Below are positions 1 to 64,000 of a stretch of 64,000 bases of DNA, piece after piece; the first letter of the stretch is position 1, and every line of letters begins with the position of its first letter. The notes below the pieces were generated by a model. It ran no database searches. It was not told the DNA's origin and saw only the letters and a program-made list of their open reading frames with translations. The DNA lies in NCBI RefSeq assembly GCF_000152885.1, contig NZ_CH672405.1, forward strand, positions 162,658 through 226,657, written 5' to 3'. The DNA is from Idiomarina baltica OS145. Lineage in GTDB: Bacteria; Pseudomonadota; Gammaproteobacteria; Enterobacterales; Alteromonadaceae. Position numbers and translations under genes: made by a program.

Positions 1-1
1 C

Positions 2-127
2 ACCGAGCGTTTTAGTAATTCGCAGGTTAAAGTTGTTGAAAACACAGGCCATTGGTTACATGCCGAAAAACCGCGCATTTTCAATCGTCTTGTAAAGGAT
101 TTTCTAGCGAGCCACGGTCGTCTTTAA
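2..127 (+). CDS. ybfF: YbfF-type alpha/beta hydrolase (esterase), C-terminal end only
   Basis: Only the last 41 codons are in the window; the gene begins upstream. The reading frame ends in TAA and contains the motif GHWLHAEKP, which is the catalytic-histidine loop of the YbfF subgroup of alpha/beta hydrolases (small esterases acting on short acyl-CoA or ester substrates). The nucleophile serine and aspartate lie outside the window. The call is supported by context: in E. coli and relatives ybfF sits near ybfE, fldA and fur, which follow here in that order. The exact substrate is not known from this fragment. Confidence 0.8.
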   Translation, partial: TERFSNSQVKVVENTGHWLHAEKPRIFNRLVKDFLASHGRL

Positions 128-186
128 CAGTCTACTGTGCTATTATAAGAGGCGTTTCTGTCGGCCTATAGGGTGGTATCTTAAGG

Positions 187-402
187 ATGTTGGCTGAATA
201 TTATGAGCAAATAGAAGTACTCGTTACTAATATTACGCTAGGTATACTTTTCTTACTAATAGGCTTAGCTATTCGAGATGTGCTTAATCGCTCATCGGTC
301 CCCAAATTCGGACGCATTATCGTATGGATGGTGTTGTTTCTTGGCTGCTTTGGTTTTATTGCTAAAGGCATTATCCAAGTGATTTGGGAGGTCGGTGTCT
401 AA
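187..402 (+). CDS. DUF2788 small inner-membrane protein
   Basis: A 71-residue protein with two hydrophobic segments (about residues 13-29 and 43-65) separated by a short basic loop containing RDVLNRSSVPKFGR. Length, topology and position between ybfF and ybfE match the DUF2788 family of marine gammaproteobacteria, whose function is unknown. A TAAGG lies immediately before the ATG and an AGGGTGG about 10 nt upstream, so the latter is the more useful ribosome-binding site. The end of the gene overlaps a possible GTG start of the next gene, which points to cotranscription. Confidence 0.75.
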   Translation: MLAEYYEQIEVLVTNITLGILFLLIGLAIRDVLNRSSVPKFGRIIVWMVLFLGCFGFIAKGIIQVIWEVGV

Positions 403-418
403 AATCGACCGAAAACAC

Positions 419-742
419 ATGGCAAAAGAAAACACGGATAAAGTAACGATCGATTTGTTCCTTGATCAACCGCGTAAAGGTCGACCTCGAACAAATCCAT
501 TACCACGTAATGAGCAGTTAAAAATTAATAAGCGTCGGCAACTGCAACGAGACCGACGTCAAGGTAGAAAGCGAATAGAATTGAAAGTCGACCAGTCAGT
601 GCATGAGCATTTGAACGAAGTCGCATCATCCTCGGGCTGCACCCGCAGCGATTTAGTCGAAGCGATGATTAAAATCTCGCTGGCAAACCAAGAACAAGTG
701 CTGCCAGCTGTCGTTAATTTAGTAAAATCAGGTGAAAGTTGA
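419..742 (+). CDS. ybfE: YbfE family protein (ribbon-helix-helix-like)
   Basis: A small basic protein. From the ATG at 419 it reads MAKENTDKVTIDLF, which lines up with the E. coli YbfE start, so I prefer it to the upstream GTG at 395 (which has a GGGAG 4 nt before it and would add 8 residues). The N-terminal part is rich in Arg/Lys/Pro with GRPRTNPLPRNEQL and INKRRQLQRDRRQGRKR; the C-terminal third has the pattern of a ribbon-helix-helix DNA-binding fold (a beta strand IELKVDQSV followed by two helices). E. coli ybfE is in the LexA regulon, but I saw no clear LexA box here. The gene ends 3 nt before fldA, as in enteric bacteria. Confidence 0.8.
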   Translation: MAKENTDKVTIDLFLDQPRKGRPRTNPLPRNEQLKINKRRQLQRDRRQGRKRIELKVDQSVHEHLNEVASSSGCTRSDLVEAMIKISLANQEQVLPAVVNLVKSGES

Positions 743-745
743 TTT

Positions 746-1273
746 ATGGCAACTGTTGGAATTTTCTTTGGAAGTGATACGGGTAATACCGAAGCGGTCG
801 CCCACATGATTGAAAAAGAACTCGGCAAAAAGCTTGTTGAGGTCAAAGATATTGCAAAATCGAGTAAGGAAGATATTGCGAGCTACGATCTTCTTTTATT
901 TGGTATTCCCACTTGGTATTACGGGGAAGCGCAGTGTGACTGGGATGACTTCTTCCCTGAGTTAGAAGAAATTGATTTTACTGACAAACTCGTCGCCATC
1001 TTCGGCTGCGGAGACCAAGAGGACTACGCCGAGTACTTCTTAGACGCAATGGGTATGGTGCGCGATATCGTTGAAGCAAGAGGAGCAATCATTGTTGGTC
1101 ATTGGCCAACCGAGAGCTATCACTTTGAGGCTTCAAAAGGGTTGGTCGATGAAAATCATTTTGTGGGTTTAGGTATCGATGAAGATCGTCAGCCAGAACT
1201 GACAAAAGACCGTGTTACCCAATGGTGTAAACAGGTTTATGAAGAGATGTGTCTCGCAGAGCTAGCCAACTAG
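746..1273 (+). CDS. fldA: Flavodoxin 1 (long-chain)
   Basis: FMN-binding electron carrier of 175 residues, the usual size of long-chain flavodoxins. It donates electrons to radical SAM enzymes and others in place of ferredoxin, and is essential in E. coli. The phosphate-binding loop is near the N terminus (FFGSDTGNTEAVA), the 50s loop has IPTWYYGEAQCDWDD, with a Trp and Tyr typical for FMN stacking, and the 90s loop has FGCGDQEDYAEYF. It lies between ybfE and fur, as in E. coli. The ribosome-binding site (AGGTGAAAG) lies inside the end of ybfE. The window also holds a KamA-like radical SAM protein that could use this reductant. Confidence 0.95.
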   Translation: MATVGIFFGSDTGNTEAVAHMIEKELGKKLVEVKDIAKSSKEDIASYDLLLFGIPTWYYGEAQCDWDDFFPELEEIDFTDKLVAIFGCGDQEDYAEYFLDAMGMVRDIVEARGAIIVGHWPTESYHFEASKGLVDENHFVGLGIDEDRQPELTKDRVTQWCKQVYEEMCLAELAN

Positions 1274-1334
1274 GATGGTTTTGCGCTATTTTGAGCAAAG
1301 CTATTGAACAACTAAACAAAAAGCGAAGAGCACC

Positions 1335-1778
1335 ATGGCGACAAATGATGAACAATTGAAAAAAGCTGGTCTTAAAGTAACGTCCCCACGCGTAAAAATT
1401 TTGGAGATCCTTAAGCAACCAGATAATCAGCATATCAGTGCCGAAGACGTCTACAAGATTTTGCTTGAGCAAAAGGATGAAATTGGCCTCGCCACGGTTT
1501 ACCGCGTGTTAAACCAGTTCGATGATGCAGGTATTATTACCCGTCACCATTTTGAAGGCGGTCGTTCGGTCTTTGAACTCAGTGCGAAAGAACACCACGA
1601 TCATTTGGTGTGCTTAACCTGCGGTCACGTGTTTGAGTTCGAAGATGATGTTATCGAAGAACGTCAGGTACGTATTGCCGAGCAAAATAAAATCAAACTA
1701 ACTAATCATAGCTTATATCTTTATGGCGAGTGTCAACGAGGTGAAGGTTGCGAATATAAAGCAGCTGAGGAAGCCTAA
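1335..1778 (+). CDS. fur: Ferric uptake regulator Fur
   Basis: Iron-responsive repressor of 147 residues, normal for Fur. Domains: N-terminal winged helix with LKKAGLKVTSPRVKIL and the recognition helix region EIGLATVYRVLNQFDDAG; C-terminal metal-binding and dimer domain with HHDHLVCLTCGHVFEFED and the C-terminal pair CQRGEGC. The metal-binding His, Glu and Cys residues are all present. It follows fldA with a 61-nt gap that has no recognisable Fur box, and is followed after 2 nt by a reductase gene. Fur is usually autoregulated; a promoter could lie in the gap or the gene may be read from fldA. Confidence 0.97.
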   Translation: MATNDEQLKKAGLKVTSPRVKILEILKQPDNQHISAEDVYKILLEQKDEIGLATVYRVLNQFDDAGIITRHHFEGGRSVFELSAKEHHDHLVCLTCGHVFEFEDDVIEERQVRIAEQNKIKLTNHSLYLYGECQRGEGCEYKAAEEA

Positions 1779-1780
1779 CG

Positions 1781-2824
1781 ATGGCACTGCGTTGGCTTAT
1801 CTATGGTGCAAATGGATACTCAGGTAAACTCATTGCTCATAAAGCCGTCGCACGAGGTTATCACCCTGTACTTGCAGGACGTAACGCAACCGAAATCGAA
1901 CACTTCGCTGGGGCGCTTCAGCTCCAGCACCGTGTTTTCAGCCTTTCAGATCCGTCACAGGTCAAACAGCAACTGATTGACATCGATCTGGTTATCAATT
2001 GTGCAGGTCCTTTCAGCAAAACGGCCGCCCCGCTCATTCAAGCCTGTATTAGCACCGCTACGCATTATCTTGATATTACTGGCGAGATTGACGTGTTTGA
2101 ATATGCACACTCGCAGTCTGAGGCTGCTAAAAAAGCAGGTATCGTGCTCTGCCCAGGTGTGGGCTTCGATGTCATTCCTACGGATTGCTTGGCTGCACGT
2201 CTGTATGCACAAATGCCTGACGCAACACATCTCGCGTTGGGATTTGATTCGGCCTCAAGAATGAGCCGCGGCACAGCTAAAACAAGTATTGAGCGTTTAG
2301 GACATGGAGGCGCAGCACGCATCGACGGTATTGTCAGCTCAGTGCCATTGGCATGGAAAGAGCGCCGCATTGACTTTGGTAACGGTGTTAAGTCGGCGAT
2401 GACCATTCCATGGGGCGATGTGGCGACTGCATTTTACACCACATCGATACCCAACATTGAAGTTTATATTCCAGCCCCACCTAAGTTAATTAAACGACTT
2501 CGTAGAGTGAACTGGTTACGATGGTTGTTTAAGTCACGCTGGGTACAGAACCAACTGAAAGCAAAAGTCGATCAGCGCAGTAGCGCGGGTCCAGATGAAG
2601 ACGCACGTAAAGCCAACCCGACCTATATTTGGGGAGAGGTCAAAAATAAACGTGGAGACACGAAATCTATGCGCTTCAAAATAAAAAATGGCTATACCGT
2701 CACAGCAGAAGGAGCCGTTGAAGTCGCACTTTATATTTTACAACATGAAGCTTTGCCAGGTGGCTATTACACGCCATCCCGACTATGTGGCGCTAAACTA
2801 CTTGATCAGTTCATTGAACATTAA
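1781..2824 (+). CDS. Saccharopine dehydrogenase-like NAD(P)-binding reductase (trans-acting enoyl reductase type)
   Basis: A 347-residue protein with an N-terminal Rossmann fold: YGANGYSGKLIA is the nucleotide-binding loop and VLAGRN follows the second strand. INCAGPFS and HYLDITGEIDVFE are typical of the saccharopine dehydrogenase-like family that includes mycobacterial trans-acting enoyl reductases and eukaryotic SCCPDH. True lysine-biosynthetic saccharopine dehydrogenases are not expected in this lineage, so the substrate is unknown; a lipid-related reduction is the usual guess. The start lies 2 nt after the fur stop, and its ribosome-binding site (GAGGAAG) sits inside the end of fur, so it is probably cotranscribed with fur. 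A hairpin follows directly. Confidence 0.8.
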   Translation: MALRWLIYGANGYSGKLIAHKAVARGYHPVLAGRNATEIEHFAGALQLQHRVFSLSDPSQVKQQLIDIDLVINCAGPFSKTAAPLIQACISTATHYLDITGEIDVFEYAHSQSEAAKKAGIVLCPGVGFDVIPTDCLAARLYAQMPDATHLALGFDSASRMSRGTAKTSIERLGHGGAARIDGIVSSVPLAWKERRIDFGNGVKSAMTIPWGDVATAFYTTSIPNIEVYIPAPPKLIKRLRRVNWLRWLFKSRWVQNQLKAKVDQRSSAGPDEDARKANPTYIWGEVKNKRGDTKSMRFKIKNGYTVTAEGAVEVALYILQHEALPGGYYTPSRLCGAKLLDQFIEH

Positions 2825-2851
2825 AAAACCGGCTGATGAGCCGGTTTTTTT
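2825..2851. terminator. Bidirectional rho-independent terminator
   Basis: The inverted repeat AACCGGC-tgatga-GCCGGTT is flanked by A-runs on the left and T-runs on the right, so it can end transcription from the reductase gene on the plus strand and from glnS on the minus strand. The two genes converge here. Confidence 0.85.
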
Positions 2852-2860
2852 GATAAGCAC

Positions 2861-4543
2861 TTATGCAGCATCGCCCTGCTGTTCGATTTTAGCCCAGCTA
2901 TCACGTAGACCCACGGTTTGGTTAAAGATAAGGCGCTGTTCTTTCTCAGCGTCACTATCCAACACATAATAACCTAAACGTTCAAACTGGTACGGTTGCT
3001 CAACTTTCGCCTCGGCTAAGTTGGCTTCAACAAAGCCGTGCTTAACCACGAGTGAGTCAGGGTTTAGCGCAGCGAATAAGTCATCTTCCGCAGCAGGATT
3101 CGGCACACGGAACAGACGGTCATAGATACGAAACTCAGCTTCTTTCGCTGTATCTGCCGAAACCCAATGGATAACGCCTTTCACTTTACGACCATCGGCT
3201 GGATCTTTGCCCAAAGTATCAGGGTCATAGGTACAGTATACGGTCGTTACTTGCCCGTCACTATCAACATCACAGCGTTCAGCCTTAACCACATAGCCAT
3301 TTCTGAGACGAACTTCTTTGTCTAACACCAGTCGCTTAAACTTCTTGTTAGCCGATTCACGGAAGTCTTCACGTTCAATGTAGACTTCACGAGAGAAAGT
3401 CACTTGGCGGCACCCCATATCCGGGTTATTCGGATGATTAGGCGCATCAAGTAGCTCCTGCTGACCCTCTGGATAGTTTTCGATAACCAGTTTAATCGGA
3501 TCCATTACCGCCATCGCACGCGGCGCATTCTCGTTTAAGTCATCACGGATACAGGCTTCAAGCATACCCATTTCAACTTGGTTATCCATTTTGGTGACAC
3601 CAATACGACGACAGAACTCACGGATAGACGATGGCGTGTAGCCACGACGACGCAAACCCGCAATACTCGATACACGAGGGTCATCCCAACCCGACACTTT
3701 GCCTTCCTCAACCAAGTTATTGATGATGCGTTTACTCATCACGGTATATTGCAAGTTCAAGCGCGAGAATTCGATTTGCTGAGGATGACAGTCGATACTG
3801 ATATTATCCAAAACCCAGTCGTACAAACGGCGATTATCTTGAAACTCCAAAGTACACAATGAATGCGTAATGCCCTCTAACGCATCAGAAATACAATGTG
3901 TGAAGTCATACATTGGATACACACACCACTTGTCACCGGTTTGGTGGTGATGCACGTGTCGCACGCGATAGATAACTGGATCACGCATGCACATGAACGG
4001 TGATGCCATATCAATTTTAGCTCTCAAGCAACACTCGCCATCTTTATATTCGCCCGCAGTCATGCGCTTGAACAGATCAAGGTTTTCCTCGACCGACGTG
4101 TCCCGGTAAGGGCTGTTGGTGCCCGGCTCTTTCAGCGTGCCGCGCATTTCACGCATGGTCTCTTGGTCAGAGAAATCCACGTACGCGAGTCCCTTTTCAA
4201 TGAGCTCCATCGCAAACCCGTGTAACTCATCAAAGTACCCCGATGAATAACGAGGCTTACCTTCCCACTGATAACCTAACCAAGCAACATCGCGTTTGAT
4301 CGACTCGACGTAATCAACTTTTTCTTTTAATGGGTTGGTATCATCAAATCGCAGGTTACAGGTACCCTGGTAATCTTCGGCAATACCAAAGTTCAACACG
4401 ATTGATTTAGCATGACCAATGTGCAAAAAACCATTCGGTTCCGGTGGGAACCGAGTATGTACTGACGTATGCTTTCCTTCTGCCAAATCTTTATCAATAA
4501 TTTGGCGAATAAAATTACTTGGACGATGCTCAGTTTCTGACAT
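2861..4543 (-). CDS. glnS: Glutaminyl-tRNA synthetase
   Basis: Class I aminoacyl-tRNA synthetase that charges tRNA-Gln directly. The start at 4543 gives [16 protein letters not shown], which aligns with E. coli GlnS; an upstream in-frame start at 4576 would add 11 residues not seen in homologues. GGAG lies 11 nt before the chosen ATG. The HIGH motif (HIGHAKS) and the KMSKS-equivalent (MSKR) are present, as are the tRNA-contact blocks [14 protein letters not shown] and [22 protein letters not shown] (shown here in parts of at most 20). The C-terminal beta-barrel anticodon-binding region is complete. It lies downstream of the pxpABC genes with a 58-nt gap. Confidence 0.96.
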
Positions 4544-4601
4544 GCGTGTATGTTCTCCAACAACTTTTGAGCTCAAAAAAGGATATTACTTATGATCGCA
4601 A

Positions 4602-5543
4602 TTAATGATCCGTCTGGCAAGCAGGTGTGATGCCAAAAAAGTCATAATAGTTCTTTAATTGCTGTTGTACTTTAGCAACTTCAACTCGAGTAAACTGCAC
4701 GGTTTGACCCGGTCGACATTGTGCCAAACGTGACAGATCCAGTGGACTTATATTACCAAGCTTAGGGTACCCCCCCAACGTTTGGCGATCGTTCATCATA
4801 ATAATAGGTTGGCCGTTCGGTGGCACCTGCACTGAGCCAATATTGATTCCCTCTGACACTAAACCTTTGCCCGCATACTCAATGGCAGGCCCTTCGAGTC
4901 GAATGCCCATCCGATCGCTTTGCTGGCTAATTTTATACTCGTGGAAACTCAACTTTTCGCGCTCAGCCATGGCAAACTGGTCGTACTGAAACCCGGGTAT
5001 CAGACCTAAGACCGGTGGCTTACTGTAATCAGGACGGTAACGCCATGGAATACGTTGCGTTAACTCACAGGTTGAAGACTCAATAGCCAATGTATCGCCT
5101 TTTTGCAGCGCACTACCATCACCGCGGTGACCGCCTAATTGCTCACGCTTAACCGTCGCGCAACTACCCCATTGCGGCTTGACCTGTATTCCACCTGCAA
5201 CAGCTAAATAGGCCCGTAATCCGCTACGTGCAGGCCCAATACTCAGCACCTGCCCAGCTTCAACCTGAAACGTTTCCCAAATACTGCGCTCTTCGTCATC
5301 CAGTTTTAAGCTGACATCTGCACCGCAGACGGCGACTGCAGCAGCGGTGGAAAACTTAAACTTTGAGCCCCCCAATACAATTTCAATCTGAGCGGCACCC
5401 GGCTCATTTTTTAGCAGATAGTTGCCCCATAAAAAGGCATTCTCATCAATAGGTCCGCCGCGCGTTAAGCCTTTTTTTAAGTAGCCTAAGCGACCAAAAT
5501 CCTGAATAGTGGCGTACATGCCGGGTTCAATCACTTCAATCAT
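4602..5543 (-). CDS. pxpC: 5-oxoprolinase subunit PxpC (AHS2, biotin-dependent carboxyltransferase-like domain)
   Basis: Third subunit of the ATP-dependent 5-oxoprolinase PxpABC, which opens pyroglutamate to glutamate. The protein is 313 residues with the N-terminal signature MIEVIEPGMYATIQDFGRLG and GLTRGGPIDENAF, characteristic of the AHS2/KipA-like domain. Typical inner blocks are GGSKF near residue 58 and RMGIRLEGP with SEGINIGSVQVPPNGQP in the second half. Its ATG overlaps the pxpB stop by 4 nt (ATGA), so the two are translationally coupled. Older names for the family are KipA or allophanate hydrolase subunit 2; the three-gene context favours oxoprolinase. Confidence 0.93.
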   Translation of the reverse strand: MIEVIEPGMYATIQDFGRLGYLKKGLTRGGPIDENAFLWGNYLLKNEPGAAQIEIVLGGSKFKFSTAAAVAVCGADVSLKLDDEERSIWETFQVEAGQVLSIGPARSGLRAYLAVAGGIQVKPQWGSCATVKREQLGGHRGDGSALQKGDTLAIESSTCELTQRIPWRYRPDYSKPPVLGLIPGFQYDQFAMAEREKLSFHEYKISQQSDRMGIRLEGPAIEYAGKGLVSEGINIGSVQVPPNGQPIIMMNDRQTLGGYPKLGNISPLDLSRLAQCRPGQTVQFTRVEVAKVQQQLKNYYDFFGITPACQTDH

Positions 5544-6241
5544 TCGAATGCCTCCACTGAGCCGCCAGCCGCGATAAACTCATCCTTTGAAATCGCCTTA
5601 AATCGCACCGTATCACCCGAGTTAAGTTGATTCAGAATGCCTTTCTGAGGTTCATATAATGGAAAGGTCGTGCGGCCAATGATGTTCCAGCCGCCAGGCG
5701 ATGCTAAGGGATAAATCGCTGTTTGCCGTTCAGCAATGGCAACACTCCCCGCTGGGATTCGTGTTCTAGGTGAATCCAACCGAGGTGCCTGTAAATCTTC
5801 GGCGACTTCGCCCATGTAAGCAAAACCCGGTGCAAACCCCAACGCATATACTCGATAGCTATCACGGCAATGGCGCTCTATAACCTCCTCGGCACTGCAT
5901 CCGTGGAGCTCCGCAATACGTGCTAAATCAGGTCCGACCGTCTCATCGTAATAAACAGGAATGACGTGTGTTTGACCCTGTTCAGCGTTGACCTGTTGGA
6001 GTTCGGGCAAGGATTCAATGATAGCTTTGATCGAGGCACGTATATCGGTATCTGAATGTCGGGTAATATCGTAATAAACCATGAGCGATGAGTATGCCGG
6101 TACGGTTTCGAGTATCGCTAAATCGCTGCTGGCTATCGCTGAATCAAGTTGCAGTACGCGTTGGTTCGCCTCGATGCTGATCACATCTGCAAAATAGACG
6201 ATCACCGCATCAGCACCCGCATTGACTATGGAAGGTTTCAC
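5540..6241 (-). CDS. pxpB: 5-oxoprolinase subunit PxpB (AHS1 domain)
   Basis: Second subunit of the PxpABC 5-oxoprolinase. 233 residues with the AHS1/KipI-fold; signature blocks include IPVYYDE, GPDLARIAELHG, FAPGFAYMGE and PAGSVAIAERQTAIYP near residue 170, then GGWNIIGRT. Translation starts at GTG, with a strong AGAGGGA ribosome-binding site 8 nt upstream. In PxpABC, PxpB and PxpC form a complex that acts with PxpA; the family members first named KipI inhibit the KinA kinase in Bacillus, but such a partner is not expected here. It overlaps pxpC by 4 nt and follows pxpA after 20 nt. Confidence 0.93.
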   Translation of the reverse strand: MKPSIVNAGADAVIVYFADVISIEANQRVLQLDSAIASSDLAILETVPAYSSLMVYYDITRHSDTDIRASIKAIIESLPELQQVNAEQGQTHVIPVYYDETVGPDLARIAELHGCSAEEVIERHCRDSYRVYALGFAPGFAYMGEVAEDLQAPRLDSPRTRIPAGSVAIAERQTAIYPLASPGGWNIIGRTTFPLYEPQKGILNQLNSGDTVRFKAISKDEFIAAGGSVEAFE

Positions 6242-6261
6242 GCTCAGTTTCCCTCTTGTTG

Positions 6262-7038
6262 TTATTCGGGTATCGAGTGGAGTAACTCACGTATTTTCGA
6301 CACGGTTTCGACCGCGGATGGGTTGTCGCCGTGAACGCACAGTGAGTCGATACTAATCATTCGCTCGTTACCATCTTTGTCAATAATAGGCTCGCGTCGA
6401 GCAAACCGGTTCGCTTGTTCAAGTACATCGGCTTCCTCGGTCAGCACCGAGCCGCTTTGCTTTCGTGATACAAGCCGACCTTTGTGGTTATAGCGACGGT
6501 CTGCAAAGCCCTCAAACCATAAGTAAACGTCATAGTTAGATGCTAATGCCTGCCACTCAGAGTTTTGCGGCGTTGCCATAACCATCAATGGTAACGGTTG
6601 ACGTTGTTGGGTTTGCAAGTAACTAACTGCCTTACATACCGCTTTAAATATTTCACTGTCCCGTAGCATATCATTATAAAGTGCGCCATGTGGTTTAACG
6701 TAAGCAACCGATTCGCCGTAACGTGCGGCGATACCATTAAGTGCACCGACTTGATACATGATGAGAGCAATAATTTCTTGCTCTGAGCAGTCCATATGCC
6801 GCCGCCCAAAACCAACAAGATCTGGATAGCTCGGGTGAGCCCCAATCTTGACTTGGTGTTGTGCTGCCAGTGCCACCGTCTGAGTCATCGTCAGTGGGTC
6901 GGATGCGTGAAAGCCACATGCAATATTAGCGCAGTCGATGTGCGGCATGATAAGTTCATCCTCGCCCATCTTATAAGCGCCAAAGCTCTCACCGATATCA
7001 CAGTTGAGTGTAATTTTTCTAATCGTATGCGTATTCAT
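6262..7038 (-). CDS. pxpA: 5-oxoprolinase subunit PxpA (LamB/YcsF family)
   Basis: First subunit of the 5-oxoprolinase, LamB/YcsF family. From the ATG at 7038 the protein is 258 residues and reads MNTHTIRKITLNCDIGESFG, the family N terminus; the upstream in-frame ATG at 7092 would run into the neighbouring membrane-protein gene. Family blocks seen: HIDCANIACGFHASDP, KIGAHPSYPDLVGFGRR, YVKPHGALYNDM and CVHGDNPSAV. Conserved Asp, His and Glu residues of these blocks make up the presumed active site. A TATACT element is visible just upstream of the ATG but no matching -35, so the promoter is uncertain. First gene of pxpA-pxpB-pxpC. Confidence 0.94.
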   Translation of the reverse strand: MNTHTIRKITLNCDIGESFGAYKMGEDELIMPHIDCANIACGFHASDPLTMTQTVALAAQHQVKIGAHPSYPDLVGFGRRHMDCSEQEIIALIMYQVGALNGIAARYGESVAYVKPHGALYNDMLRDSEIFKAVCKAVSYLQTQQRQPLPLMVMATPQNSEWQALASNYDVYLWFEGFADRRYNHKGRLVSRKQSGSVLTEEADVLEQANRFARREPIIDKDGNERMISIDSLCVHGDNPSAVETVSKIRELLHSIPE

Positions 7039-7051
7039 ACGACAAAGTATA

Positions 7052-7456
7052 TCATGATTTGGTTTTGTCTTGTTTACGTGCGGTAATGTCACCTGTTAAT
7101 CGAGTGTAGCTCACTGCAAACAAATACAACCCGACACCGATACTGGCAATTTGCAGGGCAGGTAAAGCCAGCACGACTAGCTGGTGTTTAGCGAAAATAG
7201 CGACAGCACCCACGAGCCCCATCGTCGTTAAGCCGCTTGCTATCAAAGTAATCGGAGGCAGCCAACTCAATAGCTTTTGAATACGCAACAATGCGAGTAA
7301 ACCACCCAAAATAATGCCCCATGCAATCGGCACTCCCAATTGATACCAACTCAATTGATAGTCAGCAATTGCAGCGACTAATTGGTCTTGTGAAGCGGTA
7401 TAAAAAAATAGACCCACCGCGCCCGCTAAAATGACAATTCGCTTAAAAAGATTCAT
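7052..7456 (-). CDS. Unknown membrane protein, four hydrophobic segments
   Basis: From the ATG at 7456 (AAGGAAA ribosome-binding site 9 nt upstream) the product is 134 residues: a basic MNLFKR start, then four hydrophobic stretches separated by short loops, ending in a charged tail TARKQDKTKS. The longer frame starting at 7540 would overlap the upstream gene and has no ribosome-binding site, so I rejected it. I do not recognise the family. It lies 11 nt downstream of another small membrane-protein gene and 13 nt before pxpA, so all could share a transcript, but no functional link to oxoproline use can be read from the sequence. Confidence 0.6.
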   Translation of the reverse strand: MNLFKRIVILAGAVGLFFYTASQDQLVAAIADYQLSWYQLGVPIAWGIILGGLLALLRIQKLLSWLPPITLIASGLTTMGLVGAVAIFAKHQLVVLALPALQIASIGVGLYLFAVSYTRLTGDITARKQDKTKS

Positions 7457-7467
7457 GCCTGCTTTCC

Positions 7468-7728
7468 TTACAGCGCTAAGCTCACACAATAAATAATAAT
7501 GCCTATCACGGGCACCCAAACAATTGGAGACTGATACCACTTGAGCGGCTGTTTACTTTGTTCATTCAGCTTATTCAACGTGGGCAACCGATACAGCCAA
7601 ATTAAAGCCACCAGCATTAAGCCTGCGCCCGTTAGCCGAATGGTAGTATCAAACTCGCTTACGACTCCGAGTACAGCTAAAAGTAAACCTACAATCAGCA
7701 GTACTATTGCAGTAACACGTTGCCACAT
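7468..7728 (-). CDS. Unknown small membrane protein, three hydrophobic segments
   Basis: 86 residues: two adjacent transmembrane segments at about 5-24 and 28-45, a basic cytoplasmic loop (RLPTLNKLNEQSKQPLKW), and a third segment at about 68-86 that runs to the C terminus. GAGGTG lies 6 nt before the ATG, which supports real translation. The stop codon overlaps the ribosome-binding region of the downstream membrane-protein gene, suggesting translational coupling. No family is recognised. Confidence 0.6.
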   Translation of the reverse strand: MWQRVTAIVLLIVGLLLAVLGVVSEFDTTIRLTGAGLMLVALIWLYRLPTLNKLNEQSKQPLKWYQSPIVWVPVIGIIIYCVSLAL

Positions 7729-7840
7729 TTATTCACCTCGTTATTATTATGCTTTGGTCGAATACCACCATAACGCTTTTTTAACAGACAAAAAAGAATA
7801 TGTTACCTTAGAGCCTACGCTGACAGGGATTGAACAATAC

Positions 7841-8293
7841 ATGCAGATATTTAAACGAATGGCGCTGATCATTGCGGCCGCTGGCGTGACCTTTGGTTTA
7901 ATCGTAATAAGTATCGTCGTATACCAATACACCATCATGGCACCTGACCTACCCCATGCCGGTGACTGTCAGTTACAACAACTCGAACAAACTCAAGATC
8001 GTGCTGCTGAAGTGCACACCTATCAATGTACTCGCGGTTCAGAAACCACTTGGCAGGGTACCGAGATATGGCTCTATGAACCTTTGACTGAAGAGTGGCA
8101 GCGGATGTTAACCGTTGCAGGCGAACCCTGTGTGCGCATTCGCCTCAACGAGCGTCGTCTAACGGTCTCCCATGCGGGCAACAAGCTCGATTTTAACCTC
8201 GCTGAACCGGTCTTTATCTACAAGGATAAAGAAGGCACAAGCCATAGCTTGGCTGTCGCAATCGATAACCAAGCAACGGCATGCGATGATTAA
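7841..8293 (+). CDS. Unknown membrane-anchored exported protein
   Basis: 150 residues from the ATG at 7841, with AGGGA about 12 nt upstream; a longer frame open from TTG at 7541 is antisense to the neighbouring gene and was not used. One hydrophobic segment at about residues 8-29 follows a short basic start (MQIFKRM), so the rest is probably periplasmic. The soluble part has four cysteines (in DCQLQQ, YQCTRG, EPCVRIR and ACDD), spaced as if for two disulphides, and a beta-rich pattern. No family recognised. Its stop directly abuts the stop of the converging short-chain dehydrogenase gene. Confidence 0.6.
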   Translation: MQIFKRMALIIAAAGVTFGLIVISIVVYQYTIMAPDLPHAGDCQLQQLEQTQDRAAEVHTYQCTRGSETTWQGTEIWLYEPLTEEWQRMLTVAGEPCVRIRLNERRLTVSHAGNKLDFNLAEPVFIYKDKEGTSHSLAVAIDNQATACDD

Positions 8294-9061
8294 TTAGGTC
8301 AGTTTGAGCACCCAACTCAGCGGTAAGCGCTTCATTAAAAAACCAATAACGCACCACGGCCAACCGGGTACATAGGCTTTGACGGGCGCTTTCTCTATGG
8401 CTTTTACCATTTTACGACAGCCCTCTTCGGTGCCAATCATAAAGGGTGTGTTCTTTACTTTTTCATTAATTTCCGAGCGAATATAACCCGGGAATAATGT
8501 GGTGACTTTGATAGGACTGTTGTTGCCATAGGTCTTAAGCAAATCAGCGCGGATCCCTTCAGACATCGATGCTAAACCGGCTTTGGTTGCCGCATATACC
8601 GTCATTGCACGCGGCATGCCACGCAATGCACTCATCGAGGCGATGGTGATCAAATGACCTCGCTCTTGTGCTCTGAAAATACCCATAGCCGCCTCGCATT
8701 GGGCCAACGCAGCAACAAAGTTCGTTTCAGCCGTGGCTCGATTAGCGGCAAAGTACCCTGTGCCTAACGAAGCGCCTTTACCCATCCCAGCATTAACAAC
8801 GATTTTATCAATCGCGCCTGCCTCTGATTTAAACCGCTCAAACACGTCAAATACATCATCGTGTTGGTTAACATCAAGCGCTGCAATGTATACGTTAGCT
8901 TTTGGGTAAGCTTGCTCGATTTCACTTTTCAATGCTTCTAAACGCTCAATGCGCCGTGCGCACAGGCACAAATGATACCCTTTACTGGCAAATTCCCTTG
9001 CCATGCCCTCGCCCAGTCCAGAACTGGCGCCCGTTATTAATACGGTTTGTTGTTTTTGCAT
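8294..9061 (-). CDS. Short-chain dehydrogenase/reductase in an acyl-CoA dehydrogenase operon
   Basis: Classical SDR of 255 residues: nucleotide-binding loop TGASSGLGEGMA at about 10-21, NAG at about 90, catalytic Ser in IASMSALRG and the YxxxK motif in YAATKAG. The C-terminal end has hydrophobic and basic residues (VIGFLMKRLPLSWVLKL), suggesting membrane association. It is the last gene of a three-gene operon, 13 nt after the APH-fold kinase gene. In Pseudomonas putida the Lva pathway contains an SDR (LvaD) that reduces the 4-keto acyl-CoA; a similar role here is inference from the gene trio only. Substrate unproven. Confidence 0.8.
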   Translation of the reverse strand: MQKQQTVLITGASSGLGEGMAREFASKGYHLCLCARRIERLEALKSEIEQAYPKANVYIAALDVNQHDDVFDVFERFKSEAGAIDKIVVNAGMGKGASLGTGYFAANRATAETNFVAALAQCEAAMGIFRAQERGHLITIASMSALRGMPRAMTVYAATKAGLASMSEGIRADLLKTYGNNSPIKVTTLFPGYIRSEINEKVKNTPFMIGTEEGCRKMVKAIEKAPVKAYVPGWPWCVIGFLMKRLPLSWVLKLT

Positions 9062-9074
9062 AATACACGTCCAT

Positions 9075-10157
9075 TTATTGTTTTATTTTGCGACGGCAAC
9101 GCCATAACAAGTAGTTGACCAAAAACCAGAAGTTTTTAAACGCTGGATTATTCGTTTGCTTATGGTGATAACGATAATAAATCTGCTGAGCAATTACGGC
9201 GAGGCGGAATAAACCAAACACCTCATAGAACTTAAAGTCAGCCACCGCTACGCCCGTCTGCTGACAATAATAGTCGATGATTTCTGCTCTATTTAACATA
9301 CCTGGATAATCACTCGGTTGTCGTTTCGTCGCCCGGGCAATTTTGTCGTCGTCAGATTGAATCCAGTAGGCCAACGCATTACCCAGGTCCATCAGCGGGT
9401 TACCGAGCGTCGCGAGCTCCCAATCAAGAATGCCAATGATGTGAGTCGGGTTATCAGCATCTAATACTAAGTTGTCCAAACGAAAATCATTGTGCGTCAT
9501 GCAAATGGTCTCGTCGCTCGGTTGGTTTTCTCGAATCCAGCGCATGATGCTTTTAGCGCCAAATACGTTCCATGTTTTCGCCCGCTCAAATCGATTGCAC
9601 CACCCTTCTACCTGCCGCTGGGTATAGCCTTTGCCTTTCGCTAACCGTCTTAGACCCGATGCATTGATATCTACATTATGTAACGCGACAAGGCGGTCAA
9701 TCGCGTTTAAACATAATTGCCGCGCTTGTGTTTCACTTAACTCCAGTTGGCGGGGAAAGTGACGACGCGGAATAATTCCCTCTATATGACGCATCACATA
9801 AAATTCAGCACCAATAACCGACTCATCCTTGCAGTGTGCAAGCACTTCCGGCACCTCTGGAAAATACGGCTTAAGCGCTTTTTGAAAACGATACTCGCGC
9901 CCCATGTCGTGCGCCGACTTCGCCTTAGTGCCATCGGGAGGACGACGTAAAACGAGAGCGACGTCATGATAATCAAGCCGGTACGTCCAATTAGATGCGC
10001 CCCCTGTATACTGAGTGACCATCAGGTCCCCGGAAACATCACTGAATACGTCGGGCAATTCGGCTTTTAGCCACGTATCAAGCTGTTCAATGGGTAACGA
10101 CTCTTCCGTTCTAACCGGAGAAGACTGGTCAAGTACGCTGTTTGCATCAACGCTCAT
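9075..10157 (-). CDS. APH-fold phosphotransferase, LvaA / ACAD10-11 kinase-domain type
   Basis: A 360-residue kinase of the aminoglycoside/choline phosphotransferase fold. Seen: N-lobe loop GGASNWTYRL near 52-61, a lysine-like/arginine strand VLRRPP, the catalytic loop HNDFRLDN at 222-229 and the metal-binding DWE at 245-247. This subgroup is related to the N-terminal kinase domain of animal ACAD10/ACAD11 and to P. putida LvaA, which phosphorylate 4-hydroxyacyl-CoA; antibiotic resistance is not implied. The ATG overlaps the upstream acyl-CoA dehydrogenase by 11 nt and is preceded by AGGAG at 7 nt, so the two products are probably made together. Exact substrate unknown. Confidence 0.85.
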   Translation of the reverse strand: MSVDANSVLDQSSPVRTEESLPIEQLDTWLKAELPDVFSDVSGDLMVTQYTGGASNWTYRLDYHDVALVLRRPPDGTKAKSAHDMGREYRFQKALKPYFPEVPEVLAHCKDESVIGAEFYVMRHIEGIIPRRHFPRQLELSETQARQLCLNAIDRLVALHNVDINASGLRRLAKGKGYTQRQVEGWCNRFERAKTWNVFGAKSIMRWIRENQPSDETICMTHNDFRLDNLVLDADNPTHIIGILDWELATLGNPLMDLGNALAYWIQSDDDKIARATKRQPSDYPGMLNRAEIIDYYCQQTGVAVADFKFYEVFGLFRLAVIAQQIYYRYHHKQTNNPAFKNFWFLVNYLLWRCRRKIKQ

Positions 10158-11385
10158 TCATTCGCTCCTGCCAAGCTCTTACTTCTGTTTTAGCAATGGT
10201 TGCACGATGCACTGCGTCAGGGCCGTCGGCAATACGCAATGATTTAGCGACCGCTAATAAATCGGGTAAAGGCGTATCATGACACATCGCGGCACCACCA
10301 TACAGTTGCATGGTTTCATCCACCACACGTTGCAGGACTTGCGGCGCGACCAATTTAATTGATGAAATCGCTTTAATCGCCTTCATTGCACCCATCTTAT
10401 CAATTTGCCATGCCGCATGAAGCGTGAGTAAACGCGCTTGATCAATGGCAACCCGTAAATCTGCGAGACGTTCTGTATTGCCACCCAACTTTAATAAAGG
10501 TTGCCCAAACGCAATACGGGATGTACCGCGCTCGATAAACATATCGAGCGTCCGTTCAGCAGCACCGATGGCGCGCATGCAATGATGAATGCGGCCTGGA
10601 CCTAAACGTCCTTGCGCTATTTTAAATCCGGCGCCCGGTCCGACGATGATATGGTCCTTAGGTACACGCACATCGTCAAATATCACTTCACCGTGACCAT
10701 AAGGCGCATCGTATTCGCCCAGCGCAGGGAGCATGCGCTCAATATGCACGCCGGGTGTATTTAAAGGCACAATCACCATCGAATGACGGCTATGCTTATC
10801 AGCATCCGCGTCCGTCAAACCCATCACGATGGCAAATTGAGCGTCGGGATGCCCAAGCCCTGTGCTCCACCATTTACGTCCGTTTATCACCCACTCATCG
10901 CCGTCAGCGGTAATCGTGGTTTGCATGTTCGTTGCATCAGATGACGCCACATCAGGCTCCGTCATACAAAAGACCGAACGAATATCCCCTGCCAGGAGAG
11001 GTTCAAGCCATTGCGTCTTTTGCGCGGCACTCCCAAAGTGATACAGCACCTCCATATTGCCGGTATCCGGTGCATTACAATTAAAGATTTCCGGCGCCAA
11101 CAAGCTGTGCCCCATACACTCGGCGATAGGCGCGTACTCAAGAGTTGTTAGTCCCTGCCCAAGCTCAGCGTCGGGCAAAAACAGGTTCCATAACCCCGCC
11201 TTCTTAGCCATGGCTTTTAATTCAGCTACATGGGGTGGCACCTGCCATTCACGCCAGTGAGGGCCGGCATTAAGACGTTGGTTTTCTTTACGATAATCAG
11301 ACTCATAAGGGACGATATGCTGTTCGATAAATTCTTGTACGCGTGACAAATAATCACAACTTTTATCTGAAAGTGAAAAGTCCAT
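10147..11385 (-). CDS. Acyl-CoA dehydrogenase, ACAD10/11 or LvaC type
   Basis: FAD-dependent acyl-CoA dehydrogenase of 412 residues, full length. Seen: N-terminal helical domain, the flavin/substrate-binding block CMTEPDVASSDATNM near 155-170, WVINGRKWWSTG shortly after, and the C-terminal helical domain with GGNTERLADLRV and MQLYGGAAMC. The adjacent overlapping APH-kinase gene makes this the bacterial split form of ACAD10/11, where the dehydrogenase domain acts on the phosphorylated hydroxyacyl-CoA and eliminates phosphate. A FadR-like operator lies 51-67 nt upstream of its start codon. An ordinary beta-oxidation dehydrogenase for unusual acyl chains is the alternative. Confidence 0.88.
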   Translation of the reverse strand: MDFSLSDKSCDYLSRVQEFIEQHIVPYESDYRKENQRLNAGPHWREWQVPPHVAELKAMAKKAGLWNLFLPDAELGQGLTTLEYAPIAECMGHSLLAPEIFNCNAPDTGNMEVLYHFGSAAQKTQWLEPLLAGDIRSVFCMTEPDVASSDATNMQTTITADGDEWVINGRKWWSTGLGHPDAQFAIVMGLTDADADKHSRHSMVIVPLNTPGVHIERMLPALGEYDAPYGHGEVIFDDVRVPKDHIIVGPGAGFKIAQGRLGPGRIHHCMRAIGAAERTLDMFIERGTSRIAFGQPLLKLGGNTERLADLRVAIDQARLLTLHAAWQIDKMGAMKAIKAISSIKLVAPQVLQRVVDETMQLYGGAAMCHDTPLPDLLAVAKSLRIADGPDAVHRATIAKTEVRAWQERMNER

Positions 11386-11435
11386 TCTACATTTCCTTTA
11401 AATGCCCAATAACCACATTGTAGGCATGAATGATT

Positions 11436-11452
11436 TTCTGGTACAACCAGTT
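11436..11452. promoter_or_regulatory. FadR-like operator upstream of the acyl-CoA dehydrogenase operon
   Basis: TTCTGGTACAACCAGTT holds the palindrome CTGGT-aca-ACCAG and closely matches the E. coli FadR site pattern (ATCTGGTACGACCAGAT). It lies just downstream of the probable -10 of the minus-strand promoter, where a bound repressor would block transcription until long-chain acyl-CoA releases it. Confidence 0.6.
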
Positions 11453-11484
11453 TAAATCGATTACTCCGCTTGCACTGGAGTCAA
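11453..11484 (-). promoter_or_regulatory. Probable promoter with MerR-like dyad, acyl-CoA dehydrogenase operon
   Basis: On the minus strand a -35-like TTGACT (11479-11484) is followed 20 nt later by GATTTA (11453-11458). The long spacer contains a dyad ACTCC-n9-GGAGT (11463-11481), the arrangement used by MerR-family activators, several of which (LiuR) control acyl-CoA catabolism in gammaproteobacteria. The -10 is weak, so the exact promoter is uncertain. Confidence 0.35.
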
Positions 11485-11524
11485 ATTTTTATTACGGTTA
11501 AAAACAAAATAGAAAAATTAATCT

Positions 11525-12535
11525 ATGCGCATAATAATAGTCACCTTTCTTCTTTTGCAGTTAACAGGCTGTACAGCCCTCGTTGCTGACCAAGTGGCTC
11601 ACCCCCATGGAATGAATCTAAACTTTTCCGATGAACAATCAGCTCTAGATATCTTTCACCTGCAGCCCCGTAAGGTCGGTAACCTGGACTATTTTTATGC
11701 ACCTGCCGCTGGATTTGCTCAACAAGAAACGGCGTTTGAAAGCACCATTAATGTGGCGCTGACCAACAGCAAAACAGGCACCACCACGACAACCCAATAT
11801 CACTATGACGACAGCCATGCGCGTAAACTATCAAAGCAAAGTGAGCCGCGCGGTCAGGTTATTATGCTGCACAGCTACAGCACCGATAGCCGTTCACTTT
11901 ATATTGATAGTCGAGCACTCCGGGCGCAAGGGTACGACGTGTTGTTGTTCGACCTGAATGGTCATGGGCGTGCAAGCGATAAGCCGATGAGTTTTGGTCC
12001 GGCGGATGTTGAACGTTTAGATCAATTAGTCACTATGATCCGTGACAACTCAAACTTGCCGCTGTTGCTGTACGGAAAATCCTATGGTGCAAGCGTAGCT
12101 GCACAATATATCGCGAAGCATGGCAAGATCGATGGTTTCATCGGCATTGCTCCGATGAATAACTTTACCGAAGCTGCGCTTATCGAGACAAAACGCAATT
12201 CGCCTTGGCTAACCCAGTTTATTAGCGATGATTATATTACCGCAGGTATTGAACGCGCTGCCGCTTCAGTCGGAGCGAATGTCGAGAAGGCCAATACCGC
12301 ACGTATATTGGCTAATCAGTTACAACAAGCCAGCTGGCCCCCATCACTCATTTTTGTTGGTGAACTTGATAAACTGAGTAAAAAGGAAACCTTTACCTCG
12401 TTTGATGACAACTCAAACGTTAAAGTCATCACCCTACCCGACCGCCCACATATAGCAATGATGGTATACGACAATACGATCGATAAGCAGCTATCCGAAT
12501 GGCTTGTAATGTTTGAAAAGAGAAAATTACCTTAA
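11525..12535 (+). CDS. Alpha/beta hydrolase lipoprotein
   Basis: 336 residues. The N terminus is a lipoprotein signal (MRIIIVTFLLLQLTGC, lipobox LTGC), so the protein is predicted to be lipid-anchored in the envelope. The hydrolase core shows an oxyanion/His-Ser region MLHSYSTDSRSLY, LLFDLNGHGRASDKP and the nucleophile elbow GKSYGAS; the aspartate is likely in FVGELDKLS and the histidine in DRPHIAM. This is a serine esterase or lipase-like enzyme of unknown substrate. It is transcribed away from the acyl-CoA dehydrogenase operon and shares its 139-nt control region, suggesting a lipid-related role. A terminator follows. Confidence 0.75.
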   Translation: MRIIIVTFLLLQLTGCTALVADQVAHPHGMNLNFSDEQSALDIFHLQPRKVGNLDYFYAPAAGFAQQETAFESTINVALTNSKTGTTTTTQYHYDDSHARKLSKQSEPRGQVIMLHSYSTDSRSLYIDSRALRAQGYDVLLFDLNGHGRASDKPMSFGPADVERLDQLVTMIRDNSNLPLLLYGKSYGASVAAQYIAKHGKIDGFIGIAPMNNFTEAALIETKRNSPWLTQFISDDYITAGIERAAASVGANVEKANTARILANQLQQASWPPSLIFVGELDKLSKKETFTSFDDNSNVKVITLPDRPHIAMMVYDNTIDKQLSEWLVMFEKRKLP

Positions 12536-12560
12536 ACACATTAAGTTAAACATAAGATAC

Positions 12561-12590
12561 AAAAAACCCGGCGCAAGGCCGGGCTTTTTA
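12561..12590. terminator. Bidirectional rho-independent terminator
   Basis: AAAAAACCCGGC-gcaa-GCCGGGCTTTTT: a GC stem with an A-run on one side and a T-run on the other, between the converging hydrolase and sucD genes. It can stop transcription from both directions. Confidence 0.85.
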
Positions 12591-12609
12591 TGAGCTTAAA
12601 CAACGTTGA

Positions 12610-13482
12610 TTACCAACCTGTTTTCTCACGTACTGCTTTACCGATATCAGCCAAGCTACGTACAGTCTTAACGCCAGCTGCTTCAAGTGCAGCAAATTTC
12701 TCGTCTGCTGTACCTTTACCGCCTGCGATGATCGCACCGGCGTGGCCCATACGCTTACCTGGAGGCGCAGTGACACCTGCAATGTAAGAAACCACAGGTT
12801 TGGTCACGTGGTTTTTGATGTATTCTGCAGCTTCTTCTTCTGCAGTACCACCGATTTCACCGATCATGACAATAGCTTCGGTCTCTGGATCCTTCTCGAA
12901 CAACTCTAAGATGTCGATGAAGTTAGAGCCTGGGATCGGGTCACCACCGATACCAACACAAGTAGACTGACCGAAACCTTCGTCAGTAGTCTGCTTAACG
13001 GCTTCATAAGTCAAAGTACCTGAACGCGATACGATGCCGACTTTACCTTTCTTGTGAATGTGACCTGGCATGATACCGATCTTACATTCATCAGGAGTGA
13101 TAACGCCTGGGCAGTTTGGACCAATCATACGAACACCTTTGTGCGTCAAGTATTCCTTAACGTACAACATGTCCAATGTTGGGATACCTTCAGTAATACA
13201 AACAATCAGTTCGATACCCGCATCTGCAGCTTCGATGATTGAATCCTTACAGAAAGGTGCCGGTACGTAGATAACTGATGCTGTTGCGCCAGTCGCTTCC
13301 ACCGCTTCTTTAACAGTGTTGAAGACAGGTAGACCTAAATGCTCTTGGCCACCTTTACCCGGTGTTACACCGCCAACCATTTGCGTACCATACGCAATTG
13401 CTTGCTCAGAGTGGAACGTACCTTGACCACCAGTGAAACCCTGGCAGATAACTTTGGTGTTTTTATCGATCAAAACGCTCAT
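12610..13482 (-). CDS. sucD: Succinyl-CoA synthetase (ADP-forming) alpha subunit
   Basis: 290 residues, full length. SucD carries the CoA-binding Rossmann domain and the histidine that is phosphorylated during succinyl-CoA + ADP + Pi conversion to succinate + ATP. Seen: N-terminal [31 protein letters not shown] and, in the C-terminal half, the phospho-His loop [14 protein letters not shown]. It follows sucC with a 1-nt overlap (TAATG), the coupling expected for subunits of one enzyme. It is the last gene of the TCA block on this strand and is followed by a strong terminator. Confidence 0.97.
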
Positions 13483-14648
13483 TATTGACCTCCTGCCGCA
13501 GCAACCACTTTATCAGCAGCGTCAGAAAGGCTTTCTGCTGCGATAATGTTTAGGCCACTTTCATTCAATTTCTGCGTACCTAGTTCAGCATTGTTACCTT
13601 CAAGGCGAACAACAACCGGTACTTTAACGCCCACTTCTTCGACGGCACCGATGATACCCTCAGCGATCATGTCACAACGGACGATACCACCAAAGATGTT
13701 AACCAGTACGGCTTTTACAGAGCTGTCAGACAAGATGATTTTGAATGCTTCAGAAACGCGTTCTTTAGTTGCACCGCCACCAACGTCAAGGAAGTTTGCA
13801 GGTTCGCCACCGCTTAACTTAACGATGTCCATCGTACCCATCGCCAAACCAGCGCCGTTAACCATACAACCGATGTTGCCGTCGAGTGCAACGTAGTTTA
13901 GTTCCCACTTAGCCGCTTCTGCTTCACGCGCGTCGTCTTGTGACGGATCGTGCATTTCGCGGATTTTTGGCTGACGGTACAATGCGTTGCTATCGATGCC
14001 TACTTTAGCGTCTAGGCAGTGCAAGTTGCCTTCGTCAGTGATAACGAGCGGGTTAATTTCAAGCAATGCCAAGTCGTATTGCTCGAACATTTTCGCTAAG
14101 CCTAAGAAGATTTTGGTGAACTGCTTCACCTGATCTGCAGAAAGGCCCAATTTGAAACCTAATTCACGACCTTGGAAAGGCTGTGCGCCTACGGTCGGAT
14201 CGATTTCAACTTTCAAGATTTTTTCTGGTGTTTCTTCAGCGACTTTCTCGATTTCAACGCCGCCTTCAGTTGATGCCATGAACACGATTTTACGTGAACC
14301 ACGGTCTACAACTGCACCTAGGTAAAGCTCGTCTGCAATGTCAGTGCAGCTTTCAACTAAAATCTTAGCAACCGGCTGACCATTTTCGTCGGTTTGGAAA
14401 GTTACTAAGTTTTTACCTAACCACTGCTCAGCAAAAGCGCGAACTTCGTCAGTGCTTTTTACCAACTTCACACCGCCCGCTTTACCGCGGCCGCCAGCGT
14501 GAACCTGACATTTAACAACCCAAGTGTCTCCACCAATACGTTTTGCCGCTTCAACTGCTTCATCAGCAGTATCGCACGCAAAACCTTCAGATACTGGCAA
14601 ACCAAACTCTTTAAAGAGTTGCTTACCCTGATACTCATGCAAATTCAT
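13482..14648 (-). CDS. sucC: Succinyl-CoA synthetase (ADP-forming) beta subunit
   Basis: 388 residues, the size of E. coli SucC. The N-terminal ATP-grasp domain begins [20 protein letters not shown] and contains [17 protein letters not shown]; the C-terminal half has the SucC/SucD interface blocks [27 protein letters not shown] and [10 protein letters not shown]. It forms a heterodimer or tetramer with SucD. Unlike a simple sucABCD run, two hairpins lie in the 138-nt gap between sucB and this gene, so its expression may be partly separate from sucAB. Confidence 0.97.
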
Positions 14649-14671
14649 GATGCTCTTCCGATTCGTTGAAA

Positions 14672-14694
14672 CAACAAAAGCAGCGAAATGCTGC
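14672..14694 (-). terminator. Short hairpin with T-rich tail before sucC (attenuator-like)
   Basis: On the minus strand GCAGC-atttc-GCTGC is followed by TTTTGTTG. It lies 24 nt upstream of sucC, between the main sucB terminator and the start codon. The stem is only 5 bp, so it may be a weak attenuator or part of the leader. Confidence 0.35.
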
Positions 14695-14731
14695 CTACCC
14701 GAATACCGCGCCGAATTCTAACGCGTACGGC

Positions 14732-14771
14732 GCAAAAATAACAGCCGTAAGCTGGAATCCAACTTACGGCT
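14732..14771 (-). terminator. Rho-independent terminator after sucB
   Basis: Inverted repeat AGCCGTAAG/CTTACGGCT (14743-14751 and 14763-14771) with a further 3-bp inner pairing TGG/CCA after one mismatch, followed on the minus strand by TTATTTTT. There is no T-run on the plus strand side, so it acts only on transcripts coming from sucB. Confidence 0.75.
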
Positions 14772-14786
14772 GAGTGCTCAGCGTCT

Positions 14787-16352
14787 TTAGATATCCAGGA
14801 TAAGACGTTGAGGATCTTCCAACAGCTCTTTAACCGTGACTAAAAAGCCAACCGATTGTTTGCCGTCGATAATACGGTGGTCATAAGACAATGCCAAATA
14901 CATCATTGGCAAAATCTCAATTTTACCATCCACCACCATGGGGCGTTCTTGGATTTTGTGCATACCCAAAATCGCGCTTTGTGGTGGGTTCAAAATAGGA
15001 GTTGAAAGCAGTGAACCAAACACACCACCGTTAGTGATTGTGAAGTTTCCACCCTGCATTTCTTCCAATGTGAGTTTTCCATCACGTCCTTTGATAGCCA
15101 ATTCACGAATACCGTTTTCCATGTCTGCGATCGACATTTTGTCAGTATCACGTAACACAGGCGTAACCAACCCACGTGGTGTTGAAACCGCGATGCTTAC
15201 ATCGAAGAAGTTGTGATAAACGATATCATCACCGTCAATCGATGCGTTGACATCAGGGAAGCGTTTTAATGCTTCTGTGACCGCTTTAACGTAAAAGCCC
15301 ATGAAACCTAAGCGTGTACCGTGTGTTTCTTCAAACACATCTTTGTACTTTTTACGAAGGTCCATAATCGGCTTCATGTTGATTTCGTTAAACGTCGTCA
15401 ACATTGCCGTGTCGTTCTTAGCTTGTAATAAACGCTCGGCGATACGTTTACGTAAACGCGTCATCGGTACGCGTTTTTGGTCACGGTCACCCGCCGCTTG
15501 CGGCTGCTGAGACGCACTCTGGCTGCTGCTAGAGCTTGACTTAGACTGTTGGCCTTTAACGTGTTTCTCAACGTCTTCTTTGGTCACACGACCACCTTTG
15601 CCAGTGCCTTTTACGTCACTCGGTTTCAGACCATGCTCGCCTAACAAACGACGTACGGCCGGACCTGCGACTTCGCTGTCGCCTTCGTCTTTCTGCTCAG
15701 TTGAAGTCTCTTCAGACTTTGCCGAGGATTTATCAGCAGAGCCTGATGCAGCTGCGCCCGCTTCAACCGTGCCAATCACATCGTCAGCACCCACTGTCGC
15801 GCCTTCGTCTTGCGTGATTTCAGCTAAGACACCATCGGCTGGCGCGACAACTTCAAGAACCACTTTGTCAGTTTCAATATCGACAAGGTTTTGGTCGCGC
15901 TTAACAGCGTCGCCTGCTTTCACATGCCAAGTTGCAATGGTTGCATCAGAGACAGATTCAGGTAACTGCGGTACTTTGACTTCAATTTTTTCGCCTGAGC
16001 CTTCGCCCGAGCCTGATTTTTCAGAAGCATTGTCGTCTTTTGACGAACTTTCTTCTTTCTTATCTTCTTCAGCCGAATCTTTGCTATCGCTATCGTCGTT
16101 GCTATCGTCACCCGCGCCTTCTTCGATTTTGCCAATCACTTCTTCAGCAGTCACCGTAGTGCCTTCGTCAGCAATGATTTCGCCAATGACGCCATCGGCT
16201 TCAGCGACAACTTCGAGCACTACCTTATCGGTTTCGATGTCAACCAGATTCTGGTCACGCGACACTTTGTCACCTGGTTTTACGTGCCAAGTTGCGATGG
16301 TGGCATCGGCAACAGATTCGGGTAATTGAGGAACTTTAATATCAATCGCCAT
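14787..16352 (-). CDS. sucB: 2-oxoglutarate dehydrogenase E2 (dihydrolipoyl succinyltransferase) with two lipoyl domains
   Basis: E2 core of the 2-oxoglutarate dehydrogenase complex, transferring succinyl from lipoyl to CoA. At 521 residues it is longer than E. coli SucB (about 405) because it has two lipoyl domains (about 4-80 and 124-200), each with the lipoylation motif ETDKVVLEV (Lys43 and Lys163, exactly 120 residues apart). An acidic Ser/Asp/Lys linker (81-121) separates them. Then come a second linker, the E1/E3-binding domain ([14 protein letters not shown]... [11 protein letters not shown], about 229-263), a Ser/Gln linker and the catalytic domain ending with [10 protein letters not shown], which holds the active His and Asp. 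It starts 13 nt after sucA. Confidence 0.96.
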
Positions 16353-16365
16353 GGTTCATCTTCAC

Positions 16366-19170
16366 CTATTTAATGGTTAGCGCTTCGTCAACGAGTTTTT
16401 GTTGCTGTTTATTATGCTCAGATAAATAACCGACTGCCGGAGCAGCTGATGCGGCTCTGCCTCGATAGGTTAATTGAGCACCTGATGGAATAGCCGCCCA
16501 GAAGTTATGTTGGCTACTGTACCAAGCACCTTGGTTCTGGGGCTCTTCCTGACACCAAACAAAATCTTTGACGTGCTGATAATCTTTCATAATCTCTGCG
16601 ACTTCTTCCGCAGGGAACGGATAAAGCTGTTCGATACGGATAATAGCCACATCATCTTGTTCGCGTTTACGGCGTTCTTGTAACAGATCATAGTAAACTT
16701 TACCTGAACACAAGACCACGCGTTTTACTTTTTTCGGATCCAAGTCATCAATTTCAGCGATGGCATTTTGGAAACCAGTATTCTCTAAGTCACTCATTTC
16801 AGAGATAGCTAATGGGTGACGTAATAACGATTTAGGTGTCATCACCACAAGCGGACGGCGCACCGGACGCAGTTGCTGACGACGAATCATATGGAACACT
16901 TGCGCAGGTGTCGTAGGCACACAAACTGACCAGTTATGATCAGCTGATAGCTGCAAGAAGCGTTCAAGGCGTGCAGAAGAGTGTTCTGGACCTTGTCCTT
17001 CGTAGCCGTGCGGCAGCAACAAAGTCAAACCACATAAACGGCCCCACTTCTGCTCACCGGAGCTTAAGAACTGATCAACCACGACTTGAGCACCGTTGGC
17101 AAAGTCACCAAATTGCGCTTCCCACATGACCAATGACTTGGGCTCAGCGGTCGCATAACCATATTCGAACGCAACTACCGCCGCTTCCGATAAGACCGAA
17201 TCGTAGATTTCTACCACACCTTGATCATCTTTAATGTGATTCAATGGCATGTAAGTCGATGCATCTTTTTGGTTGTGCAACACGGCATGACGATGGAAGA
17301 ACGTACCACGACCCGAGTCCTGACCGGTCAAACGGATATGGATACCTTTATCCAACAAGGTGGCATAAGCTAAGGTTTCTGCAAAACCCCAGTCCATCGG
17401 CTTATCGCCTTTAGCCATTTTCATGCGTTCTTGATAGACCTTAGCAACGCGAGAGTTCAGCTTATGTTCTTCTGGATACTGAGCAATCTTCTCACCCAAT
17501 GTCGCAAGCGTCGATTTTGACACTTTATAGTCATAGTCGACGTCCCAATCGTTGCCCACGTACGGGCTCCAATCGACCGAATGCTTACGCATCGGACGGT
17601 GTTCTTCGACGACGACCTCACCCTTATCTAAGGCATCACGGTAGTCTTGCACCCATTGTTTAGCGTCGTCTTCACTGACCACGTTAGCCTTTGACAAACG
17701 CTCTGCGTAGATTTCACGCGGCACTGGGTGCTTTTTCACTTTCGCATACATCAATGGTTGTGTAGCACTTGGCTCGTCTGCTTCGTTGTGACCGTGGCGG
17801 CGGTAACACACCAAGTCGATTACAACGTCACGTTTAAAGGTATTGCGGAAATCCAATGCCAATTGCGTTACAAAGACCACAGCTTCAGGGTCATCTGCGT
17901 TAACATGGAAAATCGGTGCTTGGACCATTTTTGCAATATCAGTACAGTACTGAGTTGAACGCGCGTCTTCTTGCTTCGATGTGGTAAAGCCAACTTGGTT
18001 ATTCACCACGACACGTACCGAGCCGCCGACCTGATAAGCACGCGTTTTAGACATGTTAAATGTCTCTTGTACGATACCTTGACCAGCAATTGCCGCATCC
18101 CCATGAATGGTTATCGGCAGTACTTTATCGCCTTTCGGATCTTGTAGACGATCCATGCGCGCACGCACCGAACCCATAACCACTGGATTAACGATTTCTA
18201 AGTGTGATGGGTTAAAGGCTAGCGCCAAGTGAACATCGCCACCGGGCGTTGCAAAATCTGACGAGAAGCCCATGTGGTATTTAACGTCACCTGAACCTTT
18301 GTTTGCCGCATGTTTACCGGCAAATTCGTCAAACAAATCTTGTGGCTTTTTACCGAGCACGTTGACTAACACGTTTAGACGACCGCGGTGGGCCATGCCA
18401 ATAACGACTTCTTGCGTGCCCTGCTCGCCTGAGCGACGAATCAATGACTTCAATAGCGGAACTAAGCTATCGCCACCTTCGAGTGAGAAACGCTTAGCAC
18501 CTGGAAACTTAGAGCCTAGGTATTTTTCTAAACCGTCGGCAGCAGTCAGTTCACGTAAGATGCCGGTCTGCTGCTCTTTATCAAAGCTTGGCTTACCGCG
18601 AACACCTTCTAAGCGCTGCTGAATCCAACGTTTTTCCTCTGTCGACACGATGTGCATATATTCTGCACCAATCGGGCCACAATAAATATCTTCTAACGCT
18701 TTGTGAATATCCTTGAGCTTCATCGTTTCGCTGCCAACGGCTAACGAACCAACGTTAAACTCACGGTCCAAATCGTCTTTAGTTAAGTCATGAAAAGCAA
18801 GTGAAAGGTCGGGTACCTCTTCTTGTTTCCACAAGCCAAGAGGATCGAGGTTAGCGTGTTGATGACCACGGAAACGGTATGCATTAATGAGCTGTAAAAC
18901 GCGTACTTGTTTCTGATCCGCTACTGACGACTGACCGCCAGCTTGCTTGAGTTTATTCTTCGCAAGCGTACGAAACTGTTCCCGTACGTCACTTAATTTA
19001 GCATCTACTGCATGGTCATTGGTTGGCAATGAGTCGAACATATTTCGCCACTCATCACTCACTGCAGTAGGATCATCGAGGTAAGCTTCGAACATTTGTT
19101 CGATATAAGCGATATTGCCTCCGGCTAGATGCGATGATTCTAGCCATTCACGCATTACACCCTCTTGCAT
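16366..19170 (-). CDS. sucA: 2-oxoglutarate dehydrogenase E1
   Basis: Thiamine-diphosphate-dependent decarboxylase of 2-oxoglutarate, 934 residues, matching E. coli SucA in length. The start MQEGVMREWLESSHLAGGN aligns with the E. coli N terminus, which binds E2. Seen: GMAHRGRLNVLVNVLGK near 262, the ThDP/Mg block ITIHGDAAIAGQGIVQE, RRHGHNEADEPSATQP, and the transketolase-like C-terminal part with GQDSGRGTFFHRHAVLH and LPHGYEGQGPEHSSARLERF. A hairpin lies in the 108-nt gap between sdhB and this gene. Works with SucB and a lipoamide dehydrogenase encoded elsewhere. Confidence 0.97.
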   Translation of the reverse strand: MQEGVMREWLESSHLAGGNIAYIEQMFEAYLDDPTAVSDEWRNMFDSLPTNDHAVDAKLSDVREQFRTLAKNKLKQAGGQSSVADQKQVRVLQLINAYRFRGHQHANLDPLGLWKQEEVPDLSLAFHDLTKDDLDREFNVGSLAVGSETMKLKDIHKALEDIYCGPIGAEYMHIVSTEEKRWIQQRLEGVRGKPSFDKEQQTGILRELTAADGLEKYLGSKFPGAKRFSLEGGDSLVPLLKSLIRRSGEQGTQEVVIGMAHRGRLNVLVNVLGKKPQDLFDEFAGKHAANKGSGDVKYHMGFSSDFATPGGDVHLALAFNPSHLEIVNPVVMGSVRARMDRLQDPKGDKVLPITIHGDAAIAGQGIVQETFNMSKTRAYQVGGSVRVVVNNQVGFTTSKQEDARSTQYCTDIAKMVQAPIFHVNADDPEAVVFVTQLALDFRNTFKRDVVIDLVCYRRHGHNEADEPSATQPLMYAKVKKHPVPREIYAERLSKANVVSEDDAKQWVQDYRDALDKGEVVVEEHRPMRKHSVDWSPYVGNDWDVDYDYKVSKSTLATLGEKIAQYPEEHKLNSRVAKVYQERMKMAKGDKPMDWGFAETLAYATLLDKGIHIRLTGQDSGRGTFFHRHAVLHNQKDASTYMPLNHIKDDQGVVEIYDSVLSEAAVVAFEYGYATAEPKSLVMWEAQFGDFANGAQVVVDQFLSSGEQKWGRLCGLTLLLPHGYEGQGPEHSSARLERFLQLSADHNWSVCVPTTPAQVFHMIRRQQLRPVRRPLVVMTPKSLLRHPLAISEMSDLENTGFQNAIAEIDDLDPKKVKRVVLCSGKVYYDLLQERRKREQDDVAIIRIEQLYPFPAEEVAEIMKDYQHVKDFVWCQEEPQNQGAWYSSQHNFWAAIPSGAQLTYRGRAASAAPAVGYLSEHNKQQQKLVDEALTIK

Positions 19171-19204
19171 TGCGTATCCTTCACACTCAATTTGTTCAAA
19201 CTAT

Positions 19205-19233
19205 AAGAAATAGCCATCCGTGAGCCGGATGGC
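19205..19233 (-). terminator. Hairpin between sdhB and sucA
   Basis: The perfect repeat GCCATCCG-tgagc-CGGATGGC (19213-19233) lies in the sdhB-sucA gap. On the minus strand it is followed by TATTTCTTATAG, a poor T-tract, so it is either a partial terminator or an RNA-processing or stability hairpin that lowers suc expression relative to sdh. Confidence 0.5.
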
Positions 19234-19278
19234 CATCTTCAGCATCAATTATAACGATTTCTTGCTAAGGCGCTGCAA

Positions 19279-19992
19279 TTAAACTGCACGGCTCAGCAAC
19301 ATCGATTTAATGTGACCGATTGCCTTAGTTGGGTTCAACCCTTTAGGACAAACATTCACACAGTTCATGATGCCGTGGCAACGGAACACACTGAAGGCAT
19401 CGTCAAGATCATCAAGACGCTGTTCAGTCGCCGTGTCACGACTATCGATCAAGAAACGGTATGCATGCAACAAACCGGCAGGACCGATAAACTTATCTGG
19501 GTTCCACCAGAATGATGGGCACGAAGTTGAGCAACAAGCACAGAGAATGCACTCGTATAAGCCGTCTAACTTCGCACGCTCTTCTGGCGATTGCAGACGT
19601 TCACGCGCCGGTGGCGTTTTCTCATCATTGATAAGATACGGCTTAATTTTCTCGTACTGTTTGTAGAACTGACTCATATCTACAATCAAGTCACGGATGA
19701 CCGGTAAGCCAGGTAACGGACGAATCACGATCTTGCCACCTTTCAAAGATGACATTGGCGTGATACAGGCCAAACCATTTTTACCGTTCATGTTTAAACC
19801 GTCAGAGCCACACACGCCCTCACGACATGAGCGCCGGAACGCTAACGACGGATCTTTTTCCTTCAATTTAATCAAAAGATCCAGCACCATCAGATCCTGA
19901 TTCTCTTCAATTTCAAGAGAATAGTCTTTCATATACGGTGCGTCATCAACATCCGGGTTGTAACGATAAATCGAAATATTAACTGTTTTCAT
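19279..19992 (-). CDS. sdhB: Succinate dehydrogenase iron-sulfur subunit
   Basis: 237 residues, full length. SdhB passes electrons from the SdhA flavin to the membrane quinone site. The N-terminal plant-ferredoxin domain has the [2Fe-2S] cysteines in SCREGVCGSDG and the following GLACIT; the C-terminal domain has CILCACCSTSCPSFWW and CVNVCPKGLNPTKAI for the [4Fe-4S] and [3Fe-4S] clusters. It follows sdhA after 15 nt, in the order sdhC-sdhD-sdhA-sdhB. Confidence 0.97.
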   Translation of the reverse strand: MKTVNISIYRYNPDVDDAPYMKDYSLEIEENQDLMVLDLLIKLKEKDPSLAFRRSCREGVCGSDGLNMNGKNGLACITPMSSLKGGKIVIRPLPGLPVIRDLIVDMSQFYKQYEKIKPYLINDEKTPPARERLQSPEERAKLDGLYECILCACCSTSCPSFWWNPDKFIGPAGLLHAYRFLIDSRDTATEQRLDDLDDAFSVFRCHGIMNCVNVCPKGLNPTKAIGHIKSMLLSRAV

Positions 19993-20007
19993 CGTTTTAA
20001 CCCCTTA

Positions 20008-21774
20008 TTAATAAGTACGTGCTTTCGGAGGGAAAGCTTCACGTAGCTTAGGTGCCATATTCACTTCACGCTTAACCATCTGCTCGTCTTCTGGACGGTA
20101 CACACTGTGTACTAACCAGTTATCATCATCACGGTCAGGATAGTCAGCACGACTGTGCGCACCACGGCTTTCCGTACGGAAGTTGGCCGCCACAGCAGTA
20201 GAATAAGCTGTTTCCATCAAGTTATCGAGCTCCAAGCACTCAACACGCTGCGTGTTGAACTCTTTAGATGTATCATCCAAACGTGCATTTTTCAGACGCT
20301 CACGGATTTCTGCCAGCTCTTTAAGACCATCAGCCATCGCATCGCCTTCACGGAATACCGAGAAGTTCATCTGCATGCATTGCTGCAAGTCTTTCTTAAT
20401 TTGCGCAGGATCTTCACCTTTCTGGGTATTTTCCCAACGGTTAAAGCGGGTTAGCGCTGCATCAACATCGTCTTTTGACGCTTCGCGTGCTTCCGCATTC
20501 GCAGCCAAGTGTTCACCTAAGTGCATACCCGTCGCACGGCCGAATACGACCAAATCAAGTAATGAGTTACCACCTAAGCGGTTCGCACCGTGTACCGATA
20601 CACAGGCAATCTCACCACAAGCAAACAGACCTTGTACTGGTTTTGATTGACCATCGCTATCGATGTCCAATACTTGACCGTTCACGTCTGTTGGAATACC
20701 ACCCATCATATAGTGACAGGTTGGGATAACCGGAATCGGTTCTTTAACCGGATCGACATGAGCAAACGTGCGTGATAAGTCGCATACACCCGGTAGACGG
20801 CTTTCAAGCGTCTCTTTACCCAAGTGATCGAGCTTCAATTTCAAGTGCGTACCCCAAGGGCCATCGCAACCTCGACCTTCGCGAATCTCGGTCATCATTG
20901 AACGTGCAACGACGTCACGCGATGCCAAATCTTTTGCGTTTGGCGCATAGCGTTCCATGAAGCGCTCGCCATCTTTGTTAAGCAAGTAACCACCTTCACC
21001 ACGGCAACCCTCGGTTACCAAGCAACCTGCACCTGCGATACCGGTTGGGTGGAACTGCCACATTTCCATATCTTGTACAGGTACACCGGCACGTAATGCC
21101 ATGCCTACGCCATCGCCCGTATTGATGTGCGCGTTGGTTGTAGAGGCATAAATACGCCCTGCACCGCCGGTCGCCAACACGACCGCTTTAGCTTTCACAT
21201 AGTAGACTTCGCCGGTCTCAATATTCATCGTCGTGACACCGCACACAGCGCCGTCTTGGTTTTTAACGATGTCGAGTGCATACCACTCAGAGAATACCGT
21301 AGTCTTGTTTTTCACGTTTTGCTGGTACAATAAATGTAGCAAAGCGTGGCCGGTACGGTCCGCGGCAGCCGCTGTACGCGCCGCTTGCTCGCCGCCAAAT
21401 TCTTTTGACTGGCCACCGAAAGGACGCTGATACACTTTACCATTTTCAAAACGAGAGAATGGCAAGCCCATGTTTTCGAGCTCTAAGATCGCTTCTGGAC
21501 CGCTCTTACACATGTACTCAATTGCGTCTTGGTCGCCGATATAGTCTGACCCTTTGACGGTATCAAACATATGCCATTGCCAATCGTCTTCGTGGGCGTT
21601 ACCCAACGCAACGGTGATACCACCCTGCGCAGAAACAGTGTGAGAACGCGTTGGAAACACTTTGGACATCAACGCACAGCTCATACCTTCTTGGGAAATT
21701 TGCAACGCAGCACGCATACCTGCGCCGCCCGCGCCGATTACAACGGCATCAAATTCTAAAGTTTTTACGTTCAC
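20008..21774 (-). CDS. sdhA: Succinate dehydrogenase flavoprotein subunit
   Basis: 588 residues, same size as E. coli SdhA. The FAD-binding loop is [13 protein letters not shown] near 12-24; the His that carries covalent FAD is in [10 protein letters not shown]; the substrate/active-site blocks are [16 protein letters not shown] and [10 protein letters not shown], with Arg in SRDVVARSM, and [13 protein letters not shown] follows. The C-terminal domain ends in the family [16 protein letters not shown]. The start codon is immediately after the sdhD stop. Confidence 0.97.
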
Positions 21775-22122
21775 TTACACACCCCACAGTACAAACAAGC
21801 CAGTGAGCCAAACGATGATGAGCCCAACGCTGAATACGAACTGAATAAAAGCGCGTACACCCGAGGCTTTAACATAGTCCGTAAGTACTTGCCAGATACC
21901 AATCCAGCCGTGTACTAACACGCCGGTAAGCGCTAACAACGTGAACACTTTCATCCACAAATTCGAAAATAAGCCCGTCCAGTTGGCGTAGGTTACGTCC
22001 GCTGTTGACGCAAAGAAGCCCACCATGAACAAGACATATAGCAACATAACGACTGCTGAAGCACGCAACAAAATGAAGTCATGCGGGCCGCTACGTCCAA
22101 AGGTTCCAGCTTCTCTTACCAT
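21775..22122 (-). CDS. sdhD: Succinate dehydrogenase membrane anchor subunit SdhD
   Basis: 115 residues with three transmembrane helices (about 22-42, 56-76 and 91-113). Together with SdhC it binds haem b and ubiquinone; the conserved haem His is in LVHGWIGIWQV. I chose the ATG at 22122 because AGGGG lies 7 nt upstream; a GTG 2 codons earlier is an alternative. The start overlaps the end of sdhC by 7 nt. Confidence 0.93.
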   Translation of the reverse strand: MVREAGTFGRSGPHDFILLRASAVVMLLYVLFMVGFFASTADVTYANWTGLFSNLWMKVFTLLALTGVLVHGWIGIWQVLTDYVKASGVRAFIQFVFSVGLIIVWLTGLFVLWGV

Positions 22123-22490
22123 AACCACACCCCTACTAAAACTGACACGATAATCGAAATCACGATGGATGCAGTGGCACTGGCGCGGCCTGAATCAAGC
22201 TCTTCCCAGAAGCCCATATCCATGATCAAGTGACGAATACCAATGATTAAGTGGAATCCTAACGCTGTCAAAATACCCCAGCCAATGAACTTCGCGATAA
22301 AGCTAGTCATTATGCTTTCTACTTGAGCAAATCCCTCAGGACCACTGAGAGACGTTGCGAACGCCCAAATCAAGAAGGCCAGTGACACAAGCATAATGAC
22401 ACCGGAAACCCGATGCAGGATAGATGCTTTGGCAGCGGCAGGAAACTGAATGGTAGATAAGTCTAAGTTTACAGGTCTTTCTTTTTTCAC
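22116..22490 (-). CDS. sdhC: Succinate dehydrogenase cytochrome b556 subunit SdhC
   Basis: 124 residues from a GTG at 22490, which has AAAGG 9 nt upstream and gives VKKERPVNLDLSTIQFPAAA, matching the E. coli core N terminus. A longer frame open to 22586 has no homology upstream of this point and would run through the promoter. Three transmembrane helices; SILHRVSGVIM carries the quinone-site Ser and Arg, and GIRHLIMDMG carries the haem-ligand His. First gene of sdhCDAB, divergent from gltA. Confidence 0.93.
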   Translation of the reverse strand: MKKERPVNLDLSTIQFPAAAKASILHRVSGVIMLVSLAFLIWAFATSLSGPEGFAQVESIMTSFIAKFIGWGILTALGFHLIIGIRHLIMDMGFWEELDSGRASATASIVISIIVSVLVGVWLW

Positions 22491-22572
22491 GATAGATTGC
22501 CTTTCAATAAAGCACCAAGAAATGTAAAGAATGCCCGGAGCACTGTTAATTAATGCCACCTCGACGTATGTG

Positions 22573-22601
22573 AGTATATCGACCATAGCATTGAATTACA
22601 A
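22573..22601 (-). promoter_or_regulatory. Probable sdhC promoter
   Basis: On the minus strand TTGTAA (22596-22601) and TATACT (22573-22578) are separated by exactly 17 nt. Transcription would start about 75 nt upstream of the sdhC GTG. Confidence 0.55.
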
Positions 22602-22735
22602 TGTCCAATGCCTATAACGGACATCGAAAGAATTTGGATTAAGACTAAAGTTGTATCTCGCATAAAAATGTAATCCTGTATTCACTTTATGCACGTATAA
22701 TGATCGAGAGTGAGTTGCCATGTCCTTTACAAAAA

Positions 22736-22765
22736 TTGACATTTGGCACGCATTTCGAGTTAAAT
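22736..22765 (+). promoter_or_regulatory. Probable gltA promoter
   Basis: A perfect -35 TTGACA (22736-22741) is followed after 18 nt by TTAAAT (22760-22765) as a weak -10. The predicted start is about 35 nt before the gltA ATG. Confidence 0.5.
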
Positions 22766-22805
22766 TAGCGCACTTTTTAAAAAGTAGATGCAAGGAGAAG
22801 TCCTT

Positions 22806-24086
22806 ATGGCTGATCGTAAAGCCACTTTACAGATCGATGGACAGTCAATTGAGTTACCCGTTTTATCCCCTTCTGCTGGTAAGGATGTCGTAGATGTCCG
22901 CAGCTTAGGCAAACACGGATATTTCACCTTTGACCCAGGGTTTTTAGCAACCGGCTCATGTGAGTCTAAGATCACATATATTGATGGTGAAAACGGTGTC
23001 TTATTGCACCGCGGTTACCCTATTGGCGATCTCGCCACCCAAGCGGATTATCTAGAAGTCTGCTACATGTTGCTTCACGGCGAAGCACCTGATGAAAAGC
23101 AATACCAAGATTTCCGTAAAACCATCACCAAACACACGATGGTTCATCAGGGCTTGCACAATTTCTTTAATGGTTTCCGTCGCGACGCGCATCCAATGGC
23201 AATGCTATGTGCTGTTACGGGCGCTTTGTCTTCGTTCTACCACGATGATTTGGACATTCATGATCCAGATCAACGCTTACGTAGCGCCTACCGCTTGATT
23301 GCGAAAATTCCGACAATCGCAGCGATGGCTTACAAGTTCAGCATCGGTCAACCGTTCGTTTATCCGCGTAACGACTTAGGCTATGCGGAAAACTTCCTGA
23401 ACATGATGTTTTCTGTACCTGCAGAGGATTATGAAATTAGTCCTGCTGTTGCAAAAGCAATGGACCGTATCTTTATCCTTCACGCCGACCACGAACAAAA
23501 CGCTTCAACGTCGACTGTTCGTTTAGCGGGCTCTTCAGGTGCTAATCCATACGCATGTATCGCGTCAGGTGTTGCATCGCTATGGGGTCCTGCACACGGT
23601 GGTGCCAACGAAGCATGTTTGCGTATGTTGGCTGAAATTGGTTCAGTAGAAAACATTCCTAAGTACATCGAAAAAGCAAAAGACAAGAACGACCCGTTCC
23701 GCCTTATGGGCTTTGGTCACCGTGTTTATAAGAACATGGACCCACGTGCGACGGTCATGCGTGAGTCATGCCACGAAGTACTGAAAGAATTGAAACGTGA
23801 CGATCCATTGTTGGATGTTGCTATGGAACTTGAGCGCATCGCGCTTGAAGACGACTACTTTGTAGAGAAGAAGTTGTTCCCGAACGTCGATTTCTACTCA
23901 GGTATCGTACTTAAAGCGATTGGTATTCCAACCAACATGTTTACCGTAATCTTTGCGTTATCGCGTACGGTCGGTTGGGTATCACACTGGCACGAAATGA
24001 TGAGCGAAGAGAGCCAAAAAATTGGCCGTCCTCGCCAATTATACACAGGCCACACGCAGCGCGACTTCAAACCAATCAAGAAGTAA
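22806..24086 (+). CDS. gltA: Citrate synthase (type II)
   Basis: 426 residues from the ATG at 22806, which matches the E. coli start (MADRKATL against MADTKAKL) and has AAGGAG about 10 nt upstream. It condenses acetyl-CoA and oxaloacetate. Catalytic residues are in [16 protein letters not shown] (His), [11 protein letters not shown] (His) and NVDFYSGI (Asp). The family insertion and N-terminal domain of hexameric, NADH-inhibited proteobacterial enzymes are present. Divergent from sdhCDAB; followed by a strong terminator. Confidence 0.97.
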
Positions 24087-24119
24087 GTGGTATCGTAAGT
24101 GACCTGCAAAGACATACAG

Positions 24120-24143
24120 AGCGCCCCGAGGGGCGCTTTTTTT
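24120..24143 (+). terminator. Rho-independent terminator after gltA
   Basis: AGCGCCCC-ga-GGGGCGCT followed by seven T residues, 33 nt after the gltA stop. Confidence 0.9.
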
Positions 24144-24277
24144 GTGCTCGATGACAGGATAAAGGCGCCTCTAATTCCCCATCACTGTACCGGTTTGAGC
24201 GATTGCCACAATCGATTTTATTAAGAGTACATACGATTAAATCCCACGGTTTACGTGCAACCACAGGGTAATTTCAT

Positions 24278-24283
24278 TATAAT
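24278..24283 (+). promoter_or_regulatory. Consensus -10 element before the KamA-like gene
   Basis: TATAAT about 57 nt before the AGAGAGG ribosome-binding site. No good -35 is seen at 16-18 nt, so the promoter may need an activator. Confidence 0.4.
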
Positions 24284-24312
24284 ACAGCGCAATTTTGTCT
24301 ATTGCGCCGCTA

Positions 24313-25686
24313 ATGGCACTTACAACATATAGAGAGGCTTATGCAGCAAGTAGTTACGTACAGCAACCCGTAATTACTCCGCGTCGCTTCAAAGTTTACC
24401 AACATCGTCAGTTGGATAAGATTGAAGCACTTAAACGCGTACCCGATGATATTCGATTCGAAATGAAAGTGGTCGCGAACGTATTACCGTTCCGAGTCAA
24501 CGAGTATGTTTTTAATGAGCTCATCGACTGGGAAAACGTACCTAACGATCCGCTGTTTCAGCTCACCTTTCCACAAAAGGATATGCTCGATCCCAGTGCA
24601 TTCCAACGTATGGCTGATTTGATGTCAGGCAAGCATACGACCAATGAAGTCTTTGACCTCGCTACTCAGTTGCGCCAAGAGATGAATCCGCACCCAGCCG
24701 GGCAAATGCAGATGAACGTACCTCACGTCGATGGCGAACCATTGCCAGGCATGCAGCACAAGTATCGCGAAACGGTTTTATTTTTCCCTGCTCAAGGTCA
24801 GTACTGCCATAGCTATTGCACCTTTTGTTTCCGCTGGGCTCAGTTCGTCGGTAAAGCGACACGCTTCAACTCCAATGATGCCGATCAACTACATCGCTAT
24901 CTGGCACAGCATAAAGAAGTGACTGACTTACTCGTTACAGGCGGTGACCCAATGGTCATGCGTACACGTAAGTTGAAGCATTATTTAGAGGGGCTACTGC
25001 AGCCTGAATTCGACCATATTAAAACGATCCGTATTGGCACCAAAGCGCTAACATTTTGGCCGTACCGCTTCATTACGGACCCCGACGCTGATGAATTAAT
25101 GCGTTTGCTTGAGAAGCTTGTGCGTGGGGGGAAACATGTCTCCATTATGGCGCATTTGAACCATCACAACGAATTACGCACCGAAGTCTGCGAAGAAGCA
25201 ATTCGTCGTTTACGTGCCACAGGCGCACAGATACGCTGTCAGGCGCCTTTATTGCGCCACATTAATGACGACCCTAAAGTATGGGCGGATATGTGGGAGC
25301 GCGAAGTTCAGCTCGGCATGATCCCCTATTATATGTTTGTCGAGCGTGACACGGGTGCTAAACGTTACTTTGAAGTACCGCTCGAGCGTACATGGGAAGT
25401 ATTCCAACAAGCTTATCAACAAGTATCGGGTATTGCGCGCACAGTTCGAGGTCCATCGATGAGTGCAGGTCCTGGTAAAGTTGAGGTACAAGGTGTGACT
25501 GAAGTGGCAGGCGAAAAAGTCTTCGCGTTACGCTTCATTCAAGGCCGTAATCCAGACTGGGTACAGCGTCCATTCTTTGCTAAATATGACCCAGACGCAA
25601 CTTGGTTACATCAATTGAAACCGGCCTTTGGTGAGGACAAGTTCTTTTTCGAAGATGAGTATGCGCAGATGGCAGCGATGGACTAA
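24313..25686 (+). CDS. KamA-family radical SAM protein (lysine 2,3-aminomutase-like), 5' end uncertain
   Basis: A 457-residue radical SAM protein of the lysine 2,3-aminomutase family. The [4Fe-4S] motif is CHSYCTFC, followed by VTGGDPMVM (SAM-binding) and IRIGTKALTFWP. The lysine of GPGKVEVQG near the end fits the PLP-binding lysine of aminomutases. It is longer than EpmB (about 340 residues) and has no acetyltransferase neighbour as in beta-lysine osmolyte clusters, so its substrate is unknown. The start is doubtful: neither the ATG at 24313 nor the TTG at 24295 has a ribosome-binding site, whereas a well-placed AGAGAGG precedes an out-of-frame ATG at 24341 (see findings). Confidence 0.8.
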   Translation: MALTTYREAYAASSYVQQPVITPRRFKVYQHRQLDKIEALKRVPDDIRFEMKVVANVLPFRVNEYVFNELIDWENVPNDPLFQLTFPQKDMLDPSAFQRMADLMSGKHTTNEVFDLATQLRQEMNPHPAGQMQMNVPHVDGEPLPGMQHKYRETVLFFPAQGQYCHSYCTFCFRWAQFVGKATRFNSNDADQLHRYLAQHKEVTDLLVTGGDPMVMRTRKLKHYLEGLLQPEFDHIKTIRIGTKALTFWPYRFITDPDADELMRLLEKLVRGGKHVSIMAHLNHHNELRTEVCEEAIRRLRATGAQIRCQAPLLRHINDDPKVWADMWEREVQLGMIPYYMFVERDTGAKRYFEVPLERTWEVFQQAYQQVSGIARTVRGPSMSAGPGKVEVQGVTEVAGEKVFALRFIQGRNPDWVQRPFFAKYDPDATWLHQLKPAFGEDKFFFEDEYAQMAAMD

Positions 25687-25704
25687 CCATCGCTGCTGCG
25701 CGCT

Positions 25705-26463
25705 TTATTTTATACGCTGGCGGGCTTGTTCTAAGTCCTCTGGCGTATCAATCCCTGCGGCTGGGGGCATAATGGCCTCAGCAACATGAATTTTCTCGCC
25801 ATGCCACAGCACGCGTAATTGCTCTAACGATTCAATCCGCTCAAGCGGACTCTCATTCCAAGCTACATAGCGTTTAATAAAGTCCGCACGATAGGCATAA
25901 ATGCCGATATGCCGCATGTAACCATCGACCTGTTCAGGCTGCTGATCGTTCAATGACTTAAATTGTTCACGGTTATAAGGAATAGGCGCTCGACTGAAGT
26001 AAAGCGCGTATCCTGCCGAGTCACATACCACCTTTACTGCATTCGGGTTGAACACTTCATCGGAGGTCGCCATCGGCACTGCTAATGTCGCCATCGGTGC
26101 AACACGTTGATTCGCCAAGTTATCAGCCACCTGCCGGATAATTTCAGGCGGAATAAAAGGCTCATCACCTTGTACGTTAACCACGACTTGATCTTCGGAC
26201 AAAGCCAACTGCTCTACGACCTCAGCCAGCCGTTCTGTACCCGATTGATGTTCGCTCGAGGTCAGCATACTGCGTCCACCAAAACGTTCCACTTCGTCAG
26301 CAATACGCTGGTCATCTGTAGCAATAATCACTTCAGCCGCACCACTTTGCAAAGCGCGCTCGTAAACATGTTGAATCATCGGCTTGCCGCCAATATCGGC
26401 TAGAGGTTTACCTGGTAAACGGCTCGATGGGTAACGCGCAGGAATAATTACAGTAAAACTCAT
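25705..26463 (-). CDS. kdsB: 3-deoxy-manno-octulosonate cytidylyltransferase (CMP-Kdo synthetase)
   Basis: 252 residues; activates Kdo with CTP for lipopolysaccharide inner-core synthesis. The nucleotide-binding N terminus is [16 protein letters not shown], with [26 protein letters not shown] and [12 protein letters not shown] following, all standard for KdsB. The start overlaps the stop of the Trm112-like gene by 4 nt (ATGA). Last gene of the comEC-msbA-lpxK-Trm112-kdsB series, an order shared with E. coli. Confidence 0.96.
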
Positions 26464-26657
26464 AAAGGTACCTGCTCCATCTCATCCGAACTCAACGTTT
26501 TAGCCTTTTCGCTCATAAGCACAGGGATGCCCTCTTCCAGCTCAAATGCTAATTGTTCGCCTCGACAAACGAGCCACTGCTTGGCCTCATGCCACACTAA
26601 CTTGCCTTTACAGCTAGGGCAGGCAATTATGTTCAGTAAACCTTTATCAAAACTCAC
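26460..26657 (-). CDS. ycaR: Trm112 family protein (YcaR-like)
   Basis: 65 residues: [20 protein letters not shown] with one CxxC pair, then [19 protein letters not shown]. This is the YcaR/Trm112 pattern, in which bacterial members usually keep only one CxxC. Eukaryotic Trm112 activates methyltransferases; the bacterial role is unknown. Lies between lpxK and kdsB as in E. coli, with translational coupling to kdsB. Confidence 0.9.
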
Positions 26658-26666
26658 GGTTAAACC

Positions 26667-27647
26667 TCATTTATGAATATGCCGAATTGCCTCAAGCAAA
26701 TCAGCCTTAAATTTATCAGGAAATTGTGCAGATATCGGTTGATAGTACCAATTATCTGTCGCCATGCCACGACACTTCGCGGCATCTTTCTGAGTCATCA
26801 GTAGCGTTTTATCTTTGAACACCTGCAAGTCGTCGGCTGTAAACCGGTAATGATCAGGAAACGCTTGCGTACTGGCAAGCTCGATGCCTTGATGACGTAA
26901 ACTAGTAAAAAACCGCTCTGGATTACCAATGCCGGCCAACGCGTAAAATGCGCCATGTTCTGGCAGCTCAACCACTTCGTCATCAATGACACGTCGCCAA
27001 GCCTGTGCTTTCACCTCGCCCACATAGTGAGCAAACGGGTGTTGAGCATAGAGTGACAATACCCAACGCGCTCCACGCAAACGCCAAGGTCCTTCTCTCA
27101 ATGGACCTGTTGGTAACAGCCAACCATTACCTAGACCTCGCTCAGCATCGACCAAAATTACTTCTAAGTCACGACCCAGCGCATAGTGTTGCATACCATC
27201 ATCGCTAATAACGAAATCAATGTTCGGATGTTCGGCTAAAAGGTGTTTAGTCGCGTCGGCGCGGTTGGGGCTAATAACCACAGGTACACCGGTAATCTGA
27301 CGTAACATCAGCGGTTCATCGCCCGCTAACTCAGCAGTATCGTCGACCGCCACATGATGCGGACTTTGAGCTTTAGCACCGTAACCTCGACTCACAATGC
27401 CCGGTGTGTAGCCCTCAGATTTAAGCATATCAACTAAAGCCACGACCGTTGGTGTTTTGCCGGTACCGCCCACACTAATGTTGCCGACCACAAGCACGGG
27501 TACAGGCGCCTTAAATGACCGTATCAACCCCATACGATAAAACGAACGTCGCAAATTGGTCAGCAGCCAAAACAGCAGCGACAATGGCGTAAGAAGATAC
27601 AATAACGGGTGTAAGCGTTTGCGATACCATTGTCGCTCGAGCCACAT
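26667..27647 (-). CDS. lpxK: Tetraacyldisaccharide 4'-kinase
   Basis: 326 residues; phosphorylates the lipid A disaccharide at the 4' position on the inner membrane. An N-terminal hydrophobic segment (LLYLLTPLSLLFWLLTNL) anchors it; the P-loop is VGNISVGGTGKTPTV near 55-69, and the DDGMQHYALGRDLEVILVD block follows. The ATG directly follows the msbA stop (TAGATG), so MsbA and LpxK are coupled as in E. coli. Confidence 0.96.
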   Translation of the reverse strand: MWLERQWYRKRLHPLLYLLTPLSLLFWLLTNLRRSFYRMGLIRSFKAPVPVLVVGNISVGGTGKTPTVVALVDMLKSEGYTPGIVSRGYGAKAQSPHHVAVDDTAELAGDEPLMLRQITGVPVVISPNRADATKHLLAEHPNIDFVISDDGMQHYALGRDLEVILVDAERGLGNGWLLPTGPLREGPWRLRGARWVLSLYAQHPFAHYVGEVKAQAWRRVIDDEVVELPEHGAFYALAGIGNPERFFTSLRHQGIELASTQAFPDHYRFTADDLQVFKDKTLLMTQKDAAKCRGMATDNWYYQPISAQFPDKFKADLLEAIRHIHK

Positions 27648-29396
27648 CTAATTAACTCCACTAAATTGCAGGTTATGTAGCTGGTAATAAGGTCCCTCGT
27701 TCGCTAATAACGACTGATGATCCCCACGCTCGACAATATGCCCGTTATCCATGACTAATATTTCATCGGCATTCTCAATCGTGGATAAACGATGTGCTAT
27801 TACAATTGAAGTTCGATTGGTACGTAACACGCCCAATGCTTTTTGAATATGACGCTCAGACTCTGTATCAAGCGCTGACGTCGCCTCATCGAGTATCAAA
27901 ATAGGTGCATCCTGCAGTAACGCACGCGCGATAGCGATACGTTGGCGTTGTCCACCTGATAGCATGACGCCGTTTTCGCCCACCATGGTGTCTAAGCCGT
28001 GACTCATATTGTCGGTAAACTCGGTGACGTAAGCTTGCTCTGCGGCCTTAATAATATCTTCTCGCGAAACATTCTTTGATGTTCCGTAGGCAATATTATT
28101 GGCAATAGTATCGTTAAAGAGTGTGACATGCTGCGACACTAACGCAATCTGACGACGTAAACATTTTAAACGGTAATCTTGTATGTTCCGCCCATCAATC
28201 GTCACCTCGCCGTTAGTTACGTCATAAAAGCGAGTTAATAGATTTGAAATCGTTGATTTGCCGCTCCCCGAGCGCCCTACTAAAGCGAGAGTCTTACCTT
28301 CTCCCACCGCAAAGCTGATATCGTCCAAAGCGGGGTCTTCGTGTTCATTATAGCGAAACGTCACATGATTAAACTCAATATCACCTTTAACTCGTTCCAC
28401 CATATGTGTGCCCTTGTCAACTTCAATGGGCTGGTCGAGAATCTCGAATACACTTGAGGCGGCCGCTAAGCCGCGCTGAAAATCACTATTCACGTTACTC
28501 AACTGTTTCAATGGTCGCAGCAACATAATCATTGATGTCAATAACGTGGTAAACGCACCCGCCGATAAGTTTTCCAACATCTCGGGAAAACTGGCAATAA
28601 CGAGGACCATCGCCAAGCTCAACGACGCAATAAACTGGATCACCGATGTGCTGATCGCGCGCGTGCTCACCAGTTTCATGTTTTGGTTGCGAGTGATGTT
28701 GTTGATTTCGCCAAAGCGTTTTGACTCGAGCTTTTGACCTTCATGCATGACCACAACTTTGTGCCCGTTGATCATTTGTTCGGCAGTGGTCGTGACGTTC
28801 CCCATCGCAGTCTGAATACGCCCACTGACAACACGAAAACGTTTCGATACAACTCCGACAAATTTAGCAATGACGGGCCCAATCACCAAGAAAACCAAGC
28901 TAAGCTGCCAGCTCTGATAAAACATCAAACACAACAAACCGACTACAAATCCGCCATCACGGATTAAGATCAGTAAAGCACGACTGCTTGCTTCGGCCAC
29001 CTGTTGGGTGTCGTAAGTGATTTTAGATATTAAGTCACCCGTAGAATGGTTGTCATGAAACGCCACCGGTAGCTTCATGAGGTGCTCAAACAGTTGCTGA
29101 CGCATGCGTGTTACCACTTTAAAACCCACCCAGCTTAAGAAATAGGTAGAAATGAAGTTGAATAACCCGCGCACAATAAAAAACACCGGCACGAATACGG
29201 CCCCCCACAGCAAGACACTTGAGTCTTGTTGAGTCAAACCTTCGTCTATGAGTGTTTCAATTTGTGAGAAAAAGAGAGTATCGACGCCTGCGTAGCCCAA
29301 CATACCGATGATAGCGACGATAAAGGCAGATTTGTAAGGCTTTATATAAGATGCGAGCCGCTTAAGTGAGCTCGTTTGTTCCTTGTTAGAATCCAT
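27648..29396 (-). CDS. msbA: Lipid A export ATP-binding/permease MsbA
   Basis: 582-residue half-transporter, homodimeric, that flips lipid A-core across the inner membrane. The N-terminal half has six transmembrane helices; the C-terminal ATPase has Walker A GRSGSGKST near 374-382, the Q-loop ALVSQHVTLFNDT, signature LSGGQRQRIA near 478, and Walker B LILDEATSALD. Length and neighbours (comEC upstream, lpxK downstream) match E. coli MsbA. Confidence 0.96.
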   Translation of the reverse strand: MDSNKEQTSSLKRLASYIKPYKSAFIVAIIGMLGYAGVDTLFFSQIETLIDEGLTQQDSSVLLWGAVFVPVFFIVRGLFNFISTYFLSWVGFKVVTRMRQQLFEHLMKLPVAFHDNHSTGDLISKITYDTQQVAEASSRALLILIRDGGFVVGLLCLMFYQSWQLSLVFLVIGPVIAKFVGVVSKRFRVVSGRIQTAMGNVTTTAEQMINGHKVVVMHEGQKLESKRFGEINNITRNQNMKLVSTRAISTSVIQFIASLSLAMVLVIASFPEMLENLSAGAFTTLLTSMIMLLRPLKQLSNVNSDFQRGLAAASSVFEILDQPIEVDKGTHMVERVKGDIEFNHVTFRYNEHEDPALDDISFAVGEGKTLALVGRSGSGKSTISNLLTRFYDVTNGEVTIDGRNIQDYRLKCLRRQIALVSQHVTLFNDTIANNIAYGTSKNVSREDIIKAAEQAYVTEFTDNMSHGLDTMVGENGVMLSGGQRQRIAIARALLQDAPILILDEATSALDTESERHIQKALGVLRTNRTSIVIAHRLSTIENADEILVMDNGHIVERGDHQSLLANEGPYYQLHNLQFSGVN

Positions 29397-29444
29397 GCAA
29401 TGCCATTAGTTTCTGAAAATCCCAGCTATTTTATCTGCTTTATA

Positions 29445-31757
29445 TCACGGTTGGCTAGTCGAACTGTAGGACTTTGCATTCGTTTTGTCGAATAACGCGG
29501 GTGTTTTTAAGCGCCACACACGGTCTTTGATAGCAATCGATAACTGCCCCCAATCTGCCGTCGTCGCCCATTCACTGCCGAAATCTAGCGCTCTTTGTTG
29601 AGTATACATATCGGGCATTCCATAGGCGTTGGAACGTCCGACACTGACTAAGGTCACGTCAGGCTGAGTCGCCTCAAGTAGCAACGACCCTAACGAAAAA
29701 GCACTGCCATGATGCGGTGCCACCAGTATTTCAACAGGCCCAACTAATTGCTCTTCAACCATCATACGCTCTTCGGCAAAACCGATGTCGCCCGTTATTA
29801 GCCAGTCAATGGCACCATAGCTAAATTGGTAAACACACGACGCCGCGTTACTATTTTTAACATCGACGCGGTTTGGCCACAGTACCTTCCAAGAAATACC
29901 GCGCCAGCGTCCGCGCTGCCCAACTTGACACGGCTGCTGAGTCATCGTGCCAAACCATTGCGCATTGGGTAGCCGCGTTTGTGCTAAACGCCAGTCGCCA
30001 CTGTGATCTGAATCACTGTGAGTAATAGAAACCCGTTCTACCGTCAAGCCACGTTGCTTAAGAAAGGGTTCAATCACTGACTCAAAGTGACCACGTCCAC
30101 GATAGAACCTTCGTCCCAAATCGATAAGCCAAGCCTTATGTTGCCGTTCAATGACCAGCGCCTGCGCTTGACCGACATCCAACACATGAAACATAACATC
30201 CGCTTTTTGCCCTCGTTCCAAGAAATAATAACCGCTTGCAATAGCCGCCAACACAGCACTTCCTATCGAGAAATACCGCGGTAGCCAATACGGCAACAGC
30301 AGCGCCAGCGCGAATAACCAAAAGATCGTGCCAGTGACTGTCGGTAATGTGCTCGAAAACCATACTAGCGGCACATCAGCAAGCGTTGTTAGTAATGGCT
30401 GAATCGCTATTAACGGCTGTTCGGCTAGCCACCAGAGATTCGCTGCAAAACTATCTGACCAACACATCGCTGCTATTGCGCCCAGAAGCGTTAAGGGAAG
30501 CACCCAGATAGCAATAATAGGCACAACGAATAGATTGGAAAACGGTGCAATCAATGACACGCCGTCAAACAACGCTAGCGATATCGGCCCCATCAGGGTT
30601 AAGAATAATAATTGCAGGTAGAAGGTCTGCCAGATACGTGTTACCCACGATGCAGATGGCTTATTTCGCCAACTCCACTGGCACAATAAAATGACGGTGA
30701 CAGCTAAAATTGAAAACCAAAAACCAATATCGTGCCAACTACCCGGGTCGCTTACGACCAAGATAATCGCGGCATACCAAAGCCTTTTCCATGAGCGGGT
30801 CGTTAAACCGAGCCATCGCTGCCCCCAAAAAAGCAACAACATAAGCCATGCGCGTTGTGCTGAAATAGCAAAGCCAGCTAATGCGGTGTATATAAGTGCA
30901 CCCAACAACGCAATAACTGCAGCGACTGGGTTCAAGACTAAACGCTCTCGGTTACGCAGTAAGAATCCACGGTGAGGAAACACCGATAGACACTGCCTAA
31001 TCAATAAAAAAACAAGTCCCGCAACCAAACTGATATGTAACCCAGAAATCGCCATGAGATGTTGCAAACCATGACGTTGCCAAACCACGCGTTGCGCCTG
31101 CGGGATGTCACCTCTATAACCGATTGCTAACGCTTGCAGTAAGCCGCGAAACTCAAGATCAGCGTGTTGAAACGAATCGTAGATACGCCAACGGAGGGAT
31201 GGCGCTACCTGATTTAGTTTCATAGCGCGCACGTAACCTTGCTTTGCGAGCTGCTTAGCCCACAGGTAACGCGCCGGCCGTTCACCTCCCTGATTCCAAT
31301 ATGTGGTTGGATTTTTTAAATTGATTTCGGCGCTATAACGCTGTCCAGGTGCTAATTGATACCTCTTCGAGTCGCCATACCAATATAATTGCACCCGGCA
31401 TTGACAGTCCTCGACGAGGACGCGCCCCGCAAACGAGACTCGGGACAATTCGGCAACAAAGCGACTTCTCTCATCACCGTGGTAATCAACTTGCTCTATT
31501 TTTAAGTGAACCAACAACCACTCGCGGTCCGGCAGTTGGCTCTGTTGCTCAGCCAGGTTTGATACAAAATAAGTTCCTGACAGTATTCCTATAAGAAGTA
31601 AAATAAAATGGACAAGAAATCGTCGAAAGTGGGAACAAAACGGTACAAGGCAACTCACCACAACAATCACGAATGCGACTAGCCACGTTTCGATTAAGTG
31701 AGTAGAATACAGCGCCATTACTGTTCCGGCGAGCAAAGTTAACGAGCTGTATCCCAT
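29445..31757 (-). CDS. comEC: ComEC/Rec2 family DNA-uptake channel
   Basis: 770 residues from the ATG at 31757, preceded by GGAA at 8 nt; the longer frame up to 31859 would overlap the divergent DUF2062 gene. Three parts: an N-terminal membrane and OB-like region (DUF4131), the central competence domain with many helices (starting near GLQHLMAISGLHISLVAG), and a C-terminal metallo-beta-lactamase-like domain with DVGQAQALVIE, THSDSDHSGD and APHHGSAFS. It carries transforming DNA across the inner membrane. Gammaproteobacterial homologues (E. coli YcaI) also lie directly upstream of msbA. Confidence 0.92.
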   Translation of the reverse strand: MGYSSLTLLAGTVMALYSTHLIETWLVAFVIVVVSCLVPFCSHFRRFLVHFILLLIGILSGTYFVSNLAEQQSQLPDREWLLVHLKIEQVDYHGDERSRFVAELSRVSFAGRVLVEDCQCRVQLYWYGDSKRYQLAPGQRYSAEINLKNPTTYWNQGGERPARYLWAKQLAKQGYVRAMKLNQVAPSLRWRIYDSFQHADLEFRGLLQALAIGYRGDIPQAQRVVWQRHGLQHLMAISGLHISLVAGLVFLLIRQCLSVFPHRGFLLRNRERLVLNPVAAVIALLGALIYTALAGFAISAQRAWLMLLLFWGQRWLGLTTRSWKRLWYAAIILVVSDPGSWHDIGFWFSILAVTVILLCQWSWRNKPSASWVTRIWQTFYLQLLFLTLMGPISLALFDGVSLIAPFSNLFVVPIIAIWVLPLTLLGAIAAMCWSDSFAANLWWLAEQPLIAIQPLLTTLADVPLVWFSSTLPTVTGTIFWLFALALLLPYWLPRYFSIGSAVLAAIASGYYFLERGQKADVMFHVLDVGQAQALVIERQHKAWLIDLGRRFYRGRGHFESVIEPFLKQRGLTVERVSITHSDSDHSGDWRLAQTRLPNAQWFGTMTQQPCQVGQRGRWRGISWKVLWPNRVDVKNSNAASCVYQFSYGAIDWLITGDIGFAEERMMVEEQLVGPVEILVAPHHGSAFSLGSLLLEATQPDVTLVSVGRSNAYGMPDMYTQQRALDFGSEWATTADWGQLSIAIKDRVWRLKTPALFDKTNAKSYSSTSQP

Positions 31758-31805
31758 TCGGTGTTTCCAGTTCAGTCGCACAATTAGATGTAAACGGGAA
31801 TTGCA

Positions 31806-32330
31806 ATGGCAAGACGCATGATCAAAAAATGGATGCCGAATCATGAAAAAATTCGCCAAACACGCGCACTGAGGGTATTTGGTTCATTATTGCATGATGC
31901 TAACTTGTGGCACTTAAATCGCCGCTCTGCCTCAGGTGCGTTTGCGGTGGGGTTATTTTGTGCATTTATCCCGGTTCCGTTTCAAATGCTTCTAGCCGCA
32001 GCAGGCGCCATTATGTTTCGGGTCAACCTTCCGCTGTCAGTTGGCTTAGTCTGGGTATCTAACCCCATTACCATGCCACCCCTGTTTTATTTCTGCTACG
32101 AAGTTGGTCGCGTGGTCCTTTCTGCACCCGCGCATCCTTTTAATTTTGAATTAAGTTGGGACTGGCTTATCTATAGTATCGAGACCATCGGTCCCGCATT
32201 TTTACTCGGCTGTTTTATAATGGGCACGCTAACAAGTTTGGTGAGTTACATTACCATTCGTGTTATGTGGCGTGTATCCGTTGTGCGCGCCTGGGAGGCG
32301 CGCCAACATCGTGGTAAACAGCGCAATTAA
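31806..32330 (+). CDS. DUF2062 membrane protein
   Basis: 174 residues with a basic N terminus, then AVGLFCAFIPVPFQMLLAAAG and VSNPITMPPLFYFCYEVG, which are the hallmark blocks of DUF2062 proteins. Three to four hydrophobic segments. The family is of unknown function. Divergent from comEC with a 48-nt gap; its stop overlaps the lolE stop by 4 nt. Confidence 0.88.
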   Translation: MARRMIKKWMPNHEKIRQTRALRVFGSLLHDANLWHLNRRSASGAFAVGLFCAFIPVPFQMLLAAAGAIMFRVNLPLSVGLVWVSNPITMPPLFYFCYEVGRVVLSAPAHPFNFELSWDWLIYSIETIGPAFLLGCFIMGTLTSLVSYITIRVMWRVSVVRAWEARQHRGKQRN

Positions 32331-33553
32331 TGATGTTCATGTAATGCTTGCGCAGGTTCTATTTGTGTTGCTCGCCACGCAGGATAAAGTGTGGCAATCG
32401 CACTCATCGTAATTGCGACACAACACACCAGCACGACATCAATCCAACACCACACAGACGGTACTTCACTGACGAAGTATACGTCGTCGGATAAAACCTG
32501 AAAGTGTAATGCTTGCTCCAGTAGAAGAATGATTTGCGGTAACGCAGAGGCCAATGCAACGCCCCATAGGCTCCCCCAAAATGCACCTTTCAATCCACTC
32601 AACGTGCCTTGCCAAAAGAACGTAGCAACAATACGACGATTATCTAATCCCATTGTTTTCAACATTGCGATCTGCGGTCGCTTCTTTGTCACTGTCATGA
32701 CTAATGTGGAAACAATATTAAAGCATGCAACCGCCATCACGAGTACGAGAACCAAGTAAATCACCGTGCGAACGAGCTCAATATCACGGTAAAGGTGTCC
32801 CTGCGTACGCATCCAGTGATCGACATACACCAACTCGGGTAACTGATTACCCACTGAATTCGCCACCTGAGGCGCTTGAAAAACGTCAGTTACTTTTAAT
32901 TCTACCGTCGAGACACCGTGTTTAATTTCACCAATAACGCGAGCCGTATCAAGACTGACATAGCCCATTTGATGATCGAGTTCACCACCGAACTCAAATA
33001 GTCCGACGACTTTCAAACGGTGACGTTGCGGCGAGCGAAACTGTTGACTACTTTTATCGGCAACCAACAGTTCTAATGTATCACCCACCTCAACACCGTA
33101 AGTGTGCGCAATACCCTGACCCAACACGATGGTGTTGAGTTGATTGAGTTGCGCTCGCGCACCGTCAGTAAAAAACTCAGTGGCACTCGGATGAGGACCA
33201 TTAGGTGCGATACCCTCTAACATGATTCCTTTGAACTGATCACCCGAACGAAGCATCGCAGTTTGTTTGATCACCGGATAAGCCTCAGCGACTCGGCTAT
33301 CACGTTTGGCGATTTTGACGATACGTGCCCAGTTATCAAAGGTGCCTTCTACTTTGGTAAATGAAGCATGAGGAACCGCTTTAAGTAACTTCTGTTCTAA
33401 CACGTTCTCAAAGCCATTCATCATTGACAGGCTCGCTATCAACACAGCACAACCGAGCACAATGCCCACCGTCGATGATGATGCAATAAAGGCGAATAAA
33501 CCTGAACGACTGCGGCGTTCAGAAAAGCGTTGAGCTAATTTAAATGTAAGCAT
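32327..33553 (-). CDS. lolE: Lipoprotein-releasing complex permease LolE
   Basis: 408 residues with the FtsX/MacB-like layout: one N-terminal transmembrane helix (about 22-44), a large periplasmic domain, and three C-terminal helices. The block MNGFENVLEQKLLKAVPHA after the first helix is typical of LolC/LolE. As the gene after lolD in a lolC-lolD-lolE order it is the LolE member, which binds the outer-membrane lipoprotein. Its ATG overlaps the lolD stop by 1 nt. Confidence 0.92.
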   Translation of the reverse strand: MLTFKLAQRFSERRSRSGLFAFIASSSTVGIVLGCAVLIASLSMMNGFENVLEQKLLKAVPHASFTKVEGTFDNWARIVKIAKRDSRVAEAYPVIKQTAMLRSGDQFKGIMLEGIAPNGPHPSATEFFTDGARAQLNQLNTIVLGQGIAHTYGVEVGDTLELLVADKSSQQFRSPQRHRLKVVGLFEFGGELDHQMGYVSLDTARVIGEIKHGVSTVELKVTDVFQAPQVANSVGNQLPELVYVDHWMRTQGHLYRDIELVRTVIYLVLVLVMAVACFNIVSTLVMTVTKKRPQIAMLKTMGLDNRRIVATFFWQGTLSGLKGAFWGSLWGVALASALPQIILLLEQALHFQVLSDDVYFVSEVPSVWCWIDVVLVCCVAITMSAIATLYPAWRATQIEPAQALHEHH

Positions 33554-34242
33554 TAAATCGTATCCACAGCAGTTAAACAGCCATCATGGAGTCGATAAAC
33601 CGAGCCTATCCGCTCAGCAAGCGCCATATCATGCGTAACAATAATAAATGCCGTACCAAATTCTTTATTCATTTCAAGAATCAACTCAAACACCGACTCT
33701 GCCGTTTGCCCATCCAAATTACCCGTTGGCTCATCCGCAACCACGAGTTTGGGCTTATTGGCGAATGCGCGAGCGATCGCCACTCGCTGACGTTCACCAC
33801 CAGACAACTGCGCGGGACGGTGATGCATTCGTTCGGATAAACCCACTCGTTCAAGTAAAAGCTGCGCACGTTCAGTTGCAATGCTCTCAGTCTCACCCGA
33901 GATACGGAGCGGCATCGCAACATTCTCCAATGCGTCAAACTCTGGTAACAAGTGATGAAACTGATACACAAAGCCAATATTTTGGTTTCTAAGCTGAGCC
34001 TTTTGTGAGCCCGTTAACTGTGTAATTTCAGCATCCTCAAAATACACCTCACCGGATGATGGGACATCTAAGCCGGCCAATATATGAAGCAATGTACTTT
34101 TACCAGAACCTGAACTGCCAACTATTGCCATCACCTCGCCATGTTTAACTTCAAGGTTAACGTGCTTCAACACTGTTACCTGGTTATCACCATCTCGGAA
34201 AGTCTTGTTCACATTGTGGGCTGTGATCAAATCATTAGTCAT
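33553..34242 (-). CDS. lolD: Lipoprotein-releasing complex ATPase LolD
   Basis: 229-residue ABC ATPase. Walker A GSSGSGKST near 42-50, the Q-loop region IGFVYQFHHLLPEFDALENV (LolD-typical), signature LSGGERQRVA near 146, Walker B LVVADEPTGNLD and the switch His in IIVTHD. It powers transfer of mature lipoproteins from the inner membrane to LolA. Overlaps lolC by 8 nt and lolE by 1 nt. Confidence 0.96.
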   Translation of the reverse strand: MTNDLITAHNVNKTFRDGDNQVTVLKHVNLEVKHGEVMAIVGSSGSGKSTLLHILAGLDVPSSGEVYFEDAEITQLTGSQKAQLRNQNIGFVYQFHHLLPEFDALENVAMPLRISGETESIATERAQLLLERVGLSERMHHRPAQLSGGERQRVAIARAFANKPKLVVADEPTGNLDGQTAESVFELILEMNKEFGTAFIIVTHDMALAERIGSVYRLHDGCLTAVDTI

Positions 34243-35458
34243 ATCTTAACGCCTCGGAAGGTTCAGTTTGTGCCGCTTTGGCTGCTGGGTAGAAAGCGGC
34301 AACAAGGGCGAGTATCAGTGCGAAAAAAGCGATGAAGCAGACCTGCGTCCACTCAAATTGAACGGGGAGCTGTTGTCCTAAACCGGCAACAAAATGCGTT
34401 CCCAGTGCTTGCAAAATAGGGTTAATAAACAGCGCCAAAAGGATACCTAGCAACAACCCTACCGAGGTACCCACAACCCCTATATAACAGCCCTGAATAA
34501 GAAATACTCGACGCACTTGAGCCTGAGTTAAGCCAATGGTTTGTAAAATTGCGATATCATGGCGTTTATCATCAATCACCATCGCCAACGCCGACAGTGT
34601 ATTAAATGCGGCAACAGCAATGATCAGTGCGAGCATCAACCACATCATACGTTTTTCCATACCGACCGCATCAAACAGTTGACCATAACGTTGTCGCCAA
34701 TCCGTCACGGACAATGTGCTATTCGAACGAATGATTGAAGCTACTTTCGGCGCATTGAAGGCATCATTGAGCTGGAGCTGAACTTGCTTTTGTGCTGCGC
34801 GGGGATCACGAATTAAACGGGCTACATCATCAATGTTTGCGACCGCTAAGTGCTTGTCTAAGTCAGATTGCATTGCAAAAATCCCCACCAGTCGAAAAGT
34901 TCGCTGTGAGGGGAGCATACCGAGTGGACTATAGACGGCCCCCTTCGATGAGACGATACGTACCTTATCACCAATCGCTAACTTCAGTTGATTTGCAAGC
35001 GTTTGACCTAAAATAATATTGTATTCACCCGTTGCAAGTCGACTCCACTGTCCCGCTATTAATGCCTGCTCGAGCGCTGTCGGAATCGTGCGATGAGCCG
35101 AATCACCGGTATCAAAACCTTGTAACGTCACGACGGCAAGATTACCCGGCACTTGCACAAGCGCTTCGGTAGACACATAAGGAGAAACCGACTGCAGCGC
35201 GCCTTTTGGTAGTTTTTCGGTTACATCATCAAGCTCAGCAAGCACATGATCACCGTAGAGCTGAACGTGGGGTACACCGCCTAGAATCCTTTGTTTAAGC
35301 TCATTCTCAAAGCCATTCATTACGGACATCACGACAACCAACGCCATCACTCCGACAGCGATTCCGCCTAATGCAAATCGTTGAATAAACCGAGTGAACG
35401 CCGAGTACGCTTTTGTTCGGCTATATCTCAACGCAATAGAAAGTGTAATTGACCGCAA
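34235..35458 (-). CDS. lolC: Lipoprotein-releasing complex permease LolC
   Basis: About 407 residues; same architecture as LolE with MNGFENELKQRILGGVPHV after the first helix. LolC provides the hook that recruits LolA. I chose the TTG at 35458 because AAGGG lies 6 nt upstream and the protein then begins at the point where homologues start (RSITLSIALRYSR). A TTG at 35500 would add 14 residues but has no ribosome-binding site. First gene of lolCDE, divergent from the PilZ-like gene. Confidence 0.9.
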   Translation of the reverse strand: MRSITLSIALRYSRTKAYSAFTRFIQRFALGGIAVGVMALVVVMSVMNGFENELKQRILGGVPHVQLYGDHVLAELDDVTEKLPKGALQSVSPYVSTEALVQVPGNLAVVTLQGFDTGDSAHRTIPTALEQALIAGQWSRLATGEYNIILGQTLANQLKLAIGDKVRIVSSKGAVYSPLGMLPSQRTFRLVGIFAMQSDLDKHLAVANIDDVARLIRDPRAAQKQVQLQLNDAFNAPKVASIIRSNSTLSVTDWRQRYGQLFDAVGMEKRMMWLMLALIIAVAAFNTLSALAMVIDDKRHDIAILQTIGLTQAQVRRVFLIQGCYIGVVGTSVGLLLGILLALFINPILQALGTHFVAGLGQQLPVQFEWTQVCFIAFFALILALVAAFYPAAKAAQTEPSEALRYD

Positions 35459-35543
35459 ACGACGCCCTTGAAATGATAGTTGCTTATTAGGAAAGCTCAA
35501 GGATAATGAGTTGTTAGCAGCCTGACAACTTTGCGAGACAAAA

Positions 35544-36158
35544 ATGCAGCCAAATCAGTCTATTAATTTACGTCCTATTGGCGACTATTTTACTGTAGCT
35601 GATAGCTTACCTGTGCAACTGACGCCTGTAGCGGTGGACTCTGTTCCTTCTGAACAGGCACTTCAGTCAGAGATCCCGGAGCTTTTTAAGCTTTGCTCAG
35701 AGCTCGCTGGGAGTGATCAGTCGGCACTCCAGCGAGTGCGTTCAGAGAACCCGAACTCTCCTGCGCTCGTTGATGCCTTAGCACTCATCAACCAGAGAAT
35801 GGGAATGATGCTCGGATATTTATTGAGTCAAACACACGGTAACGAGTATGCACTTACCGCTCATGAATTTGGTGGCGGTGGGTTTCGTGTCAATTCTGAC
35901 ACGAGATGGACTGTGGGCGATACTTTTCAGGCTAATTTAATATTTCGCGAGGAGTCGCTGGCTATCTATTGCTATGTCGAGTGCACTGAGTCTGAAACAA
36001 TATCCGATGACAACTATCAAGCGACCTTCCAATTTGCTCAGATTAGGGAGCAGGACCATGAACACGTAATACGTCATAGCTTGCATAGCCAGACTCGTCA
36101 CCTCAAAGCGCGAGCAGAGCAACGCAAACAGTCGAGCAAATCAGAAAACTCCGAGTGA
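35544..36158 (+). CDS. PilZ-like domain protein, probable
   Basis: 204 residues, acidic N-terminal half with a long helix and a C-terminal half with the beta-rich pattern EFGGGGFRVNSDTRWTVGDTF, which resembles the second PilZ motif (D/NxSxxG followed by strands). The classical RxxxR c-di-GMP motif is not clear, although RHSLHSQTRHLK lies near the C terminus. Similar proteins sit next to mfd in marine Alteromonadales. Function unknown; if it binds c-di-GMP it would be in an atypical way. The C terminus is a charged, Lys/Ser-rich tail. Confidence 0.5.
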   Translation: MQPNQSINLRPIGDYFTVADSLPVQLTPVAVDSVPSEQALQSEIPELFKLCSELAGSDQSALQRVRSENPNSPALVDALALINQRMGMMLGYLLSQTHGNEYALTAHEFGGGGFRVNSDTRWTVGDTFQANLIFREESLAIYCYVECTESETISDDNYQATFQFAQIREQDHEHVIRHSLHSQTRHLKARAEQRKQSSKSENSE

Positions 36159-36185
36159 TAACATCCAAATTGCCGGTGATTTAAG

Positions 36186-36191
36186 TATAAT
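36186..36191 (+). promoter_or_regulatory. Consensus -10 element before mfd
   Basis: TATAAT 33 nt before the mfd ATG. The -35 region (ATCCAA at 17-nt spacing) is poor, so strength is uncertain. Confidence 0.4.
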
Positions 36192-36224
36192 GCAACACAG
36201 AATTGTAGTTAACATTAGGTTGTC

Positions 36225-39200
36225 ATGACTAAAGTTTCGGTTTTTAATCCCCCTTACACAGACTCGCCTCAGAAAGACATCAGTTGGACCGATCTCAACG
36301 GAAGCTCACCTGCATTGGCGCTAGCAAAAGTCATAGATAGAACGCCTGGGCGGGTACTTGTCGTGACCGCCGATGCAAATCAAGCGCACCGGCTGGAACA
36401 GGAAGTTCGCTATTTCGCAGGTGAGCATACAGATTATCATGATGATATTACCGTTTTCCCAGACTGGGAAACGCTACCTTATGATACCTTTTCACCACAT
36501 CAAGACATCATTTCCGAACGTCTGAGCGTGCTTGCCCGTCTCCCGCAAGCCCGACGTGGCGCGTTAATTGTTAGCTTAAACACGCTGTTACAACGTATTG
36601 CCCCAGTCGAGTTTGTGCAAAGTCAGTCGCTCAACCTCACCGTCAACCAACAACTTGATGCCCTTGCGTTGCGCGAGCAACTTGAGCGTAATGGCTATCG
36701 TGCAGTTGAGCAAGTCATGGAACACGGTGAGTTTAGTAGTCGTGGCTCAATATTAGACCTGTTTCCGATGGGCAGTACAACCCCCTATCGGATTGATTTC
36801 TTTGACAACGAAATTGATAGCATCCGTCCGTTTGATCCTGAAACACAACGCTCTTTGACACCGGTTGAATCCGTCAAACTCCTCCCGGCTCATGAGTTTC
36901 CGTTAACGAAGGCTGGTATAGAGCATTTCCGTTCAGCCTTTAGAGAGCGTTTTGAAATAAGTCATGAGCGCGAATCACTTTACCAGCAAGTAAGTAAAGG
37001 CCAAACGCCAGGTGGCATTGAGTACTACTTACCGTTGTTTTTTGAACAAACGGCGACATTATTTGATTACCTACCTAACGACGCATTGCTCGTTACCTTT
37101 GGCGATATTCAAGGCACTCTTGAGAAGCTCTGGATCGATATAAATCATCGTTATGAGCAACGACGCTACGATCAGCAGAAGCCGTTATTACATCCAAACG
37201 AAATATTCATGTTGGCGGAGCAGGTTCATAGCCGCTTTAAGCAAATGCGTCGCATTCGAGCCGCAATTCCAAGCGGTAAACCAACACCCGGTGCGGTGTC
37301 CTTCAATACTGCACCTGTGACAGACATCGCTGCGGAACATCAAAATAAGCAACCCTTTGCCAAGCTAAAGCAGTTGATCAGCACTGCGATAGATCAGGGG
37401 CAACGTTTGCTATTCGTCACCGAGTCCGCCGGACGAAAAGAAGCACTGCACGATATACTTGGGCGCATTGGTTACCCTGCACCGAGTGTTGTTCACTTCA
37501 GTGACTTTGAACAATCCAATGAACCGCTGGCACTCACAGTCGGCCCCATCATTAATTCGGTTCATTTAAAATCAGAAAATATCTATCTAATTACCGAAAC
37601 CGAGTTGATGGGCAATCGTGTCTCACAACGACGTCGACGTGAACAAAAACCGACGCAAAGCTCCGACGCGCTCATTCGCAACTTAGCCGAACTCAAAATT
37701 GGACAACCTGTGGTTCACATAGACCACGGTGTGGGTCGCTATCAAGGCCTAACAACTCTTGACGCGGGCAACGTCACCACTGAATTTGTCACTATCGAAT
37801 ACGCTCAACAATCAAAGCTGTATGTACCCGTGGCAAGCCTGGATGTATTGAGTCGTTATAGCGGGGGGGAGGAGAACCATGCCCCACTGCATAAACTCGG
37901 AAACGACAGTTGGGAGAAAGCCAAAAAACGAGCGGCTGAGAAGATCCGCGATGTAGCGGCAGAATTACTTGATGTTTATGCAAAACGAGCGTCCAACGAA
38001 GGATATGGCTTTACCATTGATGCAGACGACTACCAACGTTTTGCGGATAGTTTTCCATTTGAAGAAACGACCGACCAACTGAACGCAATTAATGCGGTAG
38101 TGCAAGATATGGCGGCGCCCCACCCGATGGACCGTCTGGTTTGTGGCGATGTAGGCTTTGGTAAAACGGAAGTCGCGATGCGTGCCGCTTTTATTGCTGT
38201 AAACGACAGTCGTCAGGTGATGGTTTTGGTGCCTACAACCTTGTTAGCTCAACAACATTACGACAACTTTAAAGACCGATTTGCCGACTGGCCCGTGCGT
38301 ATCGAAGTGCTATCACGCTTTAAGACCGCTAAGCAGTCAAAGCAAATTATTGCCGATACTGAAAGCGGTCAAGTCGATATTTTGATTGGTACTCATAAGC
38401 TATTACAGGGCGACATCAACGCGAAAGCGCTTGGTTTATTGATCGTCGATGAAGAGCACCGCTTTGGTGTTCGTCAGAAGGAAGCGATAAAAAGATTACG
38501 TGCTAACGTCGATATATTAACATTAACTGCCACGCCGATTCCCCGCACACTGAATATGGCGATGAACAACATTCGTGATTTATCCATCATCGCAACCCCT
38601 CCGGCGCGGCGTTTAGCAGTTAAGACCTTTGTTAGAGAACACGACAATGCCACTATTCGCGAAGCAATCTTACGGGAAACGTTGCGGGGCGGACAGGTAT
38701 ACTTTCTACACAACAATGTAGACACCATTGAAAAAACGGCAAGAGAAATAGAAGCGCTTGTTCCCGAGGCAAGCGTCACAGTTGCTCATGGACAAATGCG
38801 GGAGCGTGAACTTGAACGCATCATGAGCGACTTTTATCATCAACGTTTTAATGTGTTGGTTTGTACGACCATCATAGAAACCGGCATCGACGTGCCGTCG
38901 GCTAATACCATTATCATTGATCGCGCAGACCATCTTGGTCTAGCTCAGTTACATCAGCTAAGGGGACGTGTGGGGCGCTCTCACCACCAAGCGTATGCCT
39001 ATTTATTAACGCCTCACCCAAAACGAATGACAAAAGACGCCCTAAAACGGCTTGAGGCTATCGCACAACTAGAAGATCTAGGTGCCGGATTCATGCTTGC
39101 GACACACGATCTCGAAATTCGTGGTGCGGGCGAATTACTGGGTGATGACCAAAGCGGTCAAATAGAGAGTATTGGCTTTACACTCTACACTGATATGTTA

Positions 39201-39704
39201 GAGCAAGCTGTAGAATCTCTTAAGAATGGTCAGGAACCAACGCTTGAGGGGTTAACCCGAAACCGAGCAGAAATTGATTTGCGTATTCCTGCTTTGTTAC
39301 CTGATGACTATATTGCCGATGTTAATATTCGCTTGAACATTTATAAGCGTATTGCTGGTTGCAATAATGATGAACAACTCGAGGATATTCAGGTTGAGCT
39401 TATCGATCGGTTTGGCTTGTTACCCCAAGCTAGCAAAAACTTAATCGCACAAACACGCATACGCAACCACTCAGAAGCGTTAGGAATACGTAAAATTGAT
39501 ATGGGTAATCAAGGCGGTACGATAGAGTTTGGTGAAACAACTAAGGTGAAGCCGGAGACCATTATCGGACTCATCCAAAAATGTCCGAATCATTATCGCC
39601 TCGAGGGACCGACGAAACTCAGAGTCACTCAGTCGATTGAGGATACTCAAAGCCGCTTAGAACTGATACAGTCGCTTTTAGATGAGCTTGCTAGTGATAA
39701 ATAG
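36225..39704 (+). CDS. mfd: Transcription-repair coupling factor Mfd
   Basis: 1159 residues, normal for Mfd. It removes stalled RNA polymerase and recruits UvrA. Order of domains: N-terminal UvrB-like region (VFPDWETLPYDTFSPHQD), RNA-polymerase-interacting domain with VVHIDHGVGRYQGL near 498-511, the translocase with Walker A GDVGFGKTE near 640, DEEH near 741, TATPIPRTLNMA, and the second RecA lobe with GQMRERELERIM and QLRGRVGRS, then the C-terminal UvrA-binding domain (LPDDYIADVNIRLNIYKRI). The stop is 16 nt before csiV. Confidence 0.97.
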   Translation: MTKVSVFNPPYTDSPQKDISWTDLNGSSPALALAKVIDRTPGRVLVVTADANQAHRLEQEVRYFAGEHTDYHDDITVFPDWETLPYDTFSPHQDIISERLSVLARLPQARRGALIVSLNTLLQRIAPVEFVQSQSLNLTVNQQLDALALREQLERNGYRAVEQVMEHGEFSSRGSILDLFPMGSTTPYRIDFFDNEIDSIRPFDPETQRSLTPVESVKLLPAHEFPLTKAGIEHFRSAFRERFEISHERESLYQQVSKGQTPGGIEYYLPLFFEQTATLFDYLPNDALLVTFGDIQGTLEKLWIDINHRYEQRRYDQQKPLLHPNEIFMLAEQVHSRFKQMRRIRAAIPSGKPTPGAVSFNTAPVTDIAAEHQNKQPFAKLKQLISTAIDQGQRLLFVTESAGRKEALHDILGRIGYPAPSVVHFSDFEQSNEPLALTVGPIINSVHLKSENIYLITETELMGNRVSQRRRREQKPTQSSDALIRNLAELKIGQPVVHIDHGVGRYQGLTTLDAGNVTTEFVTIEYAQQSKLYVPVASLDVLSRYSGGEENHAPLHKLGNDSWEKAKKRAAEKIRDVAAELLDVYAKRASNEGYGFTIDADDYQRFADSFPFEETTDQLNAINAVVQDMAAPHPMDRLVCGDVGFGKTEVAMRAAFIAVNDSRQVMVLVPTTLLAQQHYDNFKDRFADWPVRIEVLSRFKTAKQSKQIIADTESGQVDILIGTHKLLQGDINAKALGLLIVDEEHRFGVRQKEAIKRLRANVDILTLTATPIPRTLNMAMNNIRDLSIIATPPARRLAVKTFVREHDNATIREAILRETLRGGQVYFLHNNVDTIEKTAREIEALVPEASVTVAHGQMRERELERIMSDFYHQRFNVLVCTTIIETGIDVPSANTIIIDRADHLGLAQLHQLRGRVGRSHHQAYAYLLTPHPKRMTKDALKRLEAIAQLEDLGAGFMLATHDLEIRGAGELLGDDQSGQIESIGFTLYTDMLEQAVESLKNGQEPTLEGLTRNRAEIDLRIPALLPDDYIADVNIRLNIYKRIAGCNNDEQLEDIQVELIDRFGLLPQASKNLIAQTRIRNHSEALGIRKIDMGNQGGTIEFGETTKVKPETIIGLIQKCPNHYRLEGPTKLRVTQSIEDTQSRLELIQSLLDELASDK

Positions 39705-39720
39705 ATCTGAGGAAAACAAC

Positions 39721-40827
39721 ATGAAGTGTAAGGGGCTAGTTTTTGGGTTACTGACGCTGAGCAGTCTATTCGCTTTACCCAAAGCACAAGCCAAGCAGGA
39801 CCCTGAATACTGGCGCTGGTTTGAAGTTGAAGTGTTGCTATTCAAACACACAGTTGAGCAAGATATCAGTGAACAGTTTCCGCTTCATCTTGAACCAATT
39901 GATACTTCCAATGCAAACGACTTGATTGCACAAGTGGTCAATGCAAATCACCACAACTTGCGAGCCAATTTACCACTTTGTGAACTTGCAGAGCACAACT
40001 GGCAATGGAATGCCCTGCCCTGTAGTTATGAGGACGAACGTCTTAGCATCGAAATAAATGGTAGTCCTTTCAACCGTCCGAGCAAACTCTCACAGCTCGT
40101 CAAACTTCCTGTTCATTTTTTTGGGCCTGAAAAAGATATCAAAGATGCCCGCAGTCCTTTTTTAGTCCCTAAAAGCCACTGGGTGCTGAATGAAACCGAG
40201 CAAACGCTGGAGCAGCGCGGCTTAGCACAGCCCTTGCTGCACCTAGCTTGGCGACAACCTGTGTTTGGTCGTGATGATGGTTACAAGTTTCATCTTTACG
40301 GCGGTAAAAACTTTGCTGATCGATATCAGTTTAACGGCTTTATGAAACCTCAAGATTCAGTCAAGTTCGCTCCTAGCACCGTTCGTAACGAACTTGACCC
40401 GCTCTCTCAACGGATGCAGAACATAGAGCAATTATTCGACATTCTCGCAAAGGGGCAACACCGTTTTGGTGCAAATGAGGACGGACAGTCCCTCGCACCG
40501 TTGCAAACTGAACCCAATAGTAAGCCGGTGTGGGAACTCGATGGCACACTTCATATCTTTCTAGTGGGCAATTATTTACATATCAAAGGCGATTTTAATC
40601 TTCGTGAGGAAGTTTTCATCGCTCCGCCGAATGGCGATCTTGCCGCACAAGCGTCAACATTGCTGACCTCAACGCAGGATAAAACTGAGGAAGAGCGATT
40701 TTTGCGTAGCTACCGCTTTGACCAGTTACGTCGGGTGATTAGTCACGAAACACACTACTTTGATCACCCCAAATTGGGTATGATTGTACAAATACGTCGT
40801 ACCGATTTATCTGCGCGACGCTATTAG
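39721..40827 (+). CDS. csiV: CsiV family periplasmic protein
   Basis: 368 residues from the ATG at 39721, which has GAGGAAA 6 nt upstream; an earlier in-frame ATG at 39682 lies inside mfd. Signal peptide MKCKGLVFGLLTLSSLFALP with probable cleavage after AQA. The mature start YWRWFEVEVLLFKH is the hallmark of the CsiV family. In Vibrio cholerae CsiV is a periplasmic peptidoglycan-binding activator of LpoA/PBP1a and is encoded right after mfd, as here. Assignment rests on that motif, the signal peptide and gene order. Confidence 0.85.
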   Translation: MKCKGLVFGLLTLSSLFALPKAQAKQDPEYWRWFEVEVLLFKHTVEQDISEQFPLHLEPIDTSNANDLIAQVVNANHHNLRANLPLCELAEHNWQWNALPCSYEDERLSIEINGSPFNRPSKLSQLVKLPVHFFGPEKDIKDARSPFLVPKSHWVLNETEQTLEQRGLAQPLLHLAWRQPVFGRDDGYKFHLYGGKNFADRYQFNGFMKPQDSVKFAPSTVRNELDPLSQRMQNIEQLFDILAKGQHRFGANEDGQSLAPLQTEPNSKPVWELDGTLHIFLVGNYLHIKGDFNLREEVFIAPPNGDLAAQASTLLTSTQDKTEEERFLRSYRFDQLRRVISHETHYFDHPKLGMIVQIRRTDLSARRY

Positions 40828-40856
40828 ACCACCGGTTTCAACTTTTAGGAGCGACA

Positions 40857-41342
40857 ATGGAAAAGTATGAAGAGCTTTTACTCGCGTTACGTAAAGTCAT
40901 TCGAGCCATTGATCTGCACTCCAAACAACTCAACAAATACTCGGGATTAACCGCGCCACAGTTACTCATTCTACGTGAAATTGTTGCTCGGGATGGTATT
41001 ACCGCAAGTGAAGTCGCGCAAAATATCACGTTAAGCCCGGCAACGGTCTCAAATGTTATTGAGCGAATGGAGCATCGCGGTTTAATCTATCGTCGACGTA
41101 GCAACACCGATAAACGTCGAGTGTTGATGTACATTACCGAGCAAGGTCAATCGCTACTGGCTCAAGCGCCACAACCCTTACAGGAAGACTTTATTGAGAG
41201 GTTTCAAGCACTTGATGAGTGGGAGCAATCCTTGCTGCTATCATCAATGCAACGAATTGCGACCATGATGGATGCTGAGCGGCTTGACGCAGCCCCCGTC
41301 TTGGAAGTAGGTAGTTATCACAAAATGGACAAGCATTCATGA
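40857..41342 (+). CDS. MarR family transcriptional regulator
   Basis: 161 residues with the MarR winged-helix layout: N-terminal dimer helix, LTAPQLLILREIVARDGITA, recognition helix block LSPATVSNVIERMEHRGLI, and the wing RRRSNTDKRRVLMYITEQG. A TAGGAG sits 7 nt before the ATG. The stop overlaps the start of the following secreted nuclease by 4 nt, so it is cotranscribed with it and may regulate it. The ligand is unknown. The C-terminal 30 residues extend beyond the usual fold. Confidence 0.9.
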   Translation: MEKYEELLLALRKVIRAIDLHSKQLNKYSGLTAPQLLILREIVARDGITASEVAQNITLSPATVSNVIERMEHRGLIYRRRSNTDKRRVLMYITEQGQSLLAQAPQPLQEDFIERFQALDEWEQSLLLSSMQRIATMMDAERLDAAPVLEVGSYHKMDKHS

Positions 41343-43072
41343 ATAAACTTTTTATCGCCATGGCTGTGCTACTCAATACCACAGCCGCCTATGCTCAAGA
41401 CTGTGGTGAAAAGCAAGCCGATATTACCCCGATATCCACTATTCAAGGTGAGGAATGGCAGTCTCCTCTAGTTGGGCAGAACGTAACCACTTCGGGAACA
41501 GTCACAGGAAAATGGACGGCTAACGATCAGCTGGCTGGATTTTTCATACAAAGCACAGAGCCCGATAACAACCCGAGAACATCTGAAGGTTTATTTGTTA
41601 GCTCAACAACCCAACAACCTTTTTCAGAAGGCGATTTTGTGGTTGTTACAGGACAGGTGACAGAAGCCAACGAACAAACACGTCTCGTTGACGTGACTTC
41701 GCTTTCGGCATGCCCTCAAGCACGCCCGCTACCCGCGCCCGTTGAAGTTAAGTTGCCTTTTAAAAGTAATGAACAACGCGAGCAACTGGAAAATATGTTA
41801 GTTACATTAGTCGCCGAAAGTGGGCAAGAACTAACAATCTCCGGTCATTATCAATTACCACGTCATGGCTACTTTGACGTATCCAGTGGTCGTTTGTTTA
41901 CCCCATCACAAATTGTTGAGCCAGGCGCTGACGCACGCGAGCAAATGCGCATCAACCAATTGAATCGTGTTCAAGTAGACGATAACAGTGATGTAGAACC
42001 CAACACACTTCCGTTTGAACAGCTGACGAGCTCAGCGCAAAACTCAATGCGCAGCGGAACAACGATGATGCCGATTGTTGGCATTCTTACAGAGTTTCGT
42101 GGTAGAGCACGCATTCAGCCTACGGAAGCCGTAGTCGCAAAACATATTAGCGAGCCAGAGACACCCAAGGCAAAGGATGAGTATCTACGAATCTCAAGCT
42201 TTAATGTGCTAAACCTGTTCAATGGCGATGGTGACAAAAATGGTTTCCCGACCGAACGCGGTGCGAAAAGCTTCGATGCGTATCAACGCCAACAAGCTAA
42301 AATTGTCTCAGCGCTGGTCGACATTGACGCCGATGTGTTTGGCTTAATGGAGGTTGAGAATGACGGTTACGGCTCCGACAGTGCAATTGTACAGCTCGTT
42401 AATCAGTTAAATGAGGCACAAGATAGCCCGTATGTTATCGCCGAGCCAAGAGCTCAACGATTAGGTGACGATCAAATTGCTGTCGGTCTCATTTACAATC
42501 GTAATCGCGTTAAACCGATTGGTCATGCGCATACAATAACTCAAGGTCCTTTCCGCTCAGGTAGCCGACCACCTTTAGCGCAAGTGTTGGAGGACAAGCA
42601 ATCCGGGCAGCAATTTACCGTTATCGTAAACCACTTCAAGTCGAAAGGTGGATGCCCTGACAATGGACCTAACGCCAACCAAAATGATGGTCAATATTGC
42701 TGGAATCAGCAACGCCTTGACTCAGCCGCGGCGCTAATCGAGTGGGTCAAGCAAAATGCATTCCCAGCACCTGTGCTATTAGGGGACTTCAACGCCTACT
42801 ACAAAGAAGACCCGGTACAGTACATAGCGAACCATGGTTTTAGTAACGTCTCGCGCGCCGACGAATACTCTTATGTATTTGATAGTCAAGCCGGTGCGCT
42901 AGACCACGTGTTTATTGATCAGGGTTTGACCGACAGCGTTAAAAATGTCCAACATATTCATTATAATAGTGATGAACCCACGGTATTTAGCTACCAAGAT
43001 ACCGAGTACTTCAAGGTGGGACCCTATCGCTCATCGGATCACGATCCAGTGTTTATCGATGTTGAGTTCTAA
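41339..43072 (+). CDS. ExeM/NucH-type secreted endonuclease/exonuclease/phosphatase family nuclease
   Basis: 577 residues. Signal peptide MNKLFIAMAVLLNTTAAYA; then an OB-fold-like N-terminal domain (about 30-265) and the C-terminal endonuclease/exonuclease/phosphatase domain starting ISSFNVLNLFNGDGDKNGFP. Catalytic blocks: GLMEVENDGY (metal-binding Glu), VNHFKSKGG, LGDFNAYYKEDP and SSDHDPVFIDV. This matches the ExeM group of extracellular DNases used by Shewanella and Vibrio to digest extracellular DNA for phosphate, nucleosides or biofilm turnover. No C-terminal sorting tag is present. Coupled to the MarR gene upstream by a 4-nt overlap. Confidence 0.88.
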   Translation: MNKLFIAMAVLLNTTAAYAQDCGEKQADITPISTIQGEEWQSPLVGQNVTTSGTVTGKWTANDQLAGFFIQSTEPDNNPRTSEGLFVSSTTQQPFSEGDFVVVTGQVTEANEQTRLVDVTSLSACPQARPLPAPVEVKLPFKSNEQREQLENMLVTLVAESGQELTISGHYQLPRHGYFDVSSGRLFTPSQIVEPGADAREQMRINQLNRVQVDDNSDVEPNTLPFEQLTSSAQNSMRSGTTMMPIVGILTEFRGRARIQPTEAVVAKHISEPETPKAKDEYLRISSFNVLNLFNGDGDKNGFPTERGAKSFDAYQRQQAKIVSALVDIDADVFGLMEVENDGYGSDSAIVQLVNQLNEAQDSPYVIAEPRAQRLGDDQIAVGLIYNRNRVKPIGHAHTITQGPFRSGSRPPLAQVLEDKQSGQQFTVIVNHFKSKGGCPDNGPNANQNDGQYCWNQQRLDSAAALIEWVKQNAFPAPVLLGDFNAYYKEDPVQYIANHGFSNVSRADEYSYVFDSQAGALDHVFIDQGLTDSVKNVQHIHYNSDEPTVFSYQDTEYFKVGPYRSSDHDPVFIDVEF

Positions 43073-44061
43073 TGCTGTTTGTTACCAAACCTGAGCTCAA
43101 ACTCAACACCTAGCATCCAGTGGCCTCGACGGGTTTCATAACGTTCCTCTCGAGGCCAATGGTGCCCCACCCATGTCTCCATCAACAGCCACGACTTGTA
43201 TATTCGGCGCCTATCAAGTACCCGAATACCATAATCCGTTACCGTAACAGGAGCTTCGTTTTCTCCTTCGGACCAAATTTCTGTTGCATAGGCATGATCA
43301 TTACCTGTTAAAAAATAGACCGTTGCCGATGAGCCCCACCGCACACCCTGCGTCTCTTGAGCAAAGGTCCCGATCGCGGACCATTTAGTGACAACATGTG
43401 TTGTTAATTGAGTTTCGGTATCGATACGTTGTGCAACACCAAAACCATCACTATCGCGCCAAAATACTGAGGATTCCCAGCGCATTAAACTGATATCTGA
43501 CAAAATGCTATCAACCCGATAGCGAGCACGCGCATAGGTATCAAGCTTAATACCGCCCCGCACCCCAACACTGTAGGTCAACCGGTGTGCTTCGTTTACT
43601 TGACGGCTAAAACCTAGCCCAATAAGCCACTCATCATCTGTATTTGGAGAGTTGATCACTGAAGGCTTACCCACGTCCTGCTGGTCTAAAAACTCACCCT
43701 CGTCGACTTGGCCTAGAAAAGCCGAGAAATCTTTTTTTGCGTGTGGCAGCTGAAATCGGGCACGAAATCGTGAATCGACTTCAAACTTATGGTAACCCGA
43801 CCACTGCGGCGCGACTGTTAAGCGTCCATAAGTTTCATGTTCACCACTGTTCATGCCTCGGTCAGCAAAAAAACTGTCAACCCAGCGAGCGCTGGACTCA
43901 ACGGAGGTCTCTAAACCATATCTAAACTGCTCAAGCCAACCATCTGAGGTATTTTCTTGAGACACCGAACTCGAGTCATTCGCATCTGATTGCGCCTGTG
44001 CAAGGGAAGGTGCTGTCCATAGCACGAGCATAAAAATTCCACTCACATAAATCTTTTTCAT
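43069..44061 (-). CDS. Unknown exported protein, possible outer-membrane beta-barrel
   Basis: 330 residues with a clear signal peptide (MKKIYVSGIFMLVLWTAPSLAQA). The mature part has many alternating hydrophobic/polar strands rich in aromatic residues, such as HRLTYSVGVRGGIKL, HVVTKWSAIGTF and RWGSSATVYFLTGN, and ends in the strand GHWMLGVEFELRFGN with His at the last position. This fits an outer-membrane barrel of about 12 strands, though the terminal residue is not the classic Phe. No family recognised. Converges on the nuclease gene with a 4-nt stop overlap. Confidence 0.55.
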   Translation of the reverse strand: MKKIYVSGIFMLVLWTAPSLAQAQSDANDSSSVSQENTSDGWLEQFRYGLETSVESSARWVDSFFADRGMNSGEHETYGRLTVAPQWSGYHKFEVDSRFRARFQLPHAKKDFSAFLGQVDEGEFLDQQDVGKPSVINSPNTDDEWLIGLGFSRQVNEAHRLTYSVGVRGGIKLDTYARARYRVDSILSDISLMRWESSVFWRDSDGFGVAQRIDTETQLTTHVVTKWSAIGTFAQETQGVRWGSSATVYFLTGNDHAYATEIWSEGENEAPVTVTDYGIRVLDRRRIYKSWLLMETWVGHHWPREERYETRRGHWMLGVEFELRFGNKQH

Positions 44062-44110
44062 CCCAACTGACCTATATTGTTATTAGAAGCAGTAATGCAG
44101 GAGGCCTTTT

Positions 44111-45244
44111 ATGTCCAAATATATATTCATCATGCTCGCTGTTCTTTTCACTCACTTGAGCATGGCACAAAATGAAATCAACGAAAAGCAATCTCACGAG
44201 CAAATAGCGACTTTTGCTGGCGGCTGCTTTTGGTGTGTTGAGGAAGCATTTGAGCAAATGAACGGCGTTCGAGAGGTCATTTCAGGTTTTAGCGGCGGAA
44301 CAGAGCTCAACCCGACCTACCAGGAAGTTTCCGCAGGTAAAACAGGTCACACTGAGAGTGTACAAGTCTATTATGACCCTAACATTGTTTCATACGCCGC
44401 CCTTTTGCAAAAATTCTGGCGTATCATTGACCCCACGGATAATAAAGGTCAATTTGTCGATCGTGGTCAGCAGTACCGTCCAGAAATTTTTTATCACACC
44501 GATCAACAACGTAAAATTGCTCAGCAGACTAAACAATATCTAGCCGAACACGGACCATTCAAAAAGCCTATTGTTGTGCCAATAACACGGTTTAAGTCCT
44601 TCTATCCCGCCGAGGACTATCATCAAAATTATTATGATAAAAATCCGATCCGCTACAAAGTCTATACGTTTAATTCAGGACGTTATGACTTCATCGAGAA
44701 GTTCTGGGGAGATACCTCAGATATCGATTATCAGCAGTACACCAATCAAAATCCCAATGGAGTCAATCAATCGAATGCAGCGCAAGCACGTTGGAAAAGT
44801 TACAGCAAGCCGAGTGATGAAGTGTTGCAGCAAAAGTTAACTGACATTCAGTTTGAGGTAACACAAGAGGATGGTACTGAGGAGCCATTCAATAACGCTT
44901 ATTGGGATAACAAGCGCCCCGGCATTTACGTTGATATTCTAAGTGGTGAGCCCTTATTTTCATCTACAGATAAATACAAATCGGGTACCGGTTGGCCCAG
45001 CTTTACCCAGCCGATCACATCCGATGCGGTGGTGGAAAAAGAGGATAACAGTTGGTTTTACACACGCACAGAAATTCGCAGCCGCTATGGTAACAATCAC
45101 ATTGGTCACGTTTTCAGCGATGGTCCAAAACCAACGGGGTTACGCTATTGCATGAACTCAGCTGCTCTAGAGTTTATCCCTTTAGATGAAATGAAAGAAC
45201 ATGGTTACGGCGATTACATAAAGTATGTAACCGCCGATAACTAG
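44111..45244 (+). CDS. msrAB: Secreted MsrA-MsrB fusion methionine sulfoxide reductase
   Basis: 377 residues, signal peptide [20 protein letters not shown], then an MsrA domain with the catalytic cysteine in [11 protein letters not shown] (about 37-47), and an MsrB domain from about 235 with [12 protein letters not shown] and the catalytic cysteine in [12 protein letters not shown]. MsrA reduces S- and MsrB R-methionine sulfoxide. The MsrB zinc cysteines (both CxxC pairs) are absent and the usual resolving cysteine position in SG(C)GWPSF is Thr. AGGAGG is placed ideally before the ATG. It probably protects envelope proteins, and needs a periplasmic thiol donor. No such donor gene is next to it. 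Confidence 0.93.
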
Positions 45245-45249
45245 AACGG

Positions 45250-47265
45250 TTAAGCGTGCCAGCCGAGTTCTTGAGCACGCTGTTGAGCTTGCTTTGGAAC
45301 ATCGGTTGCGACGAAGTGATGATGTAACACTTGTACACCGAGCATATGGTTGATAACTGCATCAAGCTGTACTTGCTCTTCAGCGGTGACATCACTTGAG
45401 CTGTGACGCGCAAACACGGCTTGTACCGCATCAAAATCGAGTAAGCCCGCATCCTTTACCGCTTGCTCACTCAAAAACTCCTCCGCTAAACGTTCTACTG
45501 CTTTCCATTTTTCGGGATCGGTATGCGCAGGTGGCGCCATAAATGCAAACTTTTCGCGTTTATAGAGCGTTTCCGGCAACAAGCCTTTCATCGCTTCACG
45601 CAATACATATTTCTCCTTGTTACCTTTTATGCGTAAATGCGGAGGCACCGTAAAGGCGTATTCTGCTAAGTGATGATCGAGAAACGCAGGTCGCGCTTCC
45701 ATTGAGTTAGCCATATCCACGCGGTCCCCGCCCCATGTTAGAATTTGCCCCTCTAACATGGTTTTAATCCACACGTACTGTGCGCGATCAAGTGGGTGTC
45801 GTCCGGCCAAATAAGTTTCATCTAGCGTATCCGCTATTGCCTGACCCGGGTCATAGTTCCCTAATTGCTTCTGTAGATCCCTGTTAATAAGCGGTTTAGC
45901 GACGCTACTGCAAGAGAGCCAAGGCTGTACACAGCTCGGCGTGAAGCCCACTTTTTTATTCAAAGCGTCGCTGCTGAATTCTTCTCGAGCCAGCATTGCC
46001 CCTTTAAACAACTGATTATTTTTTTCCAGTAGCTTTTGCCACTCGAGGCGCTCAATTTCGGGTAGATGATCGAGGCCATGCAAAAACATATCCTTGCGAA
46101 ACGCTGGATAACCGGCAAATAGCTCATCCGAGCCCTCACCCGTCATAACGACTTTATAACCCGCCTCATGCACTTCCTGACTCATCAGGTACTTGGCAAC
46201 ACCCAGCGTGTTGTAGATCGTCCGCTCGGTATGCCATAGGGTTTTTACAAAATGATCGTACAAATCATTCGCCTTGAGCGCCATAATGTGATGGTCAGCG
46301 TCAGTCGCCTCGGCCATTTCACGCGCAATGGGCGTCTCGTCATAGTCGTCCGAATCAAATCCAATAGTGAACGCCTTAACTGAGGTTTGGGTCGATGCCG
46401 ATGCAAGACCCAAGATCGAGCATGAGTCGATGCCTCCCGAGAGATAGCAGCCTACGGGTACATCAGCGGTCATACGATGCTGTACCGCCTCTAAGAGCTT
46501 TTCACGCACGCCCTCGACATATTCTGTCTCATCGACCTCATCACCGGGGTAGTCGTGTTCATTAGGAAAATCCACGTCCCAGTACTTCAGCGTATCGATA
46601 TTGAGTGTGCCATTATTACGTTTGATTTTAACCACTTGCCCAGGCTGCACTTGATGAACTCCTTCAAATGCCGTTGAACCGGGCACCATCACTTGAATCA
46701 GTTGGTGGTATAAGCCCTCAGCAGAAAACGCCCGCTTTACTTGCGGATGAGCGAATAGCACTTTCAACTCCGATCCAAAAACGACACCTTCGTCTGTCTC
46801 AGTCCAGTAAAGGGGCTTAATACCAAAACGGTCACGCACTAAATAAAGTGCATCTTCGTCTTTATCATACAAGCCAAATGCAAACTCACCCCGTAGTTCC
46901 TTTAATGTGGCTTCGAGGCCATAGCGTTCAAATAGATGAAGTACGATTTCAGAATCGCTTTTCGTTCTAAAACGCGCCCCCCGTGCCGTCAAATCGGCTC
47001 GAATACGTTTGAAATCATAAAACTCACCGTTGTGAGTTAGCATCAGTCGTTCATCAGCAGACAAAAAAGGTTGCTTAGCACGCTCTTCATCTAAGTCAAT
47101 AATCGATAACCGAGCATGACTAAAACCAATCCCCTGCTCCGATTGTATGTGATAGCCATATCCATCAGGACCCCGATGATGCATTATCGCAGCCATATTG
47201 ACCAAGGTCTGAGCGTCGATAGGATCATTGACGCGGTGATTGAATACTCCAGCAATTCCGCACAT
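45250..47265 (-). CDS. AsnB-type glutamine-dependent amidotransferase (asparagine synthetase family)
   Basis: 671 residues. N-terminal class II glutaminase with the catalytic Cys2 (MCGIAGVFNHRVN), HHRGPDGYGYH and LTHNGEFYDF; C-terminal synthetase with the ATP PP-loop YLSGGIDSCSILG near 270-282 and MTGEGSDELFAGYP. All catalytic groups are present, so an ATP- and Gln-dependent amidation is expected. Asparagine synthesis is one option, but the gene is the last of an operon with a divergent carbamoyltransferase and a solute symporter, and related AsnO enzymes amidate other carboxylates in compatible-solute synthesis. It is larger than E. coli AsnB (554). The start is 17 nt after the carbamoyltransferase stop. 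Confidence 0.85.
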   Translation of the reverse strand: MCGIAGVFNHRVNDPIDAQTLVNMAAIMHHRGPDGYGYHIQSEQGIGFSHARLSIIDLDEERAKQPFLSADERLMLTHNGEFYDFKRIRADLTARGARFRTKSDSEIVLHLFERYGLEATLKELRGEFAFGLYDKDEDALYLVRDRFGIKPLYWTETDEGVVFGSELKVLFAHPQVKRAFSAEGLYHQLIQVMVPGSTAFEGVHQVQPGQVVKIKRNNGTLNIDTLKYWDVDFPNEHDYPGDEVDETEYVEGVREKLLEAVQHRMTADVPVGCYLSGGIDSCSILGLASASTQTSVKAFTIGFDSDDYDETPIAREMAEATDADHHIMALKANDLYDHFVKTLWHTERTIYNTLGVAKYLMSQEVHEAGYKVVMTGEGSDELFAGYPAFRKDMFLHGLDHLPEIERLEWQKLLEKNNQLFKGAMLAREEFSSDALNKKVGFTPSCVQPWLSCSSVAKPLINRDLQKQLGNYDPGQAIADTLDETYLAGRHPLDRAQYVWIKTMLEGQILTWGGDRVDMANSMEARPAFLDHHLAEYAFTVPPHLRIKGNKEKYVLREAMKGLLPETLYKREKFAFMAPPAHTDPEKWKAVERLAEEFLSEQAVKDAGLLDFDAVQAVFARHSSSDVTAEEQVQLDAVINHMLGVQVLHHHFVATDVPKQAQQRAQELGWHA

Positions 47266-47282
47266 CTTCGTTTTTCCTTGTG

Positions 47283-48350
47283 TTATACGACATCGATAAC
47301 GCGCTCAGCGCGTTGAACCATACACGTAAGTAGCGCCATCCTCAAAAACACCGCACCTCGAGCTTGGCTGAAATACCAGTTATGCGGTGTATGATCGAGA
47401 TCCGTTGCTAGCTCAGGTCCACGAGCCAATGGGTGTAAAATAATAGCGTCTTCTTTCAAAGGCGACTGTGCATCCAAACTAAACGACTTACCATACGTAT
47501 TGAATGTCTCTCCCTCCCAAGATATCGCATTGATGTAGACCACATCGATATCTGGCAACGTTGCATTCAAATCAGTCGACGTCCGCACATGAATGCCTGC
47601 TTGCTCTATCTGCTCTCTTTGCTGTTCAGCAAATAGATGCTCTGATACAGAGTCATCATGAATAATGACCAACTCTTTAATCGCATCCGGAAATTTGAGT
47701 AAACTTTTTATCAGGCTCCTAACAGTTCGCATTCTATTGGGGACACCAATAATACCCACACTCACCGCGTGTTGTTTAGCATCGGCTGTCGTTAGTTCTG
47801 GTTTCCATTTAAACAAGGCATAAAGGTCAGCTAGCGCCTGCGTTGGATGCTCATCACATCCATTACCTGCATTGATGATCGGTATTCTCAACGAATCGAT
47901 CATTTCCTCTAACGAGGACTCGTTGTTATCTCTTAGTACGACACAGTCGCCATAGTTATTAAACATTTCAGCGACATCGGCGAGGCATTCTCCCTTAGCA
48001 ATCCCAGTAGTAGAGCGATCAGTGATCGACATAATATCGCCGCCTAAACGGTGCCAAGCACTCTCAAATGAGAGTCGCGTGCGCGTACTCGGCTCATAGA
48101 AGGCAGAAATTAAGATTTTGCCCTGCAACGACGTGCTAAAACGTCGTGGATTGGCCTCGTACTTTGCTGCGAGTCGAAACAACTGCAACATACCATTTTG
48201 TGTAAACTGATCCGACGAAACAATGTGTTGATTAGCCAGTTTCAACAGGTAATCACCATCCTCTTGAATCGCTCTTAGCAATGCTTTGGGATGTGCGTCG
48301 CCGCACACGTCAGGTCTGTCCCGCTCAAAGGAAACATCCTTTATATTCAT
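47283..48350 (-). CDS. Aspartate/ornithine carbamoyltransferase-family protein with altered acceptor site
   Basis: 355 residues with an N-terminal extension of about 40-50 residues relative to E. coli PyrB. Carbamoyl-phosphate residues are kept: STRTR at 88-92, Lys119 in AKGE, Arg140, HPTQ at 168-171 and Arg208. The aspartate-binding loop is not: where E. coli has TRVQKER (Arg229, Gln231) this protein has NAISWEG (274-280), and the HPLPR loop is HPLAR (306-310), with Pro268 replaced by Ala. It is neither OTCase (no HCLP). I therefore expect carbamoyl transfer to a different amine. There is no pyrI next to it; neighbours are AsnB-type and symporter genes. Confidence 0.8.
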   Translation of the reverse strand: MNIKDVSFERDRPDVCGDAHPKALLRAIQEDGDYLLKLANQHIVSSDQFTQNGMLQLFRLAAKYEANPRRFSTSLQGKILISAFYEPSTRTRLSFESAWHRLGGDIMSITDRSTTGIAKGECLADVAEMFNNYGDCVVLRDNNESSLEEMIDSLRIPIINAGNGCDEHPTQALADLYALFKWKPELTTADAKQHAVSVGIIGVPNRMRTVRSLIKSLLKFPDAIKELVIIHDDSVSEHLFAEQQREQIEQAGIHVRTSTDLNATLPDIDVVYINAISWEGETFNTYGKSFSLDAQSPLKEDAIILHPLARGPELATDLDHTPHNWYFSQARGAVFLRMALLTCMVQRAERVIDVV

Positions 48351-48354
48351 ACAG

Positions 48355-48477
48355 TTACCATATTGATTTAGAAAAATAATCTTTTAAAAACAGACCGATG
48401 AGTACCACCGGCGCTAATACTGTGAGTATGAGCGCCCCCGTGACCAATAAATAAAATGCAGTTTCTGAAATAATCAT
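48355..48477 (-). CDS. 40-residue symporter-associated membrane peptide
   Basis: A short gene read directly from the sequence: 40 residues with one hydrophobic span (YLLVTGALILTVLAPVVLIG) then a charged end FLKDYFSKSIW. Its ATG overlaps the symporter stop by 4 nt (ATGA), and AGGAG sits 8 nt upstream, inside the symporter gene. It ends 4 nt before the carbamoyltransferase ATG. Position, size and topology match the small accessory proteins encoded after sodium:solute symporters in several bacteria; whether it is needed for transport is unknown. Confidence 0.75.
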   Translation of the reverse strand: MIISETAFYLLVTGALILTVLAPVVLIGLFLKDYFSKSIW

Positions 48478-49895
48478 TGTCCATTCTCCTGCAATTCATG
48501 CCACGAAAACTGACGTTTGTTGAATACAATACCGATTGCACAAATCAGGCCTGATACAGCACAAGAAACCAATGCTGCGACGTAAAATCCAATCCAAAAA
48601 TAAGCGATCAGCCCGGCTATCGTACCTGCCGCCATCGCTATTCCAGCGAAAGTCCCTTGCAGACGTCGCCAGTAAAGCCCTATCACGATAGGCCAAATGG
48701 TGCTTGCGACAAAAGCTCCCGCAAAGTTTAACAGCGCACCCAAGGTCGCTATTCGCGGCAAGCACAAGAGCCAGGTCATCACGCCAATGCCGAGCAAGCA
48801 GTACCGATTAAACCGCATCAGTTGCTGATCAGATGCGTGCTTCTTAATTAATTTATGATAGATATCCTGAGTGACTAAGTCAGACGAGGCCGCCAGCAAA
48901 GAGTCAAGACTAGACGCCAACGCCGAGAACACAACAATAAATACCAGTATGGCACCTGTTTTGCCGAGCACCGATGCAGCAACCGCCGGCCCTATCATAT
49001 CGGCCGATGCCGGAAATATGCCCAGTTGTGGCGCGGCCAATGCAATGAATCCAGTCACAACTGGAATCGGTAGCCACAACAAGCCACCGGTTAAATAAGC
49101 TTTGTATGCGACATCCTTACGAAAGGACAAGGCTCGCGACCACCACACATTTGAGTGAAAAATTTCTCCCAATCCGAAAAATATATTATTAAACAAAAAC
49201 ATCACAGCGGCGGGAAATAGCAGATCTAATAGCTGCGGGTGCGCTTCACTCAGCTCTGTATGTATACTGGTTAAGCCCACGTTATCGATCAACCAATAAG
49301 CCACGACAGCAACACCGACGATAATAATTAAGGCTTGAATAAAGTCGGTAGCAATAACTGCGCGTAAGCCACCAAATAACGTGTAGCCCACACACATCGC
49401 CAAAATAATCGTCATGCCAATGTAATAATCCAAGCCGCTTAGTGCTTCGAGTAGAATACCGCCCGCCATACCGAGGCTCACCAGCCAACCAAAGGCATAC
49501 ACCACAGAAATTACCAAGAACACGGCCCAAGCGAAGCGACCATAGCGCAATCGGACAAAGTCGCCCGATGTGTAACCTTGCGGCAGCAATTGTTTAATTC
49601 GTTTAGCCATCGGCGCGAATAACAACAATCCCAACGCAGCAAAGGAGTACCCGACCATCCCCCATACACCTAACTGATAAGTGAGTTGAGGCGCCACCAA
49701 GGTTGTATTGCTCGTCACCCATGTCGCCATGGCGGTTGCCGCTGCGAACGCGAAACCAACATTCCGCCCGGCTAGCGCAAAGTCCTCATGAGACTTATTC
49801 TTTCGCCCGAGCCAAACACCAAAAGCAATCCATACCAAGGCAAAGCCAACGATAATGAACAGTGCAGTCTGTGTATCCAGCGCAAATTCAGTCAT
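48474..49895 (-). CDS. Sodium:solute symporter (SSS family)
   Basis: 473 residues with about 13 hydrophobic segments. Family blocks: GRKNKSHEDFALAGRNVGF at the start, AMATWVTSNTTLVAPQLTYQLG, GLRAVIATDFIQALIIIVG and SALASSLDSLLAASSDLVTQDIY near 320-345 (the sodium-site Ser-Ser-Asp region). Substrates of this family include amino acids, sugars, betaine-like solutes and carboxylates; the sequence does not fix which. It overlaps the exported-protein gene upstream by 8 nt and the accessory peptide gene downstream by 4 nt, so it is in the same operon as the carbamoyltransferase and AsnB-type enzyme. Confidence 0.9.
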   Translation of the reverse strand: MTEFALDTQTALFIIVGFALVWIAFGVWLGRKNKSHEDFALAGRNVGFAFAAATAMATWVTSNTTLVAPQLTYQLGVWGMVGYSFAALGLLLFAPMAKRIKQLLPQGYTSGDFVRLRYGRFAWAVFLVISVVYAFGWLVSLGMAGGILLEALSGLDYYIGMTIILAMCVGYTLFGGLRAVIATDFIQALIIIVGVAVVAYWLIDNVGLTSIHTELSEAHPQLLDLLFPAAVMFLFNNIFFGLGEIFHSNVWWSRALSFRKDVAYKAYLTGGLLWLPIPVVTGFIALAAPQLGIFPASADMIGPAVAASVLGKTGAILVFIVVFSALASSLDSLLAASSDLVTQDIYHKLIKKHASDQQLMRFNRYCLLGIGVMTWLLCLPRIATLGALLNFAGAFVASTIWPIVIGLYWRRLQGTFAGIAMAAGTIAGLIAYFWIGFYVAALVSCAVSGLICAIGIVFNKRQFSWHELQENGQ

Positions 49896-50358
49896 TAGCT
49901 ACCGCCTTCTTGTGTCCCATAATTAATGTCAGCAACAATAATAGAAATAGCAATGCGCCCAACAAAAACAGTGTCAACGCCTGCCAAATCGGATAGTGCT
50001 CAACAGTGACTTCAATCGCCGTTTGGCTGACCACGCGCTGTTGATGCACGGCGCGAATATAATAATGACCTGATTCGAACCCTGTCAGGGTCACTTGGTT
50101 GAAGTTGCCCATGATTGGCACGGTCTGCAGTAAGCTGGCAAAAGACTTGGATTGACTCACTTGGAGTGACAAGGGGCGTAATGTCGGCGAGACGTGATCG
50201 AGCTCAACAACGAAATAGCCCGCACGCACTTTCTCGACAGGTCCAGAAAGCACAACGGCATCCTCGCTCTGCGCCACCGCCGAACAAGATATTAATATAG
50301 ATAACAACGCAAATAGCGCTTTGTTATAGCTTTTCAGCCACACCTGAAAGCTTGTCAT
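49888..50358 (-). CDS. Unknown exported protein with one C-terminal membrane anchor, symporter operon
   Basis: 156 residues from the ATG at 50358 (weak ribosome-binding site); an upstream in-frame ATG at 50445 lacks homology and signal-peptide sense. Layout: signal segment ALFALLSILISCSAVAQ, a beta-rich domain of about 90 residues with GHYYIRAV (Ig or fibronectin-type III-like), then a C-terminal transmembrane helix TLFLLGALLFLLLLLTLIMG and a basic end. It may be an extracytoplasmic partner of the symporter, which starts 8 nt before this gene ends. It is the first gene of the operon. No family recognised with certainty. Confidence 0.6.
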   Translation of the reverse strand: MTSFQVWLKSYNKALFALLSILISCSAVAQSEDAVVLSGPVEKVRAGYFVVELDHVSPTLRPLSLQVSQSKSFASLLQTVPIMGNFNQVTLTGFESGHYYIRAVHQQRVVSQTAIEVTVEHYPIWQALTLFLLGALLFLLLLLTLIMGHKKAVAND

Positions 50359-50523
50359 AGCATGAGTTCTTATTATCTTTGACACAAATTTCAGCCTATC
50401 AGCGGTTCTCGGGCTTTTCAACTTAACTGGCTGAGTATGACGCATTGATACATAATTCTTAACAATTCGCTAATTTCAATAAAATCAGATAACTTGATAC
50501 AAACCAATTAGTTTTGAATTGCG

Positions 50524-50529
50524 TATAAT
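50524..50529 (+). promoter_or_regulatory. Consensus -10 element before the HPPK-like gene
   Basis: TATAAT in GCGTATAATC, 31 nt before the ATG. No clear -35. The 202-nt gap to the divergent operon is AT-rich. Confidence 0.45.
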
Positions 50530-50560
50530 CTTTCAATGTAATCAACCACAAAGTTAATCT

Positions 50561-50926
50561 ATGAAGTATTTATGTAGTTTAGGCTCAAATATCGAACCAG
50601 AACTCCACTTTTCTCGCGCTAAGCACTATCTTTATCAAATTTCTGATGAACTTGCTTTTACACGCGACATTCTTACCCGTCCCGTCGATATCGATACACC
50701 ACACCCTTTTCTGAATGCGTTATTCACTATCGAAACAACCCTGACAGCTCAGCAATTAAAACAACGTTTTAACGAAATTGAAGAGCAACTCGGGCGTGAC
50801 CGTGACGACCCGAATCGCAGTATCAAAGATCGTACAATTGATATTGATATCCTCGGTCCTGTCGATGAAGAGCCCGAGGTGCCTACTTATTTACAAGAGA
50901 TTGCTTACGAACTGAAGGAAGGATAA
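50561..50926 (+). CDS. Short HPPK (FolK)-like protein
   Basis: 121 residues. It has the FolK start YLCSLGSNIEPELHF, FLNALFTIETTLTAQQL, and the metal-binding DIDIL preceded by IKDRT (E. coli FolK: RTLDLDIM). E. coli FolK has about 159 residues; this one stops soon after DIDIL, so the C-terminal block with the conserved His and Arg of VPHYDMKNRGFM is missing. It may be inactive, use a partner, or act on a different pterin. The next gene is a FolM-like reductase with its start 2 nt away, so both are pterin-linked by context. The cell probably has another, full FolK elsewhere. Confidence 0.8.
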   Translation: MKYLCSLGSNIEPELHFSRAKHYLYQISDELAFTRDILTRPVDIDTPHPFLNALFTIETTLTAQQLKQRFNEIEEQLGRDRDDPNRSIKDRTIDIDILGPVDEEPEVPTYLQEIAYELKEG

Positions 50927-50928
50927 TC

Positions 50929-51636
50929 ATGGCAAAGAATGTGCTGATTACTGGTGCTGGCCGACGCTTTGGCTATGAGCTAGCCAACCACCTCATTGAC
51001 GAGGGCTATCAAGTGTTCGCCCATTACAACAGCTCTAAAAACGGAGTTGAGGCGCTCGAACAGCGCGGTGCGATTCCTCTACAAGCCGATTTTAACGAGC
51101 CTAGCGCGGTACAGTCATTGATTGAGCAGATTAAAAAAAAGACCGATACGCTCGATATGTTAGTCAACAATGCATCGTGCTTTTTTGATAACGAGACTGT
51201 TGATAGCGACACCGACGCACTAGCGGCCGTTTATAATGTTCACGCGGTAGCTCCTTACTTACTCATTACTGGACTTCAGTCGCTACTCGAGCACAGTGAT
51301 AACCCTTTGGTGGTGAATATCACTGATATCTACACTGACAGTCCTTCACCGAGCTATATTGCTTACTGCGGCGCCAAAGCTGCGCTAGCGAATATGACGC
51401 AAGGGTTTGCTAAAACTTTAGCGCCCAAAATTCGGGTCAATGCCATCCAACCGGGTCCGATTCTCTTTTTACCCGACCACGATGACGCGCATCGTCAGAA
51501 GGTTATGTCCGAAACACCATTGAATGTTGAAGGCGGTTTGCAGCCGATGATAGAGACGGTCAAGTTTTTACGCGACAATCCTTTCCTTACGGGTGAGTCA
51601 ATTAAGGTTGATGGCGGGCGTTCACTGAACATCTAG
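50929..51636 (+). CDS. folM: FolM-like pteridine reductase (SDR)
   Basis: 235 residues of the SDR fold. The nucleotide-binding loop TGAGRRFGYELA carries the Arg typical of pteridine reductases (TGxxxRxG) rather than the usual TGxxxGxG. Catalytic YxxxK is in YIAYCGAKAALAN; the substrate loop is QPGPILFLPDHD. FolM in E. coli and Pseudomonas makes tetrahydromonapterin or reduces dihydrofolate. AAGGA is well placed before the ATG. It follows the HPPK-like gene and ends before a terminator. Confidence 0.82.
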   Translation: MAKNVLITGAGRRFGYELANHLIDEGYQVFAHYNSSKNGVEALEQRGAIPLQADFNEPSAVQSLIEQIKKKTDTLDMLVNNASCFFDNETVDSDTDALAAVYNVHAVAPYLLITGLQSLLEHSDNPLVVNITDIYTDSPSPSYIAYCGAKAALANMTQGFAKTLAPKIRVNAIQPGPILFLPDHDDAHRQKVMSETPLNVEGGLQPMIETVKFLRDNPFLTGESIKVDGGRSLNI

Positions 51637-51652
51637 TCTGCTTATTCTCAAT

Positions 51653-51691
51653 AAAAAAGCCGCCCGCATAGAATGTGCGGGCGGCTTTTTT
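51653..51691. terminator. Bidirectional rho-independent terminator
   Basis: AAAAAAGCCGCCCGCA-tagaatg-TGCGGGCGGCTTTTTT between the converging folM and acnA genes; long GC stem with A- and T-runs. Confidence 0.92.
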
Positions 51692-51706
51692 GTCGCTATC
51701 AAGTGC

Positions 51707-54382
51707 TTATTTCTTTTCGAGCATTTGACGCAGTACGTAATGCAAGATACCGCCGTTTTTGTAGTACTTCATCTCATTTGAAGTATCAATGCGGCATTTA
51801 GCTTGGAATTCTACTTCCTTGCCATCTTTACCTTTCGCAACGACATCGAGCATCTGCCCTGGTTTAAGGTCTTTATTTAAACCTTTGATTGAGATGGTTT
51901 CATCGCCTGTCAAGCCATGCGCTTCAACGCCTTGACCGTCTTCAAACTGCAACGGTAAGACACCCATACCAATCAGGTTAGAGCGGTGGATCCGCTCATA
52001 ACTTTCGGCAATCACGGCTTTGACACCCAATAACCGCGTACCTTTCGCTGCCCAGTCACGGCTTGAGCCAGTACCGTACTCTTTACCGGCGAGCACAACC
52101 AACGGCGTGTCGTTCTCGATGTACTTCATTGCTGCATCGTAAATCGACATTTCCTCGCCAGTCGGAATGTACTTGGTGAAACCACCTTCAACGCCATCAA
52201 GCATTTGGTTTTTGATGCGAATGTTACCAAAGGTACCGCGCATCATGACCTCGTGATTACCGCGACGAGAGCCATACGAGTTAAAGTCTTTCACTTCTAC
52301 ACCATTTTCTTGCAGGTAACGACCTGCTGGCGAGTCCGGTTTAATCGAACCGGCTGGTGAGATATGGTCAGTCGTGATCGAGTCAGCAAACACTGCAAGC
52401 ACATTGGCATCTTCGATGTCGCTTGGATCAGCCAACGGCTCATTAATGTCGTCAAAGAATGGTGGATTTTTCACATAGGTTGAATCATCCTGCCAATCAT
52501 AGGTTTTACCTTCCGCGACTTTAATAGAACGCCACTCTTCATCACCTTTAAAGACTTCGCCATATTCCTTACGGAACATTTCGTTATCAACCGTCTTAAC
52601 GGCTTCGGCAATTTCAGAACTGCTTGGCCAGATGTCTTTTAACATCACATCGTTACCGTCTTTATCTTTACCGAGCGGATCTTTGCTCAGATCGGTACGC
52701 GTTGTACCTGATAAAGCATAAGCCACGACCAACGGTGGTGAAGCCAACCAGTTTGCTTTCACATCCGGGTGAACACGACCTTCAAAGTTACGGTTACCCG
52801 ATAGCACTGACGATACCGTCAAATCACCCTCGTTGATCGCATCACTGATCTCGTCATCTAACGGACCTGAGTTACCGATACATGTAGTACAGCCGTAGCC
52901 AACTAGATGGAAGCCGAGCTCTTCAAGGTACGGCGTTAGACCGGCTTTCGCCAAGTAGTCAGTTACCACTTTAGAGCCTGGCGCAAATGAAGACTTAACC
53001 CAAGGCTGGCGAATAAGACCTTTTTCAACCGCTTTCTTAGCGAGCAAACCTGCCGCCATCAACACACTGGGGTTTGATGTATTGGTACAGGACGTAATTG
53101 CAGCTATCACAACATCGCCGTGAGAAAGCTCAAAGTCTTGGCCTTTCACCGGAACCGACTTATCTTTTTCGTTGGCTTTGCCGTTAGTCTCTAAGATGAG
53201 ATCAAAGTTGCTACCCAGTTGCTCCATGTTCACACGGTCTTGTGGACGCTTAGGTCCCGCAAGCGATGCGCGCACTTCACTCAGATCCAACTCAAGCGTA
53301 TCAGTAAACTCTGGCTCGTTGTCATTGCTACGCCACAAGCCTTGCTCTTTACAGTAGGACTCAACCAGCGCCAGCGTCTCTTCATCACGTCCTGACAAAC
53401 GCATGTAGTTGATAGTTTCTTCATCTACTGGAAAAAAGCCACAGGTCGCACCGTATTCTGGCGACATGTTTGAAATGGTTGCACGGTCCGCCAGTGGCAA
53501 GTTATCCAAACCTGGACCATAAAATTCAACGAATTTACCCACTACGCCTTTCTCGCGTAGCATTTGCGTTACCGTCAACACTAAGTCAGTTGCCGTCACG
53601 CCCTCGTTCAGCTTGCCTGTCATACGGAAACCGACAACTTCCGGAATCAACATTGACACCGGTTGTCCGAGCATAGCGGCTTCGGCTTCGATACCGCCAA
53701 CACCCCAGCCTAATACGCCAAGCGCGTTGATCATGGTGGTGTGAGAATCCGTACCAACTAACGTATCTGGGTACGCAACGGTTTTCCCATTTTCTTCTTT
53801 GGTCCAAACACTCTTACCAAGATACTCAAGGTTGACTTGGTGACAAATGCCGGTGCCCGGCGGTACAACGCGGAAGTTTTCAAACGCTTTCTGCCCCCAA
53901 CGTAGGAACTCATAGCGCTCTTTATTACGCTCCATCTCGATGCGAACGTTTTCTTTGAACGCCTCGGGGGACGCGTACTTATCAACCATCACTGAGTGGT
54001 CAATAACCAAGTCGACAGGCGAGAGCGGATTGATTTGTTCAGGGTTCTGCCCTGCGTTACTGACCGCATCACGCATCGCTGCCAAATCAACAATGCCTGG
54101 CACGCCTGTAAAATCCTGCATCAGGACACGTGCTGGACGATATTGGATTTCGCGATCAATTTTGCGCTCTTTCAACCAGTCCGCCATTGCAGAAAGGTCT
54201 TCACGAGTGACGGTTTCCCCATCTTCGTTACGAAGTAGATTTTCTAACAGTACTTTCATTGAAGCGGGCAATTTATCGATATTGCCGAGCTCCTTGGCTG
54301 CTTTCGGTAAACTGTAATACTCGTACGAGTTACCATTAACATCCAATGTACTTAACGTATTCAGACTGTCTTTGCCTGACAT
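51707..54382 (-). CDS. acnA: Aconitate hydratase A
   Basis: 891 residues, AcnA/IRP1 type. Interconverts citrate and isocitrate with a [4Fe-4S] cluster; the ligand cysteines are in [13 protein letters not shown] and [14 protein letters not shown]. Other marks: [66 protein letters not shown] and [10 protein letters not shown]. It starts [17 protein letters not shown] and aligns with E. coli AcnA throughout. It is alone here, with a terminator after it and a 260-nt gap before it shared with divergent tesB. Confidence 0.97.
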
Positions 54383-54642
54383 AGTACTCTCCCGTTCGCT
54401 CTTGCGTTAGTTAAGCTGATAGGTTTTTATTAATATAGTCAATGAGGCTAGGTTCAACCAAGCCTTTTAATTTATGCAAACATATTGCGCTGTAAAGAGC
54501 TACCAACAAGCGCTCAAATTTCACTCATAACCATCTATTTTTACGAATAATTGTGTCTATATAAGTAGTGATTAAAGACTAAATCAGATCATTTCGTTAA
54601 ACTAACTGCATTGATATTAATCATAAACAAAGGAAATAGGCA

Positions 54643-55503
54643 ATGAGCCAAGTATTGGATAACCTCCTTGATTTACTTCGCTTGGAAACAATTGAACAAG
54701 GTTTATACCGTGGAAACAGTCAAGATCTGGGCTTTGGCGCGGTATTTGGTGGTCAAGTGATCGGTCAAGCCTTATCAGCGGCTAAAGAAACTTTACCTCC
54801 TGAACGTCTTTGTCATTCATTTCACAGCTACTTCTTGCGCCCGGGCGATGCAAAGAAACCTATCGTTTATGATGTCGAGGTTATTCGCGACGGCAACAGT
54901 GTTTCCACTCGTCGGGTTAAAGCGATTCAACACGGCAAAGCAATTTTTTACATGACAGCATCGTTCCAACAACATGAAGAGGGCTTTGAGCACCAAGACG
55001 CTATGCCTGATGTTCCCGGTCCTGAAGGGTTAGTCTCGGACATTGATATTTATCGTGAACACGAAGAACTGATCCCTGCACCGCTGCGTAACAAATTCAT
55101 CAGCGAAAAGCCCATCGAAATGCGCTTTGTTACCTCATACAATCCATTTAAACCCGAAAAAGACGAGCCGAAACGTTACGTTTGGCTACGCGCTAATGGC
55201 GCCATGCCTGATGACCCTCGCGTGCACAAATACTTACTCGCCTACGCTTCGGACTTTAACTTTTTGCCCACCGCATTACAGCCACACGGTAAGAGTTTCG
55301 CCCAACCCAAAATGCAGGTCGCGACCATCGACCATGCGATGTGGTTTCATCGTGATTTTCGCATGGATGATTGGCTACTGTATGCGATTGACAGTCCTTC
55401 TGCGAGTGGTGCACGCGGCTTAGTTCGCGGTCAACTATTTAACCGTGAAGGCACCTTAGTTGCATCGACAATACAAGAGGGCATGATCCGCGACCGCAGC
55501 TAA
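54643..55503 (+). CDS. tesB: Acyl-CoA thioesterase II
   Basis: 286 residues, two hotdog domains in one chain. Start [20 protein letters not shown] is typical; [31 protein letters not shown] and, in the second domain, [11 protein letters not shown]-like [17 protein letters not shown] follow. Catalytic Asp in the second domain (ATIDHAM), and Thr/Gln in [16 protein letters not shown] and TIQEGMIR. It hydrolyses medium- and long-chain acyl-CoA. AAAGGAAA lies before the ATG. The 260-nt gap upstream to acnA is AT-rich and no operator was recognised. Confidence 0.95.
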
Positions 55504-55522
55504 CCACGCTAATCTTTAGACA

Positions 55523-55553
55523 CAAAAAAGCCGGCTTAACAGCCGGCTTCTTA
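55523..55553. terminator. Bidirectional rho-independent terminator
   Basis: AAAAAAGCCGGCT-taac-AGCCGGCTTCTTAATT between converging tesB and the nucleoside transporter gene. The T-run is stronger on the minus strand (TTTTTTGTG). Confidence 0.85.
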
Positions 55554-55571
55554 ATTCGTGTCAATTACATG

Positions 55572-56780
55572 CTAGCTTAGTCCAATAAAGAAGCCTGCAA
55601 TGGCTGCACTCATCATATTAGCGAGCGTTGCCGCCAATAAAGCGCGCATACCTAATCGTGCGATATCGTGACGTCGACTCGGAGCCATACCACCGAGACC
55701 ACCAAGCAAAATAGCAATCGATGAGAAATTAGCAAAACCGCACAGAACAAAGGTAATGATAACTTGCGAATGCTCACTCAACTGATCTTTGTAATTAACG
55801 AAATCAAGGTAAGCAACAAATTCATTGATCACCAGCTTTTGTCCGATAAAACTACCGGCCAGCTGTGCTTCATCCCAGCTCACGCCTAAAACATAGGCGA
55901 CTGGCTGAAATACATAACCAAATATTTCTTGTAAAGTCAGCTCGGGATAACCAAACCAGCCACCGACCCAGCCAAATATACCGTTTACCAGTGCAATTAG
56001 TGCCACAAACGCCAGCAACATAGCCCCGACGTTCATCGCTAGTTGTAGACCGCTTGAAGCTCCTGTTGCCGCCGCATCAATCACGTTAGCCGATTGATCA
56101 TCAACCTCGACTTCGGTCAGGTCATTGCGTGGTTTTTCCGTTTCCGGAATCATCATCTTGGCCATTAAAAAACCGGCGGGAGCAGCCATAAAGCTCGCAG
56201 CAATCAAATACTTCAGCTCTACCCCCACACCGGCATAACCCGCTAATACAGAACCCGATACAGAAGACATGCCCCCGACCATCACAGCAAATAACTCTGA
56301 ACGCGTCATCGTACCGATAAATGGCCGCACCATCATCGGCGCTTCAGTCTGGCCAACAAAAATATTTGCTGCAGCAGACATCGATTCGGGACGGCTGGTA
56401 TTAAGCAAGCGTTGCAACCCGCCGCCTAAAATTTTAATAACCCACTTCATAATGCCTAAATAGTAAAGCACCGAAATAAGCGATGAGAAGAAAACAATGA
56501 CACTCAATACTTGAATCGCGAAAACAAAACCAAAGTCTTCACTGGCAAGCGAGCCAAATAGAAAGTTAATGCCCGCTCCAGTGTAGCCAATCACTGTCGA
56601 AACGCCTTGGGCAAAGCCAAATAACATTTCTCGTCCGACCGGTACATACAGTACAAAACAAGCAAGTAAAAGTTGAATCGAAAATGCGCCAATAACCGTG
56701 CGCCAGCGAATGGCTCTGCGGTTAGTGGACAATAAGAAAGCAACGAAGAAAATAACGGCAATGCCAAGTAAACTATTCAT
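55572..56780 (-). CDS. Concentrative nucleoside transporter (NupC/CNT family)
   Basis: 402 residues with about ten hydrophobic segments. CNT marks are [16 protein letters not shown] and [20 protein letters not shown], which form the nucleoside- and sodium/proton-binding site, and [22 protein letters not shown]. It imports nucleosides. The following uridine-kinase gene is upstream in the same direction (13-nt gap), so the pair takes up and phosphorylates uridine or cytidine, and the secreted nuclease at 41-43 kb could supply nucleosides. Confidence 0.93.
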
Positions 56781-56793
56781 AAAGGACCGTGAG

Positions 56794-57426
56794 TTATTCA
56801 GCCAGCAGCTGGCGTATTTTTGTTTTTATTATATCAATCGCAATTTCGTTTCGCCCGCCTCGGGTTACTACGAGATCAGCATACTGCTTGGAAGGAAATA
56901 TATGGTCGAAGAAGGCTGGACGAACATATTTTTCATATTGTTCTGTGACCGATTGCAAATTGCGACCACGCTCTTCGATATCGCGCTTAATACGGCGCAG
57001 TAAGCAAATATCAAGAGGCGTATCCATGAATACCGAGATATCGAACTCTTCTCTTAAAGAAGGATCTGTCAGGAGTAAAATGCCCTCAACCATAATGACT
57101 TTCGCCGGGGCTACAGGAATACTCTCAGGCAGTCGCGTGTGAGTGGTATGACTATATTGCGGCATTTCGACGGCTTTGCCATCACGCAGATCGCGAATAT
57201 GCTGCTTTAGTAAGTCATGTTCAAATGCAGACGGTTGATCATAGTTCGTCAACACGCGCTGCTCCATCGTCATGTGGCTTTGGTCTCTGTAGTATGCATC
57301 TTCGGCTAAAATCGCAATGCCGTCACTACCTAACTCTGCAACCAGTTCCTGATAAACTGTCGATGCAAAAAGACTCTTACCCGAGGCCGATGCCCCCGCA
57401 ATAGCAATAACTGTCGTTTTACTCAC
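56794..57426 (-). CDS. udk: Uridine/cytidine kinase
   Basis: 210 residues from GTG at 57426, close to E. coli Udk (213). The longer frame to 57513 would add 29 residues not seen in homologues. P-loop [11 protein letters not shown] at about 10-20, [14 protein letters not shown] (nucleoside-binding), and [22 protein letters not shown] in the lid region. Transfers phosphate to uridine or cytidine. In an operon with the CNT transporter. Confidence 0.93.
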
Positions 57427-57615
57427 AACCCTGTCATTTCCTTGTAACCTCTCTGACCGCGCGCAATTATCCTTGATTCCACCGCTAATTAAAACCCTTG
57501 CATTAAAATCCATCTTGTCTAATTTAGTTACAATTTTTAAACATCTAAAGCTACATAGTTCATTTAACGCTGTTTAATATAGTGATGTAACATACAACAA
57601 TTAGGATGACACAAC

Positions 57616-60393
57616 ATGAAAATGGTAAAAACGCTCACGGCGATGGCCGTTGCATCCGTATTGCTGGGGGGCTGTCAAGCGACCTCTGCTGAACGTGAAA
57701 ACACACAAACAGTTGCTGTACAACAGCAAAACCTACCTCAAGTTGATATCAATTACGAGACATTTACGCTCGATAATGGTTTAACCGTTGTCGTTCATGA
57801 AGACCGAAAAGCCCCGATCGTTGCTGTCAACGTATGGTATTCCGTCGGCTCGAAAGACGAAAAAGTAGGCAAGACGGGTTTTGCTCATCTGTTTGAGCAC
57901 TTAATGTTCAACGGTTCTGAAAACTATGATGACGAGTATTTCGGTCCGTTTGAACGTGCTGGCGCGACCGAGATGAACGGCACCACCAATAACGATCGCA
58001 CTAACTATTTTGAGAATGTACCGACCCCAGCCTTAGATATGGCACTGTGGATGGAATCCGATCGCATGGGTCACCTACTCGGCGCTATTACACAGGATAA
58101 GCTAGATGAGCAGCGCGGTGTGGTGCAGAACGAAAAACGCCAAGGTGAAGCACAACCTTATGGTCGGGTTTGGGGCTATTTGGCTGAACAAACCTTTCCA
58201 GAAGGCCACCCTTATTCATGGTCTGTCATTGGCTCTATGGAAGATTTGAATGCAGCAAGCTTGGATGACGTCCACCAGTGGTTTAAAGATTACTACGGCG
58301 CAGCCAATGCGGTTGTTGTATTAGCGGGTGATATCGATGTCGAGACCGCTAAAGCAAAAATGCAAAAATACTTTGGTGACATTGCACCGGGTAAAGCGAT
58401 TAAGAAGACGGAGCAATGGATAGCTAAACGTGATGAAAGCAAACGCGCTGTGATGGAGGATAACGTCCCGTCATCACGTATTTACAAGGTGTGGAACACC
58501 CCACCGATGGGAACAGAAGACTCTGAATACCTATCACTACTTTCAGATATCCTTGCCGGCGGTAAAAACTCACGTTTGTATCAACGCCTCGTTTATGATG
58601 AGCAGATCGCGACCAGTGTATCTAGCTTCCAATATGCGCGTGACGTTGCAGGCCAATTTATGGTGATTGCAGACGCCAAGCAAGGTGTTGAGCTTGAACG
58701 CATCGAAAGCATCATTAACGAAGAGTTGAACAAGCTACTCGCCGATGGACCGACTCAAGAGGAACTTAATCGCACACGCTTTTCAACCATGGCATCTTTC
58801 GTTCGCCAAGCTGAGAAAGTGGGTGGTTTTGGCGGTAAGTCCGATATCCTTGCGTCAGGCGCAGTGTATCACGGCAATCCTGGCTTTTACGCCCAAGAAA
58901 TGGACTGGGTTGAGAGTGCCTCGACGGCGGATCTCAAAACCACAGCTAATAAATGGTTAAGCAGCGGTGACTTTACCCTATTTGTGGAGCCACAACCTGA
59001 CTATACTGCTGGCGAGAGCATGAGTGATCGCAGTCAGTTACCGGATGTGGGTGACCTACCACAACTTGAACTACCTGAGCTTCAGCAATTCACTTTATCA
59101 AATGGGCTTGAAGTCTACTTAACCGAGCGCCACGACACACCAACCGTAGAGCTTTCTTTGAGCTTTGATGCCGGTTATGCCGCGGATGCAGGTAAAAAGT
59201 CGGGTACCGCGAGCTTTGCGATGGATATGCTCAACGAAGGCACTGAAAACTACTCATCGATGGAGCTTGCCGCGCGTCTAGAGAGTTTAGGTACGCAATT
59301 ATCAACACGTGCGGGGTTAGATACGTCAACCATTTCGCTAGATACACTCACCGTTAATTTGGGCGAGAGCCTGAACCTCATGGATGAGGTATTACAACGC
59401 CCAACCTTTGCTGAGGATGAGATCGAGCGTAAACGTGCTAACTGGATCGAAAATATTCGCAAGGAACAGGCGCGTCCACAATCGCAAGCGCTACGCGTTT
59501 TACCAGGCTTAATGTTCGACGAAAACCATGCATATAGTCAGCCGCTAACGGGGTCAGGCACGATTGACTCAATTAAAGCGTTAACGCGCGACGATTTAGT
59601 GTCATACGTAGATGCTTGGTTACGTCCAGACAATGCAAAATTGGTTATCGTTGGCGATACCACTGAGGCTGAAATCAAGCCTTTGCTTGAGAAGGCATTC
59701 AGCGAGTGGCAAGCACCGACAACCGCGGTACCGACTAAGCAACTTGATACGCCAGCGCCTCGCTCAGAATCGCGTGTATTCTTGATTGATCAGCCAGGTA
59801 CACCACAGTCGTTGATTATTGCCGGTCAGTTAGCGCCTTCTGGCACAACTGCGAAGGCTGATTTAATTGATGTGACCAATACTATTTTAGGTGGTTCATT
59901 CACCAGCCGTCTTAATATGAACCTGCGTGAAGACAAAGGTTGGTCTTATGGTGCTCGTTCAATCTGGTTAGACTCTGAGGGCCCTGGTTTGTTAATCGCA
60001 TTAGCACCTGTGCAAATAGATAAAACAACCGAATCGATTGAGGAGATCCTCAAAGAGTACAATCAGTACGAAGGTGATAAACCGGCCACTGAAGATGAAC
60101 TCAAGAAAGTGATTGCTAATAAAACGGCTAAGCTTCCTGGCGCGTATGAAACAAAAAGTGCGTTAATGAGTGCGCTCACCGAAACCTTGAACAAAGGTAA
60201 AACGATTGAGTATTTAGAAGCTTACCCAAGCCGAGTTTCGGCCATCACGCTTGACCAAGTTCAGAGCGAAGCGAAGGATTTACTGCGCCCTGACGCATTA
60301 ACATGGGTTATCGTAGGCGATCTCGATGTTATCGAAGATAAGGTTCGTGAAATGAACTTAGGCGAAGTCACCATTTTGAAAGAAACAAAATAA
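57616..60393 (+). CDS. M16 family zinc peptidase, lipoprotein
   Basis: 925 residues. Lipoprotein signal with lipobox LLGGC at about 17-21. First M16 core has the inverted zinc motif in HLFEHLMFNGS (HxxEH) and the downstream zinc Glu in the block GVVQNEKRQGEAQPYGR; a second M16 half begins near 490 (FTLSNGLEVYL) and lacks HxxEH, as in non-catalytic halves. M16C/pitrilysin-like chambers degrade peptides; as an outer- or inner-membrane lipoprotein facing the periplasm it likely cleaves imported or misfolded peptides. Monocistronic, followed by a terminator. Confidence 0.92.
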   Translation: MKMVKTLTAMAVASVLLGGCQATSAERENTQTVAVQQQNLPQVDINYETFTLDNGLTVVVHEDRKAPIVAVNVWYSVGSKDEKVGKTGFAHLFEHLMFNGSENYDDEYFGPFERAGATEMNGTTNNDRTNYFENVPTPALDMALWMESDRMGHLLGAITQDKLDEQRGVVQNEKRQGEAQPYGRVWGYLAEQTFPEGHPYSWSVIGSMEDLNAASLDDVHQWFKDYYGAANAVVVLAGDIDVETAKAKMQKYFGDIAPGKAIKKTEQWIAKRDESKRAVMEDNVPSSRIYKVWNTPPMGTEDSEYLSLLSDILAGGKNSRLYQRLVYDEQIATSVSSFQYARDVAGQFMVIADAKQGVELERIESIINEELNKLLADGPTQEELNRTRFSTMASFVRQAEKVGGFGGKSDILASGAVYHGNPGFYAQEMDWVESASTADLKTTANKWLSSGDFTLFVEPQPDYTAGESMSDRSQLPDVGDLPQLELPELQQFTLSNGLEVYLTERHDTPTVELSLSFDAGYAADAGKKSGTASFAMDMLNEGTENYSSMELAARLESLGTQLSTRAGLDTSTISLDTLTVNLGESLNLMDEVLQRPTFAEDEIERKRANWIENIRKEQARPQSQALRVLPGLMFDENHAYSQPLTGSGTIDSIKALTRDDLVSYVDAWLRPDNAKLVIVGDTTEAEIKPLLEKAFSEWQAPTTAVPTKQLDTPAPRSESRVFLIDQPGTPQSLIIAGQLAPSGTTAKADLIDVTNTILGGSFTSRLNMNLREDKGWSYGARSIWLDSEGPGLLIALAPVQIDKTTESIEEILKEYNQYEGDKPATEDELKKVIANKTAKLPGAYETKSALMSALTETLNKGKTIEYLEAYPSRVSAITLDQVQSEAKDLLRPDALTWVIVGDLDVIEDKVREMNLGEVTILKETK

Positions 60394-60409
60394 CGACTGC
60401 GTTAACCTT

Positions 60410-60439
60410 AAAAAGGGCTGCGAATGCAGCCCTTTTTTA
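60410..60439. terminator. Bidirectional rho-independent terminator
   Basis: AAAAAGGGCTGC-gaat-GCAGCCCTTTTTT between converging M16 peptidase and DUF3429 genes. Confidence 0.92.
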
Positions 60440-60447
60440 TATCCGTA

Positions 60448-60903
60448 CTAAATAATATGATTTCCTAATACGAGAATCTGACAAACAATGACTCCCACAG
60501 TCAGCATTAAACGCATAGGATAATACCTTGACTGGCTGGTCATGGTTGTTCCACGCGCCAGCTTGCGCTCAAAAAATAGTACTAAAGCGAAGCCCACGAT
60601 TTGCAGTAACAGCGACCAAAATATTGTGTTGAGCAATAAGGTTAGCCAAGCGAGTAAAGCAAAAACATTGCTTGTAATTATTAACCCTTGGGTTGATTCA
60701 GTGTCCGCTCGATGAAGCGCCCGCCCCCATAATATGCCGGATAAAAAACTCAATATAACCGCCCCATAAGAAACCAACGCAGGTAATGGGTTACCAATCA
60801 AAGGCAATTCGATCGCCATCAAACTTGATAATGATAACCCGAGAAACGGAAGCAAACCGCCGAAGCCGAGTAGATAGATCCATTTTGTTTTTACTGATGT
60901 CAT
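60448..60903 (-). CDS. DUF3429 membrane protein
   Basis: 151 residues from the ATG at 60903 (an ATG 4 codons earlier is possible). About five hydrophobic segments; the N-terminal LLGFGGLLPFLGLSL, SYGAVILSFLSGILWGRAL and the later LLLQIVGFALVLFFERKL match the DUF3429 family of small inner-membrane proteins, function unknown. In marine gammaproteobacteria it is often near photolyase or pigment-related genes, but I can only see that it is divergent from the photolyase pair here, with a 68-nt gap. Confidence 0.75.
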   Translation of the reverse strand: MTSVKTKWIYLLGFGGLLPFLGLSLSSLMAIELPLIGNPLPALVSYGAVILSFLSGILWGRALHRADTESTQGLIITSNVFALLAWLTLLLNTIFWSLLLQIVGFALVLFFERKLARGTTMTSQSRYYPMRLMLTVGVIVCQILVLGNHII

Positions 60904-60971
60904 GATCACGTCCAATTTATTGTTTTTTTCGTATACCCAAAGTACGTCATATCATATGTAAAGTTCAATTC

Positions 60972-62297
60972 ATGGAAGCAAAACATCAAACAGGATTAGT
61001 CTGGTTTAACCTCGATCTGCGACTCATTGATAACTTAACCCTGATCCGTGCTGCAGAACAGTGCCAACAGTTGGTATGTTGTTTCGTCATTGATGAGAGC
61101 TGGTTTAAAGGAAACCGATATGGCCTCAACGGCATCAGTCAACCGCGTTGGCGGTATATACAACAGGCGATCGCTGACTTAGCCGCCTCGTTACAGCAAC
61201 ACGGTCAACAACTGATTATTCGTAAAGGCCAGCCGACAACCGAAATATCAACGCTCATCAGCACCTTAGAAGTCGATGCGGTTTATTGTAGCGATGACCC
61301 AGGCGTATACGAGCGGCGCCGCTGGGATACTTTAGTAAAGCGTTTCCCCTACATTACTTTTGAGCGCGTAAGTAACCACACACTGTTAACCGAGCGCGAG
61401 CTCGATTTCCCATTAGAGGAATTACCGGCAACCTATTCCGCGTTTCGCAAGCGCTTTGAGCCGCTCGCCGAGACCTTTCCCAGCGGCCAAGCACTATCAC
61501 AATTAAAAGCTTTACCGCCAATGCCCCGACGTACCATCGCTTCAGAGCACACACCATTTGTCGAACCCAGCGGCTACTTACAAGGTGGGGAACTCGCCGC
61601 GCACGAACACCTAACCCAATACTTCAAGTCTTCAGCGCCGAGTCATTATAAGGAAACGCGCAACGCGCTTGATAATTTCGCGGACTCAACCAAACTCTCC
61701 GCGGCATTAGCCCTTGGCAATATATCACCTCGTCAGGTCATTGATGCCTTAAGAAACTACGAAGCGACCCAAGGTGCCAATGAATCCACCTATTGGATTG
61801 TCTTCGAGCTTATGTGGCGTGAGTATTTCCATTGGTATTTGCGTCGTTTCCAGGAAAAAGTCTTTAAATTCGGTGGTATTCAAGACAAAAAACCCACCAC
61901 TAGCTTTTACTCACAACGGTTTGCTGCTTGGTGTCAAGGCAAAACCCCGTACCCAATCGTAAATGCCTGCATGCACCAGCTTAACCAAACAGGTTACATG
62001 TCGAACAGAGGACGCCAATTGGTCGCAAGCTGTCTTATTCATGAGCTACAGCTAGATTGGCGTTACGGCGCGGCTTATTTTGAACAACAGCTAATCGATT
62101 ACGATGTGGCTTCAAACTGGGGCAACTGGCAATACCTAGCAGGCGTAGGCGCTGATCCCCGAGGCTCAAGGCGCTTTAACCTCGATAAGCAAACGCAAAC
62201 CTACGATCCCAACGGTGAGTTTATTAAGCGCTGGCATGGCGAGCAAGCTGTCTCAAAAATCGACTTCACCGATGCGGCGGACTGGCCTCTAAGCTGA
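60972..62297 (+). CDS. Cryptochrome DASH
   Basis: 441 residues of the photolyase/cryptochrome family. N-terminal Rossmann domain (GLVWFNLDLRLIDN) for the antenna pigment and C-terminal FAD domain. The CRY-DASH signatures TGYMSNRGRQLVASCL, DYDVASNWGNWQYLAGVGAD and PRGSRRFNLDKQ are present, including the Asn facing the flavin and the Trp residues of the electron-transfer chain. CRY-DASH proteins repair cyclobutane pyrimidine dimers mainly in single-stranded DNA. The stop overlaps the start of the next photolyase gene by 1 nt (TGATG). Confidence 0.93.
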   Translation: MEAKHQTGLVWFNLDLRLIDNLTLIRAAEQCQQLVCCFVIDESWFKGNRYGLNGISQPRWRYIQQAIADLAASLQQHGQQLIIRKGQPTTEISTLISTLEVDAVYCSDDPGVYERRRWDTLVKRFPYITFERVSNHTLLTERELDFPLEELPATYSAFRKRFEPLAETFPSGQALSQLKALPPMPRRTIASEHTPFVEPSGYLQGGELAAHEHLTQYFKSSAPSHYKETRNALDNFADSTKLSAALALGNISPRQVIDALRNYEATQGANESTYWIVFELMWREYFHWYLRRFQEKVFKFGGIQDKKPTTSFYSQRFAAWCQGKTPYPIVNACMHQLNQTGYMSNRGRQLVASCLIHELQLDWRYGAAYFEQQLIDYDVASNWGNWQYLAGVGADPRGSRRFNLDKQTQTYDPNGEFIKRWHGEQAVSKIDFTDAADWPLS

Positions 62298-63748
62298 TGG
62301 CAATAAACGTTGTTTGGTTTAAAAGGGACCTCAGGCTAAGCGATCATGAACCGCTCAAAGCCGCTATTTCAACCGGGCGCCCCACGCTACTCTGGTTTAA
62401 TTTTGAACCTTGGTTAGTGAATGACCCGCACTACGATGAGCGCCATTGGCGCTTTATCGTCGAATCAATTCGTGACATTAATCGCAAGCTAAAAGCATAC
62501 AATACTCAAATTTACGTCACCTATGGCGATACGGTTGAACAACTTCAAATTTGGCATCAACAGTTTTCTATCGAAAGCCTTTATAGTCATCAGGAAGTTG
62601 GTCTACTAAATACATTCGACCGCGACAAACAGGTCGCCAGCTGGTGTCGCCAGCACCACGTAAATTGGTTCGAATCTCCTACTGGGGCTGTGCAGCGAGG
62701 TCTTAATAGCCGCCAACAATGGCAAAAACATTGGTATGAGACCATGAAAGCGCCACTGGCAACACCTGACCTTGCGCGCATTCAGCCAGTTAAAGCAGTG
62801 AGTGTTGACTATCGCACGCTACCTAAATCTTGGTTCGAACGTCGTCCGTCGTTTCAATACGGAGGCCCCGCCGCAGCGTGGGCTACTTTAAACAGCTTTC
62901 TTGAGCAACGCGGCCGAGCTTATCATTACAGTATTTCTCAACCCATTCGCGCCCAGCACCACTGTAGCCGTTTATCCCCCTATTTAGCATGGGGTAATCT
63001 CAGCTTACGCGAATGTTATCAAGCGACTGTCGATAAGCGCCGTGAAACAGGATGGAAACGGCCACTCAATGCGTTCTTATCGCGCCTCCACTGGCACTGT
63101 CATTTCATTCAAAAATTCGAATCCGAAACGGCGATGCAACATGCACCGCTTAACCGCGCCTACGAAAACTATCCTTACCGCTCGGATACCCAGGTCGAGC
63201 AACACCTTAAGGCTTGGCAACAAGGAAAAACGGGCTACCCCATGGTCGATGCGGCAATGCGCTGCCTGCTCCAAACCGGCTATATTAATTTTCGCATGCG
63301 CGCGCTGTTAGTGAGCTTTTTATGTCACTATCTTCATATTCACTGGCAGTATGCAACAACTCACCTTGCCGCGCTGTTTCTGGATTTCGAGCCTGGTATA
63401 CATTATCCACAGATTCAGATGCAAGCCGGTATCATCGGCACCAACACCATACGAATGTACAACCCCGAAAAACAGGCGATAGAAAAGGATCCGACCGGGG
63501 CATACATTGATCAATGGGTGCCAGAGCTTGCCGAACTACCACTTGAGATCAAACATGCGCCGTATCGTATAACGCCGATGGAAGCACAGATGTACGGGTT
63601 TAAATTAGGTGAGGATTATCCTTCGCCGATCGTCGACGTTGACGACTATCGCCCGATCGCACGCGATACACTGTATCGCATCAAAAAAAGTGTCGCGGGA
63701 ACAAAAGAAGCACAGCGCATTTTAAAACGACACGTCGTATCGCGTTAG
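62297..63748 (+). CDS. Photolyase/cryptochrome-family protein lacking part of the Trp chain
   Basis: 483 residues. N terminus VVWFKRDLRLSDHEPL is typical of the photolyase antenna domain; FAD domain shows RLSPYLAWGNLSLRE, LHWHCHFIQKFE, GYPMVDAAMRCLLQTGYI and IRMYNPEKQ. In the flavin-binding helix, where class I photolyases have NNGGWQWAASTG, this protein has IHYPQIQMQAGIIG (368-381), so the flavin-facing Asn and the proximal Trp (E. coli Trp382) are absent; the Trp equivalent to 359 is kept (Trp350). It is a separate subfamily, function unproven. Starts on the last base of the CRY-DASH stop. Confidence 0.85.
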   Translation: MAINVVWFKRDLRLSDHEPLKAAISTGRPTLLWFNFEPWLVNDPHYDERHWRFIVESIRDINRKLKAYNTQIYVTYGDTVEQLQIWHQQFSIESLYSHQEVGLLNTFDRDKQVASWCRQHHVNWFESPTGAVQRGLNSRQQWQKHWYETMKAPLATPDLARIQPVKAVSVDYRTLPKSWFERRPSFQYGGPAAAWATLNSFLEQRGRAYHYSISQPIRAQHHCSRLSPYLAWGNLSLRECYQATVDKRRETGWKRPLNAFLSRLHWHCHFIQKFESETAMQHAPLNRAYENYPYRSDTQVEQHLKAWQQGKTGYPMVDAAMRCLLQTGYINFRMRALLVSFLCHYLHIHWQYATTHLAALFLDFEPGIHYPQIQMQAGIIGTNTIRMYNPEKQAIEKDPTGAYIDQWVPELAELPLEIKHAPYRITPMEAQMYGFKLGEDYPSPIVDVDDYRPIARDTLYRIKKSVAGTKEAQRILKRHVVSR

Positions 63749-64000
63749 TTTAGTTTAATGATGTCTGGCGACGGCCGGCCAATATAGTAGCCTTGCAAAA
63801 ACTCGATTTGTTGTTCAGTCAAGTAGCCATTGACCTGCTCAGTTTCAACAAACTCAGCGACCATCGGTATTTTCAGCTCACGACATATACTAATCATACC
63901 ATTTAATATACTCGCGCTACTTGCATCCTCTAGAATGTTCTTAATAATACTGCCGTCGATCTTCAGGTAATCGGGCCTCAGTTGAATTAAGCGCGAAAAA
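63745..64000 (-). CDS. EAL-domain protein, C-terminal end only
   Basis: The last 84 codons of a minus-strand gene that continues past the window. LRPDYLKIDGSII is the EAL block with the catalytic Asp and Lys, VAEFVET contains the conserved Glu, and QGYYIGRPSP is the usual end of the domain. EAL domains hydrolyse c-di-GMP, but the EAL motif itself and other domains are outside the window, so activity cannot be judged. The stop abuts the photolyase stop with a 4-nt overlap. Confidence 0.85.
   Translation of the reverse strand, partial: FSRLIQLRPDYLKIDGSIIKNILEDASSASILNGMISICRELKIPMVAEFVETEQVNGYLTEQQIEFLQGYYIGRPSPDIIKLN

Follow-up and report, generated by a model that had tools for sequence, protein, structure and literature searches.

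A five-gene operon in Idiomarina baltica

The DNA analyzed here (the window) is a 64,000 nt stretch of Idiomarina baltica OS145 contig NZ_CH672405.1. ORF calling on the window found five minus-strand genes lying head to tail at positions 45250-50358, which encode an anchored exported protein, a sodium:solute symporter, a short membrane peptide, a carbamoyltransferase (CTase), and an AsnB-type amidotransferase (Table 1). The spacings given in the initial annotation (overlaps of 8 and 4 nt and gaps of 4 and 17 nt) were recomputed and are exact. An alternative in-frame ATG at 50445 would lengthen the anchored protein to 185 aa. Neither this protein nor the 40-aa peptide matched a Pfam family at gathering scores, promoter and terminator scans gave no excess relative to shuffled sequences, and Rfam returned no match.

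Table 1. Operon genes and a nearby regulator gene, in window positions.
Feature	Position	Strand	Length	Basis
AsnB-type glutamine-dependent amidotransferase	45250..47265	-	671 aa	TIGR01536, 456.3 bits
Carbamoyltransferase (CTase), separate clade	47283..48350	-	355 aa	OTCace_N, 135.4 bits
One-helix membrane peptide	48355..48477	-	40 aa	hydrophobic ORF ending in Trp, conserved
SSF/SSS-family sodium:solute symporter	48474..49895	-	473 aa	Pfam SSF, 110.1 bits
Exported protein with C-terminal helix anchor	49888..50358	-	156 aa	signal-like N terminus and hydrophobic helix, read from sequence
MarR-family regulator	40857..41342	+		Pfam MarR, 58.2 bits

Conservation of the gene order

A search found 183 relatives, of which 80 loci, in named genomes, were kept. 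The symporter, CTase, and AsnB-type genes are present in the same order and on the same strand at 80/80 kept loci, with the symporter gene upstream of the CTase gene at each. Within an even sample of 369 class genomes, AsnB directly follows the CTase at all 18 further close-family loci that had room for it. Loss of the gene order in other genomes, named in the initial annotation as a result that would refute it, is not what is seen: the order is conserved, and its recurrence at all 80 kept loci indicates that the operon reflects more than chance. G412 carries a CTase, and no AsnB gene was present within the 18 kb examined there. The anchored protein gave a tblastn match at 35/35 Idiomarinaceae loci and at 29/55 loci outside that family. 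Among plasmids, 64 records matched, all at <60% identity, and the named ones among the 15 listed are PyrB. An anti-correlation of the cassette with ectoine genes was considered and rejected: ectC scored over its cut-off in 2/23 cassette genomes versus 50/346 others of the 369-genome sample (Fisher p 0.76), and is neither enriched nor depleted.

The carbamoyltransferase has an altered acceptor site

The window CTase matches both Pfam carbamoyltransferase domains over their gathering scores (42.8 bits for OTCace) and falls below the cut-offs for aspartate carbamoyltransferase (TIGR00670, 194.4 vs 236.95 bits) and ornithine carbamoyltransferase (TIGR00658, 95.4 vs 280.85 bits). In a tree, its family branches apart from PyrB and ArgF with 100/100 support. 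The tree also puts L180-L182, which are distant relatives, on a long branch within the family; this placement is distrusted, and the three are not counted as members.

Ninety-seven family rows were aligned and compared in E. coli PyrB numbering. At the carbamoyl-phosphate site, R105, H134, Q137, and K84 are kept in 97/97 rows, and S52, R54, and T55 in 96/97, the remaining row having a gap there; S80 is replaced by G in every row. R167, the alpha-carboxylate arginine of aspartate transcarbamoylase, is likewise kept throughout. R229 and Q231, the aspartate side-chain pair, are both lost in all 97 rows (R229 to A/S/T and Q231 to A/S/T/V), and both are present in the PyrB of this genome and of six phototrophs. 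Comparison with E. coli PyrB therefore bears out the initial description of an enzyme with a changed acceptor site and an intact core. We propose that the CTase would N-carbamoylate a neutral alpha-amino acid, with glutamine as the favored candidate acceptor.

The AsnB-type enzyme retains its catalytic residues

Pfam places GATase_6/7 and Asn_synthase domains (309.5 bits for the latter) in the AsnB-type protein over gathering scores, and the protein exceeds the TIGR01536 asparagine synthase cut-off of 267.1 bits. It scores below the cut-off for the NAGGN amidotransferase (TIGR03104, 312.5 vs 570.1 bits). The alignment was drawn from 95 loci with two truncated rows left out, and 94 rows were compared. 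Cys1, R49, N74, D98, the SGGxDS motif, E348, D351, E352, and K449 (E. coli mature numbering) are present in all 94, in agreement with the catalytic core ascribed to this enzyme at the outset. Because all the catalytic residues of a glutamine-hydrolyzing AsnB are kept, a biosynthetic role is expected; in the proposed reaction, the enzyme would amidate an N-carbamoyl amino acid at its alpha-carboxylate.

The initial annotation had proposed a search for separate pyrB and asnB or asnA genes, and would have been refuted by the lack of another aspartate carbamoyltransferase; PyrB, ArgF, and AsnA were all found elsewhere in the genome. The CTase and the AsnB-type enzyme are thus not needed for housekeeping, and their assignment as the housekeeping PyrB and AsnB is rejected. 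Since AsnA is present, asparagine synthesis by the AsnB-type enzyme is unnecessary, though the enzyme may still carry it out. Two other PF00733 matches in this genome reach only 24.3 and 22.9 bits; one of the two (L135) was read by eye as MnmA.

Symporter, membrane peptide, and regulator

The symporter is well above the Pfam SSF gathering score of 22.8 bits and below the cut-off of the NCBIfam superfamily model TIGR00813 (145.2 vs 184 bits). Its proposed role would be to recapture or import the solute. It belongs to the gene set at the 80 kept loci; a correction to the initial reading is that no symporter match was found at 10/10 loci of a phototrophic genus, g110.

The 40-residue membrane peptide noted initially is real and has one helix; the correction is that it belongs to a conserved family ending in Trp. 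A hydrophobic ORF of 38-60 aa with a Trp end lies between the SSF and CTase genes in 83/83 loci having both, while the same filter passed 1/83 on the reverse strand and 132/1660 shuffled spacers. The peptide is likely to be a small subunit of the symporter. The MarR-family protein is 58% identical to one encoded directly upstream of the cassette in Aliikangiella (L036) and is a possible, weakly linked regulator of the cassette. An NCBIfam scan of this protein gave no match named CosR, and a literature search on its membership in CosR/EctR found nothing.

Linked carbamoylase, amidase, and channel genes

An M20-family gene of the N-carbamoyl-amino-acid hydrolase type is in view at 48/55 loci outside Idiomarinaceae by tblastn (42/55 by ORF clustering). 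It is absent from the window and from 35/35 Idiomarinaceae loci by tblastn; the copy in this genome lies on another contig. All three M20 examples scanned exceed the TIGR01879 cut-off of 204 bits, including the linked protein of L123 (367.2 bits) and the copy from this genome (346.5 bits), and their best equivalog model, below its cut-off, is N-carbamyl-L-glutamate amidohydrolase. The M20 protein also passes the subfamily model NF006771, which carries the name allantoate amidohydrolase; model names thus do not fix its substrate. An isochorismatase-fold amidase gene adjoins the cassette in some genera, and an MscS channel gene is adjacent at some phototroph loci.

In genus g110, sucrose synthase (SuSy), M20, amidase-fold, CTase, and AsnB genes form one block in 10/10 genomes. 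All ten contain pufLM and none contains ectC; the sister pair G322/G373 gave no betA match, and one PufL of the genus has 8z82_L as its best PDB match. The pattern of pufLM, ectC, and betA fits Ectothiorhodospira, including E. mobilis/E. marismortui, as characterized in the available text of PMC7824335. We infer that g110 is Ectothiorhodospira, the genus in which Nalpha-carbamoyl-L-glutamine 1-amide (CGA) was discovered. Given that genus, the CTase/AsnB pair in all ten genomes would be the strongest new evidence for a link to CGA.

A candidate pathway for CGA

CGA was described in 1991, and the accessible part of PMC1224877 names it as a solute of E. marismortui. A review, in the portion available, calls it a minor solute so far reported from one organism only, and states that Raman spectra of E. 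marismortui extracts had no signal assignable to CGA, which was absent from the spectral library (PMC3857566). A study of Thioalkalivibrio versutus, in its accessible text, names glycine betaine and sucrose and not CGA. In published RNA-seq of T. versutus D301, expression of nitrogen assimilation genes is higher at 3 M Na+, with no significant change in the betaine genes (PMC9062515). The literature searched, as far as its text was available, named no genes for CGA synthesis, and the initial annotation likewise knew of none for carbamoyl-amide synthesis.

We assign a probability of roughly 0.7 to the gene set making, recapturing, and turning over a compatible solute that is CGA or closely related to it, a reading based on protein sequences and gene neighborhoods. 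The acceptor of the CTase would be a neutral alpha-amino acid, with glutamine the likeliest, whose amino group would receive the carbamoyl group of carbamoyl phosphate; the AsnB-type enzyme would adenylate the resulting N-carbamoyl amino acid at its alpha-carboxylate and amidate it there with ammonia from glutamine. The symporter and its one-helix peptide would retrieve leaked solute or import it, the M20-family carbamoylase and, in some genera, the isochorismatase-fold amidase would reverse both steps, and the MscS channel next to some phototroph loci could release the solute upon down-shock. The altered acceptor site, the adjacency of the M20 carbamoylase, and the pair in 10/10 g110 genomes point in the same direction as the osmolyte interpretation put forward initially, which they support.

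The cassette is distributed much more widely than the single organism from which the review reports CGA (PMC3857566), which runs against CGA as the product. So do the lack of an assignable CGA signal in the Raman spectra, whose library did not include CGA; the presence of a CTase in g196, possibly Thioalkalivibrio, set beside the solutes named in the accessible text on T. versutus; the missing symporter at the ten g110 loci, missing AsnB at G412, and missing M20 gene at Idiomarinaceae loci; and the absence of any enrichment or depletion of ectC in cassette genomes.

An unlikely alternative, though the most probable of the rivals considered, is the same chemistry on a different acceptor: the CTase would use asparagine, glutamate, alanine, or a beta-amino acid, amidation of the product by the AsnB-type enzyme would follow, and the osmolyte would be a related N-carbamoyl-amino-acid amide other than CGA, at least outside Ectothiorhodospira. 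The alignments reveal that the residues for a side-chain carboxylate are lost, not which side chain fits; the g110 CTases are only 59-62% identical to the window CTase, and the sub-cut-off preference of the carbamoylase for an N-carbamoyl-L-glutamate model leans the same way. Set against these points, the solute named for E. marismortui in the available text is a glutamine compound (PMC1224877), and across the CTase family the main active-site residues that were compared are identical or similar, which argues for one substrate.

Considerably less probable is a catabolic or nitrogen-scavenging module, in which an N-carbamoyl or hydantoin-type compound enters through the symporter and is processed as a source of nitrogen or, with the CTase running in reverse, of carbamoyl phosphate, and no osmolyte is made. 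The M20 and isochorismatase-fold genes beside the cassette would suit such a module, as would the precedent of a carbamoyltransferase-hydantoinase cluster around ygeW in E. coli, but the fully equipped AsnB speaks for biosynthesis, and the sucrose synthase and MscS neighbors, together with a mostly saline distribution, point to osmoadaptation. That the two enzymes are a divergent aspartate carbamoyltransferase and an asparagine synthetase adjoining without joint function is very improbable: the solved structures nearest to them and their top-scoring curated families are indeed ATCases and asparagine synthase, but the genome has its own PyrB, ArgF, and AsnA, R229/Q231 are lost in every row, and the pairing is conserved at 80/80 and 18/18 loci.

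Returning to CGA, we consider it reasonably probable that this compatible solute is widespread among marine and haloalkaliphilic bacteria and has been overlooked in them. A CTase of a new acceptor class would then make it together with an AsnB-type alpha-amidotransferase specific to the pathway, a symporter dependent on a one-helix subunit would recapture it, and a carbamoylase and an amidase devoted to it would recycle it. With such a gene set, an orphan osmolyte would become a trait that can be followed in genomes, and the set would suggest production of a nitrogen-rich solute, with four nitrogens per molecule, by many marine and soda-lake bacteria; if widely made, CGA could have a bearing on dissolved organic nitrogen and on how much nitrogen is required at high salt. 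The gene set would also extend the carbamoyltransferases by a new acceptor class and correct the naming of proteins otherwise called aspartate carbamoyltransferase and asparagine synthase.

Comparison with known systems

PyrB (E. coli K-12 pyrB, PDB 1ekx/1d09) shares its fold with the window CTase and provides the best Foldseek matches of its AlphaFold2 model (1ekx, TM 0.76 by query length and 0.87 by target length). The carbamoyl-phosphate residues, K84, H134, Q137, and R167 are common to both, whereas at ~30% identity the CTase family differs in the replacement of R229/Q231 and the RxQxER loop by (A/S/T)-I-(A/S)-W, and in the S80 to G and P268 to A changes. Ornithine carbamoyltransferase differs in that E. 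coli ArgI carries N in place of R167. The E. coli ygeW-ygeX-ygeY-hyuA cluster resembles the cassette in having a carbamoyltransferase beside hydrolases that include a phenylhydantoinase, but the window CTase reaches 34.6 bits where the YgeW cut-off is 453, and no AsnB is among the nine genes shown for that cluster. The linked M20 proteins pass the cut-off of the N-carbamoyl-L-amino-acid hydrolases (hydantoinase-carbamoylase family, TIGR01879), but that of the cassette would act on an endogenous osmolyte.

E. coli AsnB has the glutaminase and synthetase catalytic residues of the window protein, which like it passes TIGR01536; unlike E. coli AsnB, the window gene is linked to a carbamoyltransferase, in a genome where AsnA can supply asparagine. 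In the NAGGN pathway, an AsnO-type amidotransferase amidates the alpha-carboxylate of an N-blocked glutamine. NAGGN is named as a compatible solute in the available text of PMC1224877. The window pathway would parallel it in using an AsnB-type enzyme for the proposed alpha-carboxylate amidation of N-blocked glutamine to an uncharged osmolyte, and would differ in that the blocking group is a carbamoyl, supplied by the carbamoyltransferase.

Organization and conservation of the cassette

The five minus-strand genes of the Idiomarina baltica OS145 cassette were located as the initial annotation had placed them, with spacings of exactly -8, -4, +4 and +17 nt. A Pfam scan of the window ORFs likewise upheld the domain assignments: GATase and Asn_synthase domains in the AsnB-type amidotransferase, an OTCace-type carbamoyltransferase (CTase), and a sodium:solute symporter family (SSF) protein; neither the 40-residue peptide nor the anchored exported protein matched a Pfam model. 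The cassette is flanked on one side by an MsrA-MsrB protein and on the other by an HPPK-domain protein and an SDR protein (top model dihydromonapterin reductase, score under the cut-off), and neither flank looks to be part of it. Two further products encoded next to the MarR-family gene are outside the cassette.

Coordinates of the cassette genes and other features discussed
Sequence	Position	Strand	Feature
Window	45250-47265	minus	AsnB-type amidotransferase
Window	47283-48350	minus	CTase
Window	48355-48477	minus	40-residue peptide
Window	48474-49895	minus	SSF symporter
Window	49888-50358	minus	anchored exported protein
Window	40857-41342		MarR-family regulator
Window	41339-43072		exported endonuclease/exonuclease/phosphatase-type protein, adjoining the MarR gene
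Window	43069-44061	minus	protein without Pfam match, near the MarR gene
L125 (genome G376)	8654-9678		CTase divided over two reading frames in the assembly
L128 (genome G412)	8408-9493		CTase of a phototroph, another genus of the family of g110

A scan of named genomes yielded 183 relatives. At each of the best 80 of these, which were retained, the SSF, CTase and AsnB genes share both a strand and this order (the AsnB matches of loci L054 and L081 reach the contig end). The nearest record among the best 80 is an identical CTase in an Idiomarinaceae MAG (L004). Carriers include Idiomarina and relatives, Kangiella, Pleionea, Alteromonas, Bowmanella, Pseudoalteromonas, Kordiimonas and Nitrosomonas halophila, which we take to be mostly marine or halophilic, and MAGs labelled Hyphomicrobiales and Cyanobium. 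Of 369 genomes sampled evenly from the class, 25 matched the CTase at E<=1e-60 (23 close, 2 distant only), and ectC and cassette presence were independent in this sample. Twenty further close loci (L160-L179) were inspected; AsnB directly follows the CTase in all 18 with room downstream, and what lies upstream is the symporter in 16 and the hydrolase genes in 2.

The cassette enzymes are distinct from housekeeping PyrB and AsnA

The genome is 98.9% complete and encodes three OTCace_N proteins, including the window CTase. Besides it, these are PyrB, with 317.6 bits on TIGR00670 (cut-off 236.95), and ArgF, with 303.2 (cut-off 280.85); the window CTase falls under both cut-offs, with 194.4 bits for the PyrB model and 95.4 for the ArgF model. 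The window AsnB is the sole strong Asn_synthase match in the genome, and AsnA is encoded elsewhere (292.4 bits). The search for separate pyrB and asnB/asnA genes located PyrB and AsnA in addition to the cassette enzymes, making the cassette CTase and AsnB dispensable for pyrimidine and asparagine synthesis. In the CTase tree, 20 family rows and a distant long-branch trio are parted from PyrB and ArgF by a 100/100 branch.

Active sites of the CTase and the AsnB-type enzyme

The CTase was aligned with those of 96 loci (97 rows, many closely related to each other; E. coli PyrB mature numbering). K84, R105, H134, Q137 and R167 are unchanged in all rows, and S52, R54 and T55 are present in 96, the remaining row having a gap. 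The R229 position is occupied by A (89), S (7) or T (1), the Q231 position by A (60), S (35), T (1) or V (1), and S80 is G throughout. The changed acceptor site noticed initially is seen throughout the alignment, R229 and Q231 being replaced in 97/97 rows. R229 and Q231 are intact in PyrB of the window's own genome and of six phototroph genomes. In PyrB, R167 binds the aspartate alpha-carboxylate and R229 and Q231 the side chain; retention of the first with loss of the other two suggests that the CTase would accept a neutral alpha-amino acid instead of aspartate. An AlphaFold2 model of the window CTase has the ATCase fold (mean pLDDT 84.3).

Three distant relatives (L180, L181 and L182; 36-38% identity to the window CTase) have several changed catalytic residues, such as H134 or R54, and AsnB was not seen within these short loci. 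They are possibly non-catalytic or re-purposed carbamoyltransferases.

The catalytic core of the AsnB-type enzyme is retained, as first proposed: Cys1, R49, N74, D98, the SGGxDS loop, E348, D351, E352 and K449 (E. coli mature numbering) are invariant in 94/94 rows. E348 marks ammonia transfer as opposed to cyclisation. With these residues in place, the enzyme should transfer ammonia onto an adenylated carboxylate.

Small peptide, MarR-family regulator and putative turnover genes

A hydrophobic ORF of 38-60 residues, selected by a hydrophobicity filter and with uncertain start codons, lies between the SSF and CTase genes at all 83 loci showing both, and its C-terminal residue is tryptophan in every case. 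The same filter passed 1/83 reverse-strand spacers and 132/1660 shuffled spacers. The window peptide matched no Pfam or NCBIfam model; such a one-helix peptide could be a small subunit of a subclass of SSF symporters.

The window MarR-family regulator shares 58% identity with a MarR protein encoded directly before the cassette in Aliikangiella. CosR/EctR1, which regulate ectoine genes in other bacteria, are described as MarR-type too in the relevant parts of PMC7876524.

An M20 gene of the hydantoinase/carbamoylase family (367.2 bits, cut-off 204) is in view at 48/55 loci outside Idiomarinaceae versus 0/35 inside. These are raw counts; several negative loci are short contigs, and the 55 combine 39/45 positives from the best-80 set with 9/10 from a selection of the 41 CTase-positive genomes of family f108. 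The M20 protein falls under the cut-off of the N-carbamyl-L-glutamate amidohydrolase model (384.8 versus 520) and passes a subfamily model named allantoate amidohydrolase (522.9 versus 399). The 64-kb window contains no M20 gene; the copy in this genome is on another contig and shares 61% identity with that adjoining the cassette of Aliikangiella. A carbamoyl-removing hydrolase next to a CTase that would attach such groups fits the needs of recycling an N-carbamoyl amino acid.

Proposed relation to known producers of carbamoylglutamine amide

The compatible solute Nα-carbamoyl-L-glutamine 1-amide (CGA) was reportedly first described by Galinski and Oren in 1991. The relevant parts of PMC1224877, PMC3857566, PMC7824335 and PMC5231179 name no genes for it, subscription journals being mostly outside this search. 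A review, in its relevant part, calls CGA a minor solute of one organism, without a Raman signal (PMC3857566), and sucrose, CGA or NAGGN are reported from other purple sulfur bacteria in the relevant part of PMC7824335.

Six of the 369 class genomes are phototrophs by reaction-centre genes. The two that belong to genus g110 carry the CTase (E<=1e-163), and matches in the remaining four are at PyrB/ArgF level only. The family of g110, f108, carries the CTase in 41/47 genomes, including 38/38 of high quality; the six without it are at most 80% complete. Reaction-centre genes are present in 10/10 g110 genomes and ectC in 0/10, which speaks against Halorhodospira and is compatible with Ectothiorhodospira as PMC7824335 describes it. 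According to parts of PMC7824335, Ectothiorhodospira species other than E. mobilis and E. marismortui also convert choline to betaine via betABI, and E. magna is missing betaine synthesis. BetA scores above cut-off in 6/10 g110 genomes and under it in G106, and has no match in G322, G371 and G373; of these, G322 and G373 form a sister pair (93.5% across ~17.9 kb of locus alignment), as expected of E. mobilis and E. marismortui. We infer that g110 is Ectothiorhodospira.

All ten g110 genomes, G376 with its two-frame CTase among them, share a block of sucrose synthase (opposite strand), M20 hydrolase, isochorismatase-fold protein, CTase and AsnB; an MscS channel is matched at five loci, two matches being short, and the symporter is absent. 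Sucrose is one solute of E. marismortui. Another is CGA, as part of PMC1224877 records for this organism, whose other name is E. mobilis.

The CTase of the G412 phototroph adjoins genes that, by eye, resemble an acyltransferase and sucA, and no AsnB was found in the 18 kb read around it. L127, L129-L132 and other non-phototroph f108 genomes (genera g196 and g274, probably Thioalkalivibrio and relatives) also carry the CTase. Its presence in all 38 high-quality f108 genomes suggests that the solutes of g196 and g274 organisms are worth re-checking for CGA. The relevant parts of a transcriptome study of T. versutus D301 under salt do not mention CGA; at 3 M Na+, nitrogen uptake and GlnA were strongly up and betaine genes without significant change (PMC9062515), a pattern that would suit a four-nitrogen solute, D301 not necessarily being among the genomes searched.
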